Assembly: GCF_002844235.1 (NCBI RefSeq)
Contig: NZ_PGTS01000003.1
Coordinates: 558,001 to 622,000 of the forward strand
DNA length: 64,000 bases
Direction of reading: 5' to 3'
From: Thalassospira povalilytica
GTDB lineage: Bacteria; Pseudomonadota; Alphaproteobacteria; Rhodospirillales; Thalassospiraceae
The translations under genes were made by a program, and so were the position numbers. Below, in pieces: positions 1 to 64,000 of this stretch (positions are counted from its first letter, which is position 1; every line of letters starts with the position of its first letter). The notes beneath the pieces were generated by a model. That model was not told where the DNA came from. It saw only the letters and a list, made by a program, of their open reading frames with translations, and searched no databases.

Positions 1-157
1 GGACGTAGCGGGTGAAGAATTGCAGGAACACCGTGACGAACAAGGCACAAAACACCAGCAAAGCCGGAAAGTCGGCCCAAGTGATGTTCAAGCGGAAATT
101 CGTTTCGGCTTCTTGTTGTTCCTGTTCCTTGAAAAGATCCCCGTTGATGTCAGACAT
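1..157 (-). CDS. TRAP transporter small permease, DctQ family (partial)
   Basis: The gene starts at the ATG ending at 157 and runs leftward out of the window; about 52 codons are visible. An acidic, Gln-rich cytoplasmic start (KEQEQQEAE) leads into the first membrane helix, ending VTVFLQFFTRYV. The aromatic-rich helix end followed by TRYV is typical of DctQ small subunits. It follows the binding-protein gene at 246-1238 on the same strand, as in a dctP-dctQ-dctM operon; the large permease dctM should lie beyond the left edge. The family forms the small four-helix membrane subunit of sodium-driven uptake systems for organic acids. The substrate cannot be told from this fragment. Confidence 0.8.
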   Translation of the reverse strand, partial: MSDINGDLFKEQEQQEAETNFRLNITWADFPALLVFCALFVTVFLQFFTRYV

Positions 158-192
158 TTTTGTCTCTCCGTTGGGAACGGGACATGACGTAA

Positions 193-215
193 CCGGGGGA
201 AATGGTTTCCCCCGG
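193..215 (-). other. Intercistronic hairpin between dctP and dctQ
   Basis: A perfect 10-bp inverted repeat (CCGGGGGAAA / TTTCCCCCGG, 3-base loop) lies between the binding-protein stop and the dctQ start. No T-run follows, so it more likely protects the 3' end of the dctP message than terminates it. Such hairpins commonly let the periplasmic binding protein be made in excess over the membrane subunits. Confidence 0.6.
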
Positions 216-245
216 CCGGATTCGGGATGGAAAGGTCAGGCGGGG

Positions 246-1238
246 TTAACCCTTGATCGCCTGAAGGCGTTCATAAATTTCCGGATCCCATGGCATGTCG
301 TCGCTTTTCAGGCGCGGAGCAATAACGTCAATGAACGGACCACGATCAACCTTGTTGACCGTAACGCCCTGTGTGGTGAACCAGTCAGCCAGTTCTTTTT
401 CGCTTTTGACGATTTCATCGGATGCGTGAATGCCGGCTTCCTGAAGGGTATCAAGCAACAGTTTTCCGTCTTCTTCACCCAGTTTGGACATGGTCGAAGG
501 TGAAACCAGCATGATCAGCGAGTTGATGATGTGCCCTGTCAGATTGATGTTTGACTGAACTTCATAGAACTTTTTGAACTTGATGGTCGGAAGCGGGTTT
601 TCCTGTGCATCAACAACGCCTTGTTGCAAGGCAAGATAGACTTCGGAAAAGGCCATCGGTGTCGGATTGGCACCGGTTTCCTTGGGGAACATCTGATAGG
701 CTGGTGCATTGGGCGTGCGGATTTTCAGGCCCTTCATATCCGCCGGGGTCAGGACCGGTTTGTTGGACGTGACATGACGCGCGCCATAGTAAACAAGCCC
801 TGCAATCTGGTTGCCGGTGACGTCGGTATATTCCTTGGACAATTCGGCAAACAGATCGGATTTGACGTAATTTGACCAATGATCATAGCCGCGAAGCGCA
901 AAGGGATAGTCCGAGATCGAGATCGGCGGGTAAGTCTGCCCAAGATAGGCAACGCCGGTATAGATGATGTCAATGGAACCCAGCGTCAGGGCTTCGTTGA
1001 TGGCGGCTTCCTTGCCAAGCTGGGAGGCAGGATAAACCTTGATTTCATAGCGGCCGTTTGTACGTTCCGAAAACATCGATGCGGCTTCAAGTGCGGCGCG
1101 ATGATACGGAGTATCGACTTCGTAAACATGGCCGAATTTCAAGACTTCTTGCGCCTTGGATGCGTTGGACATTCCTGCAAGGGTTGCAAAGGCCGTCAAT
1201 CCCATCAGAAGCGTACGGGACAATTTCCGAGTGAACAT
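246..1238 (-). CDS. TRAP transporter substrate-binding protein, DctP family
   Basis: 330 residues, the usual DctP length. Residues 1-29 form a Sec signal peptide (KLSRTLLMGLTAFATLAGM, cleavage near SKAQ-EV). The family motif GLKIRTPNAP at 170-179 contains Arg174, the residue that normally salt-bridges the substrate carboxylate, followed by the conserved ALQQGVVDAQENP stretch. It binds an organic acid in the periplasm and hands it to the DctQM permease. The ATG follows a good Shine-Dalgarno (AGGAGG) just upstream at 1243-1250. It is divergent from the GntR regulator at 1359, which is therefore its likely controller. The ligand is unknown. Confidence 0.9.
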   Translation of the reverse strand: MFTRKLSRTLLMGLTAFATLAGMSNASKAQEVLKFGHVYEVDTPYHRAALEAASMFSERTNGRYEIKVYPASQLGKEAAINEALTLGSIDIIYTGVAYLGQTYPPISISDYPFALRGYDHWSNYVKSDLFAELSKEYTDVTGNQIAGLVYYGARHVTSNKPVLTPADMKGLKIRTPNAPAYQMFPKETGANPTPMAFSEVYLALQQGVVDAQENPLPTIKFKKFYEVQSNINLTGHIINSLIMLVSPSTMSKLGEEDGKLLLDTLQEAGIHASDEIVKSEKELADWFTTQGVTVNKVDRGPFIDVIAPRLKSDDMPWDPEIYERLQAIKG

Positions 1239-1358
1239 TTAGTCCTCCTTGATTGTGGTTATTTTTATTTTTTGTTTTTTCCAATTGATCTTAGGGAACA
1301 GTTGCCAAGGACCTCAACTGTCTTTAATGCTTAAAAAACATCCATAAAGACAGGGGCT

Positions 1359-2246
1359 TTGGTGGCGCGTTCGGACCAGAAATTCAAAACCAGCTTCAAT
1401 ACCTGGCTTGACAGTGTTGCGGTCGGAAACTGCCCGGAATCCATATCGGGACTGGCAAGATTGCTGGGAGTGAGCCGGACGTTGGCGCGCAGTATCCTGC
1501 ACCGTGCGCGCGAGATCGGCCTGATTGCCGAGGACAGCTTCCCGGTTGTGTTTTTGCGCAAGACGACCAAGTCCGATTACTTTTCGAACGCCGATATCAG
1601 AAGCCTTGAAGAGCAACTTGAAACCGATTTCATGATGTGGCTTCGTACCACGCAGCCGCCCCCGGGCAGTCGCCTGCGCGAAGCCGTTCTGGCCCGACAG
1701 TTCGGCGTTTCAAATACAACCATTCGTGAATTTCTGATCGGCCTAAGCCGGTTTGGCTTCATTCGCAAAGAACCACAGCGCAGCTGGATCCTTGAAGGGT
1801 TTACCGAACAATATGCCCTTGAGCTGCACGAGGTGCGCCAGATGTTCGAGACGCGTGCGATCAGCGCGATTTTTACAATCCCCAAGGAAGCCCCGTTCTG
1901 GGGAAAGATGCTGCGCATCCGGCAAGAACATATTCAATTGCGCAAAGAGATCGACACCAGATTTATCGAGTTTTCAGAACTTGATAGCCGTTTTCACCGC
2001 ATCCTCAATGCCGCGACCGGCAACCGGTTCATGGATGGCTTCCAGGATTCGATATCACTGATTTTCCATTTCCATTATCGCTGGTCCAACAAGAACCAGG
2101 TTGAACGCATCATTCTTGCCATCCGCGAACATCTTGAAATTATTGATGCGATTCTGGATCGGGATCAGGTTGGAGCCGTGAAGGCGCTTGAACGTCATCT
2201 GGCAACGGCACACCAGACATTCGTGGCATCAATCCACCGTGACTAG
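1359..2246 (+). CDS. GntR/FCD-type transcriptional regulator with two helix-turn-helix segments
   Basis: 295 residues. A helix-turn-helix-like segment at 29-56 (LARLLGVSRTLARSILHRA) precedes the expected GntR winged helix at 105-146 (LREAVLARQFGVSNTTIREF), followed by an all-helical FCD-like effector domain ending in the pattern EHLEIIDAILDRDQ. The normal FadR-type protein is about 220-240 residues, so the extra N-terminal DNA-binding-like part is unusual. The start is a TTG at 1359 or GTG at 1362 behind an AGGGG; an ATG at 1327 runs into a stop after six codons. Divergence from the TRAP genes suggests it controls them in response to the imported acid or a metabolite; this is inference. Confidence 0.8.
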   Translation: MVARSDQKFKTSFNTWLDSVAVGNCPESISGLARLLGVSRTLARSILHRAREIGLIAEDSFPVVFLRKTTKSDYFSNADIRSLEEQLETDFMMWLRTTQPPPGSRLREAVLARQFGVSNTTIREFLIGLSRFGFIRKEPQRSWILEGFTEQYALELHEVRQMFETRAISAIFTIPKEAPFWGKMLRIRQEHIQLRKEIDTRFIEFSELDSRFHRILNAATGNRFMDGFQDSISLIFHFHYRWSNKNQVERIILAIREHLEIIDAILDRDQVGAVKALERHLATAHQTFVASIHRD

Positions 2247-2265
2247 GTGATAACGACCTTTGTTA

Positions 2266-3522
2266 TCAGTCAAACAGGCTTGCTGCTGCGGCCTGTTGGG
2301 CCGGGTCGGTCAGGCTGCCGACGCGTCTGAGGAAGGAATGCTTTTCCTCGTAATAGCGTTTTGACAGATCGGCAAAGCAGCGGACTTCGACATCCTTGTT
2401 GATGTGAAACTCGCGGCGCGGGACTTTGGCCTCGTTCAGGTCAAAGGTGCTGGCCGACGCGCTGATCTGGTGGTCAACCGCGTCGGCAACGCCATCAAGC
2501 TCGATCCGGTTTTTCAGGCTATGGAGGAATTTCTTGAAGGCCGGGTGGCTGTTCAGGAACGCCTTTTCGGTCAGAAGGAAGTCATCGGCGGCAAAGTCCG
2601 GCGCATTTTTAACGACAAATTCGCGGCACAGATGGTCGGTGGCAAAGCACATCGGGCCAAAGATGAAATTGCGATAGATGTCTTCTTTGAGCTGCCAGAA
2701 TTTGTCCAGGCGTTTGAGCGAGTCCGCATCAAGTTTGACGGCAGCTTCGAGCAGCAGGCGCGGGTGACAATGGACGTGATTGGGATGCACATAGGTTTTC
2801 GTGCGGCTGATCCCTTCGAGGGTATCGATATTGACCGGACCGGAAAACAGGCTGGCATGCGGGTGGTTTGATTTCTTCGACAGAAGCGCGATCACTTCAT
2901 CAGGATCAACATTGTGTTTGACCAGCAGATGATTGACCGACAGATCAAGTTCGACTTCGCCGGTGATGATTTTTTCGGTCAGCTGATGGTGGTTCAGGTT
3001 GAACCGCCGGGCAAATTCCGGTTCCAGCGTATGGGAAAACGGTCCATGGCCGATATCATGCAAAAGTGCCGCAGCACCGAGCAAATCACAATCGGCATCC
3101 GATAACCCCATCAGGCGGCAATAGCGTTGCGACAGAAGGGCAACGCCGATGGTGTGGTCATAGCGCGAATGACGGATATTGGCCGGGCGTCCATTGGGAT
3201 GGAACAGATAGTCGATCGCGCCCAAAAACGAGATTTCACGCAGCCGTTCAAAGGCGTGCGATGCGATCAGCTTTTTATGCAGCGGCCGGTCAAAGGCCGA
3301 GGCGATCTGGGCGCGTTTGAAATGGTAGTTATATTGCGGGACATCACGAAACAGCAGTTCCCATTCGGCAATGTCATCGGCGTTGAAATTGCTGTCAAAC
3401 AGATCGCCGATTTCAGGGCCGGTATTTTGCGCGGCCTTCAGCGCGGCAGAGTCCTTTTGTGGTGCGGCCGGCTTGGCCGCCGCACGTGGAGCAAAAAGAT
3501 CTAGCTGCGGTTTGGGACTCAT
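2266..3522 (-). CDS. HD-domain metal-dependent phosphohydrolase (SAMHD1/dGTPase-like)
   Basis: 418 residues. After a low-complexity Ala/Pro/Lys start, the HD motif set is visible: RHSRYDHTIGV with His118 and His123, LLHDIGHGPFSH with His155-Asp156, and a later Asp in NIDTLEGI. This order is that of HD phosphohydrolases of the dNTPase/SAMHD1 superfamily, which use two metals to cleave nucleotides. The substrate is not evident. The gene converges on the GntR gene with only 19 bases between stops, and is divergent from the DivL-like gene. Start ATG at 3522. Other HD functions (ppGpp or phosphodiester hydrolysis) cannot be excluded. Confidence 0.75.
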   Translation of the reverse strand: MSPKPQLDLFAPRAAAKPAAPQKDSAALKAAQNTGPEIGDLFDSNFNADDIAEWELLFRDVPQYNYHFKRAQIASAFDRPLHKKLIASHAFERLREISFLGAIDYLFHPNGRPANIRHSRYDHTIGVALLSQRYCRLMGLSDADCDLLGAAALLHDIGHGPFSHTLEPEFARRFNLNHHQLTEKIITGEVELDLSVNHLLVKHNVDPDEVIALLSKKSNHPHASLFSGPVNIDTLEGISRTKTYVHPNHVHCHPRLLLEAAVKLDADSLKRLDKFWQLKEDIYRNFIFGPMCFATDHLCREFVVKNAPDFAADDFLLTEKAFLNSHPAFKKFLHSLKNRIELDGVADAVDHQISASASTFDLNEAKVPRREFHINKDVEVRCFADLSKRYYEEKHSFLRRVGSLTDPAQQAAAASLFD

Positions 3523-3785
3523 CTGAGATTATAGATACACTTGATCTGTTACGAATGTCGGTCCCGCAGACATAAACGGATTCAGTGCCCATGTCATTGC
3601 GGTTTTTCCACAGGCGAACCCCGTGAAACACGGCTTTGCACAAGGCTGTTGCCGAGATGATGCGAAACGGTGGTAAAAGCACCCTGTTTTCACCATAATA
3701 ATAGCTCATAAACACAAACGGTTAACAACACGTGACACGGAACGCATCCGAGCAAGCTTCCAAACTGAGCGGGGGAAGGAAACAG

Positions 3786-6323
3786 GTGAGGGCATTTTTG
3801 CGCAACTTGCCCAGATGTCGGCTGTCTGCCCTTCTTGCGGGCGGAACGGCGATCGCATCGATGCTGTTTCCTGCTGCAAACCTTGTTGCCCAGGAAAAAT
3901 TTCGCCTGAATGCGCCGGCGCAAACCGCCGCGCCCGAAGGAATCGGTGCGACAATTTTCGGAAGCCTTGCCGGACTAAGCGACCGTGACTGGCTGGTGGT
4001 TGCACTTGCCGCTGTTGGCGGGGCGGCGATTGCCGGCTGGATCGGCTGGCGGATGTCGCTTCGGATGCGCCGCCATCTTGAAGAAGTTGAAGATCACGAA
4101 CATGAGCTGGCCGGTGAGAGCGAGCTTTTCACCCATCTTTTGTTTGCCGGGCCCGATCCGGTTTATTACTGGAGCCAGCAGGGCTTTGCCGAAGGCGCAA
4201 GCCCGTCTTTGCGCCGGGCGTTTCAACTGGGCACGGATGGCCGGTTCCCCGATTTGCTTGATCTGTTGCGCGACGAGGATGCCAAGGCCCTGAAGGAGCG
4301 TGTGCGCAACCTTAAGGCCGGACATGACCGGTTTGAATTGTGGATCACGACCCTTGATGAGCGCAAATTCCATGTTACCGGCATGGCGGCGCGCAAGGAC
4401 CGGTCAAGCGAGGTTCTGGCCCATGGATTGTGGTTCCGCGATGAAACCCGCCATACGCGCGAGCGTGAAAGCCAGTTTGGTGATTTTCAGGCCCTGAAGC
4501 ACGAGGTATCGGGCCTTCGGGTGTTGCTGGACAGTTTGCCGTTCCCGGTATGGCGGCGCGATAGCGAATTGCGTCTGATTGATTGCAATGCGGCCTATGC
4601 CGATGCGGTCGAACAGCCAAGCATCGAAGATGCGCTGGCCAATCAGGCCGAAATCGGGGCGGGGATCATTCCCGATCACGGGCGGTCGCTTGCCGCATCG
4701 GTTCAGCGCAATGGCGAAAGCCTGACACGGGATTATCATGTGGTGATCAGGGGCGACCGCAAATTGCTGCGTATTACCGAATCCCCGTCCACCGATGCCA
4801 ATGGATCGGACGGGCTGATCGGATTTGCGATTGATTGTACCCCGGTCGAGGAATTGCAGTCCGATCTGTCGCGCCATATTCGCGCCCATGCCGAAGTTCT
4901 GGAAAATCTGGGAACGGCAATTGCGGTTTATGGCGGGGACAAGGGGCTTATTTTCTTTAACACCGCCTTTACCAAGCTTTGGGATCTGGATGACGAATGG
5001 CTGTGGTCGGAGCCAACCCATGACGATGTTTTGCGCCGCCTGCGCGATGAACGCAAATTGCCCGAAGTCACCGATTTTACCCAGTTCCGCAATGCCGAAA
5101 ATCAGCGATTTACAGATCTTTTGAAGCCTGAAGAAGATTTGATGCATCTGCCAAATGGCATGACCTTGCGCCGGTTCATATCGCCCCACCCGTTTGGCGG
5201 TTTGATGTTTGTCTATGAGGATGTGACAGACAAGCTGGTGCTTGAAAGTTCCTATAACACCCTGATTGCGGTTCAGCGCGAGACGCTTGAAAGTCTGCAT
5301 GAAGCGGTTGGCGTGATCAGTGGCGACGGGCGGTTGCGCTTGTATAACCATGGCTTTGCCGATCTGTGGGGACTTGATCCGGCCTTCCTTGATGCGGCAC
5401 CGCATCTGGCCGAGGTCGTTGAAAAATCCCGGGACTACTGGCGCGAACGCGAAGACTGGGAAAAGTTCAAAAGCCGGATGGTGGCACGTATCACCAATCA
5501 CGAGCCGATGAATGGACGACTTGAACGGGCCGATAACACCATCATTGATTTCGCCATTGTGCCGCTGCCTGACGGGGCGGTGATGATGTCTTATATCGAT
5601 GTGACCGATACCATCCGGGTCGAACGTGCGCTTCGTGAACGTAACGAGGCGCTGCGCACCGCCGATCAGATGAAGTCGGATTTCATTTCCACGGTATCGC
5701 GCGAACTGACCAAGCCGCTTGATCATATCAATGGCGAATCTGATCGTTTGATCCCGCATCTGACCGGCAATGTGGCGCGTTCGGTCGAAACCATCCGGGC
5801 CGAAGCGCAAAGCATGCTGGCCCTTGTTGATGATATGCGTGATCTGGCGACATTGGGATCGGGGCAGGTCGCACTTGAACTTGATACGGTGGATCCGCGT
5901 CGCCTGTTACGGTCGCTGGAGGCCCTGACGCGGGCCCGCCTGGCGGAACTTAATGTGTCGCTGCGCCTGTATTGTTCGCGCAATATCGGCTGGATGGTGG
6001 CCGATGAACGCCGCCTGAAACAGGCCTTGTTCATTCTGGTGACCAACGTGTTGCGCACCGCCCCTGAAGGCAGCGAGGTTTCCGTGGTGGCACGCCGCCG
6101 TGGCGAGGATATCGAAATTTCGATCTCGCTTTCCGATGAAGCCCCGCAACCGATGCTGTTTGAAGGGTTGCGTGATGGGGAATCGCCATCCGCCCGCCGT
6201 GCTCTTGGCATGGCGATGGTCCGTGCGGTGGTCGAAATCCATGGCGGTCGCGTCAAGATCAGCCGCGATGGCCGCGAGATCGCCTGTATCCTGCCTGCTG
6301 GCGAGGAAAGCGATCTGGGATAG
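3786..6323 (+). CDS. DivL-like multi-PAS sensor pseudo-histidine kinase
   Basis: An N-terminal hydrophobic stretch and a helix at about 60-80 (WLVVALAAVGGAAIAGWIGW) anchor it in the membrane. Several PAS-like repeats follow (markers DSLPFPVWRRDSELRLIDCN, GLIFFNTAFTKLWDLDDE, GRLRLYNHGFADLWGLDPA), then a dimerisation domain and an ATPase-like fold. At the H-box it reads MKSDFISTVSRELTKPL: Arg replaces the phospho-accepting His. The ATP-binding region keeps an Asn (LVTN) but lacks a DxGxG box (LSDEAPQP). This architecture, and the lost His, match Caulobacter DivL, which has Tyr there and controls CckA/CtrA. The GTG at 3786 is preferred because GGGGGAAGG lies just upstream; a GTG at 3732 would add 18 residues but has no ribosome site. 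Orthology is inference. Confidence 0.72.
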   Translation: MRAFLRNLPRCRLSALLAGGTAIASMLFPAANLVAQEKFRLNAPAQTAAPEGIGATIFGSLAGLSDRDWLVVALAAVGGAAIAGWIGWRMSLRMRRHLEEVEDHEHELAGESELFTHLLFAGPDPVYYWSQQGFAEGASPSLRRAFQLGTDGRFPDLLDLLRDEDAKALKERVRNLKAGHDRFELWITTLDERKFHVTGMAARKDRSSEVLAHGLWFRDETRHTRERESQFGDFQALKHEVSGLRVLLDSLPFPVWRRDSELRLIDCNAAYADAVEQPSIEDALANQAEIGAGIIPDHGRSLAASVQRNGESLTRDYHVVIRGDRKLLRITESPSTDANGSDGLIGFAIDCTPVEELQSDLSRHIRAHAEVLENLGTAIAVYGGDKGLIFFNTAFTKLWDLDDEWLWSEPTHDDVLRRLRDERKLPEVTDFTQFRNAENQRFTDLLKPEEDLMHLPNGMTLRRFISPHPFGGLMFVYEDVTDKLVLESSYNTLIAVQRETLESLHEAVGVISGDGRLRLYNHGFADLWGLDPAFLDAAPHLAEVVEKSRDYWREREDWEKFKSRMVARITNHEPMNGRLERADNTIIDFAIVPLPDGAVMMSYIDVTDTIRVERALRERNEALRTADQMKSDFISTVSRELTKPLDHINGESDRLIPHLTGNVARSVETIRAEAQSMLALVDDMRDLATLGSGQVALELDTVDPRRLLRSLEALTRARLAELNVSLRLYCSRNIGWMVADERRLKQALFILVTNVLRTAPEGSEVSVVARRRGEDIEISISLSDEAPQPMLFEGLRDGESPSARRALGMAMVRAVVEIHGGRVKISRDGREIACILPAGEESDLG

Positions 6324-6366
6324 GTGGCGATAGGGCCGCCAGACAGCAAACAGGTTCGGGAAATGA

Positions 6367-6392
6367 AAAAGGCGCTGGTATCAGCGCCTTTT
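6367..6392. terminator. Bidirectional terminator hairpin
   Basis: An 11-bp stem (AAAAGGCGCTG / CAGCGCCTTTT, loop GTAT) sits between the convergent DivL-like and dehydrogenase genes. The A-rich and T-rich ends would give a U-run in either direction. Confidence 0.8.
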
Positions 6393-6417
6393 CCTGTTTC
6401 GGGTTCGGGGATACCGA

Positions 6418-7374
6418 TCAGACCGAATAGGGGACTTCCTTGCCAGCGACAAAGGCGTCGATGTTATCAAGCGCACGGAAACCCATGGCATTGCGGGTTT
6501 CAACCGTGGCTGATCCCAGATGCGGCAAAAGGAACGTGTTTTTAAGATCGCGATAGGCCGGTTCGATGTTTGGTTCACCTGCAAAGACATCAAGGCCAGC
6601 CGCGGTGAGTTTGCCCGATTTCAGGGCCGCAATCAGGTCACCATCATTGACCACATCACCACGTGCGGTATTCACGATGATCGCGCCATCGGGCAGCTTG
6701 GCGATGAAGTCGGAATTGACCATGCCGCGGGTTTCCGGGGTCGACGGGCAATGCAGCGACAGAAAATCACAATGGGGCAGCAGGCCATCAATGCTGTCGT
6801 GATAGGTCGCGCCGAGTTCCTGATCAGCGGGCAGCCGGCGGCGATTGTAATAGTGGATTTCCATATCAAAGCCGCGCGCGCGTTTGGCAACGGCCTGACC
6901 GATGCGGCCCATACCAACAATGCCAAGACGTTTGCCGGTGACCTGGGTGCCCATCAGATGGGTCGGACGCCAGCTTGACCAGGTGGCGTTGCGGACCTCG
7001 GCCTCGCCTTCGCTGGCACGGCGGGCCGCGCCAAGGATCAGAAGCCACGCGATATCGGCCGTCGCATCGGTCAGAACGCCCGGTGTGTTGCCGATAATCA
7101 CGCCCTTTTTCCGGGCTGCAGCCAGATCGATATGATCGGTCCCGACCGAGAAGGTGGCGACGATTTTGACACTGTCGGGCAGTTCTTCAAAAAAGGTCGC
7201 ATCAATCGGATCGCCGACGGAAACAAGGGCCGCGTCTGCGCCGTGGCACAGGGCCAGGATTTCATTGCGCGACAGCGGGTCGTCCCCTTCCTGTGTGCGG
7301 ATGTCATAGCTTTGGGCGGCGCGTTTGGCGACGGCTTCGGGCAATTGACGGGTGACGGCAAGGACGGGTTTCAT
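6418..7374 (-). CDS. D-isomer-specific 2-hydroxyacid dehydrogenase (glyoxylate/hydroxypyruvate reductase-like)
   Basis: 318 residues, full family length. The NAD(P)-binding fingerprint is LGIVGMGRIGQAVAKRARGF near 150-170. The catalytic trio can be seen: Arg in NTARGDVV, Glu in FAGEPNIEP and His in LPHLGSAT. These enzymes interconvert 2-oxo acids and D-2-hydroxy acids; the sequence style (NRRRLPADQE after the Rossmann strand, Arg-rich) fits NADPH-dependent glyoxylate/hydroxypyruvate reductase. It acts in the cytoplasm. Its stop faces the terminator at 6367-6392. It is followed on the opposite side by a membrane-protein gene on the same strand; whether the two are co-transcribed is unclear. 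The exact substrate is inference. Confidence 0.88.
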   Translation of the reverse strand: MKPVLAVTRQLPEAVAKRAAQSYDIRTQEGDDPLSRNEILALCHGADAALVSVGDPIDATFFEELPDSVKIVATFSVGTDHIDLAAARKKGVIIGNTPGVLTDATADIAWLLILGAARRASEGEAEVRNATWSSWRPTHLMGTQVTGKRLGIVGMGRIGQAVAKRARGFDMEIHYYNRRRLPADQELGATYHDSIDGLLPHCDFLSLHCPSTPETRGMVNSDFIAKLPDGAIIVNTARGDVVNDGDLIAALKSGKLTAAGLDVFAGEPNIEPAYRDLKNTFLLPHLGSATVETRNAMGFRALDNIDAFVAGKEVPYSV

Positions 7375-7421
7375 TTTTGTGTTTCTCCCTGATGAAGGTG
7401 ATTTTTCAAATCGTTATAAAG

Positions 7422-7997
7422 TCAGAATAACTGCCCGATGGCCAAACGGATACCGATTGATGTGATGACAATCGATAACAGGAAGTCGGCAATGACAATG
7501 GCGCTGGCAGTGGGAATTGGTACGGACAGGGTCAGGCGGGTGATAAAGATGCTGTAAATCAGTGTCGCGATCACCGCAATCATGACAAATCCGCCGGTGC
7601 CAAGCATCGGAAACAGCACACCGAGTGCCAAAGCCAGCAGATAGACACCCATCTGAAGGACACTTGCCCAGTTATAGACGGTCATAAAGGCGACATAGCG
7701 TTCGGCGCGGCCCAGCATCGGGGTGATGTGAAACATCAAAAGCGGAAAGGCGACCCATTTGATGACATAGGCGATGACTTCGGTCGTCATATAGCGCAGG
7801 ACCGGAAAGTCATCCGGGGCGGAAACAAGATCATGCCAGCGCAGAAACGCAAATGCCGGAAAGATGATCACAGCCGCCAGAAAGGACCGCCAGAATCCTT
7901 CGAGCGAGAAATTGAAAAACGCAAGTCCACCCGTATCACCACGGGCGATACGCCATGTGCCATACAAGGCACGCAGAGTTTCGGTTTGTAAGCTCAT
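7422..7997 (-). CDS. Multi-pass membrane protein of unknown function
   Basis: 191 residues with about five hydrophobic helices (for example FWRSFLAAVIIFPAFAFL, VIAYVIKWVAFPLLMF, VLQMGVYLLALALGVLF, GFVMIAVIATLIYSIFI and a C-terminal IVIADFLLSIVITSIGI). No catalytic or binding motif is recognisable. It lies 47 bases upstream of the dehydrogenase gene on the same strand and could share a transcript with it. I do not recognise the family beyond a resemblance in layout to small Yip1-like membrane proteins. Confidence 0.75.
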   Translation of the reverse strand: MSLQTETLRALYGTWRIARGDTGGLAFFNFSLEGFWRSFLAAVIIFPAFAFLRWHDLVSAPDDFPVLRYMTTEVIAYVIKWVAFPLLMFHITPMLGRAERYVAFMTVYNWASVLQMGVYLLALALGVLFPMLGTGGFVMIAVIATLIYSIFITRLTLSVPIPTASAIVIADFLLSIVITSIGIRLAIGQLF

Positions 7998-8201
7998 TGA
8001 AGACTGATTTCCGGGCAGTGGGGCAAGTTGAAATGCAATCAGGTCCCCAAGCCTATCAGGCTGCCCAGTACAGTGAAACAGCTTATCGCGGGTTATCCCC
8101 CCAAGAGGTACGATCCTTCACAAAACACCTGTTCGAAACGTCTTTTTGAGGCGCGGTCATCGTGCAGCATGAGGGTTGAACAACAAACTGGCGGGATCAG
8201 G

Positions 8202-8816
8202 ATGGGGGACAAATCGGACGAATATGCGTTGCGTTTGTCCTATCTTGAACAGGCAGATGCCAATTCGCTGGCGGTGGCGCGACTGTATCTGGAAATGGCA
8301 AGCGGCCAGCATTATCGCGACCGTGAATATGCCCTGAGCCTGTTTGACAAGGCCGATACGATTTTCGCCAAACATCTTCCGACATCACGCGATGCGGCGA
8401 TTGCCGGTCTTGCACTTAGTCTGAATAACCGGGCGGCACTTGAACTGGAGGCCGAAGAATGGGACTGGGCGATTGATGCGGCCAGTCAGGCCGTGGCACT
8501 CAGACGCGACAGGCTGCGCAATTGCGTCGGGCGGAAGGATGATACAGAGCGCCTTGATCTTGGTTATTCGCTGGCAGCACTTGTTCTGGCCATGCGCGGT
8601 GCCGGGCATAACGATCATGCCTGTGATGCCGCGGCCGAGGCAATTCACGTATTGGGCAAGTTTGCCGGGATGCACAATCAGGAAGCGTTTGTTCTTCTGA
8701 CCAAGCTGATCTGCATTTACGCCGATTTATGCAATGTGATCGGGCGTCTGCCCGATGCCGCATTGCTATTGCCATTGGCCAAGGCGTTCTACAGCACACG
8801 AAAAGGCCGCACGTAA
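8202..8816 (+). CDS. Hypothetical helical (TPR-like) protein
   Basis: About 204 residues from the ATG at 8202. The sequence is rich in Ala/Leu/Asp helices such as YLEMASGQHYRDREYALSLFDKADTIF and ALSLNNRAALELEAEEWDWAIDAASQAV, which resembles tetratricopeptide repeats. No signal peptide or enzyme motif. An in-frame ATG at 8169 is possible, and the reading frame is open back to 8028, but the 8202 start has a GCGGGATCAGG leader that can serve as a weak ribosome site. It is divergent from the membrane-protein gene and convergent with the DUF4139 gene. A role as a protein-interaction partner is only a guess. Confidence 0.65.
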   Translation: MGDKSDEYALRLSYLEQADANSLAVARLYLEMASGQHYRDREYALSLFDKADTIFAKHLPTSRDAAIAGLALSLNNRAALELEAEEWDWAIDAASQAVALRRDRLRNCVGRKDDTERLDLGYSLAALVLAMRGAGHNDHACDAAAEAIHVLGKFAGMHNQEAFVLLTKLICIYADLCNVIGRLPDAALLLPLAKAFYSTRKGRT

Positions 8817-8835
8817 CCGCCCGGCCAAACAAAAA

Positions 8836-8866
8836 ACGGCTGCAAAACCATGGGTCTTGCAGCCGT
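8836..8866 (-). terminator. Rho-independent terminator of the DUF4139 gene
   Basis: A 10-bp stem (ACGGCTGCAA / TTGCAGCCGT, 11-base loop) is followed, in the minus direction, by six T (plus-strand AAAAAACGG). It ends the minus-strand gene starting at 10377 and converges on the hypothetical gene that stops at 8816. Confidence 0.8.
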
Positions 8867-8889
8867 CGGGACGGGTGGGTGGAAAGGGC

Positions 8890-10377
8890 CTAGCGGCTGC
8901 TTTCGACTGACCAGCTGACCTTGATTTCGGATTTTGCCGGGACCTTGACCGTCCAGGTGATCAGACCGGGATCCGGGCGGTCATGCTTGTGGCTTTCCTT
9001 GGTGACCGTCCAGTCAGACGGTACATTTTCGCGAAGGGTGACAGTTTCTTCGCGGTCGCTGGTGTTGCGGATGGTCCAGTTCAGATCTGCCTTGACCGCA
9101 TCAGGCAGGTTCGGGCGCGCCGTGCGCGAGAAGGCGGTAACTTCCCGGGTGCCTGAAAGTTCACTGGCCTGACCGATCGGCAGGATCGCATCGCGTCCGA
9201 CCGGGGTCAGCGACATGTAATTTTCCGCAAGGAATCCGGTGTCACCCGACGGGGCCTTGGCAAAGATGCGGGTGATGCCGGCAGGCCATGGACTGTTTTC
9301 ATCCGCGCCACCATCATTGGTCAGTTTCAGTTCAAGATCGGGGCGGACAAAATCGGTCTGGCTGCTTTGGCCCATGCCATAAGGGTTGCTTGATGCCTGG
9401 AAAATGGCCCGGCGTTCAACCGGCAAAATCTGGGCATCAATCAATGGCAGGATGACCGTGTCGCCGTTTTTCATCGAAAGATCGTTGAACGGACCATAGA
9501 CATGCAGATTTTCAAATGTCTCGCGGTCCGGGGCACCGGCACCCGGTGCGGCACTGTCGGCCATGGCGGACATCATCATTTCGGTGCGCGCACCTTTGGC
9601 CATCGGTGATGCGCCGACCTGGTTCATGTCGCCGGCAACAAGTCGAAGCTGTGCGCCATCGATGGTGCTGCCCGAATTGTTGGTGACACGCGCAATGGCC
9701 GAGAGTTTGATCTGGTTTGTCTGACTGTCATAAACCGCAACATAGGACGTGTTCCAGCCAATCCCGCCCAGAAGATAGGCCATCGAGACATGGTCAAGAG
9801 GGGCTGTGGTGGCAATGTCGGCATCAATCGACGGACCGGTGGTGAAATCGTCCGGCAGGTCGTTGATGATGATCCGATCCATTGGCACCTGTTCGATCCC
9901 GGCATCGGTCTGAACCAGTGCAAGATGGGTCAGGGCAACAAGTTTGCCTTCGATCAGGTCGTCATCGCCACGGCGAATGGTGACGGTTTTGCCGATCTGA
10001 TCGCGCAGCAGGCTTTCAAACGCGTTGTAGCCATTGCCGCGATTGCGTAGTGACGTCCAGACCAGATCACTGTCGGTCGCAGTACCGATCAGAAATGAAT
10101 CATCAATCAGAGTGGTGGGAAGCCCGCTGATGCGTAGCGTGCTTTGGCCATCGGGAATGGTGGCTTTGCGCTGTTCGGCGATCAGTGACAGATTGCCCGG
10201 ATAAACCGTCAACTGCAACTTGGTGCGCGCATCCGTCGAAAGCGGGATGGCCGGGCCAAGATTGTTGCGTTCCTCGACCGTGCTTTGGGCACTGGCCGCT
10301 TCGATATCCTGTCCGAAAAATACCGCCGTGCCCAACATCGCAGCCAGCGCAAAACGGTTACGCAAAGTTCCAGCCAT
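8890..10377 (-). CDS. Secreted DUF4139 domain protein
   Basis: About 495 residues from the ATG at 10377, which begins a signal peptide (MAGTLRNRFALAAMLGTAVFF, cleavage near ASAQ-ST). The frame stays open upstream to 10446 but the extra residues would spoil the signal peptide. The mature part contains SLIAEQRKATIPDGQSTLRI near its start, then MAYLLGGIGWNTSYVAVYD and RVTNNSGSTIDGAQLRLVAGD, the signature of DUF4139 proteins, and ends with a beta-rich domain (LNWTIRNTSDREETVTLREN). DUF4139 proteins are predicted to be cell-envelope proteins without a settled role. No partner gene is adjacent. Confidence 0.8.
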   Translation of the reverse strand: MAGTLRNRFALAAMLGTAVFFGQDIEAASAQSTVEERNNLGPAIPLSTDARTKLQLTVYPGNLSLIAEQRKATIPDGQSTLRISGLPTTLIDDSFLIGTATDSDLVWTSLRNRGNGYNAFESLLRDQIGKTVTIRRGDDDLIEGKLVALTHLALVQTDAGIEQVPMDRIIINDLPDDFTTGPSIDADIATTAPLDHVSMAYLLGGIGWNTSYVAVYDSQTNQIKLSAIARVTNNSGSTIDGAQLRLVAGDMNQVGASPMAKGARTEMMMSAMADSAAPGAGAPDRETFENLHVYGPFNDLSMKNGDTVILPLIDAQILPVERRAIFQASSNPYGMGQSSQTDFVRPDLELKLTNDGGADENSPWPAGITRIFAKAPSGDTGFLAENYMSLTPVGRDAILPIGQASELSGTREVTAFSRTARPNLPDAVKADLNWTIRNTSDREETVTLRENVPSDWTVTKESHKHDRPDPGLITWTVKVPAKSEIKVSWSVESSR

Positions 10378-10520
10378 TTCCGGTCCCTTGATTGATTTTA
10401 AAGAAGTAATGACTGCTACCATCGCGTGAAAAGATGGCAGGATCAAGGAAAGGGCTGGACGATTTTAAGTGCCGCGTCAAAAGCGGCGGACAAGGCCAAG
10501 TCATTGCCGCAAAAATACGC

Positions 10521-10563
10521 CCTGCCTGACATGGTCGCTATTGTCGCGACCATGTCAGGCAGG
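10521..10563 (-). terminator. Long perfect inverted repeat downstream of fliW
   Basis: Two 18-base arms (CCTGCCTGACATGGTCGC and its exact complement) are separated by 7 bases, lying 49 bases beyond the fliW stop. In the fliW direction the stem is followed within five bases by TTTTT, so termination is likely. The length and perfection of the stem are greater than usual for a terminator. Confidence 0.6.
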
Positions 10564-10611
10564 GGTCGGTATCAAGCGGCGTCTGAAATGCCGGGCGTCA
10601 GGGGATTTGCG

Positions 10612-11097
10612 TCAGTTCACGACGTGGCGGAACGAATAGCCACCCATTTCCGGCAGATGGTGCTGATAGGCCGACTGGCGGGCGGTATCGATGATGATCG
10701 GCGCACGCAGATTGACCGACATGCTGATATCGCCGTCTTCTGGTTTGTGCAGAGTCACGATCAGCAACACCGCGCCGTCATTTTTCTTGATGCCGTGAAT
10801 ATTAAAGGCCTGTTCAAGATGTTCGGGGCGGATGGTGTCGCTATCAAGATTGTAGGGGGCGACGATAAAGGCCAATTCCGGTTCGGTCAGGCATTGCATC
10901 AGGATAAAGGCATTGGACCCGTCGCCGGGGAAACTTGCCAGTGCAAAGACGTTATGATCGGGAAAGCCTTTGAGACCGGCCGGGAAATAGATTGCCTTGT
11001 CCCAAGCAAATTCCCGTTCACCAAACAGGGTGGTTAGCGTCACGGCAGTCGGAACGGCGTCCGCAGCCGGTGCATTCACGTCAAGCGTCTTGACCAT
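10612..11097 (-). CDS. fliW: Flagellar assembly factor FliW
   Basis: 161 residues. The core FliW features can be seen: a start with TLFGEREFAWDKAIYFPAGLKGFPDHNVFALASF, then LNAF-like ELAFIVAPYNLD, and the hallmark NLRAPIIIDT near 128-137 followed by ARQSAYQ. In Bacillus and Campylobacter, FliW binds either flagellin or the RNA-binding protein CsrA; when flagellin is exported, free FliW sequesters CsrA and frees flagellin mRNA for translation. The gene stands alone here, 24 kb from the flagellins at 35204 and 36342, and no csrA is visible in the window. A good ribosome site (GGAGGAAACG) precedes the ATG. The N-terminal about 20 residues are extra compared with short FliW proteins. Confidence 0.85.
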   Translation of the reverse strand: MVKTLDVNAPAADAVPTAVTLTTLFGEREFAWDKAIYFPAGLKGFPDHNVFALASFPGDGSNAFILMQCLTEPELAFIVAPYNLDSDTIRPEHLEQAFNIHGIKKNDGAVLLIVTLHKPEDGDISMSVNLRAPIIIDTARQSAYQHHLPEMGGYSFRHVVN

Positions 11098-11206
11098 CGT
11101 TTCCTCCTGCTGATCAGATCGCGTATCGAACCAATCCTAATGCAAAGCACGTTGGTCCGGTATCCCGGAATTTCAAGGGGTTGCCCGATGCGCCGGAATT
11201 TTCCGA

Positions 11207-12580
11207 TCACCCCTGTTCGGCGGGCCGGAAAAGGACACCGACGGGTTCGCTGAAACCTTTGACCTGAATGGTTTCGGTCTGACTGTACGGGGCCAGAAGA
11301 ACAGGCGCACAAACCGGGACTTCGTTGCGGAGTTTGTTGGCGAAATCGGCACTGATGACCATTTCGCTGCCAAGTTCGCGGGTGGCCTGTTCAAGGCGGG
11401 CAGCCAGATTTACACTGGCGCCGATCACGGCCGAAGTCATGGCTTCGCGCTGGCCGATATCACCCACAACGGCGGCTCCGAAATTCAGACCGACCCCGAT
11501 CCTGAGCGGTTCGTCACCATCGGCGGGATCGGTGGCCTGCCATTCGGCGACCTGATTGATGATGGCCTGGGCCGCGCAAAAGGCATTGGCGGCGGGGCGT
11601 TCAAGATTGTCAAAGGCGGCGAAACTCGCCATTACGGCATCGCCGATATATTTTTCGACAATCCCGCCATATGCCCCGATCTGGCTGGTGGTGATTTGGT
11701 GAAACTGATTGAGAAACCGCATCACTTCCTGTGGGTCGCGTTTTTCGGCAAAGCGCGAAAAGCCCATGATATCGGCAAACAGAATGACACATTCGCGCCG
11801 TTCGCCGACCCGGACCGGTTCATCACGATCGGCAAGCTGATCGGCAAGGGCGGTGGGGAAATAGCGCGCCAGATTGCCATGGGCGCGTTCAGCCGCGGCA
11901 AACTGGTTGATCAAAACACGCAGGCGCGAAACCATCACCGCACAGGCCAGCGTAAAGACGATGACGATAATGACCTGTTCGGCCAGTGCCGAGATATCGA
12001 CGAATTCCGGCAGGTTATAGGTATCGATCAGTTCCTGCTGGGTCGGGTTCCATTCGTCGCCGAAATGCTGCGATACAATCACGCCCGGACGGGTGACAAG
12101 CCACCAGATCGCCCCGCACCAGGCAACAAACAGCCAGAACCCGAACCATAAAATCAAACGCGGCGAAAAGGTCATGATGACCAGTGCCATCATGATCATC
12201 GAAAAGACGACGCCACGGTCACGAACAACAAATCCGTAAAGCCATGCCGGGTGATCAATCAACGGATTGAGCGGATCGGGCACGACCGAAACATAGACGA
12301 TCAGGGCCGCATCAATCACCGCAAGCAGATAGATCATCCAGTATGTCTTGCCGCCGCGAAAGGCGACAAACAGCTGGATAAACACGCCGGGAATGAACCA
12401 GCCAAGTACTTCGAGCAGGGTATAAAGTTTGCCGGTGGGGGAATCGGGTTTGCTGAACAGCAACAGGATAAAGGCCAGCATGCAGATGCGCAAAAACGCG
12501 ACAAGGATCAGCCCGCGCTTTTCCTCGCGTGCGACAAGGCGGTCAAACAATGAATCCGAAGGTTCAGTTTTTGATGGCAT
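11207..12580 (-). CDS. Membrane-bound class III adenylate/guanylate cyclase
   Basis: About 457 residues from the ATG at 12580. Around six N-terminal membrane helices (e.g. LILVAFLRICMLAFILLLF, WMIYLLAVIDAALIVYV, LILWFGFWLFVAWCGAIWW) are followed by a cytoplasmic cyclase domain. The metal-binding aspartates are in ILFADIMGF (about 270) and YIGDAVMASF (about 314), the Lys of VEKYIGD fits purine recognition, and VIGASVNLAARLE is the conserved C-terminal catalytic segment with Asn and Arg. The domain therefore looks active. Its start lies inside the end of the upstream Crp-type gene, so the two are translated together. ATP versus GTP use cannot be fixed by eye; cAMP is likelier. Confidence 0.88.
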   Translation of the reverse strand: MPSKTEPSDSLFDRLVAREEKRGLILVAFLRICMLAFILLLFSKPDSPTGKLYTLLEVLGWFIPGVFIQLFVAFRGGKTYWMIYLLAVIDAALIVYVSVVPDPLNPLIDHPAWLYGFVVRDRGVVFSMIMMALVIMTFSPRLILWFGFWLFVAWCGAIWWLVTRPGVIVSQHFGDEWNPTQQELIDTYNLPEFVDISALAEQVIIVIVFTLACAVMVSRLRVLINQFAAAERAHGNLARYFPTALADQLADRDEPVRVGERRECVILFADIMGFSRFAEKRDPQEVMRFLNQFHQITTSQIGAYGGIVEKYIGDAVMASFAAFDNLERPAANAFCAAQAIINQVAEWQATDPADGDEPLRIGVGLNFGAAVVGDIGQREAMTSAVIGASVNLAARLEQATRELGSEMVISADFANKLRNEVPVCAPVLLAPYSQTETIQVKGFSEPVGVLFRPAEQG

Positions 12581-13307
12581 CAGCAAGAAGTTGTTTCAGC
12601 CCGTCGCTGTCCTTGATGATCAGTCGGCCGTCACGGCGGGTGATCATCCCCTGTTTTTCAAGTTCACGCAGTTTCTTGTTTACGGCTTCGCGCGTCACGC
12701 CAAGCATCAGACCAAGTTCCTGTTGCGACAGCGGAAGTGCTATGCGGATGCCTTCGGGATCGGGTCCGCCATGACGTTCGGCCAGCCACAGAATGCGTTT
12801 GATCAGACGTGCGGTCAGATCAAGGAAATTGGCATCTTCAAGAAGATCGCTGACCCAGCGCAGGCGACGGCACAGAAGGGCCGTGATATGGCGCCGCAGC
12901 GGTGCTTCGCGGTCAAAGATTTCAAAGAAGTCATCACGTGAAATGAACAGGGTCCGGGTCGGGCCGACAGCCCGTGCGGTTGCCGTGCGCGGTTCGCCAT
13001 CAAGAAGGGCGATCTCGCCAAAGACGGCACCGGGTGCCAGAACGTTCAGGACGATTTCCTTGCCGGTTTCCGAAACAGATGAAATGCGGACCTTGCCGGC
13101 CTCGACCGCATAAAGTCCGTCGGCCGGTGCACCCTTTTCAAACAGCAACTGCCCGTCTTCCAGTCGGCGTACGGTTGCCTGACCGGAAAGTTGTTCGAGC
13201 AATTCAGGATCGAGATCCTCAAACAAAAAGCTGCCCGCCAAAATACGCGAAGCGATTTTTGCAAGCTGCGGTGATGTTGGGCCGTTGACACTGTTCACGG
13301 AATTCAC
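12564..13307 (-). CDS. Crp/Fnr family cyclic-nucleotide-binding transcription regulator
   Basis: 247 residues with a GTG start. The cyclic-nucleotide pocket signature FGEIALLDGEPRTATARA at 96-113 has the Glu and Arg that bind the ribose and phosphate of cAMP. A long dimer helix follows, then the winged helix with recognition segment LSQQELGLMLGVTREAVNKKL near 192-212. No Fnr-type cysteine cluster is present. The last 17 bases overlap the start of the adenylate cyclase gene, which suggests that the second messenger enzyme and its receptor form one unit. Promoter and targets are not visible. The upstream 438 bases separate it from the divergent quinate/shikimate operon. Confidence 0.9.
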   Translation of the reverse strand: MNSVNSVNGPTSPQLAKIASRILAGSFLFEDLDPELLEQLSGQATVRRLEDGQLLFEKGAPADGLYAVEAGKVRISSVSETGKEIVLNVLAPGAVFGEIALLDGEPRTATARAVGPTRTLFISRDDFFEIFDREAPLRRHITALLCRRLRWVSDLLEDANFLDLTARLIKRILWLAERHGGPDPEGIRIALPLSQQELGLMLGVTREAVNKKLRELEKQGMITRRDGRLIIKDSDGLKQLLADAIKN

Positions 13308-13745
13308 TTTGGAAATAGCGTTACTTAAAGGGACGAATCGTCACGTTTCTAAGCCAAAGTAGCACAAATAACCCGATTTACAGCAAGCGTTTTCGATTTC
13401 TCCGTCCTTGGGGCAAACCGGGGATGATCGTTGGGAAACAGCGCGATGGCGGGGAATATCGGCATGCGCACATTGGCGATTTGCCCACAGCACCCAATGT
13501 CTATGTGAACTCGATGACGCAATCACGGGGCAACAAGGAACCCATGTGGCGGCAGAAATCAGGCGGGGCGGTTTTGATCACGGGGCCGAAAGGCCCGGTA
13601 AATGGCGGGTTTCGTAAAAATATAGAATGTTTGACAAAATCTCCTATGTTTTTTAAATTATCCTAATTCCGAATCAGACTGCGCAAGAACAAGATTGTCA
13701 CAAGCAACCACGGTCTGCGGGATTTCGTTCAATTGGGAGGAAGTA
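13308..13745. other. Divergent intergenic region with no convincing gene
   Basis: The stretch between the Crp-type gene and the quinate/shikimate operon. Short open frames exist (for example 13424-13666) but have no ribosome site, no recognisable motif and odd composition. It must carry both promoters; one sigma-70-like candidate is listed separately. Confidence 0.6.
13631..13659 (+). promoter_or_regulatory. Candidate sigma-70 promoter of the quinate/shikimate operon
   Basis: TTGACA at 13631-13636, a 17-base spacer, then TAAATT at 13654-13659 (four of six matches to TATAAT), 86 bases before the start of the binding-protein gene. The -35 box is a perfect match and the region is AT-rich compared with its surroundings. 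Confidence 0.5.
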
Positions 13746-14771
13746 ATGAAGATGATTTCCAAGGGTGCCCTGTTTGGCGCCGTTTCCATGGTTGCCGCGT
13801 CATTCGGTTATTCCGCGCAGGCAGCTGACGTGACCTTGAACTTTGCCCATGTCGATCCGGCAGAGTGGACCACCTCGAAGAAGGGTGCGGCATCCCAGGT
13901 CTTTAAAAATATTGTCGAAGCAGAATCCGGCGGCCGTATTGAGGTCGCACTGTTCCCGGCCGGTGCGCTGGGCGGTGAAACCGATCTGTTGCAGAATACC
14001 CAGGACGGTACGCTGGCCATGTCGATGGTATCGGGTCCGTTCTCCAAGGTTTGCCCCGAGGCAGCCGTTCTTGATATTCCCTATATCTTCCCGAATGCCA
14101 ACGTAGCCTGGAATGTTCTGGATGGTGGTTTTGGCAAGGAACTTGCCGAGCATTGCCTGGAAAAAACCGGTCTTCGGACGCTGGCATATGGTGAAACCGG
14201 GTTCCGTAACTTTACCAACTCCAAGCGTGCAGTCGCCGAACCGAAAGATATGGAAGGTTTGAAGATTCGCGTCATGACCGTTCCGCTGTTCGTGGAAATG
14301 GTCAAAGCACTTGGCGGTGATCCGACCCCGATTCCGTGGCCGGAAGTTCCGACTGCACTGACCACCGGGACGGTTGACGGTCAGGAAAACCCGATCAGCG
14401 TGATCTATGCCAACAAATTCTATGAGATGCAGAAATACCTGACGCTGGACCGTCACGTATATGGCACCGACTTCATCGTGATCAATGAAGCAACCTATCA
14501 GGGTCTGTCGGATGCGGATCAGGCGCTTCTGCGTCGTGCTGCGGGAATTGCCGCCAATGTTGGTCGCGCAATCCAGCAGTTCAATTCCGCAGAAGGTGTG
14601 GCGAAGCTGGCAGCAGAAGGCATGGAAGTCACCACGCCGACCGCAGAACAGCTTAAGGCATTCCGTGATGCAGCCCAGCCGGCTGTGATCAACTGGCTGT
14701 CGGGCCAGATTGACGCCGAGTGGATTGAAAAACTGCAGAAAGCCGTTTCCGAAGCAGAAGCTTCCATGTAA
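13746..14771 (+). CDS. TRAP transporter substrate-binding protein (likely shikimate/quinate)
   Basis: 341 residues from the ATG at 13746, which has a strong ribosome site (GGGAGGAAGTA); an upstream start at 13695 would put 17 residues ahead of the signal peptide. Residues 1-27 are the signal peptide (SMVAASFGYSAQA-AD). The DctP motif GLKIRVMTVP has the substrate-binding Arg175, followed by ALTTGTVDGQENP. It is the first gene of an operon whose enzymes turn quinate or shikimate into protocatechuate, so the ligand is probably one of these cyclic carboxylates; this is context inference, since DctP sequences alone do not reveal the ligand. Confidence 0.85.
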   Translation: MKMISKGALFGAVSMVAASFGYSAQAADVTLNFAHVDPAEWTTSKKGAASQVFKNIVEAESGGRIEVALFPAGALGGETDLLQNTQDGTLAMSMVSGPFSKVCPEAAVLDIPYIFPNANVAWNVLDGGFGKELAEHCLEKTGLRTLAYGETGFRNFTNSKRAVAEPKDMEGLKIRVMTVPLFVEMVKALGGDPTPIPWPEVPTALTTGTVDGQENPISVIYANKFYEMQKYLTLDRHVYGTDFIVINEATYQGLSDADQALLRRAAGIAANVGRAIQQFNSAEGVAKLAAEGMEVTTPTAEQLKAFRDAAQPAVINWLSGQIDAEWIEKLQKAVSEAEASM

Positions 14772-14779
14772 TCGGCATT

Positions 14780-14822
14780 GGCAGACCGGGGGCTCCTCCT
14801 TGTTCCTGGTCTGCCCTTTTTT
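14780..14822 (+). terminator. Internal attenuating terminator between dctP and dctQ
   Basis: An 8-bp stem (GGCAGACC / GGTCTGCC) with a 20-base loop is followed by CTTTTTT. It lies right after the binding-protein stop. It probably lets only part of the transcripts continue into the permease genes. Confidence 0.75.
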
Positions 14823-14877
14823 CCCGCCATGGTGCCCCAGGGGCATTTGAATTTTCTGCGACGATCCGGGGGAACCC

Positions 14878-15360
14878 ATGCAACGCGCAGAGAAAGCGTT
14901 CAAGCGTTTGCTCGCCGGACTTTCGGGGATCAGCATCCTCGTAGTGTTTGGTGTTGTTTTTGCTGGCAGTGTCAGCCGCTATTTATTTTCTTCCCCGCTG
15001 CAATGGAGCGAAGAGGTCGCGAAATACGCGATGATCTATGGCTGCATGTTTGGTGTGGCTTTGGCCTATCTCCAGGGTACCCAGATCACATTCAGCATCG
15101 TGATTGATACCGTGCCGGCCCGTTTGCGTCGCAAGCTTGCGATTGTGGTCGATGCCACAACGCTGGTGCTGGGCGGTGTTCTTGCCTATGCCGGATGGAT
15201 TTTTGCCGCCAAGCGCGGCGGGATTGTCGCATCGGGCATCGGCATTCAAATGTATTGGGCGCAGATCGCAATTACCATTGGCGGGGTTTGCCTTGTGATT
15301 GCGGCATTGCTGCGTCTGGCATCGATTTTTGACAAGAATTCGACCGGGGGTGAGGCATGA
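14878..15360 (+). CDS. TRAP transporter small permease, DctQ family
   Basis: 160 residues, four membrane helices: SGISILVVFGVVFAGSVSRYL, a second around EVAKYAMIYGCMFGVALAYL, a third (LAIVVDATTLVLGGVLAYAGWIF) and a fourth (IAITIGGVCLVIAALLRLA). The SRYLFSSPLQWSEEVAKY region is the typical DctQ first-loop motif. It forms the membrane complex with DctM encoded next; the two genes overlap by 4 bases (ATGA), so translation is coupled. It works with the binding protein upstream, from which it is separated by an internal terminator. Confidence 0.92.
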   Translation: MQRAEKAFKRLLAGLSGISILVVFGVVFAGSVSRYLFSSPLQWSEEVAKYAMIYGCMFGVALAYLQGTQITFSIVIDTVPARLRRKLAIVVDATTLVLGGVLAYAGWIFAAKRGGIVASGIGIQMYWAQIAITIGGVCLVIAALLRLASIFDKNSTGGEA

Positions 15361-16625
15361 TTACCGGCGTTACCCTTTTGGCTCTGCTGGCGATCGGCTC
15401 ACCGGTTGCCTTTGCCATCGCACTTGGTCTTGTGGCCTATATCAGCACCGGAACGTTCGGGATTGATTTGCTGCCGCAGCGCATTTTTGCCGGCATGGAC
15501 AGCTTTACCATTCTGGCAATTCCGCTTTTTGTTCTGGCCGGTGAGTTGATGAATGCCAGCGGCATCACATCGCGCGTTATCAATCTGGCCAATGCGCTGG
15601 TCGGCCATGCCAAGGCCGGTCTGGCACAGGTCAATATCTGGTCATCAGTGATTTTTGCCGGACTTTCGGGATCGGCGGTGGCCGATACATCGGCAATCGG
15701 GCGCATCTTTATCCCGTCGATGGAAAAGGAAGGCTATCCGCGTGATTTTGCCGCGGCTCTGACTGCTGCTTCGTCGGTGATCGGTCCGATCATTCCGCCA
15801 AGCATTCCGGTGATTATCTATGCGCTGATTACCACCAATGTGTCGGTTCCAGCCCTGTTCCTTGCCGGGATTGTGCCGGGCATTCTGCTGGCGATTGCGC
15901 TTTCGGTTTATGTACGGTTCTTTGTCAAGAATTACGCCAAACCGCGCGAACGCATGAATATGGGTGAAAAGCTCAAAGCCGTGTGGAACGGGTTGATCCC
16001 GCTTTTCATGCCGGTATTCGTGATCGGTTCGATCCTGGCGGGGATCGTGACCCCGACCGAGGCGGCAAGCTTTGCGGTGTTTTATGCGCTGGTGGTTGGC
16101 TTGTTTGTGTTTCGCGAACTCAAACCATCGGATTTGCCGGGGATCTTTTCCGGGGCAATGCGTGATTCTTCAAGCATCCTGATCATTATGGCAACGGTTG
16201 CAGCGGCCAACTGGTTCATGACATTTGCCGGTATCCCGCAGTCGATCAGCAAGTTTGTTCTGGGCTATGTCGACAGTCCTGCGACCTTCCTGATTTTGAT
16301 CAACCTGATGTTGCTGGCGGTTGGCCTTGTACTTGAAGGCATTGCGGCGATGCTGGTGCTGGTGCCGATCCTGCATCCGATTGCGATCAGCCTTGGCATC
16401 GATCCGACCCATTTTGGCATCATTGTCATCTTTAACCTGATGATCGGTCTGATCACACCGCCGATGGGGCTTTGCCTGTTTGTCGCCGATGCGATTGCCG
16501 GTGTCGGGATGGCCAGGATGATCCGCGCGATCATGCCGTTCTTTATTGTCGAACTTATGGTGCTGATCCTCATCACCTTTGTGCCTGACATCGTCACCTT
16601 CTTGCCTAACCTGTTTGGATTTTAG
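15357..16625 (+). CDS. TRAP transporter large permease, DctM family
   Basis: 422 residues, the normal DctM length, with about twelve hydrophobic segments. Conserved DctM stretches are visible: IPLFVLAGELMNASGIT, AGLSGSAVADTSAIG, IPPSIPVIIYA near the middle and NLMIGLITPPMGLCLFV near the end. It is the sodium-coupled translocation subunit in the inner membrane. Position between dctQ and the dehydrogenase gene, with an 11-base gap to the latter, ties transport to the catabolic pathway. Confidence 0.93.
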   Translation: MITGVTLLALLAIGSPVAFAIALGLVAYISTGTFGIDLLPQRIFAGMDSFTILAIPLFVLAGELMNASGITSRVINLANALVGHAKAGLAQVNIWSSVIFAGLSGSAVADTSAIGRIFIPSMEKEGYPRDFAAALTAASSVIGPIIPPSIPVIIYALITTNVSVPALFLAGIVPGILLAIALSVYVRFFVKNYAKPRERMNMGEKLKAVWNGLIPLFMPVFVIGSILAGIVTPTEAASFAVFYALVVGLFVFRELKPSDLPGIFSGAMRDSSSILIIMATVAAANWFMTFAGIPQSISKFVLGYVDSPATFLILINLMLLAVGLVLEGIAAMLVLVPILHPIAISLGIDPTHFGIIVIFNLMIGLITPPMGLCLFVADAIAGVGMARMIRAIMPFFIVELMVLILITFVPDIVTFLPNLFGF

Positions 16626-16636
16626 GATACCATTCC

Positions 16637-17485
16637 ATGTTGAAGCTCGGTCTTATCGGTAAAGGCATTTCACGGAGCCAGTCAGCCCGACTGCACGTTT
16701 TGCTGGGCCGTATGTGCGGGATGGATGTTACATACGACTATCTTGATAGCGATCAGATCGCCGATTTCGATCTGATCAGACAGCTGACCAAATGTGCACA
16801 GACCGGTTATGCGGGGGTCAATGTGACCCATCCCTACAAAACCAGTGCACGTAAACTGATCACCCCGCGCAAGCGCCTTCCCGAAGCCCTGGGATCGGTC
16901 AATACCGTGGTGTTTCGTGAAGACGGATGGCGCGGGGACAACACCGATTTCGTCGGTTTCATGCGCGGCTATCGCCAGCAATTTGGCGATGCAAAGCCGG
17001 GTACGGTCTTGCAGCTCGGCGCGGGGGGCGTCGGGCTTGCAACCGCATTTGGTTTGCGCGGCCTCGGGGCGGACAAAATCCTGATCCATGACAAGGATGC
17101 CGCGCGTGGTGAAGAACTTGTGGCAACCCTTGTTGCCGCTGATGCCGCGGCCGAATTTGTTGGCGAAGCCGATCTTGCCGATGCGGTGCGATCAGCCGAC
17201 GGGTTGATCAACTGTACCCCGGTCGGGATGAACCAATATCCCGGCTGTCCGTTTGATACGGCCCTGTTTGGGGGACAGAAATGGGCGTTTGATGCGGTTT
17301 ATACCCCGGTGCAGACGGCGTTTCTGACCTCGGCGGCGAAATCGGGGATTGAAGTCATGACTGGCTTTGAACTCTTCTTCTTTCAGGGTATTGAAGCATT
17401 CGAGGTTTTCAGCGGGGCAGAAATCGATGCCGATGCTGCAAGAACAGAATACTTCAATGCCTATCCCGAGGCATTGACAGGGTAG
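16637..17485 (+). CDS. Shikimate/quinate dehydrogenase, AroE family, probably NAD-dependent
   Basis: 282 residues. Substrate residues are Ser12 and Ser14 in ISRSQSARLH, catalytic Lys68 in GVNVTHPYK, and Asn102-Thr103-Asp104 in DNTDFVGF. The nucleotide-binding loop is LQLGAGGVGLATAFGL (about 126-140). After the second strand comes IHDKD with Asp152; biosynthetic NADPH-using AroE proteins have an NRT motif with Arg here, while an acidic residue favours NAD. This supports a catabolic enzyme that oxidises quinate to 3-dehydroquinate and/or shikimate to 3-dehydroshikimate. It sits in an operon with the dehydratases for both products. Which substrate is preferred is not visible. Confidence 0.85.
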   Translation: MLKLGLIGKGISRSQSARLHVLLGRMCGMDVTYDYLDSDQIADFDLIRQLTKCAQTGYAGVNVTHPYKTSARKLITPRKRLPEALGSVNTVVFREDGWRGDNTDFVGFMRGYRQQFGDAKPGTVLQLGAGGVGLATAFGLRGLGADKILIHDKDAARGEELVATLVAADAAAEFVGEADLADAVRSADGLINCTPVGMNQYPGCPFDTALFGGQKWAFDAVYTPVQTAFLTSAAKSGIEVMTGFELFFFQGIEAFEVFSGAEIDADAARTEYFNAYPEALTG

Positions 17486-17495
17486 GGAGCAAGAA

Positions 17496-18149
17496 ATGAG
17501 CAGCAGTACCGTTGCCGAGACAGTCTATAACGAAATTCGCGATGACATTCTGTATGGCGAATTGCAGCCGGGCGTGAAGCTTAAGCTTGAGGCGCTGCGC
17601 GAACGTTATAGCGTCGGGGTCAACACGCTGCGCGAAGTTCTTAACCGTCTTGTGGCATCGGGCTTTGTCTTTGTCGAAGGCCAGAAGGGTTTTCGTGTCG
17701 TCGAAACATCGCCGTCCAATTTCAAGGAATTGACGGCGATGCGGCTTCTGCTTGAACGCGACGGGCTGAGTGCATCGATGAAGGACGGCGATGTTGAATG
17801 GGAAGCCCGGGTTGCCGCGGCCCATCACAAGCTTGCTGCCATTGAAAAGAAGATGATGGTTGAAGACAGCCGCGAACTGACCGTTCGCTGGAGCCAGTAT
17901 GACCGCGAATTTCATCAGGCCCTGATTTCGGCATGCGGTTCGGACCTTCATCTGCGTCTTCACCGCGAGATTTTCGATCAGTTCCGGCGCTATGTCGTGA
18001 TCGAACTGAAAACCCACGGTTTCCGTGGTCAGGAAATTATCGATGAGCATCGGGCACTTTGCGAACTGGCACTTGCACGTGATGCAGATGCCGCGATCGC
18101 ACGGCTGACCGATCATATTGAAACCTACCGGCATCGTTCGCAGGACTGA
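17496..18149 (+). CDS. GntR/FadR-type (FCD domain) regulator of the quinate/shikimate operon
   Basis: 217 residues. Winged helix at about 5-70 (LKLEALRERYSVGVNTLREVLNRLVASGFV), then an FCD effector domain with the metal or ligand residues Asp, His and His spread through YDREFHQALISACGS, IDEHRALCELAL and LTDHIETYRH. It lies inside the operon, ten bases after the dehydrogenase stop, with its own AGGGAGCAAG ribosome site. Proteins of this type usually repress their own operon until a pathway acid binds. The likely inducer is quinate, shikimate, dehydroshikimate or protocatechuate; this is inference. Confidence 0.85.
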   Translation: MSSSTVAETVYNEIRDDILYGELQPGVKLKLEALRERYSVGVNTLREVLNRLVASGFVFVEGQKGFRVVETSPSNFKELTAMRLLLERDGLSASMKDGDVEWEARVAAAHHKLAAIEKKMMVEDSRELTVRWSQYDREFHQALISACGSDLHLRLHREIFDQFRRYVVIELKTHGFRGQEIIDEHRALCELALARDADAAIARLTDHIETYRHRSQD

Positions 18150-18268
18150 CCTGTTTGGGGTGGTGCTTTTGGTTGGCCGCCCGACGCATTTGACCAGACC
18201 ATTCTGGCAAGTCACAGCAGGTATCCCGACGGGGCCGGAACACTCTTTGCGTAGTCCGGAGGGATAAA

Positions 18269-20146
18269 ATGCTGACCTCGATTGCCACAGTTTCACTGTC
18301 TGGCGACCTTCAGGAAAAACTTGATGCCATAGCCGCAGCCGGCTTTGACGGTGTCGAAATTTTTGAAAACGATCTTTTGTCCTTTGACGGGTCACCGGCC
18401 GATGTCGGCAAGACGATCCGGGACCTTGGCCTTAAGCTTGTTACCTTTCAGCCGTTCCGCGATTTCGAGGGCATGCCCGAACCCCAGCGCACCCGCGCGT
18501 TTGAACGGGCAGAACGCAAGTTCGACCTGATGGAGGAACTTGGCACCGATCTTTTGATGGTGTGTTCGAACGTTTCCCCGCAGTCGCTTGGCGGGCTTGA
18601 CCGCGCGGCAAAGGATTTGGCGGAACTTGGTGATCGGGCGGCAAAGCGCGGCCTTCGTATCGCGTTCGAAGCCCTTTCGTGGGGCAAGCATATCAGCGAT
18701 TATCGCGACAGCTGGGAAGTGGTTCGGCGCGCCAATCACCCCAATGTCGGCTTGGTGCTTGATACCTTCCACATCATGGCGCGCAAGGTGCCGCTTGATG
18801 CGATTTCATCGATCCCCGGTGACAAGATTTTCCTGGTCCAGGTGGCTGATGCCCCGATCCTTGAAATGGATGCCCTGTCCTGGAGCCGCCATTTCAGATG
18901 TTTCCCCGGGCAGGGGGATTTCCCGCTTGATGAATTCATGCGCAATCTGGCGATGACCGGGTATGACGGTCCGCTGTCGCTTGAAATTTTCAATGACCAG
19001 TTTCGGTCCAGTTCGACCAAGAACGTGGCGAAGGACGGGTTGCGGTCACTGATCTATCTTGGCGACGGGGTTGAGGGGGTAAAGGTCGGTGAAAAGGCCA
19101 AGACGCTGCCGCCCAAGGCGCATGCGCAGGAAGTCGGGTTTGTTGAATTTGCGGTCGAGGAAGAAACCGCAGACAAGCTTGAAACCCTGTTTGCCGGGCT
19201 TGGCTTTGAAAAGCGCGGCAGCCACAAGACCAAGGCGGTGACATGGTGGAAACAGGGTGACATCAACCTTGTGATCAATTGCGACAAGGATGGTTTTGCC
19301 CATTCCTATAATATCGTGCATGGTCCGTCGGTCTGTGCGGTCGGTCTTAAGGTTGATGACGCCAAGGCGACCCTTGATCGCGCGCAGGCATTGCTTGCTG
19401 CCCCGTTCAGTCAGGCAGTCGGCGAAGGCGAGATCGAGATGCCGGCCATCCGTGGTGTTGGCGGAAGCCTTGTTTACTTCCTGGATGATCACAGTGAATT
19501 GTCACGGATCTGGGATGTTGAATTCGAGCCGGAAAATGCCGGTAATGCCGGGACGGGCATGGCAAAATTGCGTGCGGTCGATCATGTTTCCTACTCGATG
19601 CAGTATGAGGAAATGCTGACCTGGCTTTTGTATTTCACATCGATCTTTGATCTGGGCAAGATGCCGACCCTTGATATCCCGGATCCGGGTGGGCTTGTGC
19701 AAAGTCAGGTGGTGCAAAGTGATGCGGTGCGGTTGATCCTCAATGGGTCGCAAAGCCCCCATACCCAGCATTCCCAGTTCCTGAACGAGTTTTTCGGAAG
19801 CGGCGTGCAGCATCTGGCATTTTCGAGCGACGATATTTTTGCATCTGTCGATTATTGCAAGCAGCACGGGGTGGAGATTCTGCCGATCCCGGAAAACTAT
19901 TACGATGATATCGAAGCGCGGTTCGGATTGGAGCCGGAACTGCTTGATCGTTTGCGTGCGCGTAATATTCTCTATGATCGTGACGACGAAGGTGAATATT
20001 ATCAGGCCTATACGCGGACCTTTGCCAATCGTTTCTTCTTTGAACTGGTGGAGCGACGCGCGTATCGTGGGTTTGGCGCAGCCAATGCACCGATCCGTCT
20101 GGCATCACAGACGCGCATGAACCGTCGCAGCGAAGCAGCGAAATAA
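18269..20146 (+). CDS. quiC: 3-Dehydroshikimate dehydratase, QuiC type with HPPD-like C-terminal domain
   Basis: 625 residues in two parts. Residues 1-270 form a sugar-isomerase/AP-endonuclease-like TIM barrel with likely metal ligands in RIAFEALSWG, VGLVLDTFHI, VQVADAP and LSLEIFND; this part converts 3-dehydroshikimate to protocatechuate in the family. Residues about 290-610 form a two-module VOC/4-hydroxyphenylpyruvate-dioxygenase-like domain; the His-His-Glu iron set appears kept (HVSYSM, HLAFSS, FFFELVERR). The same fusion is known from Pseudomonas QuiC1, where the role of the C-terminal half is unresolved. A GGAGGG ribosome site precedes the ATG. Operon context with quinate/shikimate dehydrogenase and dehydroquinate dehydratase supports the call. 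Confidence 0.87.
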   Translation: MLTSIATVSLSGDLQEKLDAIAAAGFDGVEIFENDLLSFDGSPADVGKTIRDLGLKLVTFQPFRDFEGMPEPQRTRAFERAERKFDLMEELGTDLLMVCSNVSPQSLGGLDRAAKDLAELGDRAAKRGLRIAFEALSWGKHISDYRDSWEVVRRANHPNVGLVLDTFHIMARKVPLDAISSIPGDKIFLVQVADAPILEMDALSWSRHFRCFPGQGDFPLDEFMRNLAMTGYDGPLSLEIFNDQFRSSSTKNVAKDGLRSLIYLGDGVEGVKVGEKAKTLPPKAHAQEVGFVEFAVEEETADKLETLFAGLGFEKRGSHKTKAVTWWKQGDINLVINCDKDGFAHSYNIVHGPSVCAVGLKVDDAKATLDRAQALLAAPFSQAVGEGEIEMPAIRGVGGSLVYFLDDHSELSRIWDVEFEPENAGNAGTGMAKLRAVDHVSYSMQYEEMLTWLLYFTSIFDLGKMPTLDIPDPGGLVQSQVVQSDAVRLILNGSQSPHTQHSQFLNEFFGSGVQHLAFSSDDIFASVDYCKQHGVEILPIPENYYDDIEARFGLEPELLDRLRARNILYDRDDEGEYYQAYTRTFANRFFFELVERRAYRGFGAANAPIRLASQTRMNRRSEAAK

Positions 20147-20201
20147 ACACGCCCCGTGGGAATTCCGCCAGAATACGGGGCATAAAGGTGGGAATATTGA
20201 A

Positions 20202-20648
20202 ATGAGCGTGCAGGAAATTCTTGTCATTAATGGACCGAACCTGAACCTGCTGGGGCAGCGTCAGCCGGAAATCTATGGCTATGACACGCTGCAATCGATC
20301 GAGGCAAAATGTGCTGAACTGGCGGGTGAGTTGGGTGTTGCCGTTCGGTTCGGCCAGTCCAACCATGAAGGCGCGATCATTGATCTGATTCACGAGGCTC
20401 GCGAGAGATCGGCGGCCATCATTATCAATGCCGGGGCTTATACCCATACCTCGATTGCGATCTATGACGCGCTGAAGACTTTTGATGGCTATATCATCGA
20501 GTTGCACATTTCCAACCCGCATGCCCGCGAAGAATTCCGCCATAAAAGCTGGATCAGTCCGGTGGCCGATGCCGTCATGGCGGGGGCGGGTGCATATGGT
20601 TATGAACTGGCAACGCGTCTGGCCGCGGAAAAAATCAAGTCGGCATAA
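20202..20648 (+). CDS. aroQ: Type II 3-dehydroquinate dehydratase
   Basis: 148 residues, the standard length of the dodecameric type II enzyme. Signature INGPNLNLLGQRQPEIYGYDTL at the start, NPAAYTHTS-like INAGAYTHTSIAIYDAL in the middle and the catalytic His region ELHISNPHAREEFRHKS. It interconverts 3-dehydroquinate and 3-dehydroshikimate by a trans elimination. As the last gene of this operon it most likely serves quinate breakdown (QuiD role) rather than, or in addition to, aromatic amino acid synthesis. A second aroQ elsewhere would strengthen that view. Confidence 0.93.
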   Translation: MSVQEILVINGPNLNLLGQRQPEIYGYDTLQSIEAKCAELAGELGVAVRFGQSNHEGAIIDLIHEARERSAAIIINAGAYTHTSIAIYDALKTFDGYIIELHISNPHAREEFRHKSWISPVADAVMAGAGAYGYELATRLAAEKIKSA

Positions 20649-20740
20649 ATCGCGATAAAATAAGTCAGTCACATTTGACTTTTTGCACAGTATTTCAATT
20701 CAAAACAATTTGAAAAATTGCGACATACGCAACGTTCACA

Positions 20741-20763
20741 GGGCAGCTTTGGCTGCCCTTTTG
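20741..20763 (+). terminator. Terminator of the quinate/shikimate operon
   Basis: Stem GGGCAGC / GCTGCCC with a TTTG loop and a following TTTT, 92 bases after the aroQ stop and ahead of the convergent recR gene. Confidence 0.75.
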
Positions 20764-20808
20764 AATGTTTGATCGCTGTTATTGGATGGGCAAGTGGACA
20801 TTCCGATG

Positions 20809-21402
20809 TCAGACGGAACTGCGTGATCGCAGGGCAGCGGCCAGGGTACCATCATCAAGATAATCAAGTTCGCCGCCCACCGGGACGCCGTGGGCGAGGC
20901 GGGTGACCTTGACCCCGGTTTCGATCAGCCGTTCGGTGATGTAATGTGCGGTGGTCTGGCCATCGACGGTGGCATTGGTGGCAAGGATGACTTCGGCGAC
21001 ATTGCCGTTGCGCACCCGGTTGACCAGCTGATCGATTTTAAGGTCGTCGGGACCGACACCATCAAGTGGTGACAGCGTGCCGCCCAGAACATGATATTGC
21101 CCCTTAAACGCTGCGCCACGTTCAAGCGCCCAAAGATCCTGGACTTCTTCGACCACACAGATCATGTCCGTACCACGATTGGTGTCAGCACAGATATGGC
21201 AGGGATCGGTAACATCGATATTGCCACAATTGGTGCAGGTGGTCATGGCCTCGGCCGTTTCATGCAGCGCATCGGCCAGCGGGATCATCAGGGTTTCGGG
21301 TTTCTTGAGCATCTGCAACACTGCGCGCCGTGCAGAACGCGGACCAAGGCCCGGCAGGCGCGACAGCAATTTGATCAGATTTTCGATTTCCCGTCCGGTC
21401 AT
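20809..21402 (-). CDS. recR: Recombination mediator RecR
   Basis: 197 residues, full length. N-terminal helix-hairpin-helix [20 protein letters not shown], a four-cysteine zinc site ([16 protein letters not shown], about 56-71), then the Toprim domain with [14 protein letters not shown] and the C-terminal [22 protein letters not shown]. RecR with RecO and RecF loads RecA at gaps. The gene usually follows dnaX-ybaB; here it is the third in line on the minus strand, separated by 132 bases that contain a terminator-like hairpin. Confidence 0.96.
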
Positions 21403-21462
21403 GGTGATCCCGTTTATGGTGTGTCCTGATGGTCAGGGTCAGACCCCTAGCTTGTATCAAAA

Positions 21463-21491
21463 ACAAAGGGCGGCGCAATGCCACCCTTTGT
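21463..21491 (-). terminator. Terminator after ybaB
   Basis: Stem ACAAAGGG / CCCTTTGT with a 13-base loop; in the minus direction it runs into GTTTTTGAT. It separates ybaB from recR, which may therefore have its own promoter in the remaining 60 bases. Confidence 0.6.
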
Positions 21492-21534
21492 CTGGCACTT
21501 CGAAAGTGCAAATCAAATTGTCATCCGGTCCGGA

Positions 21535-21858
21535 TCAGAACGGCAGTTTGAAACCTTCGGGAAGGTTCATGCCACCGGTGACGTCTTTCATCTTTTCCTG
21601 AACGGCGGCCTCAACCTTGACCTTGGCGTCGTTATAGGCGGCGACGATCAGGTCTTCGAGGACTTCGGTGTCGTTCGGGTCAACGATGCTTTTATCAAGC
21701 GAAAGACCACGCATTTCGCCTTTGCCATTGAGCATCACCTTGACCATGCCGGCACCGGACTGGCCTTCGATTTGGAGTTCCACCAGACTTTCCTGCATTT
21801 CCTGCATTTTGGTCTGCATTTGCTGGGCCTGTTTCAGCATCCCTGCAAGGTTCTTCAT
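21535..21858 (-). CDS. YbaB/EbfC family nucleoid-associated protein
   Basis: 107 residues, the whole family length. An N-terminal amphipathic coiled coil (LAGMLKQAQQMQTKMQEMQESL) precedes the KVMLNGKGEMRGLSLD strand pair and a VKVEAAVQEKMKDVTGGMNLPEGFKLPF tail. The family forms DNA-binding dimers. It overlaps the dnaX stop by 4 bases, a conserved arrangement (dnaX-ybaB-recR). Confidence 0.95.
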   Translation of the reverse strand: MKNLAGMLKQAQQMQTKMQEMQESLVELQIEGQSGAGMVKVMLNGKGEMRGLSLDKSIVDPNDTEVLEDLIVAAYNDAKVKVEAAVQEKMKDVTGGMNLPEGFKLPF

Positions 21859-23750
21859 AGCTCGTCGTCTCCTTCGAGATAAAATGCGTCGTCATATACG
21901 GAACCGCTTTCGTCCTCTTCACCTTCGGACAGTTCCTGTCCGGGTGGCAGATGAACGGCCACGATTTTTGCGTTTGGCAAACCATCAAGGATGGCTTTGA
22001 CCACCGGGTCCTGCGAAGCGTCAGCCTTGCGCTGTTCCAGTGCTTCGAGTTCCTGTTCTTTGAGGGTCGGTGCCCCTTCTTCGCGCTCTGACACACTGAC
22101 CAGCCAGCGATGGCCTGTCAGGTTGTTAAGCGCCTTGATCAATTGGGTCGACAGGTCCGAACGTGCACCGCGTGCCGGGCGAAATTCGATCCGTCCCGGT
22201 TCATATTTCACCAGATGCATATAGTTTTTGACCTGCATCGCGATACCGGTGGTTTCGCGTTCCTTGCCCAGAAGTTCGGCAACCTCGGCAAAGCTTTCGG
22301 GCATTTTGGCATAGGCGACCTGTTCGACCTGTTCGGGTTCGCCGAGCGGGTCGGGGCGGCGCTGTGCCACGGCCGCGGCACCACCGCCGCCATTGACCAC
22401 CTGCATCCGCGGTCCGGGGCCGCCATTGCCGCCGCCACCACCTTGTGGTTCGGCACCGCTTGCCGCGTTGGCCATGTCCTGGCGCAGTTTTTTGATCAGA
22501 TCGCCGGGCGGCGGCATTTCTGCTGCATAGGCCAGACGGATCAAAATCATTTCAGCGGCCTGAATGGGGGATGGCGCAATGCGCGTTTCTTCAAGCCCCT
22601 TAAGCAGCATCTGCCAGGCGCGGGTCAATTGCGGCATCGCCAGCTTGGCGGCAATTTCCTTGCCGCGTTCACGTTCGATCTGTGACACGCCCGGGTCATT
22701 GGCGGCATCGGGTGACAATTTCACACGAGTCAGCCAATGGGTCAGATCCAGCATATCCTGCAACATCACGGCGGGATCGCCACCCAGTGCATATTGCGCA
22801 GACAACAGTTCAAGCGCTTCGTTGATTTCGCCCTTCATGGTGAAATCAAACAGATCGAAAATGCGCGACCGGTCCGAAAGACCCAGCATGTCACGGACTT
22901 GCTGGGTGGTGACTTTGCCAGCACCATGGGAAATCGCCTGATCGAGCAAACTCATGCCGTCACGGACAGATCCGTCGGCGGCACGGGCGATCAGGGTGAC
23001 GGCTTCTTCTTCGATTTCGGCATTTTCCAGCCCGGCGATGCGGGTGTAATGGGCTGCCAGTTCTTCGGTCTGAACGCGGCGAAGATCAAAGCGCTGACAA
23101 CGCGACAGAACCGTGATCGGAATTTTGCGGATTTCGGTGGTCGCGAAGATGAATTTCACATGTTCCGGCGGCTCTTCAAGCGTTTTGAGAAGCGCGTTGA
23201 ACGCACTTTTGGAAAGCATGTGCACTTCGTCGATGATGTAGATCTTGTAGCGGGCCGAGGTCGGGCGATAGCGCACGCCTTCGATCAGTTCGCGAATGTC
23301 ATCCACACCGGTACGGGACGCGGCATCCATTTCCAGAACATCGACATGGCGGTCTTCGGCAATTGCCCGGCAATGTTCGCAGACGCCACACGGTTCAATG
23401 GTCGCCCCGCCTTTGCCATCCGCACCGATGCAGTTCAGCGCACGTGCAATGATACGGGCCGTTGTGGTTTTACCAATACCGCGCACCCCGGTCAGAACAA
23501 AGGCATGGGCCAGACGCCCGCTTTCAAGGGCGTTTGACAGGGTCTTGACCATCGGGCCATGACCAATCAGCTCTTCGAAGGTTTTCGGACGGTATTTTCG
23601 CGCAAGAACCTGATATTCGCTTTTGGGTGCGGTGTTGCTGTCTGCGGCGGCCGGCGCAGCGCTGCTTGATTGGGGTGCAGCGGCTTGTTCGGGCGCAGGT
23701 GCGTCACTTTCGGGCATATCTTGGCTGGCGGTCTCGATCTGATCGCTCAT
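21855..23750 (-). CDS. dnaX: DNA polymerase III subunits gamma and tau
   Basis: 631 residues. AAA+ ATPase with Walker A in GVRGIGKTTTARI, zinc cysteines in CGVCEHCRAI, Walker B IYIIDEVHMLS and sensor FIFATTEIRKIP. After about residue 380 come an Ala/Gly-rich linker (GGGGGNGGPGPRMQ) and a tau-type domain that would bind the polymerase and helicase. An N-terminal extension of about 45 acidic and Ala/Pro residues is typical for alphaproteobacteria. I see no obvious frameshift slip signal of the E. coli A6 type, so a gamma product is not evident. It loads the sliding clamp. Confidence 0.95.
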   Translation of the reverse strand: MSDQIETASQDMPESDAPAPEQAAAPQSSSAAPAAADSNTAPKSEYQVLARKYRPKTFEELIGHGPMVKTLSNALESGRLAHAFVLTGVRGIGKTTTARIIARALNCIGADGKGGATIEPCGVCEHCRAIAEDRHVDVLEMDAASRTGVDDIRELIEGVRYRPTSARYKIYIIDEVHMLSKSAFNALLKTLEEPPEHVKFIFATTEIRKIPITVLSRCQRFDLRRVQTEELAAHYTRIAGLENAEIEEEAVTLIARAADGSVRDGMSLLDQAISHGAGKVTTQQVRDMLGLSDRSRIFDLFDFTMKGEINEALELLSAQYALGGDPAVMLQDMLDLTHWLTRVKLSPDAANDPGVSQIERERGKEIAAKLAMPQLTRAWQMLLKGLEETRIAPSPIQAAEMILIRLAYAAEMPPPGDLIKKLRQDMANAASGAEPQGGGGGNGGPGPRMQVVNGGGGAAAVAQRRPDPLGEPEQVEQVAYAKMPESFAEVAELLGKERETTGIAMQVKNYMHLVKYEPGRIEFRPARGARSDLSTQLIKALNNLTGHRWLVSVSEREEGAPTLKEQELEALEQRKADASQDPVVKAILDGLPNAKIVAVHLPPGQELSEGEEDESGSVYDDAFYLEGDDEL

Positions 23751-23905
23751 TCATCCGGTCCGGCATGTTGAAAGTCAGTTTGGTTTTAGCAGCTTCCATC
23801 GGGGATGGGAAAGGCCAAGTGGGAAATTTCCCATACAAAAAACCACATGCCAGAAGATGTAAGGCACATGACAAAAGACAAGGGGATGTTTGGGGAATGA
23901 TAAGG

Positions 23906-24004
23906 GTGAGAGACTGAACAGCGACCCGGAAAAACTCGTTACGGCTGCTACCTTCCGGTCCTGACCGGGTTGGCGAGCGGTCCGTCCACTGCCAGCCTCT
24001 CGCC
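23906..24004 (-). ncRNA. ffs: Small signal recognition particle RNA (4.5S type)
   Basis: Read on the minus strand it contains the universally conserved apical part GGTCAGGACCGGAAGGTAGC with the GGAA tetraloop and the AGCAGCC asymmetric loop, flanked by CCCGG / CCGGG helix strands. The outer ends pair too (GAGAGGCTG with CAGTCTCTC, one G-U). Length and placement directly upstream of dnaX are usual in alphaproteobacteria. It forms SRP with Ffh for membrane-protein targeting. Exact ends are estimated from pairing. Confidence 0.93.
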
Positions 24005-24191
24005 CCCTATATCGCCCAACAGCTGCCAAAACGCAAGGGTTGGCTTGGATTTTTTTGAAATGACGCAATCGTGGCTTTTGGCACGGGAATGTCCGCGTTA
24101 ATGTCGTTGCCAATCCCCACGGAAAAACCGGGAACCTCAAGAAGTTGACTGCCCGTGATCCCGCAATAAGCATTCAAGGAAACGCACCACC

Positions 24192-25118
24192 ATGAACAGG
24201 CAGTTCTATGAATCCATTGATCTTGATCGCGATGCCGTATTGCGCAAAACCGCGGACTGGCAGCAGATTCTTCTGGCCGAGGAGTCGTTGCGGATTCTGA
24301 TTTGTCATGCCGGTGATCCGCTATTTGCCTGGCCTGAGGATATGGATGCCCATGAACTGGTGGTGCTTGGTGGTCCGGCGATCCCGCATCTGGATGTGGA
24401 TTTGAATGGCGGGCACTGGATTTATATCGGTCGGGATCAAAACGGGCCGGTCATTGCCGTGGATATTGCCCCGGTGGTTGCCGACCGGGATGAAGCGGTA
24501 CGGGCATTGGGGGGCGGGTTTGGTGATATGCGCACCCGCATGGCGGCACTTTCAAGTGACGAGGCGGCATTGGCCGCCCAGGCGCGTGCCATTTTCAATT
24601 GGCATCGGGGTCATCGATTTTGCGGCAATTGCGGGCATCCCAACCGGATCGAGGAAGCCGGTTACCGGTTGCAATGTACCAATCCCGATTGCGGCAAGGC
24701 CCATTTCCCAAGAACAGACCCGGCTGTGATCATGCTGATCCATCATCAGGATCATGTTTTGCTGGCAAGATCGCCACAATTTCTGCCCGGGATGGTGTCG
24801 GTTCTGGCGGGGTTTGTGGAGCCGGGCGAAACGCTTGAACAGGCGGTGGCCCGCGAGGTTTATGAAGAAGTCGGCGTGCGGATCAAACGCCCGCAATATG
24901 TGGCGTCCCAGCCATGGCCGTTTCCCGGCTCATTGATGCTGGGTTTCATTGCCGAAGCAGAAACCACCGAACTTTTCCCCGATCAGGAAGAAATCGAATT
25001 CGCCATGTGGGTTCATCGCGATGACGTCCCGGGACTGCCAGAAAAGGGCATAAATCTTCCGCGTCCGATTTCTATTGCACGCTACCTTCTGGAAAACTGG
25101 TGCGCCCGACTCATATAA
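24192..25118 (+). CDS. nudC: NAD+ diphosphatase / RNA decapping Nudix hydrolase NudC
   Basis: 308 residues. A four-cysteine zinc site (FCGNCGHPNR and LQCTNPDCGKAHFPRTDP) is followed by the full Nudix box GFVEPGETLEQAVAREVYEE (completed by VGV) and by the NudC-specific SQPWPFPGSLM motif. The enzyme cleaves NAD(H) to NMN(H) and AMP and removes NAD caps from RNA. It starts with an ATG after AAGGAAACGCACC. It is monocistronic as far as can be seen; a binding-protein gene follows after about 100 bases. Confidence 0.95.
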   Translation: MNRQFYESIDLDRDAVLRKTADWQQILLAEESLRILICHAGDPLFAWPEDMDAHELVVLGGPAIPHLDVDLNGGHWIYIGRDQNGPVIAVDIAPVVADRDEAVRALGGGFGDMRTRMAALSSDEAALAAQARAIFNWHRGHRFCGNCGHPNRIEEAGYRLQCTNPDCGKAHFPRTDPAVIMLIHHQDHVLLARSPQFLPGMVSVLAGFVEPGETLEQAVAREVYEEVGVRIKRPQYVASQPWPFPGSLMLGFIAEAETTELFPDQEEIEFAMWVHRDDVPGLPEKGINLPRPISIARYLLENWCARLI

Positions 25119-25223
25119 AAGGTGTCGTCGAGGGCAAAACATGCCGCGACCGGCTTTGACACTTTTTGGGTTGGCAGCGATAGCACGTTTTATCGGTGGC
25201 AGTAAAAGTTCGGGAAAGAGATC

Positions 25224-26024
25224 GTGCGAAAGCATCATTCACATCATCACGCGGTTCGGGCCGTTTTGGCGCTGGGTGCGTTTTTGTTGTGGGTCTGGGC
25301 AGTTCCGGCCAAGGCCGGCGACCCTGTTACCGTCAAGGTCGGGGCGTATGAATATGGCGTGGTATATTATTTTGAGGACGGATCACCGCGCGGCATCGTC
25401 CCGATGCTGATTGATCGGCTCAACGGGTTACAGGACACCTATCGGTTCGAACTGGCCGAAACGTCATCAAGACGACGATATCAGGCATTAATGAATGGCG
25501 AGCTTGATCTGATTTTGCTTGAAAGTGCGAAATGGGACTGGCCGGCGTTTGACGTGCTTTATTCCGATCCGATTGTCCGGGAAAAGGACATCTATCTGAC
25601 TTTGGCAAGCCAGAGAGACGCCAAAAGCCTGTTTGCCGATGTTTCGGCCCATCCCATGCTTTGTGTTCTGGGCTTTCATTACGGGTTTGCCGATTTCAAT
25701 GCCGATCCGGATTATTTACGCGAAAACTTCAATGTGGAGCTTCGCTATAACGAAAGCGAAGTTCTGAACGGACTTCTGGCCGGTGAAGCGCCGATCGGCA
25801 TCGTGTCGGCCGGATTTTTGGCCCGTCGTTTTGCAAGTGACCCCAGATTGCATGAACGCCTGATCATCGGGGATAAACCTGATGCGACCTATGATCTGGT
25901 GTCGGTACTGACCAGGGAATCTGCCATTCCGCTTGATGAATTCAACGCGTTGGTGGCCAGGTTGCTGGCCGGTGGCGACGTTGAAGAATTATGGCGTCAA
26001 TTGCATGCCGGTGTATCTGGCTGA
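25224..26024 (+). CDS. Periplasmic substrate-binding protein, SBP family 3 type
   Basis: 266 residues with a GTG start behind GGGAAAGAG. The start is His-rich (RKHHSHHHAVRA), followed by a signal-peptide core AVLALGAFLLWVWAVPAKA. The mature part follows the solute-binding family 3 layout: an opening strand with VKVGAYEYGVVYYFEDGSPRGIVPMLIDRLN, and a later ALMNGELDLILLESAKW. No transporter genes are adjacent, so it may be an orphan binding protein or a sensor-like periplasmic domain. The ligand is unknown. Confidence 0.75.
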   Translation: MRKHHSHHHAVRAVLALGAFLLWVWAVPAKAGDPVTVKVGAYEYGVVYYFEDGSPRGIVPMLIDRLNGLQDTYRFELAETSSRRRYQALMNGELDLILLESAKWDWPAFDVLYSDPIVREKDIYLTLASQRDAKSLFADVSAHPMLCVLGFHYGFADFNADPDYLRENFNVELRYNESEVLNGLLAGEAPIGIVSAGFLARRFASDPRLHERLIIGDKPDATYDLVSVLTRESAIPLDEFNALVARLLAGGDVEELWRQLHAGVSG

Positions 26025-26051
26025 CGCCCGGATATCGGTCAAGTTATCCCG

Positions 26052-26420
26052 TCAATCGAGTGGCGGAATGCGCGCAATGACGTTGCGCCGCAATGTTTCC
26101 GGACGTTCGCGCCAGGCAACAATACCATTTTCACTGTCGGCATATCGGGTGGCAAGATCCCGCAGATCATCGAGCATGGTGTCGGGATCGACATTGCCAT
26201 AAACATATCCCCACTTGCCCGCGCCATTCAGCGCGACTGAGCAGCCCGATTTGCAATTGGTCAGGCATTCCGCCGGATGCAGGTCAAATGGCAGGTCGTG
26301 GTCGGCGCAAAGTGCGGCCATGCGATCAAACAATTGCTTACCGTCACGCGGATCGGACGGGGCATCGGCGGTCGATGCGGTGCAGGTAATGCAAATATTC
26401 AGGCGTGGTTTGGACGTCAT
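26052..26420 (-). CDS. DUF1636 family metal/iron-sulfur-binding protein
   Basis: 122 residues. Cysteines in ICITCTAS and ECLTNCKSGCSVAL form the spaced C-x2-C and C-x3-C-x3-C set that marks DUF1636, a thioredoxin-fold ferredoxin-like family often found in cobalamin gene clusters. The C-terminal WGYVYGNVDP is also typical. No cobalamin gene is close by here. It is convergent with the binding-protein gene and just downstream of the LysR gene on the same strand. Function unproven. Confidence 0.8.
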   Translation of the reverse strand: MTSKPRLNICITCTASTADAPSDPRDGKQLFDRMAALCADHDLPFDLHPAECLTNCKSGCSVALNGAGKWGYVYGNVDPDTMLDDLRDLATRYADSENGIVAWRERPETLRRNVIARIPPLD

Positions 26421-26477
26421 CGGATCAACTTTGGTTGGCGTTTTTGGTCAGGTTGTTTGTCGCGGGCGCGCATCCAA

Positions 26478-27377
26478 TCAGTTTGCACCGGCCATGGTCA
26501 AGCTTTCTTGACGATCAGCCGGGGTGTCATCAAGGTTTTGACTGACATAATCCTGAATCACACCAGCCAGTTTGCGGCTGACGAGTGGGTGGGAATCTTC
26601 TGCCAGCATGATGGCAACCCCGACAGCAGGCAGCGGCGGGAAACCATCGCGACTGTCCAGGATCTGGAATTCATCGGTGACACTTGCCGCAGCAAGGGCG
26701 GCAACACCCAACCCGTCACGCACCAGATGCAAAAGCGATGCGGCCTGTCTTGTGGTGGCAAACAGGTTAAAGGGGCGGCCGGATTTCGAAATGGCATCAA
26801 TTGCCCATGCATGGAATTTGCAGTCTTCGGCCGGAAGAACCAGCGGAAGCGGATCAATTTCATGTTGGCGATGGATCGGGGATGTTACCCAGACACCCGG
26901 TTCGTGACGTAAAAAATATCCTTCTTCACCCATGGCCGAACGGCTGACCAGCGAGATATCAAGTTCCCCCTGATCAAGCATGCGTTGCAAAAGAATAGTC
27001 GGATTGATCGAAATGAAGAATGTCACATCGGGAAGGATGCTGCGGATCGCACGCAGGACGACGGGCAGAATTTTCTGGGCATAGTCATCGGGGCAGCCGA
27101 TCCGGATAGGGCGTGCCGCATCCTGATTGCGCAACTTGCCCATGGCTTCGTCCTGAAGGGACAGGATGCGCCGTGCATAGCCGACAAAGGTGATGCCATC
27201 ATTGGTCAAAAGCACATTGCGGCCGTCCCGTTCAAACAGCTTGTTATCGACCAGTTCCTCAAGTCGTTTCATCTGCATGGAAAAGGCCGATGGTGTACGC
27301 CCGATCCGGTCGGCTGCGCGGTTGAAACTGCCACATTCGGCAAAGGCGACGAAACTGCGCAACAGGTCGGAATCCAT
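26478..27377 (-). CDS. LysR family transcriptional regulator
   Basis: 299 residues. N-terminal winged helix LRSFVAFAECGSFNRAADRIGRTPSAFSMQMKRLEELVDNKLF, then a periplasmic-binding-protein-like effector domain starting IRIGCPDDYAQKILPVVL. It is divergent from the glutathione-S-transferase gene at 27536, and a 21-bp LysR-type palindrome sits between them, so it probably controls that gene and itself. The inducer is unknown. Confidence 0.93.
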   Translation of the reverse strand: MDSDLLRSFVAFAECGSFNRAADRIGRTPSAFSMQMKRLEELVDNKLFERDGRNVLLTNDGITFVGYARRILSLQDEAMGKLRNQDAARPIRIGCPDDYAQKILPVVLRAIRSILPDVTFFISINPTILLQRMLDQGELDISLVSRSAMGEEGYFLRHEPGVWVTSPIHRQHEIDPLPLVLPAEDCKFHAWAIDAISKSGRPFNLFATTRQAASLLHLVRDGLGVAALAAASVTDEFQILDSRDGFPPLPAVGVAIMLAEDSHPLVSRKLAGVIQDYVSQNLDDTPADRQESLTMAGAN

Positions 27378-27388
27378 GGGCCATCCTT

Positions 27389-27409
27389 TTGATCAGAATT
27401 TATGATCAA
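27389..27409. promoter_or_regulatory. LysR-type operator palindrome
   Basis: TTGATCA-N7-TGATCAA, perfectly symmetric, 12 bases ahead of the LysR start and 127 bases ahead of the GST start. It contains a T-N11-A core (27393 and 27405), the usual LysR recognition shape. Confidence 0.6.
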
Positions 27410-27535
27410 TTAATTTGAACAATTGGGTCAAAACTATTCGATTGTGTGAAAATCATCCAGCGGCAAATATCGGAGCTGGCCGGCCAATGCTTTGACGCGA
27501 ATGCTTTTAACGCATGTGCCACAGGGAATTTCACA

Positions 27536-28144
27536 ATGATATTAAACGACTATCTGATGTCGGGTAACGGCTATAAAGTCCGTTTGCTGCTGTCCATGTT
27601 GGGGCAATCCTTTGAATATGTCGAACGCGACATCATGAAGGGGGAAACCCGCACACCGGAATATCTTGAAAAGATCAATCCGAACGGCAAGATTCCGGCC
27701 CTTGTTCTTGATGACGGTCGGGTTCTGGCAGAAAGCAACGCCATTCTCGGCTATCTGGCAGAGGGTACCGACTTTATCCCCAAAGACCGCTTTGAACGGG
27801 CTGAGATGATGGGCTGGCTGTTCTTTGAACAGTATGACCATGAACCGAACGTGGCGGTTCTGATTTCCTGGTACGAGATCAAGGGGCTTCCGGCCAATGC
27901 CGACATCCTTGAACCGATGAAGCAGGCCGGTGCCAAGCGTGCGCTTGATCTGATGGAAAAACGTCTGTCTGCACATGACTGGCTGGTGGGTGAAACGGTC
28001 ACGATTGCCGATATTTCGCTTTATGCCTATACGCACCGGGCCGAACTTGGGAAAATCAGTCTTGCGCCCTATCCGGGGGTGCGTGCCTGGCTGGAACGGA
28101 TTGAAATGCTTCGCGGCTATGTCCCGATCACCTGGACGCCCTGA
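27536..28144 (+). CDS. Glutathione S-transferase family protein
   Basis: 202 residues from the ATG at 27536 (AGGGA ribosome site); the frame is open back to 27446 but lacks a site there. The thioredoxin-like domain includes SGNGYKVRLLLSMLGQSFEYVERDI, the cis-Pro segment NGKIPALVLDDGRVLAESNAILGYLA with the Glu-Ser glutathione-binding pair, and the helical domain ends with WLVGETVTIADISLYAYTHRA (N-capping box). The Ser of SGNGYK may be the catalytic residue. It likely conjugates or reduces small molecules with glutathione. Control by the divergent LysR gene is inferred. Confidence 0.9.
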   Translation: MILNDYLMSGNGYKVRLLLSMLGQSFEYVERDIMKGETRTPEYLEKINPNGKIPALVLDDGRVLAESNAILGYLAEGTDFIPKDRFERAEMMGWLFFEQYDHEPNVAVLISWYEIKGLPANADILEPMKQAGAKRALDLMEKRLSAHDWLVGETVTIADISLYAYTHRAELGKISLAPYPGVRAWLERIEMLRGYVPITWTP

Positions 28145-28161
28145 CCGGTTTACAAAAAAGA

Positions 28162-28230
28162 GACCACCACAGACAGGAAACCCGCCATTCCGGGGGAAGG
28201 GGGAGGAAGACGCCCCCGTCTGTGGTGGTC
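28162..28230. terminator. Large hairpin between convergent GST genes
   Basis: Arms of 13 bases (GACCACCACAGAC and GTCTGTGGTGGTC) enclose a G-rich 43-base loop. AAAAAAG precedes the left arm, giving a T-run for minus-strand transcription. A second weaker inverted repeat (CCCCGA / TCGGGG) follows at about 28236-28260. Confidence 0.55.
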
Positions 28231-28281
28231 AAAGACCCCGACAGGATTAAGGGAACCATCGGGGCCGGGCAAACGCCGTCA

Positions 28282-28950
28282 TCAGGCCGATTTCAAAATT
28301 TGTTCAGGCAGAAGCGGGTCGGTTTGGGCCGCAGAACCGCGGGCCTTGAACCGGTCGTAAGCGGCCCTGACATTGGGGGCATCTGCCAGCATTTCCGGAC
28401 CGCCGGGCATTGCATTAAGGTAATGCAGCATCGGCATGATCATCATGTCGGGAAGCGTGAAGCGATCTTCGAACAACCAGCCATCGGCATAGGCATCATC
28501 AAGAACGGCCAGATCGCGACGGATCACGTCGGCAAGCTGGTTCATGTGGATGGCAAAGCCCGGATCGTGGCGCTTTTTATGATCGGCAAAGACCATCGGG
28601 ATGACAAAGTTGCGGATGATGTTTTGATCAAGCCGTGTCATGGCAACACTGATCCACTGATTCATGCGCGCCACTTTGTCGGCGCGGACCGGGCGCAATA
28701 GCGGACCGGCAAAATTATCATCGATATAGCGGCAAATTGCCGCAGTCTCAAAAAGCGTGAAGGTGCCGTGGATCAGAACCGGGACCGTGCCAAACGGATT
28801 GCGTTCCAACAAGGCATTGGTGGGCGGGCGGCCTGGTGTCTGAACATCGCGGCTGGTGAAATCAAAGCTGATTTCCTTTTCAAGGCAAGCAATGCGAACA
28901 CTGCGCGTCAGGTTGCTGCGCGGCATTCCGACGATAATGAGTTCTGACAT
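28282..28950 (-). CDS. Glutathione S-transferase family protein (TetR-linked)
   Basis: 222 residues from the ATG at 28950; an upstream start at 29040 would run across the operator and is rejected. The N-terminal domain has MPRSNLTRSVRIACLEK (Ser catalytic-like), the NPFGTVPVLIHGTFTLFETAAICRYID binding segment and the C-terminal helical part has FTLPDMMIMPMLHYL with the N-capping Asp. It belongs to a different subgroup from the GST at 27536. Divergent TetR regulator and shared operator suggest an inducible detoxification gene. Confidence 0.9.
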   Translation of the reverse strand: MSELIIVGMPRSNLTRSVRIACLEKEISFDFTSRDVQTPGRPPTNALLERNPFGTVPVLIHGTFTLFETAAICRYIDDNFAGPLLRPVRADKVARMNQWISVAMTRLDQNIIRNFVIPMVFADHKKRHDPGFAIHMNQLADVIRRDLAVLDDAYADGWLFEDRFTLPDMMIMPMLHYLNAMPGGPEMLADAPNVRAAYDRFKARGSAAQTDPLLPEQILKSA

Positions 28951-29040
28951 GGCAGGTTCCTTTGCTGCATGACGTGCGGTTTTGCCAACCGATCGGGGAT
29001 CGGTGATGCGGTGCCTTGCAGACAGGATTGCCTTCCACAT

Positions 29041-29060
29041 AATATGTTCAAGAACATATT
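29041..29060. promoter_or_regulatory. Palindromic TetR operator
   Basis: AATATGTTC-AA-GAACATATT, nine-base arms, perfectly complementary, in the 168-bp gap between the GST start (28950) and the TetR start (29119). Such a site overlapping divergent promoters is standard for TetR autoregulation. Confidence 0.75.
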
Positions 29061-29118
29061 ATTGTTATGTGTCATCGTGCGACTGGATGAAAATCAGGAT
29101 CGCAAGACGGAGGTCGCC

Positions 29119-29793
29119 ATGCCCTATAGCGCTGCGCACAAGCCAAAGACCCGTATTCGCATTTTGAATGCGGCAACAGCCCAGTTCAAAAAGCACGGGT
29201 TTGAAAATGTGACGATTGATCAGGTCATGGCAGCAGCCGGACTGACGCGGGGCGGGTTTTACGCCCATTTCAAAAACAAGGAAGACCTGTTTGTGGCCTG
29301 TGTGGAAAACGGCATGTCACTTTTGTCATCGCCGGTACTGGCCAAATTGCGCAAGGCGGAAATGAGGGGGCATGACTGGGTAACCGCATTTGCCGAACTT
29401 TATCTGTCGCGGCTTCATATTGAAAATCCCGATATGGGATGTGCCTTGCCGACCTTGTCGACCGAAGTTTCGAGATCTGGTGACAAGGCACGCGCCGCAT
29501 TTTCAAAACTGATCAATCAGGCGACAGAGAAACTGGCCTGGAAGCTGGCAAAAGAAGACGATGTGCCGGGCATTGACCAGCACATCAATATCGATTCCGA
29601 CAAACAGGTCCGTAACCTGCCGCCCGAATATGAGCAGGAATCGACCACCATGCTGGCGATGATGGTGGGGGCGGTGGTTTTAAGCCGCGCGGTTGATGAT
29701 CAGACAGCCGATCGTATTCTGGCCGACACGCGCGACAGCATTCTGACATCGCGCGGCAAAATTCCGGCCGGGGAAACCAAACAGGCCGGATAA
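29119..29793 (+). CDS. TetR family transcriptional repressor
   Basis: 224 residues from the ATG at 29119 (ACGGAGG ribosome site). The N-terminal helix-turn-helix reads RILNAATAQFKKHGFENVTIDQVMAAAGLTRGGFYAHFKNKEDLF, a textbook TetR domain. The ligand domain (YLSRLHIENPDMGCALPTLSTEV) resembles the C-terminal domain of TetR proteins that react to electrophiles or quinones. The stop codon touches the dapE stop. It probably represses the divergent GST gene and itself through the 29041-29060 palindrome. Confidence 0.92.
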   Translation: MPYSAAHKPKTRIRILNAATAQFKKHGFENVTIDQVMAAAGLTRGGFYAHFKNKEDLFVACVENGMSLLSSPVLAKLRKAEMRGHDWVTAFAELYLSRLHIENPDMGCALPTLSTEVSRSGDKARAAFSKLINQATEKLAWKLAKEDDVPGIDQHINIDSDKQVRNLPPEYEQESTTMLAMMVGAVVLSRAVDDQTADRILADTRDSILTSRGKIPAGETKQAG

Positions 29794-30933
29794 TCAGTCA
29801 AAAAAGCCGCTGAGAACTTCGGCATAGATCGTGACAAGGTTTTCGATGTCATCGACCATGGCATGTTCATCGACCTTGTGCATGGATTGTCCGACCAGAC
29901 CGAATTCCGCGACTTCGGTGTATTTCTGAATGAAGCGGGCATCGGATGTGCCGCCGGTGGTGCTCATTTCCGGGCGTTTGCCGGTGACTTTTTCCGAAGC
30001 ATCGGCAATCAGGGTGGCGAGCTTGCCGGGATTGGACAGGAATGCCTCGCCCGATATTTTGACCTTAAGTTCGTGCGCGCCGGCATGTTCGGCACAGGTA
30101 TCTTCGATCCATTTTTTAAGATCGGCACCGGTATGCTGATCATTAAAGCGGATGTTAAATGCCGCGCTGACCTTGGCCGGAACCACGTTGGTGGCGGCAT
30201 TTCCCGCATCGACGGTGGTGATTTCAAGATTGCTGGGCTGGAAATGGTCCGTGCCCTGATCCAGTTCGCGGGAATTAAGGGCATCCAGTGTTCTGATCAT
30301 GCGCGGCACAGGGTTATCGGCGAGATGCGGATAGGCAACGTGGCCTTGTGCACCAAATACGGTCAGCCAACCGGTCACAGAGCCGCGGCGACCGACTTTC
30401 ATCATTTCGCCCAGATATTTCGGGTTGGTCGGTTCGCCCACCAGACAGCAATCGAATTTTTCGCCCCGGCCATCGCACCATTCAACCAGCTTGACGGTGC
30501 CGTTGATGGCATCGGCCTCTTCGTCGCCGGTGATCAGGAAGGAAATCGATTCATCAAAATCCGGACGGGCCGCCAGAAAGGCATCAACAGCACCAACAAA
30601 GCAGGCAATACCGGTTTTCATATCAACAGCACCCCGCCCGAACAAGCGTCCGTCGATGACTTCGCCGCCAAACGGATCAACGGTCCAGGCGCTGGTGTCG
30701 CCTGCCGGCACGACGTCGGTGTGCCCGGCAAAACAGAAGTTGCGGCCCTTGGTGCCCAGGCGGGCATAAAGATTGTCGATCGCATCGCTGTCATCGCCGT
30801 CAAAGACCTTGCGCGTGCAATCAAATCCGCGCGCCTCAAGTGCCTTTTGCAGGACATCAAGTGCCCCGGCATCAGAAGGTGTAACGGATGGGCAACGGAT
30901 CAGGGACTGGGCAAGTTCAAGGGCGGCAGACAT
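29794..30933 (-). CDS. dapE: Succinyl-diaminopimelate desuccinylase
   Basis: 379 residues from the ATG at 30933. M20 metallopeptidase signatures: [16 protein letters not shown] with His and the bridging-Asp region [21 protein letters not shown], catalytic Glu in [13 protein letters not shown], and the C-terminal [10 protein letters not shown]. The enzyme removes succinate from N-succinyl-LL-diaminopimelate in lysine and peptidoglycan synthesis. It follows dapD on the same strand with about 120 bases between. The frame is open 17 codons further upstream but that region lacks a ribosome site. Confidence 0.95.
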
Positions 30934-31054
30934 CGGGCAATCTCTTGTTGGTGTGATGCCGGTGGTTTGGTTGCCGGCATGCATGTGTGAGAAAGGGCAA
31001 AACGGACTGGCCGTTTTGCCCCTTATAAATCATCCATCCTGCGCGGGACAGAAA

Positions 31055-31900
31055 TCAGTCGCGCAGCAATTCGTTGATCGAGGTTTTCGAACGGGTCTTT
31101 TCATCAACACGTTTGATGATGACCGCGCAATACAGGCTCGGCCCCGGGGTGCCATCGGCAAGCGGCTTGCCCGGAATGCTGCCCGGAACGACAACGGAAT
31201 ATGCCGGAACGCGACCGACAAAGGTTTCGCCGGTGGTGCGGTCAATGATCTTGGTCGATGCACCGATGAAGACACCCATGGAAATCACGGCACCTTCTTC
31301 GACAATCACGCCTTCGACGATTTCCGAACGTGCACCGATAAATGCGTTGTCTTCGATGATGACCGGACCGGCCTGAAGCGGTTCAAGAACGCCACCGATG
31401 CCCGCACCACCCGAAAGGTGAACGTTTTTACCGATCTGTGCGCAGGAACCGACAGTCGCCCAGGTATCAACCATAACGCCGGTATCAACATAGGCACCCA
31501 GGTTCACGAAGCTCGGCATCAGGACGGTGCCCGGTGCGACATAAGCCGAACGGCGCACGATGCTGCCCGGAACGGCACGGAAACCGGCTTCTTTGAATTC
31601 TGCTTCGCCCCAGCCTTCGAACTTGGACGGAACCTTGTCCCACCAGTTGGTGTTTTCGCCCGGGCCACCGGCAATCGTGGCCATGTCATTAAGGCGGAAA
31701 GACAGCAGAACCGCCTTTTTGGCCCACTGATTGACAACCCACTTGCCATTGGTTTTTTCGGCAACGCGCAGTTCGCCGCGATCCATGGCATGAAGTGCCT
31801 GCTCAACAGCTTTGCGGATTTCACCCTGGGTGGCGGAGCTGATCTCGTCGCGGTTTTCCCAAGCGACGTTGATCACGCCTTCAAGTTCAGTTCTGTTCAT
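31055..31900 (-). CDS. dapD: Tetrahydrodipicolinate N-succinyltransferase
   Basis: 281 residues. The left-handed beta-helix hexapeptide region is clear ([51 protein letters not shown] region), with the N-terminal helical domain starting [19 protein letters not shown]. It transfers succinyl from succinyl-CoA to tetrahydrodipicolinate, the step before dapC/dapE. Position just upstream of dapE agrees. The start follows AAGGACC in the minus direction. Confidence 0.96.
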
Positions 31901-32173
31901 TTTACGAAGGTCCTTGCGGTCAGCCTAAATCTGTCGGGCGGAGAATGGTCAATGCAGCCCATGAAGTCAACTCCGCCAGTTTGCGTAGAAACGCCCTTTT
32001 TCGGGCAATTCTCCGTTCCTGATCCCTTTGGTCGATAGACATAGCGGATCACGCCGCGAAGCTCAATCTTAGAACCGTGACAAATCGGCCGCCCGGCAAC
32101 AAAACCGGGCACAGGTGGATGAACAGGTGGATGATAAGCAGGGCAGCAACAGGCGCGCGTGATCCGATCGCGA

Positions 32174-32869
32174 TCAGGAAGTGGTGGCAAGGTTGCGCAG
32201 GAAATCAACGATATCTGTGGTGTGATGATCAATGCGCGGATCGTCGCTGCCGTTCTGGGCCCATTCGATGTCGGTATTTACCCAGACCGTGGTCATGCCC
32301 ATATCCTTGGCTGGCAAAAGGTTTTTGGCCATGTCTTCGAAATAGATCGCACGTGTCGGGTCAACACCATCGCGTGCCAGCAAGCGGTCATAGGGTTGCT
32401 GTTGTGGCTTGGGGATATAGTCGGCATCGACGATATCGAAAATTGTTTCGAACCGGTCAGCAATCCCCAGACGGCCCATCACCCGTTCGGCGTGCCCGCG
32501 TGACGCATTGGTGAAAATCAGTTTGCGACCGGGCAGATCATCAAGTGCCTGTGCAAGATCGGGTGCCGGATCGACTACGGACAGATCAATGTCATGGACC
32601 TTGGCAAGATAGTCGGCCGGGTCAATATCATGTTCGGTCATCAGGCCGCGGAGCGTGGTGCCATAGCGATGGAAATAGTCCTTTTGCACCCGATAGGCGG
32701 CATCCGGTTCGAGCTTAAGGGTGTCACGCACATATTGCCCGATCAGATCGGAGACCTGTGAAAACAGATCGCACGCGGCCGGATAAAGGGTGTTGTCGAG
32801 ATCAAAAATCAGGACAGAGTCAGAAGTCAGACGCGGCAAACTGGCGGTGCGGGATGCTGAATTGGTCAT
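32174..32869 (-). CDS. Pyrimidine 5'-nucleotidase-like HAD hydrolase
   Basis: 231 residues. HAD motif I VLIFDLDNTLYPAACDLF, motif II KLIFTNASRGHAERV, and motif IV YFEDMAKNLLPAKDMGMTTV. The DLDNTLYP form and the all-helical cap are those of the pyrimidine 5'-nucleotidase/SSM1-YjjG group, which dephosphorylates nucleotides or related metabolites. It is commonly next to dapD in Rhodospirillales. A 273-base gap with probable dapD promoter separates the two. Confidence 0.88.
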   Translation of the reverse strand: MTNSASRTASLPRLTSDSVLIFDLDNTLYPAACDLFSQVSDLIGQYVRDTLKLEPDAAYRVQKDYFHRYGTTLRGLMTEHDIDPADYLAKVHDIDLSVVDPAPDLAQALDDLPGRKLIFTNASRGHAERVMGRLGIADRFETIFDIVDADYIPKPQQQPYDRLLARDGVDPTRAIYFEDMAKNLLPAKDMGMTTVWVNTDIEWAQNGSDDPRIDHHTTDIVDFLRNLATTS

Positions 32870-33223
32870 TGTCAGGCGGCCTTGATGCGTGAATGGGGCA
32901 TGTTCAGTAAATCTACCCTTGTTGTATGGGGTTTCCGGCGGATTTCAAGTCACCGGGTATGGTTTCTGCGCATTTGATCGTAATTTCAATCGCATGCATA
33001 ACAAGACAGGTGGTCAATCATGCCCGTCAACTCGGGCGGGTAATCCGGCCAGGCCGGACTGCGTATGTGCGTATTTACCACAATAGCAAAAGTTGTGGTT
33101 GTAAAACCCTTGTTAAGCATAGGCGGTTGATCATGGCGAAAAGCCGGAATGGCAAAGGAGATGTTTTTCGAGTTCGGGGGAAGTGAAAAACATCGGGAGT
33201 GACGAGCAGCGTGAGAGGGCGCA
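32870..33223. other. Intergenic region ahead of the EAL gene
   Basis: Short open frames only. One ATG at 33134 starts a 17-codon peptide rich in Lys/Arg (MAKSRNGKGDVFRVRGK) with at best a weak ribosome site; I do not call it a gene. The region must hold promoters for both divergent genes. Confidence 0.5.
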
Positions 33224-34909
33224 TTGGACAAACTTATAAAAGCTCGAACAACCGAATTACGGAAGGAACGCAACCGTTTTGCGGCTTTGGCCTTTGTGTG
33301 GGGCGATCTTCTTCTGGAACTGGATGGCGATTTTCGGATTGTATTTGCCTCCGGCGCGTCGGACGGCATTTTGGGGCGCCGTCCACAAGATCTTGCAGGT
33401 AAACTCTTTACGGGTTTGCTGGCCAAACAGTTCAGGCCGCTGGTTACGGAAATGCTGCATGTGGCCCGCAGACGCGGCCGCATGGACAATATTCAGGTCC
33501 GGTTTGCCCAGCGTAACGAATTGTTGAGCCCCCCTGTTTCCATGAGCGGTTATTTCCTGCCTGATCTTGGGGATCATTTCTTTGTCGCGTTGCGTGTGGC
33601 GATCAATGCCCTGCCGCCCGAGGTGGTCGGATCCATCCAGCGCGATAATTCAACCGGGCTTCTTGATGAGGAAAGCCTGTCCAAGGTTGTGACCGAACGG
33701 CTGGTCGCCCAGCGCGAAACCGGAACGGAACATAAATTCACCCTGATGACGCTGAATGCCTTTGATCCGTTGTGCAAGCGCATGGAACAGATCGAACGCA
33801 ACGAATTGATGGCAAGTGTCGGGGCATTTTTACGGGCGCATTCAGTTGCCGGTGATACGGCCGGGCGTCTTGGGGCCGAACAATTTGGCATGTTGCACCG
33901 CCCGGATGTACCGATTGGCGATCTGGAAAAACGGATCGAGGAATGTGTGCGCGATGCCGATCCCAAGGGGATTGGCGTTGAAGTCAGTTCGACCGTTACC
34001 GATTTTACCACCGACGTCATTCCGCCAGGGGATCTGGCGCGCGGCGTTTTATATTCGATCCGCCGTTTCTGTGACCATCAGGAGCATGGATTTACCTTTT
34101 CACGCCTGATGGGGCAGACAGGTAATCTGGTCAACAGTACCTTTTCGGCGATGCAGGATTTCGGCAAGCGGGTCGATCGACTGAAATTCGATGTTGTGTA
34201 TCAACCGATCGTGCGGCTTCCGAACGGGGAAATTCACCATTTCGAAGCCTTGGTCAGATTCCATGACGATGATGGAAAACTGATCCCGACACAGGAACTG
34301 ATCGCCTTTGCCGAACAGGTCAACATGATCCATCGGCTTGATCTTGCGATGTTGCGCCGAAGCCTGAAATGGATCAAATCGCAACTTGAAACCGGAATAA
34401 CTGTTCGGGTGGCCGTGAATATTTCCGGGCATTCATTAAGTAATCCGGATTTTTGCCGATCAGCTGTCGCGTTGTTCGAACGAAATCACGAAACATTGCA
34501 GCAATTGATGATCGAGATCACGGAAACCTCGGAAATCCGAGATATCGACAATGCTGCCAGATGGATTGCCCGGTTCCGGGAATTCGGCATTGAAATCTGT
34601 CTGGATGATTTCGGGACCGGGGCGTCGAACTTCCGGTATCTGAGTGCGATGGATGTCGATTACGTCAAGGTCGACGGGGAATCAATCCGGCAATCAATGA
34701 AGACCATCAAAGGGCAGGCTTTCATGCGCTCGCTTGTCGAGCTGTGCCACGATATTGATGTCGAGGTGGTCGGCGAAATGATTGAAACCGATCAGATGCG
34801 CGATCTGATTACCAAGGCCGGTTTTGATTTTGCCCAAGGCTATCTGTTTGGCAAACCCGAGGCCGATATCAGTCTTTACTGGCGTGATCGGGCAGAACGG
34901 CGTTCGTAA
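33224..34909 (+). CDS. Cyclic-di-GMP phosphodiesterase: PAS, degenerate GGDEF, EAL
   Basis: 561 residues with a TTG start behind GAGAGGGCG. An N-terminal PAS-like domain (about 1-125), then a GGDEF-like domain whose active loop reads GAEQF at 217-221 instead of GGDEF, so it cannot make c-di-GMP. The C-terminal EAL domain keeps the catalytic set: FEALVRF, NISGHSL, EITETSE, LDDFGTGASN, YVKVDG, VVGEMIE and AQGYLFGKP. It should hydrolyse c-di-GMP, which usually favours swimming; its place directly before the flagellins fits. No membrane helix. Confidence 0.88.
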   Translation: MDKLIKARTTELRKERNRFAALAFVWGDLLLELDGDFRIVFASGASDGILGRRPQDLAGKLFTGLLAKQFRPLVTEMLHVARRRGRMDNIQVRFAQRNELLSPPVSMSGYFLPDLGDHFFVALRVAINALPPEVVGSIQRDNSTGLLDEESLSKVVTERLVAQRETGTEHKFTLMTLNAFDPLCKRMEQIERNELMASVGAFLRAHSVAGDTAGRLGAEQFGMLHRPDVPIGDLEKRIEECVRDADPKGIGVEVSSTVTDFTTDVIPPGDLARGVLYSIRRFCDHQEHGFTFSRLMGQTGNLVNSTFSAMQDFGKRVDRLKFDVVYQPIVRLPNGEIHHFEALVRFHDDDGKLIPTQELIAFAEQVNMIHRLDLAMLRRSLKWIKSQLETGITVRVAVNISGHSLSNPDFCRSAVALFERNHETLQQLMIEITETSEIRDIDNAARWIARFREFGIEICLDDFGTGASNFRYLSAMDVDYVKVDGESIRQSMKTIKGQAFMRSLVELCHDIDVEVVGEMIETDQMRDLITKAGFDFAQGYLFGKPEADISLYWRDRAERRS

Positions 34910-34977
34910 TCACCAAAGGCGGGTCCGGTCGAGCCACACCAAGACGGCATGCCCAAGGGATCATAAAGTTGATGTTG

Positions 34978-35013
34978 AACAGGGCTGCTTTCGGGCGGCC
35001 CTGTTGCATTTTT
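34978..35013 (+). terminator. Terminator of the EAL gene
   Basis: Stem AACAGGGC / GCCCTGTT with a 12-base loop and a following GCATTTTT. Confidence 0.7.
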
Positions 35014-35101
35014 GGGTGTTGGTATGTGTGCCCGAACCCGATGCACATCCAGTGAAGAAACCGGATCATTTGGCGGTCGTTGGAAAAAAGACCAAAAAAC
35101 T

Positions 35102-35112
35102 GCGCCAGTTTT
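35102..35112 (+). promoter_or_regulatory. GCGCCAGTTTT element, copy 1 (upstream of first flagellin)
   Basis: The 11-mer occurs 92 bases before the first flagellin start, and again at 36244 and 41336 before the second flagellin and flgD. It does not match the enterobacterial sigma-28 or sigma-54 consensus well; it may be part of a flagellar promoter or an activator site. Confidence 0.35.
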
Positions 35113-35130
35113 CCATGTGGTGATGCGTGT

Positions 35131-35203
35131 GCACCTGTATCGGCCCTTATGCGGGCCTTTTGGCAGGTAGGCCAAACGACACATCCATATAGGAGAGTTA
35201 GAA
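35131..35203 (+). promoter_or_regulatory. Structured flagellin leader RNA, copy 1
   Basis: Two hairpins precede the ribosome site: GGCCC / GGGCC (35142-35157, loop TTATGC) and TTTGGC / GCCAAA (35159-35176, loop AGGTAG), followed by ACATCCATATAGGAGAG and the start codon. The same two stems, with different first loop and a G-U in place of a G-C pair, recur before the second flagellin. Possible target of CsrA/FliW-type translation control. Confidence 0.6.
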
Positions 35204-36070
35204 ATGGCAAGCATCAATACAAACATGTCGGCCACCCTTGCGGTGTCGAACCTCAACAAGACCACTGACGAGATGACATCGGTTCTGACCGCGATGTCGA
35301 GCGGCAAGGCGATCAACTCGGCATCCGATGATGCGGCGGGTCTTGCGGTTTACACTGCGATGTCGGTTGACTATGCCGCCTGGGAACAGGCCGGTGACAA
35401 TGCCGAGGTCGCAACAGCAATTCTTGAAACCGCTGATGGTGGTTTGTCGGAAATTGCCGATATTCTGGAACGGATGTACGAACTTGCATCCCAGGCATCG
35501 TCCGGTTCGGTGACCGATACCGAACGTGCCTATCTGGATGACGAATATAGTGAATTGATGGAACAGATTGATTCCATCGTTGAATCAACGACCTATTTCG
35601 ATACGTCGCTTCTTGATGGCAACTACGATGAAAGCTTCACCGTGTCCGCGGATGCGGGTGCAACACCGATTTCGGTGACGCTTGATACCAACTATGCCAC
35701 CACCGAAGACGTTGTTTATGTTGTTGGCAGTGGTACGACTGCCACCACTGCGACTGCGGCGTTCAATACGTCTTCTATATCGTCGGCGGCAAACGCAACC
35801 ACGGCGCTGGCGATGATTGAAGCACAGATCGAAACCGTTTCGGCCGGTCGTGCATCGGTTGGTGCGATGATGTCGCGGTTCGACTATGCCGCAGGCAATA
35901 TCGAAACCGCCCAGACCAACCTTGAATCCGCAATGAGTGTCTATATGGATGCCGACATTGCGCAACTAAGTGCGGATCAGACCGAACTTGGTGTGAAAAT
36001 GGACTCAGCCATTCAGGCGCTGTCTGTTTCCAACGAAAACCTTGAAAAGCTTTCCAAGCTTCTGAGCTAA
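35204..36070 (+). CDS. Flagellin, tandem copy 1
   Basis: 288 residues, a short flagellin with only D0/D1 domains and a small central insert. N-terminal SINTNMSATLAVSNLNKTT and SSGKAINSASDDAAGLAVY are flagellin hallmarks; the C-terminal half ends with TNLESAMSVYMDADIAQLSAD and a terminal LEKLSKLLS. No cysteine. The middle (about 145-210) is a Thr/Ala/Asp-rich segment that differs from copy 2 and is 16 residues longer. It is exported and polymerises into the filament. The gene has its own leader and is followed by a terminator, so it is a separate unit. Confidence 0.95.
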   Translation: MASINTNMSATLAVSNLNKTTDEMTSVLTAMSSGKAINSASDDAAGLAVYTAMSVDYAAWEQAGDNAEVATAILETADGGLSEIADILERMYELASQASSGSVTDTERAYLDDEYSELMEQIDSIVESTTYFDTSLLDGNYDESFTVSADAGATPISVTLDTNYATTEDVVYVVGSGTTATTATAAFNTSSISSAANATTALAMIEAQIETVSAGRASVGAMMSRFDYAAGNIETAQTNLESAMSVYMDADIAQLSADQTELGVKMDSAIQALSVSNENLEKLSKLLS

Positions 36071-36134
36071 GGCACGGGCCTGTTCCATTTTGATTGGGAC
36101 GGGTCAGGATTAACAACACCCCCGACACACTCTG

Positions 36135-36170
36135 AAGGCAGCTTTTTTCATGGCTGCCTTTTTCTTTTTT
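36135..36170 (+). terminator. Terminator of flagellin copy 1
   Basis: Stem AAGGCAGC / GCTGCCTT with a 10-base loop, followed by TTTCTTTTTT. Confidence 0.85.
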
Positions 36171-36243
36171 GTGCGCGGTTTCCCCAGGGTTCTGGCGGCT
36201 TGGCGGGTGTTTGAAAAATAAATCGAAAAAATTGTCATTTGGC

Positions 36244-36254
36244 GCGCCAGTTTT
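36244..36254 (+). promoter_or_regulatory. GCGCCAGTTTT element, copy 2
   Basis: Same 11-mer as at 35102, 88 bases before the second flagellin start; it also sits inside a small inverted repeat GGCGCG / CGCGCC. Confidence 0.35.
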
Positions 36255-36273
36255 TTCGCGCCGCTGCGTGGAC

Positions 36274-36341
36274 ACCTATATCGGCCCGAAGTGGGTCGCG
36301 TTGGCAGGTAGGCCAAAACACATCCAAATAGGAGAAGCGCA
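36274..36341 (+). promoter_or_regulatory. Structured flagellin leader RNA, copy 2
   Basis: First hairpin CGGCCC / GGGTCG (36282-36298, loop GAAGT), second hairpin TTGGC / GCCAA (36301-36316, loop AGGTAG identical to copy 1), then ACATCCAAATAGGAGAAG and the ATG. Stem positions are kept while the first loop has changed, which supports a real RNA fold. Confidence 0.6.
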
Positions 36342-37160
36342 ATGGCGAGTATTAACACGAACATGTCGGCCACCCTTGCGGTGTCGAACCTGAACAAGAC
36401 CACCGACGAGATGACTTCTGTTCTGACAGCAATGTCGAGCGGCAAGGCAATCAACTCGGCATCTGATGATGCAGCAGGTCTTGCTGTGTATACCGCAATG
36501 TCGGTTGACTATGCGGCCTGGGAACAGGCCGGTGACAATGCCGAGGTTGCAACAGCCATTCTTGAAACTGCAGATGGCGGCCTTTCTGAAATCGCCGACA
36601 TCCTTGAACGTATGTATGAACTGGCATCCCAGGCATCGTCCGGTTCGGTGACCGATACCGAACGTGCATATCTGGATGATGAATTCCAGGAACTGATCAG
36701 CCAGGTTGATTCCATTGTTGAATCAACGACCTATTTTGATACCTCGCTGCTTGACGGGACGTATGACGAAAACTTCACGGTTTCCGCAGACGCGTCAGCA
36801 ACGGCCATTTCGGTCACGATCGGCACCGATTATGACTCAACCGGTCTTGGTATTGCCGCGGCTGATGTCACGACTTCGACCACTGCTGCTGCTGCTTTGA
36901 CCCTGATCGAGACGGCAATTGAAACCGTTTCGGCAGGCCGTGCATCCGTCGGTGCGATGATGTCGCGTTTCGATTATGCCGCAGGCAACATCGAAACCGC
37001 GAAAACCAACCTTGAATCAGCAATGAGCGTCTATATGGACGCCGATATCGCGCAGCTCAGTGCGGATCAGACCGAACTGGGCGTGAAGATGGATTCTGCC
37101 ATTCAGGCCTTGTCAGTTTCCAATGAGAATCTCGAGAAGCTCTCGCGACTGCTGAGCTAA
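36342..37160 (+). CDS. Flagellin, tandem copy 2
   Basis: 272 residues. The first about 118 residues are almost identical to copy 1, as are the last about 75 (from IETVSAGRASVGAMMSRFDYA onward); only the central part differs (a shorter TDYDSTGLGIAAADVTTSTTAAAAL segment). This pattern indicates gene duplication with selection or gene conversion on the conserved D0/D1 parts. It has its own leader and terminator. Either copy could be the major filament protein. Confidence 0.95.
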   Translation: MASINTNMSATLAVSNLNKTTDEMTSVLTAMSSGKAINSASDDAAGLAVYTAMSVDYAAWEQAGDNAEVATAILETADGGLSEIADILERMYELASQASSGSVTDTERAYLDDEFQELISQVDSIVESTTYFDTSLLDGTYDENFTVSADASATAISVTIGTDYDSTGLGIAAADVTTSTTAAAALTLIETAIETVSAGRASVGAMMSRFDYAAGNIETAKTNLESAMSVYMDADIAQLSADQTELGVKMDSAIQALSVSNENLEKLSRLLS

Positions 37161-37167
37161 CTCGTGA

Positions 37168-37214
37168 CAGGGCCATCCGGTGTTTGAGAGCCCCCGGATG
37201 GCCCTGAATTTTTT
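37168..37214 (+). terminator. Terminator of flagellin copy 2
   Basis: A 13-bp stem (CAGGGCCATCCGG / CCGGATGGCCCTG) with a 13-base loop, followed by AATTTTTT. Confidence 0.85.
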
Positions 37215-37238
37215 AACGGATGAGAAAGGGAGGAGCAC

Positions 37239-38927
37239 ATGTCGACCATCAATTCTGCATCGTCGTCGAGTTATGCCTCTTCATCCTATGTTTCAGGCCT
37301 GACCGATCTTGATACTGCCGAGCTGGTTCAGGATGCCTATGACGCCAAGATGGAAGTCGCCGACAATGTCGAGGCCGAAATCGATGAAGTCGAACTTGAG
37401 ATTGCCGCCTTTGAAGATCTTCAGACCTTGCTTGAGGCGCTTGAAGATGCAGCCGAGGATCTGACAGCGGCAACCGAACTTGACAGTTCGCGTGATGATG
37501 TCTGGGTCGGAAAGTCGGCCTATCTTTCATCGTCGGATGCCAATACCGATGCATCCGATGTTGTCGGTGTGCTGGTTGACGATACGGCAGAGACCGGCAC
37601 CTATACACTTGAAATCACACAACTTGCCACTGCGCACAAACTGGGCGGGGATACGACAACCGACAGTACGACGGCGATGTCGCTTACTGGGACAATCAGT
37701 CTTGTCGCCGGTGACGATTACGAGGCGGTCGATATCGAAATTACCGCCGATATGTCGCTTGATGATATTGCCGATGCCATCAATGACCAGAAATCGACAA
37801 CCGGTGTCAGTGCAAGCGTTCTGCAGATTTCCGATGATGAATTCATGCTGGTTCTGTCAGCTGTTGATACCGGGCAGGAAATCACATTTGACAGCGATGG
37901 TGCCGATACAGCCATGGCGCAGTCGCTTGGGCTTTTGGCGGCGGACGGGTCCTATGCCAACGAACTGGTGGAAGCAGATCAGGCGATCTTTTCGATCGAT
38001 GGCGTTGAAGTCACACGCAGCAGCAACACGGTTGATGATGTGATTGATGGTGTGACGCTTTATCTCTATGCCGAGGAAGAAGGCACGGAAATCACGCTTG
38101 AAATCGAAGAAGACGCCAGCTCTGCCTATAGCGCCATCGAGGCCTTTGTCGATGCCTATAACGAGCTGCGCAGCTTTGTCATTACCAACCAGGCCTATGA
38201 GGCCGGCGAAGGTGCGGACGAGGACGCGGTTCTGTTTGGTGACAGTCTTCTGAGTTCGGTTTCCTCGACCGTTTATGATGCCCTGTCCTTTACCAGTGAC
38301 AGCGATACATATGCGTCATTGGCGTCAATCGGCATCACGCTTGATGACAGCAACTATCTGGTCATTGATTCAGAAGTGCTTGAAGAAGCGCTGGTGTCGG
38401 ACTTTGACGCGGTGGCCGATCTGTTTTCCTATTCCGGGTCAACGGATTCTGATGACCTTCTGGTGTCGGAAGCTGACGGATCATACACCGGGACCTTTAC
38501 GGTCGACATTGTTACCGACGCCGATGGCAATATCACGTCCGCCAGTGTGAATGGTGATGACAGCCTGTTTACCATCAATGGCAACAAACTGGTCGGGGTC
38601 GAAGGTGGTGCCTATGAGGGTGTCACGCTGTTCTTTGGCGGGGACAGTTCGCAAAGTGTCGAGGTGTCGATCACCAGCGGCCTTGCCTATGACCTGACCA
38701 ATTCGCTCGACAAATATACCAACAGTTCCGATGGCCTGATTGCCAATCGCCTGGAACGGCTTGAAGAGCAGGTGGATGATCTTGAGGAAGAAGTCGAAGA
38801 CATCACCGCCGATGCCGAAGAATATGCCGCCAAACTGACCGAACGATATTCCGCAATCGAAGCAGAGCTTTACCAGTTGCAGCTTTTGCGTGAACAACTT
38901 GATGCCTTGTGGGGTGATGATGACTAA
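37239..38927 (+). CDS. fliD: Flagellar filament cap / hook-associated protein 2
   Basis: 562 residues. N-terminal YVSGLTDLDTAELVQDAYDAKM followed by a coiled-coil region (EAEIDEVELEIAAFEDLQTLL), the middle VDGVEVTRSSNTVDDVIDGVTLYL typical of FliD, and a C-terminal coiled coil (RLERLEEQVDDLEEEVEDITADAEEYAAKL). Very acidic (Asp/Glu/Ser/Thr-rich), as are the other axial proteins here. It caps the growing filament and folds incoming flagellin. The start follows AGGGAGGAGCAC. Its end overlaps fliS. Confidence 0.92.
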   Translation: MSTINSASSSSYASSSYVSGLTDLDTAELVQDAYDAKMEVADNVEAEIDEVELEIAAFEDLQTLLEALEDAAEDLTAATELDSSRDDVWVGKSAYLSSSDANTDASDVVGVLVDDTAETGTYTLEITQLATAHKLGGDTTTDSTTAMSLTGTISLVAGDDYEAVDIEITADMSLDDIADAINDQKSTTGVSASVLQISDDEFMLVLSAVDTGQEITFDSDGADTAMAQSLGLLAADGSYANELVEADQAIFSIDGVEVTRSSNTVDDVIDGVTLYLYAEEEGTEITLEIEEDASSAYSAIEAFVDAYNELRSFVITNQAYEAGEGADEDAVLFGDSLLSSVSSTVYDALSFTSDSDTYASLASIGITLDDSNYLVIDSEVLEEALVSDFDAVADLFSYSGSTDSDDLLVSEADGSYTGTFTVDIVTDADGNITSASVNGDDSLFTINGNKLVGVEGGAYEGVTLFFGGDSSQSVEVSITSGLAYDLTNSLDKYTNSSDGLIANRLERLEEQVDDLEEEVEDITADAEEYAAKLTERYSAIEAELYQLQLLREQLDALWGDDD

Positions 38928-39384
38928 TAACAGTGCAACAGCCGCGCAGCAGGCATATCGTTATGCCGGGGCAAGTGCCCAGTATAACAACGCGTTGCGC
39001 ACGACGTCACCGGTGGCAATGATGGCGATTGCCATCACGCGGACCCGTCAGCATTTGCGTCTGGCCGCGCAATATCGCAGCGAGAAGAAGTTTGATCTTG
39101 AAGGCCGCGAAAAGGCGGTGGTGGTGACCCGGCTCAAGGCGCTTCAGGCGTGTATCGCGCCAAAAAGTGCACCGGAACTGTCACGAGATCTCTTTGCCTT
39201 TTACGCAAGAATGATTAAATTGCTCGCACGTAATCGCAGGGACGCTTCCATGGAGGAACGTTACGAGGTCGTTGACCGCAACCTGCAAGAGCTTGCGCGC
39301 GAATGGGAAAAATTCTCGAAAGTCGATCCAAGTAGGACTGTTCAGGCCCAATCAGGGCAGACGATGATCGGAACAGTGTTGTGA
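38917..39384 (+). CDS. fliS: FliS-like flagellin export chaperone
   Basis: About 155 residues from the ATG at 38917 (the next ATG at 38920 also possible), overlapping the end of fliD. The sequence is helical; QQAYRYAGASAQYNNALRTTSP opens like FliS (AYxxx...TASP), and RLKALQACIAPKSAPELSRDLFAFYARMIKLLARNRR matches the FliS helix with YxxxxxxL near the C-terminus. FliS binds the flagellin C-terminus to stop early polymerisation. Placement after fliD is the usual order. Confidence 0.78.
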   Translation: MMTNNSATAAQQAYRYAGASAQYNNALRTTSPVAMMAIAITRTRQHLRLAAQYRSEKKFDLEGREKAVVVTRLKALQACIAPKSAPELSRDLFAFYARMIKLLARNRRDASMEERYEVVDRNLQELAREWEKFSKVDPSRTVQAQSGQTMIGTVL

Positions 39385-39391
39385 GGGACAT

Positions 39392-40003
39392 TTGAGTGTA
39401 GGTCTTCGCGGAGCAGTGCCGACAAGCTCTGATACGTCAGACATTCCAGCTGTCAGTGAGGTTCTGTCCGAACTTGATGACAACAGTCTTGTTGCCCGTA
39501 TGGTTCAGGGCGACAAGCGGGCCTATCGCGTGGTGGTTGAACGGTATTACCGCGGGATTGTCGGCATCGCGCGTCGTATGGGCCTGACCGGCGGAGACGC
39601 CGAAGATGTGGCACAGGATGTCTTTGTACGTGTCTGGCTGCATCGGGAAAAGTGGCGGGCCGATGGCGGGGCGACTTTCAAGACCTGGCTTTACCGGGTT
39701 GCGGTGAACCGGGTTATCGACATCAAACGCAAACCCCAGTTTGTCGATGGTGCCGAACTTGACGAGGTGCCCGATGAAGCCATGTCGGCGGTTGACCGGC
39801 TTGCCCAGCATCAGGAATTCAAGCGTCTGCGACTTGCAATCAAGAAATTGTCCGACCAACAACAAATTGCCATTAATTTGTTTTACGACCGTGAATTATC
39901 CAATCAGGAAGCCGCGTCAATTATGGGGGTCTCGGTCAATGCTATGGAATCTCTGTTGAAACGGGCGCGCAAGCGTTTACGTGAAGAGTTGAAAACGATC
40001 TGA
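39392..40003 (+). CDS. ECF-type RNA polymerase sigma factor
   Basis: 203 residues. Region 2 reads RYYRGIVGIARRMGLTGGDAEDVAQDVFVRVW (DAEDVAQ being the core-binding signature), followed by FKTWLYRVAVNRVID; region 4 is ELSNQEAASIMGVSVNAMESLLKRARKRLR. A TTG start at 39392 sits eight bases after the fliS stop behind GAGGGAC. It heads a three-gene group with a single-helix protein and a periplasmic sensor-like protein. Its target genes are unknown; the surrounding flagellar genes are candidates only by position. Confidence 0.9.
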   Translation: MSVGLRGAVPTSSDTSDIPAVSEVLSELDDNSLVARMVQGDKRAYRVVVERYYRGIVGIARRMGLTGGDAEDVAQDVFVRVWLHREKWRADGGATFKTWLYRVAVNRVIDIKRKPQFVDGAELDEVPDEAMSAVDRLAQHQEFKRLRLAIKKLSDQQQIAINLFYDRELSNQEAASIMGVSVNAMESLLKRARKRLREELKTI

Positions 40004-40066
40004 TATACGATTAGTTTTACGTTCTGTTCGAACAGGTAAGTTCGTCCTATTAAAAAGCGGTGTGCT

Positions 40067-40768
40067 GTGAAAATCGAGCGTTTCGAAGAATTACTGGATC
40101 AGTACGGTTGGGATTTGGCGTCCTGGCCAGACGCGTTGCGTCGTGAAGCAAACGTTCTGATCGCACAGGATGCGCAAGCGGCAGAAATGCTGAAATCGCT
40201 GCGCTCTGTCGAAGATTTGCTGTCTGATGATCCGTTGCCGCTGGGCAAACACAAGGCCATTGACGATATTTTTGCTGCCATCGAGGCCCAAGAAGCCCAA
40301 AGTAGCGATGCCCGCGACAATTCGGAAACCGATCCCGCCCAATCCTTTGCATCAATTGATGATCGCCCGCGTTCGCGCGCCCATCTGAGTGCGGCAAGTG
40401 CCGCGCCCACCGGAGAAAGCCCGGCGCGCAAAACCTATCCCGCCAAGCCCGCAACATCGCCGGTTAATCAGGCGATCACAGGTGACGGTGCGCATTATGG
40501 CGGCCGGGCGAAGGGTGCGCTTTATCAATTGGGGCGTGGTGTGTTTTCGGGTGTCGGGATGGTTGTCTGTGTGCTGGCCGGATTTGCATTCGGGGTCGCG
40601 ATGACCGTACAGGAAGGTCAACAGGTCACCGCACAGGCCGACGAGGTCGAGATGATCGATCTTTTGGAAAACCATCTTTATGTGATTGATCAGATGACCA
40701 ACCCCGATGACCTTCAAAAGCCGGAAATGACAAAATCCGATCAAGCACAAGGAGTGCAGCCGCAATGA
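40067..40768 (+). CDS. Single-pass membrane protein, probable anti-sigma factor
   Basis: 233 residues with a GTG start. The cytoplasmic part begins RFEELLDQYGWDLASWPDALRREA, a segment often seen in alphaproteobacterial proteins next to ECF sigma genes, then an Ala/Ser/Pro-rich linker. One membrane helix near 165-190 (GVFSGVGMVVCVLAGFAFGVAMTV) leaves a short periplasmic tail. No zinc-binding HxxxCxxC motif is seen. Overlapping by 4 bases with the sensor gene, it fits a CnrY/RsiX-like anti-sigma role; this is inference from order and topology. Confidence 0.65.
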   Translation: MKIERFEELLDQYGWDLASWPDALRREANVLIAQDAQAAEMLKSLRSVEDLLSDDPLPLGKHKAIDDIFAAIEAQEAQSSDARDNSETDPAQSFASIDDRPRSRAHLSAASAAPTGESPARKTYPAKPATSPVNQAITGDGAHYGGRAKGALYQLGRGVFSGVGMVVCVLAGFAFGVAMTVQEGQQVTAQADEVEMIDLLENHLYVIDQMTNPDDLQKPEMTKSDQAQGVQPQ

Positions 40769-41268
40769 GCTTTGCATTCCGCCGCGTGTCATCCATGCGC
40801 AAAGTGATGTGGGCGTCACTGGCGATCAATCTGTTTTTGGCTGGTGCGCTTGCCGGAAACCTGGTTAGCGGGTTTTCGATGTTTCATTTCTTCATGCCAC
40901 CACCGCCACCACCGGCCTTTGAAAATGAGCCGCCCGGTGTGCGTATGCTCAAGAATGTGCGCAGTCGGCTTAGCCCGGAAGGCAAGGTTATTTTCGATGC
41001 TGAATTTGATGGTGTGATCAACGACATCAAAGGCCGGCCAAGCCCGTTCCTTTTGACAGTGGAACTGCGCGAGACGCTCGATCGTCCCGATGCCACCGAA
41101 GCTGAGATCAGGGAAGCCTATGCCGGTTTGCGCGAGGCGATTGGAGATGATTTGAGCGCGATACTTGGTCATATGGCCAATGCGGCGATCAAGCTGTCGC
41201 CCAAAGATCGTCGGCAAATGATTTTGATGGGTCCTGGCGAATTGCCGCCGCCACCAAGACGGCAATAG
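40765..41268 (+). CDS. Periplasmic heavy-metal-sensor-like (CnrX/ZraP-type) protein
   Basis: 167 residues. A membrane anchor near 13-38 (VMWASLAINLFLAGALAGNLV), a Pro-rich linker (FFMPPPPPPAFENE), then an all-helical periplasmic domain (LSPEGKVIFDAEFDGVINDIKG; LRETLDRPDATEAEIREAYAGLREA) ending LPPPPRRQ. Size and layout match the CnrX/CpxP/ZraP helical-hairpin sensors, which bind metals or misfolded proteins and act on an anti-sigma factor. Few His or Cys residues are present, so metal sensing is doubtful. Likely the signal-input part of the sigma trio. Confidence 0.68.
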   Translation: MSFAFRRVSSMRKVMWASLAINLFLAGALAGNLVSGFSMFHFFMPPPPPPAFENEPPGVRMLKNVRSRLSPEGKVIFDAEFDGVINDIKGRPSPFLLTVELRETLDRPDATEAEIREAYAGLREAIGDDLSAILGHMANAAIKLSPKDRRQMILMGPGELPPPPRRQ

Positions 41269-41285
41269 AATACCGGTGAAAATCA

Positions 41286-41311
41286 AGGGATGCGATCGCA
41301 TCCCTTTTTTT
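41286..41311 (+). terminator. Terminator after the sigma/anti-sigma/sensor group
   Basis: A self-complementary stem AGGGATGCGATCGCATCCCT followed by TTTTTT. Confidence 0.85.
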
Positions 41312-41335
41312 ATTTCGTCAAAACGGAAACTTTCT

Positions 41336-41346
41336 GCGCCAGTTTT
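41336..41346 (+). promoter_or_regulatory. GCGCCAGTTTT element, copy 3 (upstream of flgD)
   Basis: Same 11-mer as before both flagellins, 61 bases ahead of the flgD start and just after a terminator, so it lies in the promoter region of the flgD-flgL unit. Confidence 0.4.
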
Positions 41347-41406
41347 CGCGCCACCCCCCGTGCAATGAACATACACGCCTTAAACTGTTCTTGCCCGGAG
41401 TTGGTG

Positions 41407-42102
41407 ATGAGTTTTCTCAGTGGCCTGACATATGACAGCCTGACTTCCTCGACGTCATCGTCGGGCAGCAGCACGTCCAGCACGACGACGAGCGATGACT
41501 CGACGTATGAAACCTATATGACCTTGCTGCTGACGACGTTGCAGAATCAGGATCCTACCGACCCGGAAGACGTGTCGGATATCACAGATCAGCTTGCAAC
41601 ATTTGAACAGCTTGAACTGGCTGAGCAGAATAACGCGCTTCTTTCCAATCTTTCTGAATCGCTGACGGCACTTCAGGGTGTTGTCGATGACAGTGCGGCA
41701 CAGGCCTATCTCGGAACCGATGTTGTTGCCATTGGCGATACCGCCCCGCTCGAGGATGGCGAAGCCGAATGGTACTACGTCCTTGAAGATGACGCCCAAA
41801 GTGTCACGGTCACCGTGACCGACGAAGACGGCAATGTTGTCTATGAAACGACCGAAACCGGATCTGAAGGCAGCAACAACTTCATCTGGGATGGCACTAC
41901 CGATGATGGCGCAACGCTGACATCGGGGACCTACACCCTGTCGGTCAGTGCCATCGATTCCAATGGCAATTCCGTTGATTCCGAAATCCTTATGACCGGT
42001 GTGGTGTCGGCACTCGACCTGACCGGTGACGAAGCTGTTCTGTACGTAAACGGGGTCGATGTTTCGATCTCGGATGTACAGGGCACGCAAACAGTTTCCT
42101 GA
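41407..42102 (+). CDS. flgD: Flagellar hook assembly (cap) protein
   Basis: 231 residues from the ATG at 41407 with a GGAG site; a longer reading from 41290 would cross the terminator and promoter region. FlgD marks: YETYMTLLLTTLQNQDPTDPED followed by LATFEQLELAEQNNALL, then an Ig-like C-terminal region (GTYTLSVSAIDSNGN). It forms the transient scaffold on which FlgE polymerises. It is the first gene of a run flgD-flgE-(flgN-like)-flgK-flgL. Confidence 0.93.
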   Translation: MSFLSGLTYDSLTSSTSSSGSSTSSTTTSDDSTYETYMTLLLTTLQNQDPTDPEDVSDITDQLATFEQLELAEQNNALLSNLSESLTALQGVVDDSAAQAYLGTDVVAIGDTAPLEDGEAEWYYVLEDDAQSVTVTVTDEDGNVVYETTETGSEGSNNFIWDGTTDDGATLTSGTYTLSVSAIDSNGNSVDSEILMTGVVSALDLTGDEAVLYVNGVDVSISDVQGTQTVS

Positions 42103-42119
42103 AACAAAGGATCAAAACC

Positions 42120-43415
42120 ATGAGCCTCAATAGCGCCCTGAATTCCGCCGTTTTAGGTCTGAATGCACAATCGACATCGCTTGGCATCATTTCGGGCAAT
42201 ATCTCAAACAGTGAAACTGTCGGGTACAAAGACAGCAGCGCGTCATTTTCATCGCTGGTGACGACACCGGGATCGACCACCCAGGGGTATTCCAACGGTG
42301 TGACGACCACGACCCTGACCAATGTTTCGTCGCAGGGCCTGATTGAATCGGATTCCACTGCAACCAGTCTTGCGATTTCGGGTGACGGCTTCTTTGTCGT
42401 GACCGATGGTAACGGGGATACCTATTACACCCGTGCCGGTGATTTTTCCGCGGATTCAAACGGCGATCTTGTGAATAGCTCGGGCTATTACCTGATGGGG
42501 TATGCGCTCAATTCCGATGGCGAGCCCGCATCGGGGACGGTGCCGACCAGTACTTCTGCCCTGACCACCATCAATCTTGAAAATCTGACCGGCACCGCCG
42601 AGGCTACGACAGAAACATCAATTGTCGCCAACCTGCCTGCGGATGCGGAAGTCGGTGACAGTTTCTCGATCGATGTTGAGGTCTTTGACAGCCTGGGTAC
42701 CAGCCACACCATTACCTATGAATATACAAAGACTGCCGCGAACGAGTGGGAACTTGATTATTCCGATCCGGTACTGACGTCAGACGGGACCACGGTTACG
42801 GGCACCACGTCTGGCGGGCCGCTGACCATTACGTTCAATTCCGATGGTGAACTGGAATCGATCGAAGACGGCGGTGGCAACGATGTGACCGACAGCGCCA
42901 CGCTGACTGTGACCGGCTGGACGACCGGTGCGTCTGACAGCACCATCGTTACCGACATGGGCACAGCCGGCAAAAATGATGGTTTGCAGCAATATGCGTC
43001 GGATGATGAAGACGGCGACATGACGCTTTATTCCGTCGATCAGAACGGATCGAACTATTCCGAGATTTCCGAAATCTCGATCTCTGACGATGGTGTGGTG
43101 TCGGTGACGTATGACAATGGTGTCAGCGAACCGGTTTATCAGATTGTGCTGGCCGACTTTGCCAATGCAGACGGTCTGATGGCTTATAGCGACACCGTTT
43201 ACAAGGAAAGCAATACGTCGGGGACTTATGTTCTCAAGACGCCGGGTGATGGTGGTACCGGAACGATTGCGGACTATTCGCTGGAAAGTTCGACGGTTGA
43301 TACGACATCCCAGTTTTCAAAGATGATTGTCGCACAGCAGGCCTATTCGGCCGCCGCACAGGTCATTTCGACCACCAGCGACATGTATGACACCCTGATT
43401 TCTTCCGTAAACTAA
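42120..43415 (+). CDS. flgE: Flagellar hook protein
   Basis: 431 residues. The N-terminal rod/hook signature SLNSALNSAVLGLNAQSTSLGIISGNISNSETVGYKDS and the GDGFFVVTDGNGDTYYTRAGDFSADSNG segment are canonical for FlgE, as is the C-terminal SQFSKMIVAQQAYSAAAQVISTTSDMYDTLIS. The central part is Thr/Ser/Asp-rich. 17 bases after flgD, with a good site (ACAAAGGATC). Confidence 0.96.
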   Translation: MSLNSALNSAVLGLNAQSTSLGIISGNISNSETVGYKDSSASFSSLVTTPGSTTQGYSNGVTTTTLTNVSSQGLIESDSTATSLAISGDGFFVVTDGNGDTYYTRAGDFSADSNGDLVNSSGYYLMGYALNSDGEPASGTVPTSTSALTTINLENLTGTAEATTETSIVANLPADAEVGDSFSIDVEVFDSLGTSHTITYEYTKTAANEWELDYSDPVLTSDGTTVTGTTSGGPLTITFNSDGELESIEDGGGNDVTDSATLTVTGWTTGASDSTIVTDMGTAGKNDGLQQYASDDEDGDMTLYSVDQNGSNYSEISEISISDDGVVSVTYDNGVSEPVYQIVLADFANADGLMAYSDTVYKESNTSGTYVLKTPGDGGTGTIADYSLESSTVDTTSQFSKMIVAQQAYSAAAQVISTTSDMYDTLISSVN

Positions 43416-43427
43416 GGCGAGGCCGAG

Positions 43428-43868
43428 ATGACCGTACTTAACGCAAACCCGGCTGGCGATCTGTCGATGCCAAAGGATAATGACAAGATCACCAGTATTA
43501 TGACCCGCCTTGGCGATCTTCTGGATGTGGAATGGCGGATCCTTGATCAGGCGCAATATAATCTTTTGCCTGATATCACGGCCGAAAAGACCCTTCTTGA
43601 AGAAGAATTGCACAGCGAACTTGCCAACCAGCGCACCGCCAAGGCAGGCCAGCCGTATGCCGGGGTGATCGTTGATTTTGAAATGGTCAAAGTCCTTCGC
43701 GAGAAGCTCAATCGCAATAATATCCGCCTTAAGGCAAAGCGCGAAGCGTGCCTGAAACGCATTCGTGCGGGCTGGGCGGCGACGGCCGGAGAGGGGGCAA
43801 CATCCTATGACCAGCAGGGGGACCTGCAGGGCAAGGCAACCCAGAAAATCTTCAGCATGAAAATGTAA
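43428..43868 (+). CDS. FlgN-like flagellar chaperone (tentative)
   Basis: 146 residues, wholly helical: RLGDLLDVEWRILDQAQYNLLPDITAEKTLLEEELHSEL, VDFEMVKVLREKLNRNNIRLKAKREACLKRIRAG. FlgN proteins are small helical chaperones of FlgK and FlgL, and the gene sits directly between flgE and flgK, where flgN-like genes are often found. Sequence conservation in FlgN is low, so the name rests on size, helices and position. Confidence 0.55.
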   Translation: MTVLNANPAGDLSMPKDNDKITSIMTRLGDLLDVEWRILDQAQYNLLPDITAEKTLLEEELHSELANQRTAKAGQPYAGVIVDFEMVKVLREKLNRNNIRLKAKREACLKRIRAGWAATAGEGATSYDQQGDLQGKATQKIFSMKM

Positions 43869-43920
43869 GTCACCATTTTCGATCTTTTTATCAACCGATC
43901 AGACCCGATAGGTCACAGCC

Positions 43921-45642
43921 ATGTCGATCCGTGCCGCACAATCAGCCGCGCTTAGTGCCCTGCAAACCAGTCAGGCTGGGATCAGTGTGTCTTCGGAAAA
44001 TATCGCCAATGCGTCGGTCGAAGGATACACAGCCAAGTCACTGAGCCTTTCCAGCAGTGTGACGACCGGCGCATCGACGGGTGTCACAGTGACATCGGTC
44101 GGATCGACCGTGGACAGTTACCTTTTGAAATCGATCAGCGAAGCGGCATCTGAAAGCGGCTATGCATCGGTTTTTTCAGATCCGCTTAATATCGTGGCGA
44201 GCCAGTTCGGGGATGTCGGCGATGACGGGTCGATTTCGACCCTGATTGCCGATCTTGAAACCGCAATTGCGGCATTGGCCGTCAGTGCCGACAGCCAGTC
44301 CGAGAAATCAACCACGCTCAGCGAAGCCAACGCAATCGCAGACGAACTGAACAACCTTTCACAGTCCGTTCAGGATCAGCGTGCGAGTGCCGACCAGTCG
44401 ATTGAAGACACTGTCGATCAGATCAATGATCTGTTGAATGAAATTCATGCCTATAACAATCAGCTCAGCGGAACCGACGGCACCACGCTGACCACCAGCG
44501 AACTCGAAGATGCCCGCGCGCAGGCCATCAACGAGCTATCGGAACTGGTCGATATCAGCTACTACACCGACTCATCAAACACGACCCAGATCTATATCGG
44601 CGGGACGCTCGTGGTTGGCAGTCAGGTTCAGGAGCTGTCCTATAACGCAGTCGGAACCGTGACCTCGGACACGACATTTGCCGACATCACGGTAAATGGC
44701 AATTCGATCACCGACAGCATTTCAGGCGGCAGTCTGGGCGGTCTGATCGAGTTGCGTGATGAAACGCTTCCTGACATCCAGGAAGAGCTTGATAATCTTG
44801 CGACCACATTGATGGACAGCATCAACGCGGTTACCAATCTTGGCACAGCATATCCCGCGCCAAGCGAACTGGTCGGATCAGAAGAGGTTGATCTGACCGA
44901 TGCGTTTTCGGGAACCGGTACGGTACGCCTGGCGGCAACCGACGAGGACGGCAATGCCGTTGAAGTCATCGAGATTGATCTGAGCACAATCACAACGGTT
45001 CAGGATCTGGTCGATGCGATCAACAGTTCGACCTATCTGGATGCGTCGGTCGGCAGTGACGGGACCCTTGAGATCGCGGCATCGGATGATGATTATGGTG
45101 TTTCGATTATCAATATGGATGCCAGTGTCGGTGCCGAAGATCAGGGATTTTCGGATTATTTCGGACTGAACGACATGTTCACCGGAACCGATGCAGGCAA
45201 TATTTCGGTCAATTCGGCCTGGCTTGACGATACCAGCAGGCTGCCGGTGGGGTCGGGATCGGACGATGCGACACTGGTAGTCGGTGACAGTGTCATTTCA
45301 TCGGGCAGTTCCGATGTTGCCGAAGCACTGGCCGACCTTTTTGACGAGAATGTCAGTTTTGACGCCGCAGGTAATCTTGGCTCGACCAAAACAACATTGT
45401 CAGATTATGCGGCTGAAATCCTGTCAGATGTCGCCCAACAGGCCTCAAGTGCCGAGACCGAGGCCAGTGTTGCGAGCAGTGCCTATGAGGAGCTGGTGGA
45501 AAGTTTTTCCAACCAGTACGGCGTCAACACCGATGAAGAGGCACTGACACTTAGCAATCTTCAAAGTGCATATGAGGCCGCCGCGGCGATTTTGGAAATT
45601 ACCCAGTCGCTTATGGACACATTGCTTGAGGCGGTCAGTTAA
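43921..45642 (+). CDS. flgK: Flagellar hook-associated protein 1
   Basis: 573 residues. Start SIRAAQSAALSALQTSQAGISVSSENIANASVEGYTAKS is the classic hook-junction motif; the helical region LADELNNLSQSVQDQRASADQSIEDTVDQINDLLNEIHAYNNQL follows, and the end is NLQSAYEAAAAILEITQSLMDTLLEAV. It joins hook and filament. Acidic and Ser/Thr-rich like its neighbours. An 11-base gap separates it from flgL. Confidence 0.95.
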   Translation: MSIRAAQSAALSALQTSQAGISVSSENIANASVEGYTAKSLSLSSSVTTGASTGVTVTSVGSTVDSYLLKSISEAASESGYASVFSDPLNIVASQFGDVGDDGSISTLIADLETAIAALAVSADSQSEKSTTLSEANAIADELNNLSQSVQDQRASADQSIEDTVDQINDLLNEIHAYNNQLSGTDGTTLTTSELEDARAQAINELSELVDISYYTDSSNTTQIYIGGTLVVGSQVQELSYNAVGTVTSDTTFADITVNGNSITDSISGGSLGGLIELRDETLPDIQEELDNLATTLMDSINAVTNLGTAYPAPSELVGSEEVDLTDAFSGTGTVRLAATDEDGNAVEVIEIDLSTITTVQDLVDAINSSTYLDASVGSDGTLEIAASDDDYGVSIINMDASVGAEDQGFSDYFGLNDMFTGTDAGNISVNSAWLDDTSRLPVGSGSDDATLVVGDSVISSGSSDVAEALADLFDENVSFDAAGNLGSTKTTLSDYAAEILSDVAQQASSAETEASVASSAYEELVESFSNQYGVNTDEEALTLSNLQSAYEAAAAILEITQSLMDTLLEAVS

Positions 45643-45653
45643 GGGATCAGAAA

Positions 45654-46565
45654 ATGCGCGTTTCCACAGCCGCAATGCAACAGAATATGCTAAGCCAGAT
45701 CCGATCGGTACAGTCGCAACTGGCCGAGGCCACCGAACAATCCAGTTCGGGGGTCAAATCGGATTCCTATGCCGGGGTTGCGGATAATGCCTATGTTATT
45801 GCGACCCTGAGTGCGGAAATTTCCGAGGCCGCAGCCTATGCCGACATTGCCGAAGAAATCCAGACACGTGTTGAAGTCTATTATTCGACGTTAAATGACA
45901 TGGTCGATCTTTTGACTGAAATGACGTCGGATTTGTCGGGTGCATTAAGTACCGGGACAGACAAAGCATACGGTATCAATGAGTCTGCTGGTGCCGCACT
46001 TGAGACATTTGCGTCGCTTTTGAACACCCAATATGAAGGTCGTTATATCTATGCCGGGTCGGCATCCGATACGGCACCGGTTTCGGTTGATACCGCCGAT
46101 TATGCGGTGATCACCAGCCCGTCGACCACAGATCTGAGCTATTATTCCGGTAACAGTGATATTGCATCGGCCAAGGTCGCGGACGGCACGACAATCGAAT
46201 ACGGGATTACCGCACAGGAAGATGCGTTCGAACAGGCATTGCGGGCCTTGAACCTTGCGGCGAATGCCAGCACCGATCCGGTGGATGAAGCCGCCCTGAC
46301 CGAGGCGATGGAACTGATTGAATCGGCAGCAGCCGGTTTGTCAGAACTGCAAAATCAGGTGTCCTACACCCAGGACCAGCTTGAAGCGGTGGTCGATATG
46401 CATACCGATTTTCAACTGGCGGCCGAGGGAACGGTTTCCAATCTGGCCGATGTTGATCTGGCCGAAGCTGTTGTGACGCTTGAAACGCTTTCGATCCAGC
46501 TAGAAGCATCCTATTCGATCACAGCACAGATCAGCGACATGTCGTTGTTCGAATATTTGCGTTAA
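45654..46565 (+). CDS. flgL: Flagellar hook-associated protein 3
   Basis: 303 residues. Starts MRVSTAAMQQNMLSQIRSVQ and QSSSGVKSDSYAGVADNAYV, then a flagellin-like helical N-terminal part and a C-terminal LADVDLAEAVVTLETLSIQLEASYSITAQISDMSLFEYL. It is the second junction protein. It is the last gene of the flgD unit; a convergent binding-protein gene follows after 47 bases and no clear terminator is seen between. Confidence 0.94.
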   Translation: MRVSTAAMQQNMLSQIRSVQSQLAEATEQSSSGVKSDSYAGVADNAYVIATLSAEISEAAAYADIAEEIQTRVEVYYSTLNDMVDLLTEMTSDLSGALSTGTDKAYGINESAGAALETFASLLNTQYEGRYIYAGSASDTAPVSVDTADYAVITSPSTTDLSYYSGNSDIASAKVADGTTIEYGITAQEDAFEQALRALNLAANASTDPVDEAALTEAMELIESAAAGLSELQNQVSYTQDQLEAVVDMHTDFQLAAEGTVSNLADVDLAEAVVTLETLSIQLEASYSITAQISDMSLFEYLR

Positions 46566-46612
46566 TTGGGGATTTCGGATTCTTGCACGGAATTCCGGAT
46601 CAAATGTCGATT

Positions 46613-47485
46613 TTACTGCGATGCTTCGGACAATATCCCGTATTTCGCGAGGATTTTGTCATACAGGCCATTTTTGCGAATGGTGGAAAGCCCGACGTTA
46701 AGTTGGGCCAAAAGCAGACTGGCATGTTCGGTTGTACGCGAGATGCAGGAATAATACGGATCGTTTGACAGGATTTTGCTTTTGATTTTGTCGATATCTG
46801 TCGCACCACTTTTACCGACATTGAGCACATAATCCATTGGGGCCCGAAATGACAGGGCGGCGTCCAGTCGCTTGGACAGCAAAAGATTGACCAGTGTGGT
46901 TTCGCTGTTGGCCATGATGATATCAAGGCCGGCCTTGCGTGCCGCCGTTTCCAGGTTATAGCCGTTCACCACCCCGACGGTCATGTCGCGCGCATCGGCA
47001 AGGGTTTCAACAGACCCAAGAACCTCGTCACGGGTGGAATAAATGGCAACGCGTACATGGCCAAGGATATCGGAAAACAGAAAGTCCGCTTCGCGTTCCG
47101 GCAGGTAGCTGCAGGAACACAGGCCGTCGACCTGCCCCGTTCTGGCAAGGAAATAGGCGCGTTTCCACGGGTAAAATGGCGTCAGCAACGTGATGTTGCG
47201 TGTGGCAAACGCGGCCCGAAGAATTTCAACGTCATAGCCGGGTTCGGTTGCCTTGTCGGCGATTTTGGCCGGCGGAAACGGATTGCAGGCAAGGGTGATG
47301 GTTTCGTGGTTGCCTGCCGGGGGGATTAGCGTGTTTTGCGCAGATGCAATGGTGCTGATCGATATCAGGGTCACGGCAAAAAGCGCGATGACCGCATTGA
47401 TCCAATTTTTAAGCCGGTCCTTGCCGGTGGCACAATCAGTGATCCGGTGACGTAAATTCTTGGGAAAATATGCTGCTATGCGCAT
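46613..47485 (-). CDS. Periplasmic substrate-binding protein (SBP family 3 type)
   Basis: 290 residues. A long basic start precedes the signal core AVIALFAVTLISISTIASA. The mature part has ITLACNPFPPAKIADKATEPGYDVEILRAAFATRNITL and ADFLFSDILGHVRVAIYS, the layout of family 3 solute-binding proteins. No permease or ATPase genes are adjacent, so its partner is unknown. Three or four cysteines (CNPF, CSCS) are unusual for this family. Confidence 0.78.
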   Translation of the reverse strand: MRIAAYFPKNLRHRITDCATGKDRLKNWINAVIALFAVTLISISTIASAQNTLIPPAGNHETITLACNPFPPAKIADKATEPGYDVEILRAAFATRNITLLTPFYPWKRAYFLARTGQVDGLCSCSYLPEREADFLFSDILGHVRVAIYSTRDEVLGSVETLADARDMTVGVVNGYNLETAARKAGLDIIMANSETTLVNLLLSKRLDAALSFRAPMDYVLNVGKSGATDIDKIKSKILSNDPYYSCISRTTEHASLLLAQLNVGLSTIRKNGLYDKILAKYGILSEASQ

Positions 47486-47642
47486 GTAGGTTCCGGTTTC
47501 AAAGATCTGCCATTCTTAAACAAGTTCAAGATGATATCACGCTTTGGGCGCAATGTATTATTTCTCTTGTCGGCAGGAATTGCGTTAGATCAGGCAGGTC
47601 AAATCAATCTGGAAATCAACATGGCAGATCGGCACGGAAATG

Positions 47643-47672
47643 AAAAAGGCCGGTGCAAAGACCGGCCTTTTT
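47643..47672 (-). terminator. Terminator of pckA
   Basis: Stem of about 11 bp (AAAAGGCCGGT / ACCGGCCTTTT), with A- and T-runs at both ends; located about 20 bases after the pckA stop in its direction. Confidence 0.85.
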
Positions 47673-47691
47673 GCAATATGTCGACAGCGGA

Positions 47692-49317
47692 TTATTCGGC
47701 TGCTTTGACTTCTGCGCTGCTGCGGATTGCGGCTTCGCGGACATCGTCGGTGACATGTTCTTCGAACTTCGCAAAGTTCTTTTCGAACAGACCGGTCAGG
47801 TTGGCAGCGGCCTTGTCGTAGGCTGCCTTGTCGCTCCAGCTTTCACGCGGGTTCAGAACTTCTGCCGGGATATCGCCACATGCGGTCGGATATGCCAGAC
47901 CGAAATACGGATCGGTCGCAAATTCGGCATTTTCCAATTCGCCATTCAGGGCCGCATTCAGAAGACCACGGGTGTAACCGATCTTCATGCGCGAACCAAC
48001 GCCATAGCCGCCACCGGACCAGCCGGTATTGACCAGCCAGCAATTGGCTTCGTGTTTTTCCATCAGTTCACCAAGCAGCTTGGCATAAACGGACGGATGG
48101 CGCGGCATGAACGGTGCGCCAAAGCATGCGGAAAACGCCGCGGTCGGTTCCTTGACACCTTTTTCGGTGCCGGCAACCTTGGCGGTGTAACCTGACAGGA
48201 AGTGATACATCGCCTGTGCCGAGGTCAGTTTTGCGATCGGCGGCAGAACGCCAAATGCATCACAGGTCAGCATGATGATGTTTTTCGGATGACCACCACG
48301 ACCGGTTTCCGAGGCATTCGGAATGAATTCGATCGGATAGGAAGAACGGGTATTTTCGGTGTGACGGGCATCGTCGAGGTCAAGCTCGCGCGATTGCTTG
48401 TTCATCACAACGTTTTCAAGAACGGTACCGAAACGCTCGGTGGTGGCAAAGATTTCCGGTTCCGCTTCACGCGAAAGCTTGATCACCTTTGCATAGCAAC
48501 CGCCTTCGAAGTTGAAGACGCCGTCTTCGCCCCAGCCATGTTCGTCGTCACCGATCAGGGTGCGCGACGCATCCGCAGAAAGCGTGGTTTTGCCGGTGCC
48601 CGACAGGCCAAAGAAGATCGCGGTGTCGCCGTCTTTGCCCATGTTGGCCGAGCAATGCATCGGCATGACGCCTTTGGCCGGAAGGATGTGGTTGAGAACC
48701 GAGAAAATCGATTTCTTCATTTCGCCGGCATACCAGGTGCCGCCGATGATGACCATTTTGCGTTCGAAGCTGACCATCACGAAAACTTCGGAACGGGTGC
48801 CATCGACTTCTGGATCAGCCTGAAGGCCCGGAGCATGAAGGATGGTGAATTCCGGTGCGAAATCGCGAAGTTCTTCTTTCTGCGGCTGGATGAACATGTT
48901 GCGCGCAAAAAGGTTGTGCCACGCATTTTCGTTGATCACACGAACCGGAAGACGGAAACGCGGATCAGAACCGGCATAGCAATCCTGGACGAACAGTTCG
49001 GTGCCCTGGAAATATGCGCGCACTTTCTGATAGAGGCGCTCAAATACTTCTGGGCTGACCGGGCGGTTTACATCGCCCCAATCGATATCTGCCTTGGTGC
49101 TTTCTTCTTCGACAACGAAACGGTCCTGTGGGGAACGGCCGGTATGTTCGCCGGTCAGTGCGACAAATGCACCACCCTTGGCGATTTTGCCTTCATTGCG
49201 ACGGATCGCATGTTCGTAAAGGCCGGCAGCGTCGAGGTTCCAGTGAACGGCGCCAAGGTTTTTGAGGCCATGAGTTTCAAGGCCTACACGGCTGACAACG
49301 GGTCCTGATTGCAGCAC
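47692..49317 (-). CDS. pckA: Phosphoenolpyruvate carboxykinase (ATP)
   Basis: 541 residues with a GTG start behind AGGAGAG. P-loop GLSGTGKTT at 237-245, substrate region RSPQDRFVV near 61-69, and the kinase-2 segment [26 protein letters not shown]. It converts oxaloacetate and ATP to phosphoenolpyruvate, the entry to gluconeogenesis, which fits growth on organic acids taken up by the TRAP systems in this window. It is monocistronic with a 220-base upstream region (49318-49537) that should hold the promoter. Confidence 0.97.
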
Positions 49318-49537
49318 GAATCTCTCCTGGTGGGAATTAAAAGAGCTGGGGGTTAATATCCTAATTTACACAACAATTTGTGGGAAATCGTTGTGTTGAG
49401 ACATATTGTTACAAAGGTGTCTTAAAAGCAACCGGTCCTTTTGCCTAATACCTAGGAAAACGTAGCGACTTTTGCGTTTGCGAAAATTCCATGTTCAGGG
49501 TCGAAGCAATAAATTTTCGGAATACAAATGGTCCGAC

Positions 49538-50311
49538 TTATGCGCGCGATTTTTTGCACATTTCGACCAAAATATCGCGCGCTTCGCCCGGTGAATGGAT
49601 GGGGCGTGCGAAGTCGATTCTGATCGGTGGCTGTTCGGGTTTGTGACAGTCCAGAACCATGCCGTCACAATCAATCGAATGCATTTTCCAGCCGACTGCG
49701 GGATCGTGGGACGTGAAATGGGCAACAATGTCGGCAATGGCATCAAGATGGTCAGCATTCATGTGGCTGACAATGCCGTCATGACCGGTGACGAGCGGAT
49801 GACAATCGGGAACGATGAACTGATCGCCTTTGAGGCGACGCTGTTTGCCAAATCCTCCGACCCAATAAATTGCATCGACCGCGATCCGGTAAAAGGCGAA
49901 ATCGGCAAAGTCGGCATACTGCCCGGCATCGGGCTGTTCGCGCAAATAGCGCGCACGGGTATGGGGATCGGGATCAGCAACAGCTTTGCCAAAAAGTGTC
50001 AGCCGCGCGCTGTCTGTCTGGATCGCGCCGGTCTGCTGGTGCTGCGATTGCGCAAGTGGGGCGGGCGAAAATAACAGTGAGACCCGGTTATCCGCGCGGA
50101 TATGACGCGTGTGATCGGCAAGATCGGAAATCAGCAGCAATGGCGTTCCGTCAATATCAATGACCGGGACAACCATCGAGGTCACGGGCCAGCCGTCAGT
50201 GACCTGTTTATGATCGTGGGCAATTGTCGCCAATGTCGCCTGATCAGCAATGCGGCAAAGCTGGCGCAATGCACTGGCTGATGGTGGTGGCGGTGGTGTG
50301 ATCTGGGACAT
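49538..50311 (-). CDS. HugZ-type pyridoxamine-phosphate-oxidase-fold protein with DUF2470
   Basis: 257 residues. The N-terminal split-barrel domain has TLATIAHDHKQVTDGWPVTSMVVPVIDIDGTPLLLISDLADHTRHIRADNRVSLLF, and the C-terminal part GIVSHMNADHLDAIADIVAHF is the DUF2470 signature. Related HugZ/HutZ proteins bind or degrade haem; others bind flavins. No haem-uptake gene is adjacent. A Pro-rich start (ITPPPPPSAS) is variable in the family. Confidence 0.8.
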   Translation of the reverse strand: MSQITPPPPPSASALRQLCRIADQATLATIAHDHKQVTDGWPVTSMVVPVIDIDGTPLLLISDLADHTRHIRADNRVSLLFSPAPLAQSQHQQTGAIQTDSARLTLFGKAVADPDPHTRARYLREQPDAGQYADFADFAFYRIAVDAIYWVGGFGKQRRLKGDQFIVPDCHPLVTGHDGIVSHMNADHLDAIADIVAHFTSHDPAVGWKMHSIDCDGMVLDCHKPEQPPIRIDFARPIHSPGEARDILVEMCKKSRA

Positions 50312-50433
50312 GGAAATCTACCTTGTCACGGCGCATGAAACGGATGTGAAATTATCGCAGATTTCCGTCTTCGCGTACATGGCAGGGGCACCCGAACGTC
50401 CAAGGACACATTAAAAGCAGGCTGTGGTTTTAA

Positions 50434-50631
50434 TCAGGAGTCTGTCTGTTTTTGGCGGATGTTTTGATGTGACTTTTTCCGTGTCTTTGATTTGGCAAGG
50501 ACACGTTTTTTTTCGCCGTCGCTCAGCCCCATCCATGCGCCGATCTCGTCACCGGTGCGAAAGCAACCGGTGCAATAACCAGCTTTGGCATCAAGGACGC
50601 AAATACCGATACAGGGGGATTTGACGGGCAT
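50434..50631 (-). CDS. DUF1289 family small cysteine protein
   Basis: 65 residues from the ATG at 50631. Signature SPCIGICVLDAKAGYCTGCFRTGDEIGAWMGLSDGEKKRV: four cysteines (C-x3-C-x7-C-x2-C) and the EIxxWxxLSdxEK motif. Members are small proteins predicted to bind a metal or iron-sulfur cluster; function unknown. The rest is a Lys/Arg/Gln-rich tail. The frame extends further upstream without a start site. Confidence 0.82.
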   Translation of the reverse strand: MPVKSPCIGICVLDAKAGYCTGCFRTGDEIGAWMGLSDGEKKRVLAKSKTRKKSHQNIRQKQTDS

Positions 50632-50746
50632 GAAATTCCTGGGTGGGATCGTTAATGATTGATCCCATAGAAAACAGTTTCGCCCGCAAGGATCAAGCCT
50701 GAAGCGATCCATGCGGGCGAATAAATCTGTGTGGCTTAAGACCGGT

Positions 50747-50944
50747 TTAAAGGCGCGAGAACCAGTTGCGGATCTGACGATCGGCTTCTTCACGTTCAAT
50801 GCCATAGGCCTCCTGAATAAGGCCCACCAGTTTTTCACGCTGTCCATCAACGCGGTCGACATCATCTTCGGTCAGGCGGCCCCATTCGCGTTTGACGTGA
50901 CCGCGTACCTGTTTCCAGCGACCAGCAATTTGATCCCAATTCAT
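50747..50944 (-). CDS. CsbD family stress-related protein
   Basis: 65 residues from the ATG at 50944 (AGGAGAA site). MNWDQIAGRWKQVRGHVKREWG and LTEDDVDRVDGQREKLVGLIQ match the CsbD/YjbJ family: small, charged proteins often induced by general stress. It lies upstream of the DUF1289 gene on the same strand. Confidence 0.92.
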   Translation of the reverse strand: MNWDQIAGRWKQVRGHVKREWGRLTEDDVDRVDGQREKLVGLIQEAYGIEREEADRQIRNWFSRL

Positions 50945-51204
50945 CGGGTTCTCCTGCTTTCGGGGTTGCTCGTAATAGTGGCAAATGCCGTATGACTTTA
51001 AGAACGAAATTGTGGGCGTGTTGTTCCATAAAACCGCAAGGCGGGTGAAAACAGCGCGGGCGATTGACGGGTTTATCGGGCGGTTTGCTTGCCTTATCGG
51101 GCGCATGGGGGTATAGCCCCGGTGGGGTATGGACCCCTTGTCTTGTCATGGAGTTGATTTCGCACCGGCCCGAATACGGCGTGACGTGCGGCACGGAGGA
51201 AGAT

Positions 51205-51822
51205 ATGCGCGGCTATTTCGGGATTGGAATTGAAGGGGCAAGCAAGCCTTTGAATGTGGGCACCCTGTTTCGTTCCGCCCATGCCTTTGGCGCAAGCTTT
51301 GCGTTTACGGTTGATGCGGACTTCCGCGAGGAACGTTCAAACATCACCGATACATCAAAGTCGGGCGAACAGATGCCCTATTACCATTTCCCGGATCATG
51401 ACAACCTGTTCCTGCCGCAAGGGTGCCGGATGGTCGGCATTGAACTGACCGCCGATGCGATCGAACTGCCAAGCTTCAAGCATCCGTCACAGGCGGCCTA
51501 TATCCTGGGGCCGGAACGCGGCAACCTGTCCGATGAAATGCAGGAAAAATGCGATTTCATCATCAAGATCCCGATGAGCTTCTGTGTGAATGTCGCGATT
51601 GCGGCAAATATCGTGATGTATGACCGCCTGATCAGTCTGGGCCGGTTTGCGCCGCGTCCGGTGCGTGCCGGTGCGCCGACCGAACCGAAACCCGAAGCCC
51701 ATTATGGTGGCTGGATTTCGCGGACCCGTGACAAGCGCAAAGGGGACCCGGAAAAATTCCGTCAGGCACCACCACCCGATTATTCGGTGATTGACGGCAC
51801 ACTTGATGATGATGACGCCTGA
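51205..51822 (+). CDS. SpoU/TrmH family RNA methyltransferase
   Basis: 205 residues from the ATG at 51205 with GGAGGA. The SPOUT fold motifs are GASKPLNVGTLFRSAHAFGA (motif 1, with Asn and Arg), AAYILGPERGNLSDEM (motif 2) and IIKIPMSFCVNVAIAANIVMYDRL (motif 3). It methylates a ribose or base in tRNA or rRNA; the target cannot be told. The C-terminal about 45 residues are an Arg/Pro-rich extension. Confidence 0.9.
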   Translation: MRGYFGIGIEGASKPLNVGTLFRSAHAFGASFAFTVDADFREERSNITDTSKSGEQMPYYHFPDHDNLFLPQGCRMVGIELTADAIELPSFKHPSQAAYILGPERGNLSDEMQEKCDFIIKIPMSFCVNVAIAANIVMYDRLISLGRFAPRPVRAGAPTEPKPEAHYGGWISRTRDKRKGDPEKFRQAPPPDYSVIDGTLDDDDA

Positions 51823-51853
51823 TCCAAAGACAGTCAGACATACAGATAAAAAA

Positions 51854-51886
51854 GCAACGGCCGCGAGGGAGGAGCACGGCCGTTGC
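51854..51886 (-). terminator. Terminator of trpE(G)
   Basis: 10-bp stem GCAACGGCCG / CGGCCGTTGC; in the minus direction the stem is followed by TTTTTT. A second stem-loop (51894-51940, GATCTGCGC / GCGCAGATC with an inner TGTGTC / GACACA pairing) lies between it and the trpE(G) stop. Confidence 0.75.
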
Positions 51887-51951
51887 GCTTTGTGATCTGC
51901 GCGATTGTGTCTTAAGGGGGGGATTGACACAGCGCAGATCGGGTGCAGGAA

Positions 51952-54189
51952 TCAAGCTGCCTTGATATCCGAAGTCATGGTGTCCGACGTTTCTTCTTCG
52001 CCGGGGCGGGTGCCATGCGGATTGCGCAACAGGTTGGCAATCATCCGCATTCCGACATCGCCCTGAAGGGTCAGAAGGCTTTCCGGATGGAATTGTACGG
52101 CACTGATCGGAAGGCTGCTGTGACGAATGCCCATGATCACGCCATCGTCACTTCGCGCCGTCACCTTCAGGTCCGCAGGTAGTTCAGCCGCCTTGGCAAA
52201 CAGGGAATGATACCGGCCAACAACAATGTCTTCGGGCAATCCGTCAAACAGCGGATCGGTGGTATCGAGTTTCACCTTTGACGGTTTGCCATGCATCGGT
52301 GTGACAAGTTGACCAAGTGACCCGCCGAAAAATTCGACAATTCCCTGCAATCCAAGACATACACCAAAGACTGGCAAGCCGGCCGCAAGGGCGCGTTCGA
52401 TGCTGTCGCGCAGATGGTAATCATCTGGACGGCCGGGACCCGGCGACAGGAAGACAAGATCGGGTTTGAAATCATCAAATGCCTCGTCCGGGAAGCCGGG
52501 ACGAAGTGTCAGTGTTTCGGCACCGGTTGCGCGGATATAGCTGGCAAGGTTTTGCACGAAGCTGTCTTCGTGATCGATCAAAAGAACGCGTTTGCCAATG
52601 CCCGAGCTTGCCGGGTCGATGGTGACTTCATCCTTGGCATCGCGGGTAACGGCATCAATCATTGCCGATGCCTTAAGGACGGTTTCGGCTTCTTCGGCGT
52701 CTGATTCACTATCATAGAGCAAGGTGGCACCGGCGCGGACTTCGGCGACACCCTGTTTCAGGCGCACAGTGCGCAAGGTCAACCCGGTATTGAGATCACC
52801 ATTACACAGAACCGCACCAATCGCCCCGCCATACCATGCGCGCGCACTGCGTTCGACGGCTTCGATATGTTGCATGGCTGCACGTTTGGGGGCACCCGTC
52901 ACAGTGACAGCCCAGCAATGGGTCAGAAAGGCATCAAGCGCATCAAACCCGTCACGCAGGCGGCCTTCGACATGATCGACCGTGTGGATCAGGCGTGAAT
53001 ACATTTCGATCTGGCGGCGACCAAGAATGCGGATGCTTCCGGGTTTGCAAACGCGGGCCTTGTCATTGCGATCAACATCGGTGCACATCGTCAGTTCCGA
53101 CTCATCCTTGGTCGAATTAAGCAATGTGCGAATGTTTTCGGCATCTTCAATCGCATCGCGACCACGGGCAATCGTGCCCGAAATCGGACAGGTTTCAATA
53201 CGCTGCCCTTTGACCCGGACATACATTTCGGGTGATGCACCAATAAGATGTTCCCCGTCACCAAGATTGATCAGGAAGCCATAAGGGGCCGGATTGCGGC
53301 GTTTAAGACGGCGGAAAATTTCCGAAGGTGCGGTGGCACAAGGGGTTCTGAAAACGCGGCTGGGGACAACTTCGAACAGTTCGCCACGGGCAAAGCGGGG
53401 CTTGGTTTCATCGACGATGGCGGCATATTCGCCGGTTTTCATGTCATTTTCGACAACGGCATTGTTGCCGCGCGATGGCGGATGGGGCTGGGAATTGCGG
53501 GGCAGGCCGGCCGTGCTGTGCCCGTCAGGGGTGATGAATTCGTATTCGATCCGGGTGGCGATTTTTGACGCATGATCGACCGTGATCAAACGGTCGGGCA
53601 GGAACAGGTGGATGTCCTTGTGATCGGACGGGCGGTCCTGTGTCAGGTTGATCTGTTCGAAATGAAGCGCGATGTCATAGCCGAACGCGCCATAAAGCCC
53701 CAGGCGTTCATCGCCCTTGTGACCAAACAGATCGCGCAGCGCGCGGACGACCGAAAACAGACTTGGTTGCTGACTGCGTTCTTCCTCGGCAAACCAGGAA
53801 GCGGGCTTTTTGACCACGCCATAAAGGCCATCTTCACCATCGGTGATGCTGTCGACATGCGGATGGCTTCCCAGAATGTCGGAAATCACATCCAGCAGGA
53901 CCCGACCGCGGTCATTCAAGGCCCTTACCGCGAAACCGCGTTCCCGCCCGACAATTTCAAGTGGCGGCGCATCAAACCCCATATCCCACCGTGAATAGCG
54001 ACCCGGGAATTCATAGCTTGAAGACAGAAGCACCCCCTTGGTCTGATCAAGGGCGTCAATCAGGCCTTCGGTGGCGTTTTCATAGCCAATGGTGGTCATG
54101 CGACGAATGACCGAAACACCGCCATCGGTGGTATATCGGTATTCGGCCTGATCGTCGGAAATGCCGGTTTCCTGAATTGGGGTCGTCAC
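51952..54189 (-). CDS. trpE(G): Fused anthranilate synthase, TrpE-TrpG
   Basis: 745 residues. The TrpE half includes FEVVPSRVFRTPC, PYGFLINLGDGEHLIGASPEMYVRV, ETCPISGTIARGRD and TVTGAPKRAAMQHIE; the TrpG half includes LIDHEDSFVQNLASYIRATG, LSPGPGRPDDYHL and the glutaminase nucleophile segment GVCLGLQGIVEFFGGSLGQL, ending in HPESLL. The fusion makes anthranilate from chorismate and glutamine. In Rhizobium and Azospirillum this fused gene is controlled by attenuation through a Trp-rich leader peptide; the same arrangement is visible here upstream (54258-54385). Confidence 0.96.
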   Translation of the reverse strand: MTTPIQETGISDDQAEYRYTTDGGVSVIRRMTTIGYENATEGLIDALDQTKGVLLSSSYEFPGRYSRWDMGFDAPPLEIVGRERGFAVRALNDRGRVLLDVISDILGSHPHVDSITDGEDGLYGVVKKPASWFAEEERSQQPSLFSVVRALRDLFGHKGDERLGLYGAFGYDIALHFEQINLTQDRPSDHKDIHLFLPDRLITVDHASKIATRIEYEFITPDGHSTAGLPRNSQPHPPSRGNNAVVENDMKTGEYAAIVDETKPRFARGELFEVVPSRVFRTPCATAPSEIFRRLKRRNPAPYGFLINLGDGEHLIGASPEMYVRVKGQRIETCPISGTIARGRDAIEDAENIRTLLNSTKDESELTMCTDVDRNDKARVCKPGSIRILGRRQIEMYSRLIHTVDHVEGRLRDGFDALDAFLTHCWAVTVTGAPKRAAMQHIEAVERSARAWYGGAIGAVLCNGDLNTGLTLRTVRLKQGVAEVRAGATLLYDSESDAEEAETVLKASAMIDAVTRDAKDEVTIDPASSGIGKRVLLIDHEDSFVQNLASYIRATGAETLTLRPGFPDEAFDDFKPDLVFLSPGPGRPDDYHLRDSIERALAAGLPVFGVCLGLQGIVEFFGGSLGQLVTPMHGKPSKVKLDTTDPLFDGLPEDIVVGRYHSLFAKAAELPADLKVTARSDDGVIMGIRHSSLPISAVQFHPESLLTLQGDVGMRMIANLLRNPHGTRPGEEETSDTMTSDIKAA

Positions 54190-54257
54190 GTTCAGATACT
54201 CCTTTTGGGGCCTAGTGCCGCAGGAGCCATGTGATGATCAGGAAAAAGGGAAGTCTG

Positions 54258-54325
54258 AAAAACACAAAGCCGCCTGCAAGAATGAGGCGGCCGGTATGTT
54301 CAGGGCATGTGTATTGGCCGCCCGC
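54258..54325 (-). promoter_or_regulatory. trp attenuator: antiterminator and terminator segments
   Basis: Reading leftward from the trpL stop: segment GCGGGCGGCC (54316-54325), then GGCCGCCT (54285-54292), then AGGCGGC (54269-54275). Segment 2 can pair with segment 1 or with segment 3; the 2:3 pair makes a stem followed by TTTGTGTTTTT (54258-54268), an intrinsic terminator. This is the mutually exclusive pairing expected of transcription attenuation. Confidence 0.8.
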
Positions 54326-54385
54326 TTAAGCGAGCCACCACCAACGATTGGAAATACGGATCGGGTTCATGCCATGTGTTTTCAT
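54326..54385 (-). CDS. trpL: trp leader peptide with three consecutive Trp codons
   Basis: 19 residues from the ATG at 54385: MKTHGMNPIRISN-R-WWW-LA. The TGG TGG TGG run at 54335-54343 is followed by three codons including the stop, and the antiterminator segment begins directly after the stop. Ribosome stalling at the Trp codons when tryptophanyl-tRNA is short would free the antiterminator. It lies 136 bases before the trpE(G) start. A weak GGTTTGAG site precedes it. Confidence 0.85.
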   Translation of the reverse strand: MKTHGMNPIRISNRWWWLA

Positions 54386-54417
54386 GGCTCAAACCATGTG
54401 CGCAAAATTTCCCGGCG

Positions 54418-55413
54418 TCAAGGCTTTTGCGTCGAGCTGTTGCCTTCTGCCTCTTTGAGTTCCATGTGCAGGGGCTGATGGCAATGCGGACAGGTAAGAA
54501 TCTCGTCACTTTCATTGCGGTGAACGTCGCGGATGTCATCAAGAACAGATTGGGCCTGTTCGTCACTGATCCCGAGTTCTTCCTGATGGGATTTCAGTTT
54601 GTGGCGAACCCGTTCTGTCAGACGTTTGCCCATCAGCTGACGGGTGGCCTGATGACGGTATTCATTTTCGCGACGTCGCAATTCCGCATTGAAGGCCGAT
54701 GCCAGAATACCGGCCGGAACCGCAACAATCCCGATCCCTGTCAGGGAAATGACACTGGCCAGGAATTTGCCAAACGGTGTGATTGGCACAACGTCGCCAT
54801 AGCCGACCGTGGCAAGGGTAATGACGCTCCAATACAATGCCTTAAGCAGGTTGCCAAATGCATCCGGCTGGGCTTCGTGTTCGGCGACATAGATCGCACC
54901 GGCACTGAATACCAGCATACAGGCCAGTGCGGCGCTGGCGGCACCAAAAATGCCCAATTGCTGTCGAAACACCAGCAACATCAATTCCAGCCCGGTGGAA
55001 TAGCGGGTGAATTTCAGCAAACGCAGCAACCGGATGATCCGCACAAATCGCAAATCGACGGATGTAAAGAACCACAGAAGGATCGGCAGGATCGCCAGAA
55101 GATCAATCAGCGCCATCGGCGTGAACATATAGCGCAGGCGTGCCCACGGGCGGCCGCTGAAACGTTCGTCATCGGGGGCGGACCAGACCCGCAATGCATA
55201 TTCGACGGTGAAGATCAGGGTGCAAACGATCTCGATGATGGCGAATTGCAGATAGTATCTTTCGGCCAGTTCGTGGACCGAGTCAAAAATCACCGACACG
55301 ACATTGATGACAATCGCACTGGCCAGAACCAGGTGAACGAACAGGGAAAGGCGCGAATGGCGTTCAACACCATGGAGCAATTTATGTGTCTTTGAACGAA
55401 GAGTCGCTGTCAT
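54418..55413 (-). CDS. Voltage-gated-type potassium channel
   Basis: 331 residues from the ATG at 55413 (a TTG at 55470 would add 19). Six membrane helices: the S4-like helix RFVRIIRLLRLLKFTRY carries five to six spaced positive residues, and the pore has TLATVGYGDVVPIT with the K+ selectivity filter. A cytoplasmic tail follows with basic/acidic helices and a last CPHCHQPLH that, with His residues, may form a small zinc site. It should be an inner-membrane Kv-type K+ channel. It lies between trpE(G) and trpF on the same strand. Confidence 0.9.
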   Translation of the reverse strand: MTATLRSKTHKLLHGVERHSRLSLFVHLVLASAIVINVVSVIFDSVHELAERYYLQFAIIEIVCTLIFTVEYALRVWSAPDDERFSGRPWARLRYMFTPMALIDLLAILPILLWFFTSVDLRFVRIIRLLRLLKFTRYSTGLELMLLVFRQQLGIFGAASAALACMLVFSAGAIYVAEHEAQPDAFGNLLKALYWSVITLATVGYGDVVPITPFGKFLASVISLTGIGIVAVPAGILASAFNAELRRRENEYRHQATRQLMGKRLTERVRHKLKSHQEELGISDEQAQSVLDDIRDVHRNESDEILTCPHCHQPLHMELKEAEGNSSTQKP

Positions 55414-55530
55414 GTCGCGCAAGCCCGATCCGGCAATAGAGTATTGATTGCCCGGTGAGTTTTGCGCCAATCGCTTCAGAAATGGTTAAATTATCAGGGC
55501 CTTATTTTCCGGCCCTGCTCAATTCGGTGA

Positions 55531-56175
55531 TCAATAGCCTTTTGCCGCGCGAACAAAATCGGCGATTTTCCGGGCGTCTTTTACACCCTTGGATTTTTCG
55601 ACACCTGATGAGACGTCTACCCATGGCGCACCGGATATCTCGACGGCTTCGGCGACATTATTGGGATCAAGACCACCGGCAAGCATCCAGTCACTTTTGA
55701 AGTTCTGACCGGTCAGCAACGTCCAGTCAAAAGATACGGCATTGCCACCGGGCAGAATGCTGTCCTTGGGTGGTTTGGCATCAAACAGCAGGAAATCGGC
55801 AACGCCGTCATAGTTGGATTTGGCATTTTCGATGTCATCGGCGGTGCTTACCGAAATGGCTTTCATCACCTTGAGACCGAAACGTTCCTTGACCGCGGCG
55901 ACGCGTTCAGGGCTTTCCTTGCCATGGAGCTGAATGACATCAAGGCTTCCGGCCGTGATCGCATTTTCAAGTGCCTCGTCACCGGCTTCGACGAACAGGC
56001 CGACTTTCAGGATGCTGTTGGGGACCCGTTCGGTCAGGGTTTTGGCACCCTTGAGCGATATGTGGCGCGGGCTTGGTGGAAAGAACACATATCCCAATGC
56101 ATCTGCCCCGGCACTCATGGCCGCGATAAGGGCATCTTCGCTGTTGATTCCACAGATTTTGACCATGCAGCTCAT
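55531..56175 (-). CDS. trpF: Phosphoribosylanthranilate isomerase
   Basis: 214 residues from the ATG at 56175. TrpF marks: MVKICGINSEDALIAAM with the catalytic Cys, YVFFPPSPRHIS, VIQLHGKESPERV and the catalytic Asp in LLFDAKPP, LAGGLDPNNVAEAV and VDVSSGVEKSKGVKD. It performs the Amadori rearrangement in Trp synthesis. Usually trpF precedes trpB-trpA; here it is alone, near trpE(G) but separated from it by the channel gene. Confidence 0.96.
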   Translation of the reverse strand: MSCMVKICGINSEDALIAAMSAGADALGYVFFPPSPRHISLKGAKTLTERVPNSILKVGLFVEAGDEALENAITAGSLDVIQLHGKESPERVAAVKERFGLKVMKAISVSTADDIENAKSNYDGVADFLLFDAKPPKDSILPGGNAVSFDWTLLTGQNFKSDWMLAGGLDPNNVAEAVEISGAPWVDVSSGVEKSKGVKDARKIADFVRAAKGY

Positions 56176-56330
56176 CGGGGTATCCTGTCTTGTCGTCACT
56201 CTAATTCGCACGGCAAATAATTGGTGCGTCTGAGTCACTTAGCAGAAACTGCATCATATCGACAGGATATTTGCGATTTCCGATGGCTTTCCACTGGCAG
56301 GATAATCATTGCTGCGCTATTTTCCCGACC

Positions 56331-57104
56331 ATGAGCAAGCATACAGACCCTGCCGCGGGCGAAAACGGCGAAAACACAACCCACTTCGGGTTTCGGGATG
56401 TTCCTGAAAGCCAGAAGGCATCCATGGTGCGCGAGGTTTTCGACACTGTCGCGTCCAAATATGATTTGATGAACGATCTGATGAGCGGCGGTATCCACCG
56501 TCTGTGGAAAGACACGTTCATCAACGAGCTTAAGCCGCGCCCGAACATGAAGCTTCTGGACGTTGCAGGTGGCACGGGGGATATCGCATTCCGCTTTTTG
56601 AAAAATGGCGGTGGTTCGGTCACGGTATGCGACATCAACTATGAAATGCTACATGTCGGACGCGACCGGGCGGCTGACCACGGGATTTTGAAAAACATCA
56701 ACTGGACCGTTGGCGATGCGCAGAAACTGCCGCTGCCCGATCACTCGGTTGATGCCTATACCATTGCGTTTGGCATCCGCAACGTTACCCGCATCGAAGA
56801 AGCTCTTTCCGAGGCGTTCCGTGTTTTGCGGCCCGGCGGAAAGTTCCAGTGCCTTGAATTTTCCAAGGTCGTCGTGCCGGGCTTCGACAAGCTTTACGAT
56901 ACCTATTCGTTCAAGCTTTTGCCTGAAATTGGTCGCTTTATCGCGGGGAACCGCGAAGCGTATCAATATCTGGCCGAAAGCATTCGCAAATTCCCGGATC
57001 AGGAAACCTTTGCGTCGATGATCCGTGCGGCCGGGTTCGAGCGGGTGAAATACCGCAACCTGTCGGGCGGGATTGCCGCCATTCATTCCGGTTGGCGGGT
57101 TTGA
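56331..57104 (+). CDS. ubiE: Ubiquinone/menaquinone C-methyltransferase
   Basis: 257 residues from the ATG at 56331. Motifs: [42 protein letters not shown] (SAM-binding), DYNxxML-like [31 protein letters not shown] and [24 protein letters not shown]. It methylates the quinone ring in ubiquinone synthesis. It is followed after 13 bases by ubiB. Confidence 0.96.
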
Positions 57105-57117
57105 GGGTGCTTGGCGC

Positions 57118-58680
57118 ATGATCCGGTTTGTCCGAAACAGCTTTCGCCTGCTTGCCATGGCGCGGACCCTGGCACGTCATGATGCCCTGTTCCCGCTGGC
57201 TCTTGTGCCGGGTGGAAAAATCCTGGCATTTTTTGCCCGTCTGACAGCCCCGTTTTCCGGGCGGTCCGGGTTGCCGCCGGGGCGGCGTCTGGCGCGCGCA
57301 CTCGAAGAGCTTGGACCGGCATTCATCAAGCTTGGGCAAACACTTGCGACGCGATCCGATCTGATTGGTGATGATGTTGCTGCCGATCTGTCATCGCTTC
57401 AGGACCGCTTGCCGCCTTTTTCGGCCAAAGTTGCAAAACGGATCATTACCGAACAGCTGGCCGAACCGTTTGATGTTCTGTTTGCCGAGTTCGATGAAAC
57501 GCCGGTTGCCGCGGCATCAATCGCGCAGGTTCATTTTGCCACCACAACAGATGGTCGCGAAGTCGCGGTCAAGGTACTGCGTCCGGATATCAAGGTGCGG
57601 TTTGCCCGTGATCTTGATCTGTTTTACTGGGTTGCCGAAATTGTCGAATTGACCCAGCCGCGTTTGCGTCGCCTGAAACCGGTTGAAACCGTCAAGGCGC
57701 TTGAAGACAGTGTCCATCTTGAAATGGATTTGCGTTTTGAGGCGGCCGCGGCATCGGAATTCCGCGATAATTTCGAAGATGATCCGACCTATTACATTCC
57801 CCAGATCGATTGGGAACGGACGGCCGAACATGTGATGACCATGGAACGGGTCAAAGGCGTGCGTATCGACAATGTCGAGGCCCTTGATCGCATGGGAATT
57901 GATCGTTCAGCCCTTCTGGCCAAGGCGGCGGGCGCATTTTTCCAGCAGGTTTTCCGCGACGGGTTTTTCCATGCCGACATGCATCCGGGCAACCTGTTTG
58001 TCGATGAAACCGGTCGGGTCAGCATTGTTGATTTCGGCATCATGGGACGTGTTGATAAACAGACACGTCTGTATCTGGCGGAAATGCTTCTGGGCTTCCT
58101 GACGCGCGATTACCATCGCGTGGCCGAGGTTCATTTCGAAGCGGGCTATGTTCCGCGCAACCAGTCGCTTGAAACGTTCCAGCAGGCATGCCGGTCAATC
58201 GGCGAGCCGATCCTGGGCAAGGAACTGGCCGATATTTCGGTGGGTCGTTTGTTGGGCCAGTTGTTCCAGATTACCGAACAGTTCGGGATGGAAACCCAGC
58301 CGCAGCTTCTGATGCTTCAGAAAACCATGATCGTAGCCGAGGGACTTTCACGTATCCTCAGCCCGAATGAAAATATGTGGGAACTGTCGCGTCCGCTGAT
58401 CGAAGACTGGATGCGTGAAAACCTTGGTCCGGAAGCCAAGGTCAAGGAAGCAGCCCTTCAGGCAGGATCAATGTTGCGACGTTTGCCCCGCGTGCTTGAA
58501 GCCGCGGAAAAGGCATCCTCGGTTCTGACCGATCAGGGGTTGCGACTGCATCCTGAAACGGTGGCGGCCATGCGCGGAAAATCGGGTAATGGCCAAAGCA
58601 AGTCGACGGGCATTTTGCGCCAGACACTTGTTCTGTGGGTGGCGATCATTGCGCTGGGGGTTGCGGTCTATCTGAAATAG
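57118..58680 (+). CDS. ubiB: Ubiquinone biosynthesis atypical kinase/ATPase UbiB
   Basis: 520 residues from the ATG at 57118. KxGQ motif FIKLGQTLATRSDL, the Ala-rich loop AAASIAQVH, Lys of VAVKVLRPD, catalytic region FFHADMHPGNLF and DFGIMG. Two C-terminal membrane helices end at TLVLWVAIIALGVAVYL. The ABC1 family supports quinone synthesis with an ATPase activity. ubiE-ubiB co-transcription is clear from the 13-base gap. Confidence 0.95.
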   Translation: MIRFVRNSFRLLAMARTLARHDALFPLALVPGGKILAFFARLTAPFSGRSGLPPGRRLARALEELGPAFIKLGQTLATRSDLIGDDVAADLSSLQDRLPPFSAKVAKRIITEQLAEPFDVLFAEFDETPVAAASIAQVHFATTTDGREVAVKVLRPDIKVRFARDLDLFYWVAEIVELTQPRLRRLKPVETVKALEDSVHLEMDLRFEAAAASEFRDNFEDDPTYYIPQIDWERTAEHVMTMERVKGVRIDNVEALDRMGIDRSALLAKAAGAFFQQVFRDGFFHADMHPGNLFVDETGRVSIVDFGIMGRVDKQTRLYLAEMLLGFLTRDYHRVAEVHFEAGYVPRNQSLETFQQACRSIGEPILGKELADISVGRLLGQLFQITEQFGMETQPQLLMLQKTMIVAEGLSRILSPNENMWELSRPLIEDWMRENLGPEAKVKEAALQAGSMLRRLPRVLEAAEKASSVLTDQGLRLHPETVAAMRGKSGNGQSKSTGILRQTLVLWVAIIALGVAVYLK

Positions 58681-58710
58681 CCGCACCTGTCATTCCGGGA
58701 GCTTGTCCTT

Positions 58711-59163
58711 ATGACCGACGATAATGATCGAGCCGACATCAAAGTCGAAATCAGTACGGATCGCGCGCGCATTGATCTTGCCTATTGTTATGGCTTTATC
58801 GCGTCATCCTATTGGTCGGGTGGGCGGACCCGTGGCGAATTTGACCGGTCTGTCGAAATGTCATTTCCGGTCGGGGCCTTTTGCGACGGCCGGCAAGTCG
58901 GCTTTGCGCGGGTGGTCAGTGATCAGATTGCCATTGCCTATGTCGCTGACGTGTTTGTTGATCCCGACTTTCGCAGGCGCGGGATTGCCGCCCGGATGCT
59001 TGACGCCTTGCACACGCATCCCGAACTTCGCCGGGTGAAAAGATGGGTGCTGGCGACAGATGATATGCAACCGCTTTACCGTCAGCACGGTTACGAGGAT
59101 CTGGATGATCTGATGATGATGCGCGTTGATGAGAATGCCCAAAAGCGCGATCCGCTGCGCTGA
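58711..59163 (+). CDS. GNAT family N-acetyltransferase
   Basis: 150 residues. The acetyl-CoA-binding segment is VADVFVDPDFRRRGIAARMLDAL (motif A with R-R-x-G-I/A) and the C-terminal YRQHGYEDLDDLMMM is usual. The acceptor is unknown. It starts 30 bases after ubiB and could be read with it; a terminator follows. Confidence 0.9.
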   Translation: MTDDNDRADIKVEISTDRARIDLAYCYGFIASSYWSGGRTRGEFDRSVEMSFPVGAFCDGRQVGFARVVSDQIAIAYVADVFVDPDFRRRGIAARMLDALHTHPELRRVKRWVLATDDMQPLYRQHGYEDLDDLMMMRVDENAQKRDPLR

Positions 59164-59179
59164 AGAAATCCGGTAAAAG

Positions 59180-59216
59180 AAAACGCCGCCACGGATTGCC
59201 GGGCGGCGTTTTTTTG
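59180..59216. terminator. Bidirectional terminator between GNAT and chemoreceptor genes
   Basis: Stem AAAACGCCGCC / GGCGGCGTTTT with an 11-base loop and further T-run (TTTTTTT). Confidence 0.85.
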
Positions 59217-59232
59217 GTCAGTGGCAGATGGT

Positions 59233-60891
59233 CTAGCTTGCACGGACTTCGTCAAGGAAGTTGCCGACTTCACCGCGCAATGTGCCCGATTGGCTGTTAA
59301 GTTTGTCAGATGCACCAAGTACCTGATGGGCGGCCTCGCCGGTCTGGCGGGCGGCTTCACGCATTTCATGGATGTGATTGGTCACTTCCTGCGTACTTTG
59401 AACAGCCTGCTGGACCGAGTTGGAAATCTCCGTCGTAGCTTGGCCCTGTTCCTCGACCGCGGCTGCGACCTCGGTGGCGATTTCATTCAGATTGGCGATG
59501 ATGCTGGTGATGCCTTCGATCGCACCGACAGCTTCCTGGGTTGATCCCTGAATACCGGAAATCTGTGCAGAGATATCTTCGGTCGCACGTGCGGTCTGAT
59601 TGGCAAGGTTTTTGACCTCGTTGGCGACCACGGCAAAGCCCTTGCCGGCGTCACCGGCACGGGCGGCCTCGATCGTGGCGTTCAGGGCCAGAAGGTTGGT
59701 CTGTTCTGCGATGGCCTGAATGATCTGAACCACTTCGCCGACCTTCTGGGCCGAAACATCAAGCCCCTGGACCATTTCGTTAACGCGAACGGCCTCGGTG
59801 CTGGCATTGGCGGTGATATTGGATGTTTCATTGACGCGCGCACTGATGTCGCGGATCGAAACGGCCAGTTCTTCGGCGGCACTGGCGACGGTTTCCACAC
59901 TGTGATTGGCCTGCTCGACGGCCGCGACCACAGCCTGGGAACCAGCTTCGTTCTGCTGGACTGCGGCAACCATTGTCTGGGCGACCTGTTGCATTTCACC
60001 GGATGCACCCGATACGCCATCAACCACGCCCATAACGGTTTGCTCAAAGCGTCCGGCAAGGCCAACCATGGCTTCGCGGCGTTTGGCTTCGGCGCGTTCG
60101 CGTTCCTGTTCGCGTTCGCGATCCAGTTGGGCAACGCGTTTGGCATTTTCCTTGAAGATTTCAACAGACGATGCCATTTCGCCGATTTCGTCATTGCGCC
60201 CGACGCCCGGAACATCGACATCAAGATCGCCATCAACAAGTGATCGCATCGCACCATTGATCTTGACCATCGGGGTCAGGATTTGATTGCGCAACACAAT
60301 CCAGGTCGCGCCCAGAAGAACCACAAGGATCGCAGCAGCAAGGGCAACCTGAATGATGACCGCCTGTTTGACTTCGGCATTTACCCGATCAAGAGACCAG
60401 GCTGTCACCAGCATACCGCGATACTGGTCTTCATCACGGCGTTTGGAATATTTGGTGATGGGGGCTGCGACAATGACCGCGTCTTCGGAAATGAAGCTGA
60501 CGACTTCCTTGTTTTCGATCTGTTCAAGATAGGGCTCGACCAAGGCAGGAAGATCATGTTGGCGCAGGGTTTCTGACTGATAGGTGCCAATGGCGTCACC
60601 ACCGGGATTGGCCGCGATCAGGCTGGCAAGCTGTGAACCTTCCTTGTCAGTGATTTTGCGAAATTCTTTTTCGACGGACGCGCCATCCATCGCAATGAAA
60701 CCTGGCTGGACTGCAGTCGACAGCATTTCGGTTTTTTCGACCGATTCATTATACATGATTTCGAGCATGGCTTCGTGCTGCGAAACAGTCTGAATGGTCA
60801 TCATGGAGCCAAAGCCCACGACCAGAAGTGCGACGATAACGAAGATAACTTTTCGTCCGACAGAAGCACCGGATCTTTTTGGTTCAGCCAT
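59233..60891 (-). CDS. Methyl-accepting chemotaxis protein
   Basis: 552 residues. Membrane helix near 14-35, a periplasmic sensor domain (about 36-190), second helix (IIQVALAAAILVVLLGATWIV), HAMP domain (LTPMVKINGAMRSLVDGDLDVDVP) and the signalling domain with the hairpin tip AIAEQTNLLALNATIEAARAGDAGKGFAVVA. It should report to CheA/CheW; the ligand is unknown. No pentapeptide tether is visible at the C-terminus. Confidence 0.95.
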   Translation of the reverse strand: MAEPKRSGASVGRKVIFVIVALLVVGFGSMMTIQTVSQHEAMLEIMYNESVEKTEMLSTAVQPGFIAMDGASVEKEFRKITDKEGSQLASLIAANPGGDAIGTYQSETLRQHDLPALVEPYLEQIENKEVVSFISEDAVIVAAPITKYSKRRDEDQYRGMLVTAWSLDRVNAEVKQAVIIQVALAAAILVVLLGATWIVLRNQILTPMVKINGAMRSLVDGDLDVDVPGVGRNDEIGEMASSVEIFKENAKRVAQLDREREQERERAEAKRREAMVGLAGRFEQTVMGVVDGVSGASGEMQQVAQTMVAAVQQNEAGSQAVVAAVEQANHSVETVASAAEELAVSIRDISARVNETSNITANASTEAVRVNEMVQGLDVSAQKVGEVVQIIQAIAEQTNLLALNATIEAARAGDAGKGFAVVANEVKNLANQTARATEDISAQISGIQGSTQEAVGAIEGITSIIANLNEIATEVAAAVEEQGQATTEISNSVQQAVQSTQEVTNHIHEMREAARQTGEAAHQVLGASDKLNSQSGTLRGEVGNFLDEVRAS

Positions 60892-61344
60892 TTATGGTCT
60901 CCCACTCCTTCAAAGGCTTTAAGTCGCTTCCCTAGATATACTGTCGCGCAGTTCGCCATTGATCTGGTACGAAGCCTGACAGGTATTGGCAGACTGTTTT
61001 CCTGAATCTTAAGGAATCAGGATCATTCTGCGTTTTTATATTTTATCCACTTTACCGTGTGGGGACGTAGAAGTTGAGTAAAACCTTCTCTTCCTGCGAT
61101 TGAGGCTACCCCATACAGTCACATTCCCGAAACAAGAAACGACGGGTTTGGCGAATATTCGGTTTCTGTGAATTGAAACGACAAATACGGCTATTGGTTA
61201 GGTAATTTTTGGTAAAATATACTAATGTGCTTATGTGAAGATATGCCGCCGACTCGATAGGGCCATGGCGTGCAGTCAGATGTCCGTGTCATCGCGCACG
61301 GGTTTGCTCCGATCAGGAAACATGCGGGGCACAAGGGGATCAGG
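60892..61344. other. Divergent promoter region, no gene seen
   Basis: 453 bases between the chemoreceptor and the TPR-glycosyltransferase genes, AT-rich in the right half. A sigma-70-like candidate for the plus strand is at 61194-61223. No convincing small gene or RNA. Confidence 0.55.
61194..61223 (+). promoter_or_regulatory. Candidate sigma-70 promoter of the TPR-glycosyltransferase gene
   Basis: TTGGTT, 18-base spacer, TATACT; the AT-rich context GGTAAAATATACTAAT is the best -10 region in this gap. Confidence 0.4.
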
Positions 61345-62958
61345 ATGGCTAAATCTGCGACAACGGCGAAAAAGCGACAGACCAAAAAAGGCACAAAATC
61401 GTCAGCAACCAAAAAGACAGTCAAGGTAGATCCGGCAGATGAGTCTGCTGTTTCCCAGAAAAGTCAGGAAGCCCAAGGCAATACCGACACGCGCGATGCA
61501 TCCCCGAGCGGTGATACCCAATCCAAACCTGCCACCGGGACAACGGGAACCAATGGTGGGGCCGAAAACGCGGCCGCCATTCAGCGGCGCCGTGTGATCA
61601 ATGATTTGTTCCAGCGTGGACTGGCGGCCCATCAGGCCGGCCAGATTGACGATGCGATCCGTCTTTACAGCGCCGCCTTGCGGCAAAACCCGCAACAGCC
61701 CGACGTGTGGAACAATCTTGGTGTTGCGCTACGGCGCAGCAAGAAATTCGAAGCGGCCCTTCTGGCGTATCGACGGGCTGGGGAACTGCGTCCGGACAAT
61801 GCCGGACTGTGGTCGAATATGGGAAATTGCCTGCGTGAAATGATGCGTTTTGACGAGGCCATTGTCGCGCATAAAAAGGCCATCGAACTTGATGACAGCA
61901 TCAAGTCGCACACGTTCAATGCCGGTCTTGTCTATCGTGATCTCAACCGGTTTGAGCAGGCGCTGGAATATTTCGACCGCGCGCTTGCGATTGATCCCGA
62001 TTATGTCGATGCCAACTGGGACAAGGCGTTGGCGCATCTGGCGTTGGGCAATTATACCGATGGCTGGGCCGGGTATGAAACCCGGCGCAAGTTGGCGGAC
62101 AATCCGATTCGTCCGCTTGATACTGCACCGGAATGGGATGGCAAATCCGATCTTCGGGGCAAACGGATTTTGCTGCGCGCCGAGCAGGGCTTTGGCGACA
62201 TGATACAGTTTGCCCGGTTTGTGCCACTGGTCGCCAAAAAGGCGGGGCACGTCATTCTTGAATGTCGCAAGGAACTGATGCCGATCATGCGCACTGTGGC
62301 CGGTGTCGGGACATTGATTGAAAAAGGCCGCCCGTTACCGGAATTCGATGTGCATGTCCCGCTTCTGAGCTTACCCCATGTGATGGGGATCGGGGCTGCG
62401 GAACTGCAAAAGATATCGGCTGATCCTTATCTTTCGCCGCCGGCTGGCAAACAGGTCCGGCTGGCGCCGACCCCGGGTACGGTTCTTAAGGTCGGATTGA
62501 TCTGGGCCGGGAAACTCAATCCCCGTGACCGGTCATGTCCGCTTGATATGCTGTTGCCGATCCTGTCGGCCAAAGGGGCCGCTTTTTACAGTTTCCAGAT
62601 CGATGATCGTCGCGGCGACATCGAAAAGATCGGTCTTCAGGCCTTTGTGACCGACCTTGGCGACCATATTCATGATTTCGGGGACAGTGCCGCCCTGATG
62701 CAGGCAATGGATCTGGTGATCACCATTGACAGTTCACCAGCCCATCTTGCCGGTGCGCTGGGCGTTCCTGTCTGGATGCTGCAACTGTTCACAACCGACT
62801 GGCGGTGGATGGTCGATCGCGCCGACAGTCCATGGTATCCGACCATGCGGATCTATCGGCAACAGGACCCCAACGACTGGACAGCACCGGTCAAAAAGCT
62901 GACAGGCGACTTTTTGACGCTGCTGCAGGCACGTCAAAGAAACGAAGCTGCAAATTAG
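61345..62958 (+). CDS. TPR protein with glycosyltransferase (GT9/GT41-like) domain
   Basis: 537 residues from the ATG at 61345. A Lys/Thr-rich disordered start (AKKRQTKKGTKSSATKK) is followed by tetratricopeptide repeats at about 95-235 (e.g. AIRLYSAALRQNPQQPDVWNNLGVALRRSKKFEAA, ALEYFDRALAIDPDYVDANWDKALAHLALG). The C-terminal half (from about 290) has a heptosyltransferase-like fold, with ALMQAMDLVITIDSSPAHLAGALGVPVW, the nucleotide-sugar-binding signature. Such fusions glycosylate proteins or surface polymers; flagellin is one possible target in this window. Confidence 0.82.
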   Translation: MAKSATTAKKRQTKKGTKSSATKKTVKVDPADESAVSQKSQEAQGNTDTRDASPSGDTQSKPATGTTGTNGGAENAAAIQRRRVINDLFQRGLAAHQAGQIDDAIRLYSAALRQNPQQPDVWNNLGVALRRSKKFEAALLAYRRAGELRPDNAGLWSNMGNCLREMMRFDEAIVAHKKAIELDDSIKSHTFNAGLVYRDLNRFEQALEYFDRALAIDPDYVDANWDKALAHLALGNYTDGWAGYETRRKLADNPIRPLDTAPEWDGKSDLRGKRILLRAEQGFGDMIQFARFVPLVAKKAGHVILECRKELMPIMRTVAGVGTLIEKGRPLPEFDVHVPLLSLPHVMGIGAAELQKISADPYLSPPAGKQVRLAPTPGTVLKVGLIWAGKLNPRDRSCPLDMLLPILSAKGAAFYSFQIDDRRGDIEKIGLQAFVTDLGDHIHDFGDSAALMQAMDLVITIDSSPAHLAGALGVPVWMLQLFTTDWRWMVDRADSPWYPTMRIYRQQDPNDWTAPVKKLTGDFLTLLQARQRNEAAN

Positions 62959-63139
62959 AAGTGATAAGTTCGGCAAGGTAAGCTGATGTTTTTCAGGTTT
63001 ATGTGAAATCCGGAAACTCTCTAACTATCTGATCGGATAGCATAAGTTCCCCTTCGAACAGTTACATCATCTTTTTTGAAGATGCATGATGCTTCACATG
63101 TGCCGGTTGTATCCGGGATACATGATGGGGGGACTTCGG

Positions 63140-63550
63140 GTGGCGACTCTAATTCGGTCTGGTTTTGTGGCCGCAGTTCTATGTGTGCTTGGTATTAGCA
63201 GTGCTTTTGCACAGAACGAAGAAATTCGAGGGGTCACTGTTACCCATCCCTCGTTCCCCGTTGTCATGTGTGATTCTGGTGGCGAATCCCGAAAATGCGA
63301 GCGAATGGTCCTGGGGGAAAATTTTCCCGCTCAGGTCGTTTTCTATTCGCACGACAGCAAGAATTTCGGGGCGTACCAGGTCCGTTTTCTCGATGAACAG
63401 AAAATCTACTGGATTCCTGACGACATGATTGTCGTGCAGGGCAAAGAAGTCGCACGTAGCCCGGTCGTCTGCGGAGGCGACATTGGGACACTCGGCGGTA
63501 AGGGGACACGGGGCGCGGGTGCTGATTGCGTCTCGGCTAAGGGGAAATAA
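63140..63550 (+). CDS. Small secreted protein of unknown function
   Basis: About 136 residues from the GTG at 63140 (GGGGGG site). Signal peptide ATLIRSGFVAAVLCVLGISSAFA, then a small domain with four cysteines (MCDSG, KCERM, VVCGG, ADCVS) that may form two disulfides. The frame is open upstream to 63086 with further ATGs. It is directly upstream of a metalloprotease lipoprotein gene (3 bases), so they are probably one unit. Not recognised. Confidence 0.7.
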   Translation: MATLIRSGFVAAVLCVLGISSAFAQNEEIRGVTVTHPSFPVVMCDSGGESRKCERMVLGENFPAQVVFYSHDSKNFGAYQVRFLDEQKIYWIPDDMIVVQGKEVARSPVVCGGDIGTLGGKGTRGAGADCVSAKGK

Positions 63551-63552
63551 AA

Positions 63553-64000
63553 ATGAAAAAGCTGGGTTTGATCCTGGTCGTTGGCGCGATGACGCTGACC
63601 GGTTGCGTCAAAGATATGCAATTTCTTTCGGATTCAATTCCGGAAAAAGGAAAGTTGATCGATACGGTTTCTATTCCGGAAGCCAAGAAATACACGATTG
63701 AGGAAATCCATTCGGCGAAAGCTATGGTCATGGCCCAGTCAATCGGTGAGGCCCCGATCAACGAGCTTCAGGACTATGCCCAAGGGGTATTGGACAAGAT
63801 CATTGCCGTTGCACCAGTCGGGGCACCGAAAGCCGAGGTCGTTTTGATCGGCAATTCCGGACCGGGCGCACATGCGGCACGTGAAGGTGTAGTGTTTCTT
63901 TATCATTCGGCATTCGAATATCTGCGCAGCGAGGACGAACTGGCCTTTTTGATTGGCCATGAATACAGCCACGTCTTGATGCAGCATACCCCGGAAAACC
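63553..64000 (+). CDS. M48-type zinc metalloprotease lipoprotein (partial, runs off the right edge)
   Basis: Starts MKKLGLILVVGAMTLTGC with a lipobox (LTGC), so it is a lipoprotein of the outer envelope. About 149 residues are visible, with EDELAFLIGHEYSHVLMQH containing the HExxH zinc motif of family M48 peptidases near residues 137-141. M48 lipoproteins such as BepA and LoiP act in outer-membrane quality control. The gene upstream may be its partner. The C-terminal half is outside the window. Confidence 0.88.
   Translation, partial: MKKLGLILVVGAMTLTGCVKDMQFLSDSIPEKGKLIDTVSIPEAKKYTIEEIHSAKAMVMAQSIGEAPINELQDYAQGVLDKIIAVAPVGAPKAEVVLIGNSGPGAHAAREGVVFLYHSAFEYLRSEDELAFLIGHEYSHVLMQHTPEN

Follow-up and report, generated by a model that had tools for sequence, protein, structure and literature searches.

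The textbook case of attenuation at tryptophan genes is that of E. coli, where the leader has a ribosome-binding site, contains two Trp codons, and precedes the trpEDCBA operon, which is in addition repressed by TrpR. In Azospirillum brasilense, a fused trpE(G) is equipped with a Trp-codon leader and an attenuator. The closest described system is the trpLE(G) attenuator of S. meliloti with its RNA rnTrpL (RcsR1) and its peptide peTrpL. According to reports on this RNA, rnTrpL begins with AUG and is translated as a leaderless mRNA (PMC7298713, PMC10117765), and it also acts in trans on other mRNAs (PMC7298713, PMC7143759). In the open-licence PMC literature, we found no work that links Thalassospira with anthranilate synthase.

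We analyzed an element upstream of trpE(G) in Thalassospira povalilytica that lies in a window of 64,000 nucleotides, the whole stretch to which all plain coordinates refer. Judged from its sequence features, this element is with high confidence a ribosome-mediated transcription attenuator of trpE(G), and the switch very probably turns on trpE(G) only when tryptophan is scarce. The relevant features are as follows:

54416..54421, minus strand: -35 element TTGACG, its first base 36 nt ahead of the leader ATG, with TTGAC invariant in 29 of 29 genus sequences
54393..54398, minus strand: -10-like element CATGGT, degenerate, a weak match to the consensus
54326..54385, minus strand: trpL leader peptide MKTHGMNPIRISNRWWWLA and its stop codon, 19 residues, read from the sequence and re-read by script
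54329..54343, minus strand: segment 1 (UGGUGGUGGCUCGCU), which can pair with segment 2 by fold
54316..54325, minus strand: segment 2 (GCGGGCGGCC), whose last 8 bases pair with segment 3 (antiterminator)
54285..54292, minus strand: segment 3 (GGCCGCCT), common to antiterminator and terminator, with 0 of 8 columns variable
54269..54275, minus strand: segment 4 (AGGCGGC), the 3' arm of the terminator
54258..54268, minus strand: T-rich tract (TTTGTGTTTTT) of the terminator, with 2 of 11 columns variable
51952..54189, minus strand: trpE(G), fused anthranilate synthase of 745 aa, with the GTG start at 54189-54187

The original prediction had described a 19-codon frame with three consecutive Trp codons, and upon re-reading its coordinates were exact to the base: the ATG is at 54385-54383, the TGG codons are leader codons 15-17 (54343-54335), and the TAA is at 54328-54326. 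Segments 2, 3, and 4 as well as the T-run behind the frame were likewise found by direct reading where they had been placed. The TAA directly adjoins segment 2, and 68 bases lie between the end of the T-rich tract (54258) and the trpE(G) GTG, ahead of which an AGGAG is found at 54203-54199 on the same strand. A short frame with tandem Trp codons thus directly precedes a trp gene, as in ribosome-mediated trp attenuators. The trpE(G) product matches NF010081 with 1079.9 bits (cut-off 645) and TIGR01815 with 1040.3 bits (cut-off 739.15).

By its anatomy, the Thalassospira element would work like the trpE(G) attenuator of S. meliloti. Both precede a fused trpE(G), and both have a short leader with WWW near its end, a stop codon adjoining segment 2, and GGCGGC / GCCGCC / GGCGGC segments with a T-run. 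The leader comprises 19 aa in Thalassospira versus 14 in S. meliloti, the peptides differ outside the Trp run, and the Thalassospira genome differs from the S. meliloti system in that it encodes an unfused trpE besides trpE(G). The likeness to A. brasilense lies in the layout of a fused gene with a Trp-codon leader. With E. coli, the logic of a stalled ribosome and alternative hairpins is shared, whereas the ribosome-binding site, the two Trp codons, the trpEDCBA gene order, and TrpR set that system apart. The trp attenuator in Thalassospira is a known kind of switch with some new detail, and with it the range of the rhizobial trpL attenuator widens to include a marine genus.

Conservation was analyzed in a genus set of 29 sequences, consisting of 28 Thalassospira relatives and the own sequence; two further loci (L064 and L067), which repeated the own genome and G007, were excluded from all counts. 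A search for close relatives of the window among named genomes yielded 19 loci, 18 of them from Thalassospira and one from an unclassified Rhodospirillales MAG. At E <= 1e-150, trpE(G) was detected in the own genome and in all 28 other genomes of the genus (80-95% identical), and the leader was present in all 28 relatives searched. Conservation of the Trp codons had been set beforehand as a test, and WWW was invariant in 29/29 leaders, preceded by R in 28 of them and by H in L021; 200 dinucleotide-shuffled sets of the upstream regions contained a mean of 0.01 WWW leaders per set. Invariant columns across all 29 sequences comprised TTGAC, the three TGG codons, and segment 3, and variable columns accounted for 1/10 in segment 2, 1/7 in segment 4, and 13/21 in the loop between segments 2 and 3. 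In leader codons 2-14, we found 3, 6, and 6 variable sites at codon positions 1, 2, and 3, respectively, and there is therefore no clear synonymous bias in the peptide ahead of the Trp run.

In all 29 genus sequences, the distance from the first base of a -35-like box of the form TTG[AC][CG] (TTGAC within the genus) to the leader ATG is 35 or 36 nt, and RNA synthesis therefore probably starts at the leader AUG. In the genus alignment, the 17-nt promoter spacer is variable at 17/17 sites and TTGAC at none; in CATGGT, which is identical to TATAAT at three of six positions, 4/6 columns are variable with a mean majority of 0.81. The trpE(G) leader transcript is probably leaderless and starts at or within a base of the AUG, as far as can be judged from the promoter position, and a start site downstream of 54325 appears unlikely given the -35 box that is conserved ahead of the leader. 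At the S. meliloti locus, a -35-like TTGCG is found 37 nt before the leader ATG. A generic consensus scan of 54150-54650 reported 0 promoters and 0 terminators: the promoter escaped because CATGGT has only a 3/6 match to TATAAT, and the terminator because the scan permits loops of 3-8 bases and the simple stem has a loop of 9.

The mutually exclusive folds that the original prediction had proposed were both formed when the minus strand was folded. The 2:3 and 3:4 pairings are intact in all 29 genus sequences, with 100% of cells paired in each, and the five-pair core of 1:2 has 95.9% of cells paired. When the partner was moved by 1-3 columns, 20-63% of cells were paired, a control that the true structures exceed partly by construction. 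No covariation was found in 2:3, 3:4, or 1:2 within the genus (n=29), as each pair was either invariant or changed on one side only, and the predicted pairings are supported by conservation and not by covariation. The same holds for the antiterminator and terminator as a pair, which exclude each other and have one segment in common. The 130-nt leader folds with -50.2 kcal/mol (z -3.77; 0/200 shuffles as good), and the terminator stretch 54256-54294 folds with -16.4 kcal/mol (z -3.69); across the genus, the terminator fold ranges from -14.2 to -16.8 kcal/mol in 29/29 sequences. For the stretch from the Trp codons to segment 3 (54285-54345), z was 0.21 and 111/200 shuffles were as good. In 12/29 sequences, folding without a ribosome yields as many pairs into segment 3 as a stall does, and the own sequence then forms 6/8 of these pairs. 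Due to this shuffle-like stability and the 12 ribosome-free folds into segment 3, the 1:2 hairpin is the least supported part. It is not a clear default fold, and its energy differs little from that of 2:3. At equilibrium, 3:4 beats 2:3 in the stretch that begins at the stop codon (54256-54328), which means that antitermination has to be kinetic, as it usually is in attenuators.

We computed the MFE fold of each sequence from a ribosome edge that was assumed to lie 16 nt beyond the first base of the respective codon. With this edge, a ribosome stalled at the first Trp codon does not cover segment 2, and segment 3 takes part in 8-11 pairs (-13.5 to -24.5 kcal/mol) in 29/29 sequences. With the ribosome at the normal stop codon, the rest of the fold was -4.0 kcal/mol or weaker in 28/28 sequences, and 3-9 weak pairs still touched segment 3. 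The S. meliloti control (L099), in whose record a trpE leader peptide TrpLE is annotated, behaved in the same way. Given the assumed footprint, the stop-codon position lets the ribosome cover segment 2 in 28/29 sequences.

The exception is L030, in which the leader TAA reads AAC. Its frame runs 12 codons further and ends 8 bases before GGCCGCC; in L030:1255-1350, WWWSANAGGQTHALITR is the continuation of the frame, whose end lies just ahead of segment 3. If L030 is read as written, a ribosome at its stop codon overlaps segment 3 and no free pairing is left. The extended leader had no family in Pfam and NCBIfam. A sequence error may conceivably account for the loss of the stop codon, though two bases differ. 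A leader without the normal stop codon represents a natural test of the stop-codon rule.

From the observed sequence, conservation, pairing potential, and geometry, we infer transcription start, translation, stalling, and termination as follows. Transcription would begin no more than one base away from the leader AUG, giving a leaderless end onto which ribosomes would load. When charged tRNA-Trp is scarce, the ribosome would stall at the first Trp codons and cover segment 1, whereupon segment 2 could pair with the emerging segment 3; this 2:3 pairing would block the 3:4 terminator, and trpE(G) would be transcribed. When tryptophan is plentiful, the ribosome would reach the stop codon and cover the adjoining segment 2, the 3:4 hairpin would form, and transcription would end after about 128 nt. 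The invariant Trp codons and the intact 2:3 and 3:4 pairings in 29/29 sequences argue for attenuation as originally predicted.

The gene upstream of the leader (54418-55470) is on the same strand and ion-channel-like, with matches below the curated cut-offs. Beyond it lies a gene for a trpF-type phosphoribosylanthranilate isomerase that scores above its cut-off. The own genome also has an unfused trpE (TIGR00564, 557.2 bits, cut-off 517.7), which is separated from trpGDC by the long open frame on the other strand:

G000:C2:680000-690000 (L098): unfused trpE, a long opposite-strand frame, then trpG-trpD-trpC in a row

The region upstream of this unfused trpE contained no short frame with either WW or three Trp codons, and upstream of trpG there was no tandem-Trp frame, only a single short frame with three scattered Trp codons. 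As neither gene has a tandem-Trp leader, the attenuator belongs to the extra, fused enzyme. An attenuated trpE(G) beside a trpE without a Trp leader lets one test why the bacterium keeps two anthranilate synthases. In a raw search of the own genome for ATG...TGGTGGTGG, which was not frame-aware, there were 73 + 32 matches. Three in-frame matches, picked by eye among the matches listed, were not taken as leaders, as each overlaps a longer open frame; by appearance only, one of these frames is LepA-type GTPase-like and one membrane transporter-like.

It was in principle conceivable that the hairpin is a mere intrinsic terminator of the ion-channel-like gene, with the WWW frame arising by chance, as the end of this same-strand gene (54418) lies about 125 bases ahead of the hairpin. 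We consider this extremely unlikely. The WWW frame occurs in 29/29 sequences versus 0.01 by shuffling, the conserved -35 box lies between the gene and the hairpin, segment 2 is conserved without being needed by a plain terminator, and loss of the Trp codons with retention of the hairpin was not seen in the 29 genus sequences. The unfused trpE and trpG in the own genome, together with the one relative that lacks the leader stop codon (L030), would fit the idea of a relic, with a spare trpE(G) whose switch no longer matters. However, the Trp codons, segment 3, and the -35 box are invariant across 29 sequences, and trpE(G) is kept in all 28 relatives, so that a relic is very improbable as well.

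A further question, which would add to attenuation of trpE(G) and not replace it, is whether the attenuator RNA doubles as a stable sRNA of the rnTrpL/RcsR1 type, perhaps encoding a functional peptide, that targets other mRNAs such as trpGDC in trans. Reports on S. meliloti describe the counterpart as trans-acting (PMC7298713, PMC7143759), and the own genome contains both a separate trpE and a trpG-trpD-trpC cluster. The Rfam RcsR1 model (RF02552) aligns end to end with 21.3 bits (E 0.026 in a 251-base search). However, this value falls far short of the gathering score of 60, so that by the Rfam test the element does not belong to RcsR1, and it is also below the 98.1 bits of S. meliloti; E was 0.82 in an 8001-base search, and RcsR1 was absent at E <= 1 over nine genus loci. 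In one and the same search, the cut-off was passed by S. meliloti, R. leguminosarum, and Shinella, but by 0/8 genus loci. In a duplex scan that was crude and had no positive control, none of the candidate trans targets trpD, trpG, trpE, and trpC stood out above background: trpD reached -88.8 kcal/mol, yet 15% of 59 background stretches were as low, and the corresponding values were 10% of 60 for trpG, 29% of 59 for trpE, and 76% of 59 for trpC. On balance, an additional trans-acting function is possible but rather unlikely. The more specific idea that a leaderless dual-function RNA, released at plentiful tryptophan, might regulate the unattenuated trpE or trpGDC in trans and thereby link the two anthranilate synthases appears more doubtful still. 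If it holds, leaderless trpL leaders would be an old trait of alphaproteobacterial trpE(G).

Beyond the genus, trpE(G) was found at E <= 1e-150 in 1/31 other genomes of the order (60-genome search, own included). In a class sample of 385 genomes, two of which belong to the genus, there were 41 matches at this threshold, 39 of them above the family cut-off; 11 of the 41 were without a locus and were left out. The resulting 36 trpE(G) loci outside the genus comprise 28 from the class search, 1 from the order, and 7 of 15 plasmid records. A WW leader precedes trpE(G) in 18/36 of these loci, with L060 (only 127 upstream bases) and L083, both cut upstream, scored as misses. A -35-like box is located 36-38 nt before an in-frame ATG in 16/18 of the non-genus WW leaders, and in L066 and L103 it is a later in-frame ATG that fits the box. 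Frames of the leaderless type containing any Trp occur in 19/36 non-genus loci, compared to a mean of 0.81 and a maximum of 4 in 100 mononucleotide shuffles. These counts suggest that alphaproteobacterial trpE(G) genes commonly have leaderless leaders, in which the ATG follows the promoter at a distance of exactly one promoter length.

In a quick TrpE(G) tree with long-branch warnings (6/29 genus rows used, L063 left out), the Thalassospira copies group with a sister genus and apart from the rhizobial copies. At about 265 bases ahead of the trpE(G) match, the three loci of this sister genus (L075, L076, and L077) carry a leaderless-type frame that contains one Trp codon. Across the class, the length of the Trp run may range from 4 to 1. 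Short single-Trp frames before trpE(G) were also seen by eye at L061, L065, and L079. A script search with strict rules found no terminator hairpin at many class loci, including L037 and L059, and under the other rules of the fold test a terminator hairpin was found at these two loci.

Just 3' of trpE(G), at 51849-51941 on the minus strand, there is a two-hairpin element with a CTCCTCCC loop and a T-run end. It has below-threshold Rfam matches to ar14 (32.6 bits, cut-off 58.8), ar7, CrfA, and CcsR1, and among nine genus loci the below-threshold ar14 match was also found in L010 and L027. The motif [CT]TCCTCC[CT] is present 3' of trpE(G) in 16/28 readable genus loci (L032 was too short). This element is possibly an anti-Shine-Dalgarno sRNA, or simply the trpE(G) terminator. 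Elsewhere in the window, 23906-24000 on the minus strand corresponds to an ordinary bacterial small SRP RNA (60.6 bits, cut-off 40).
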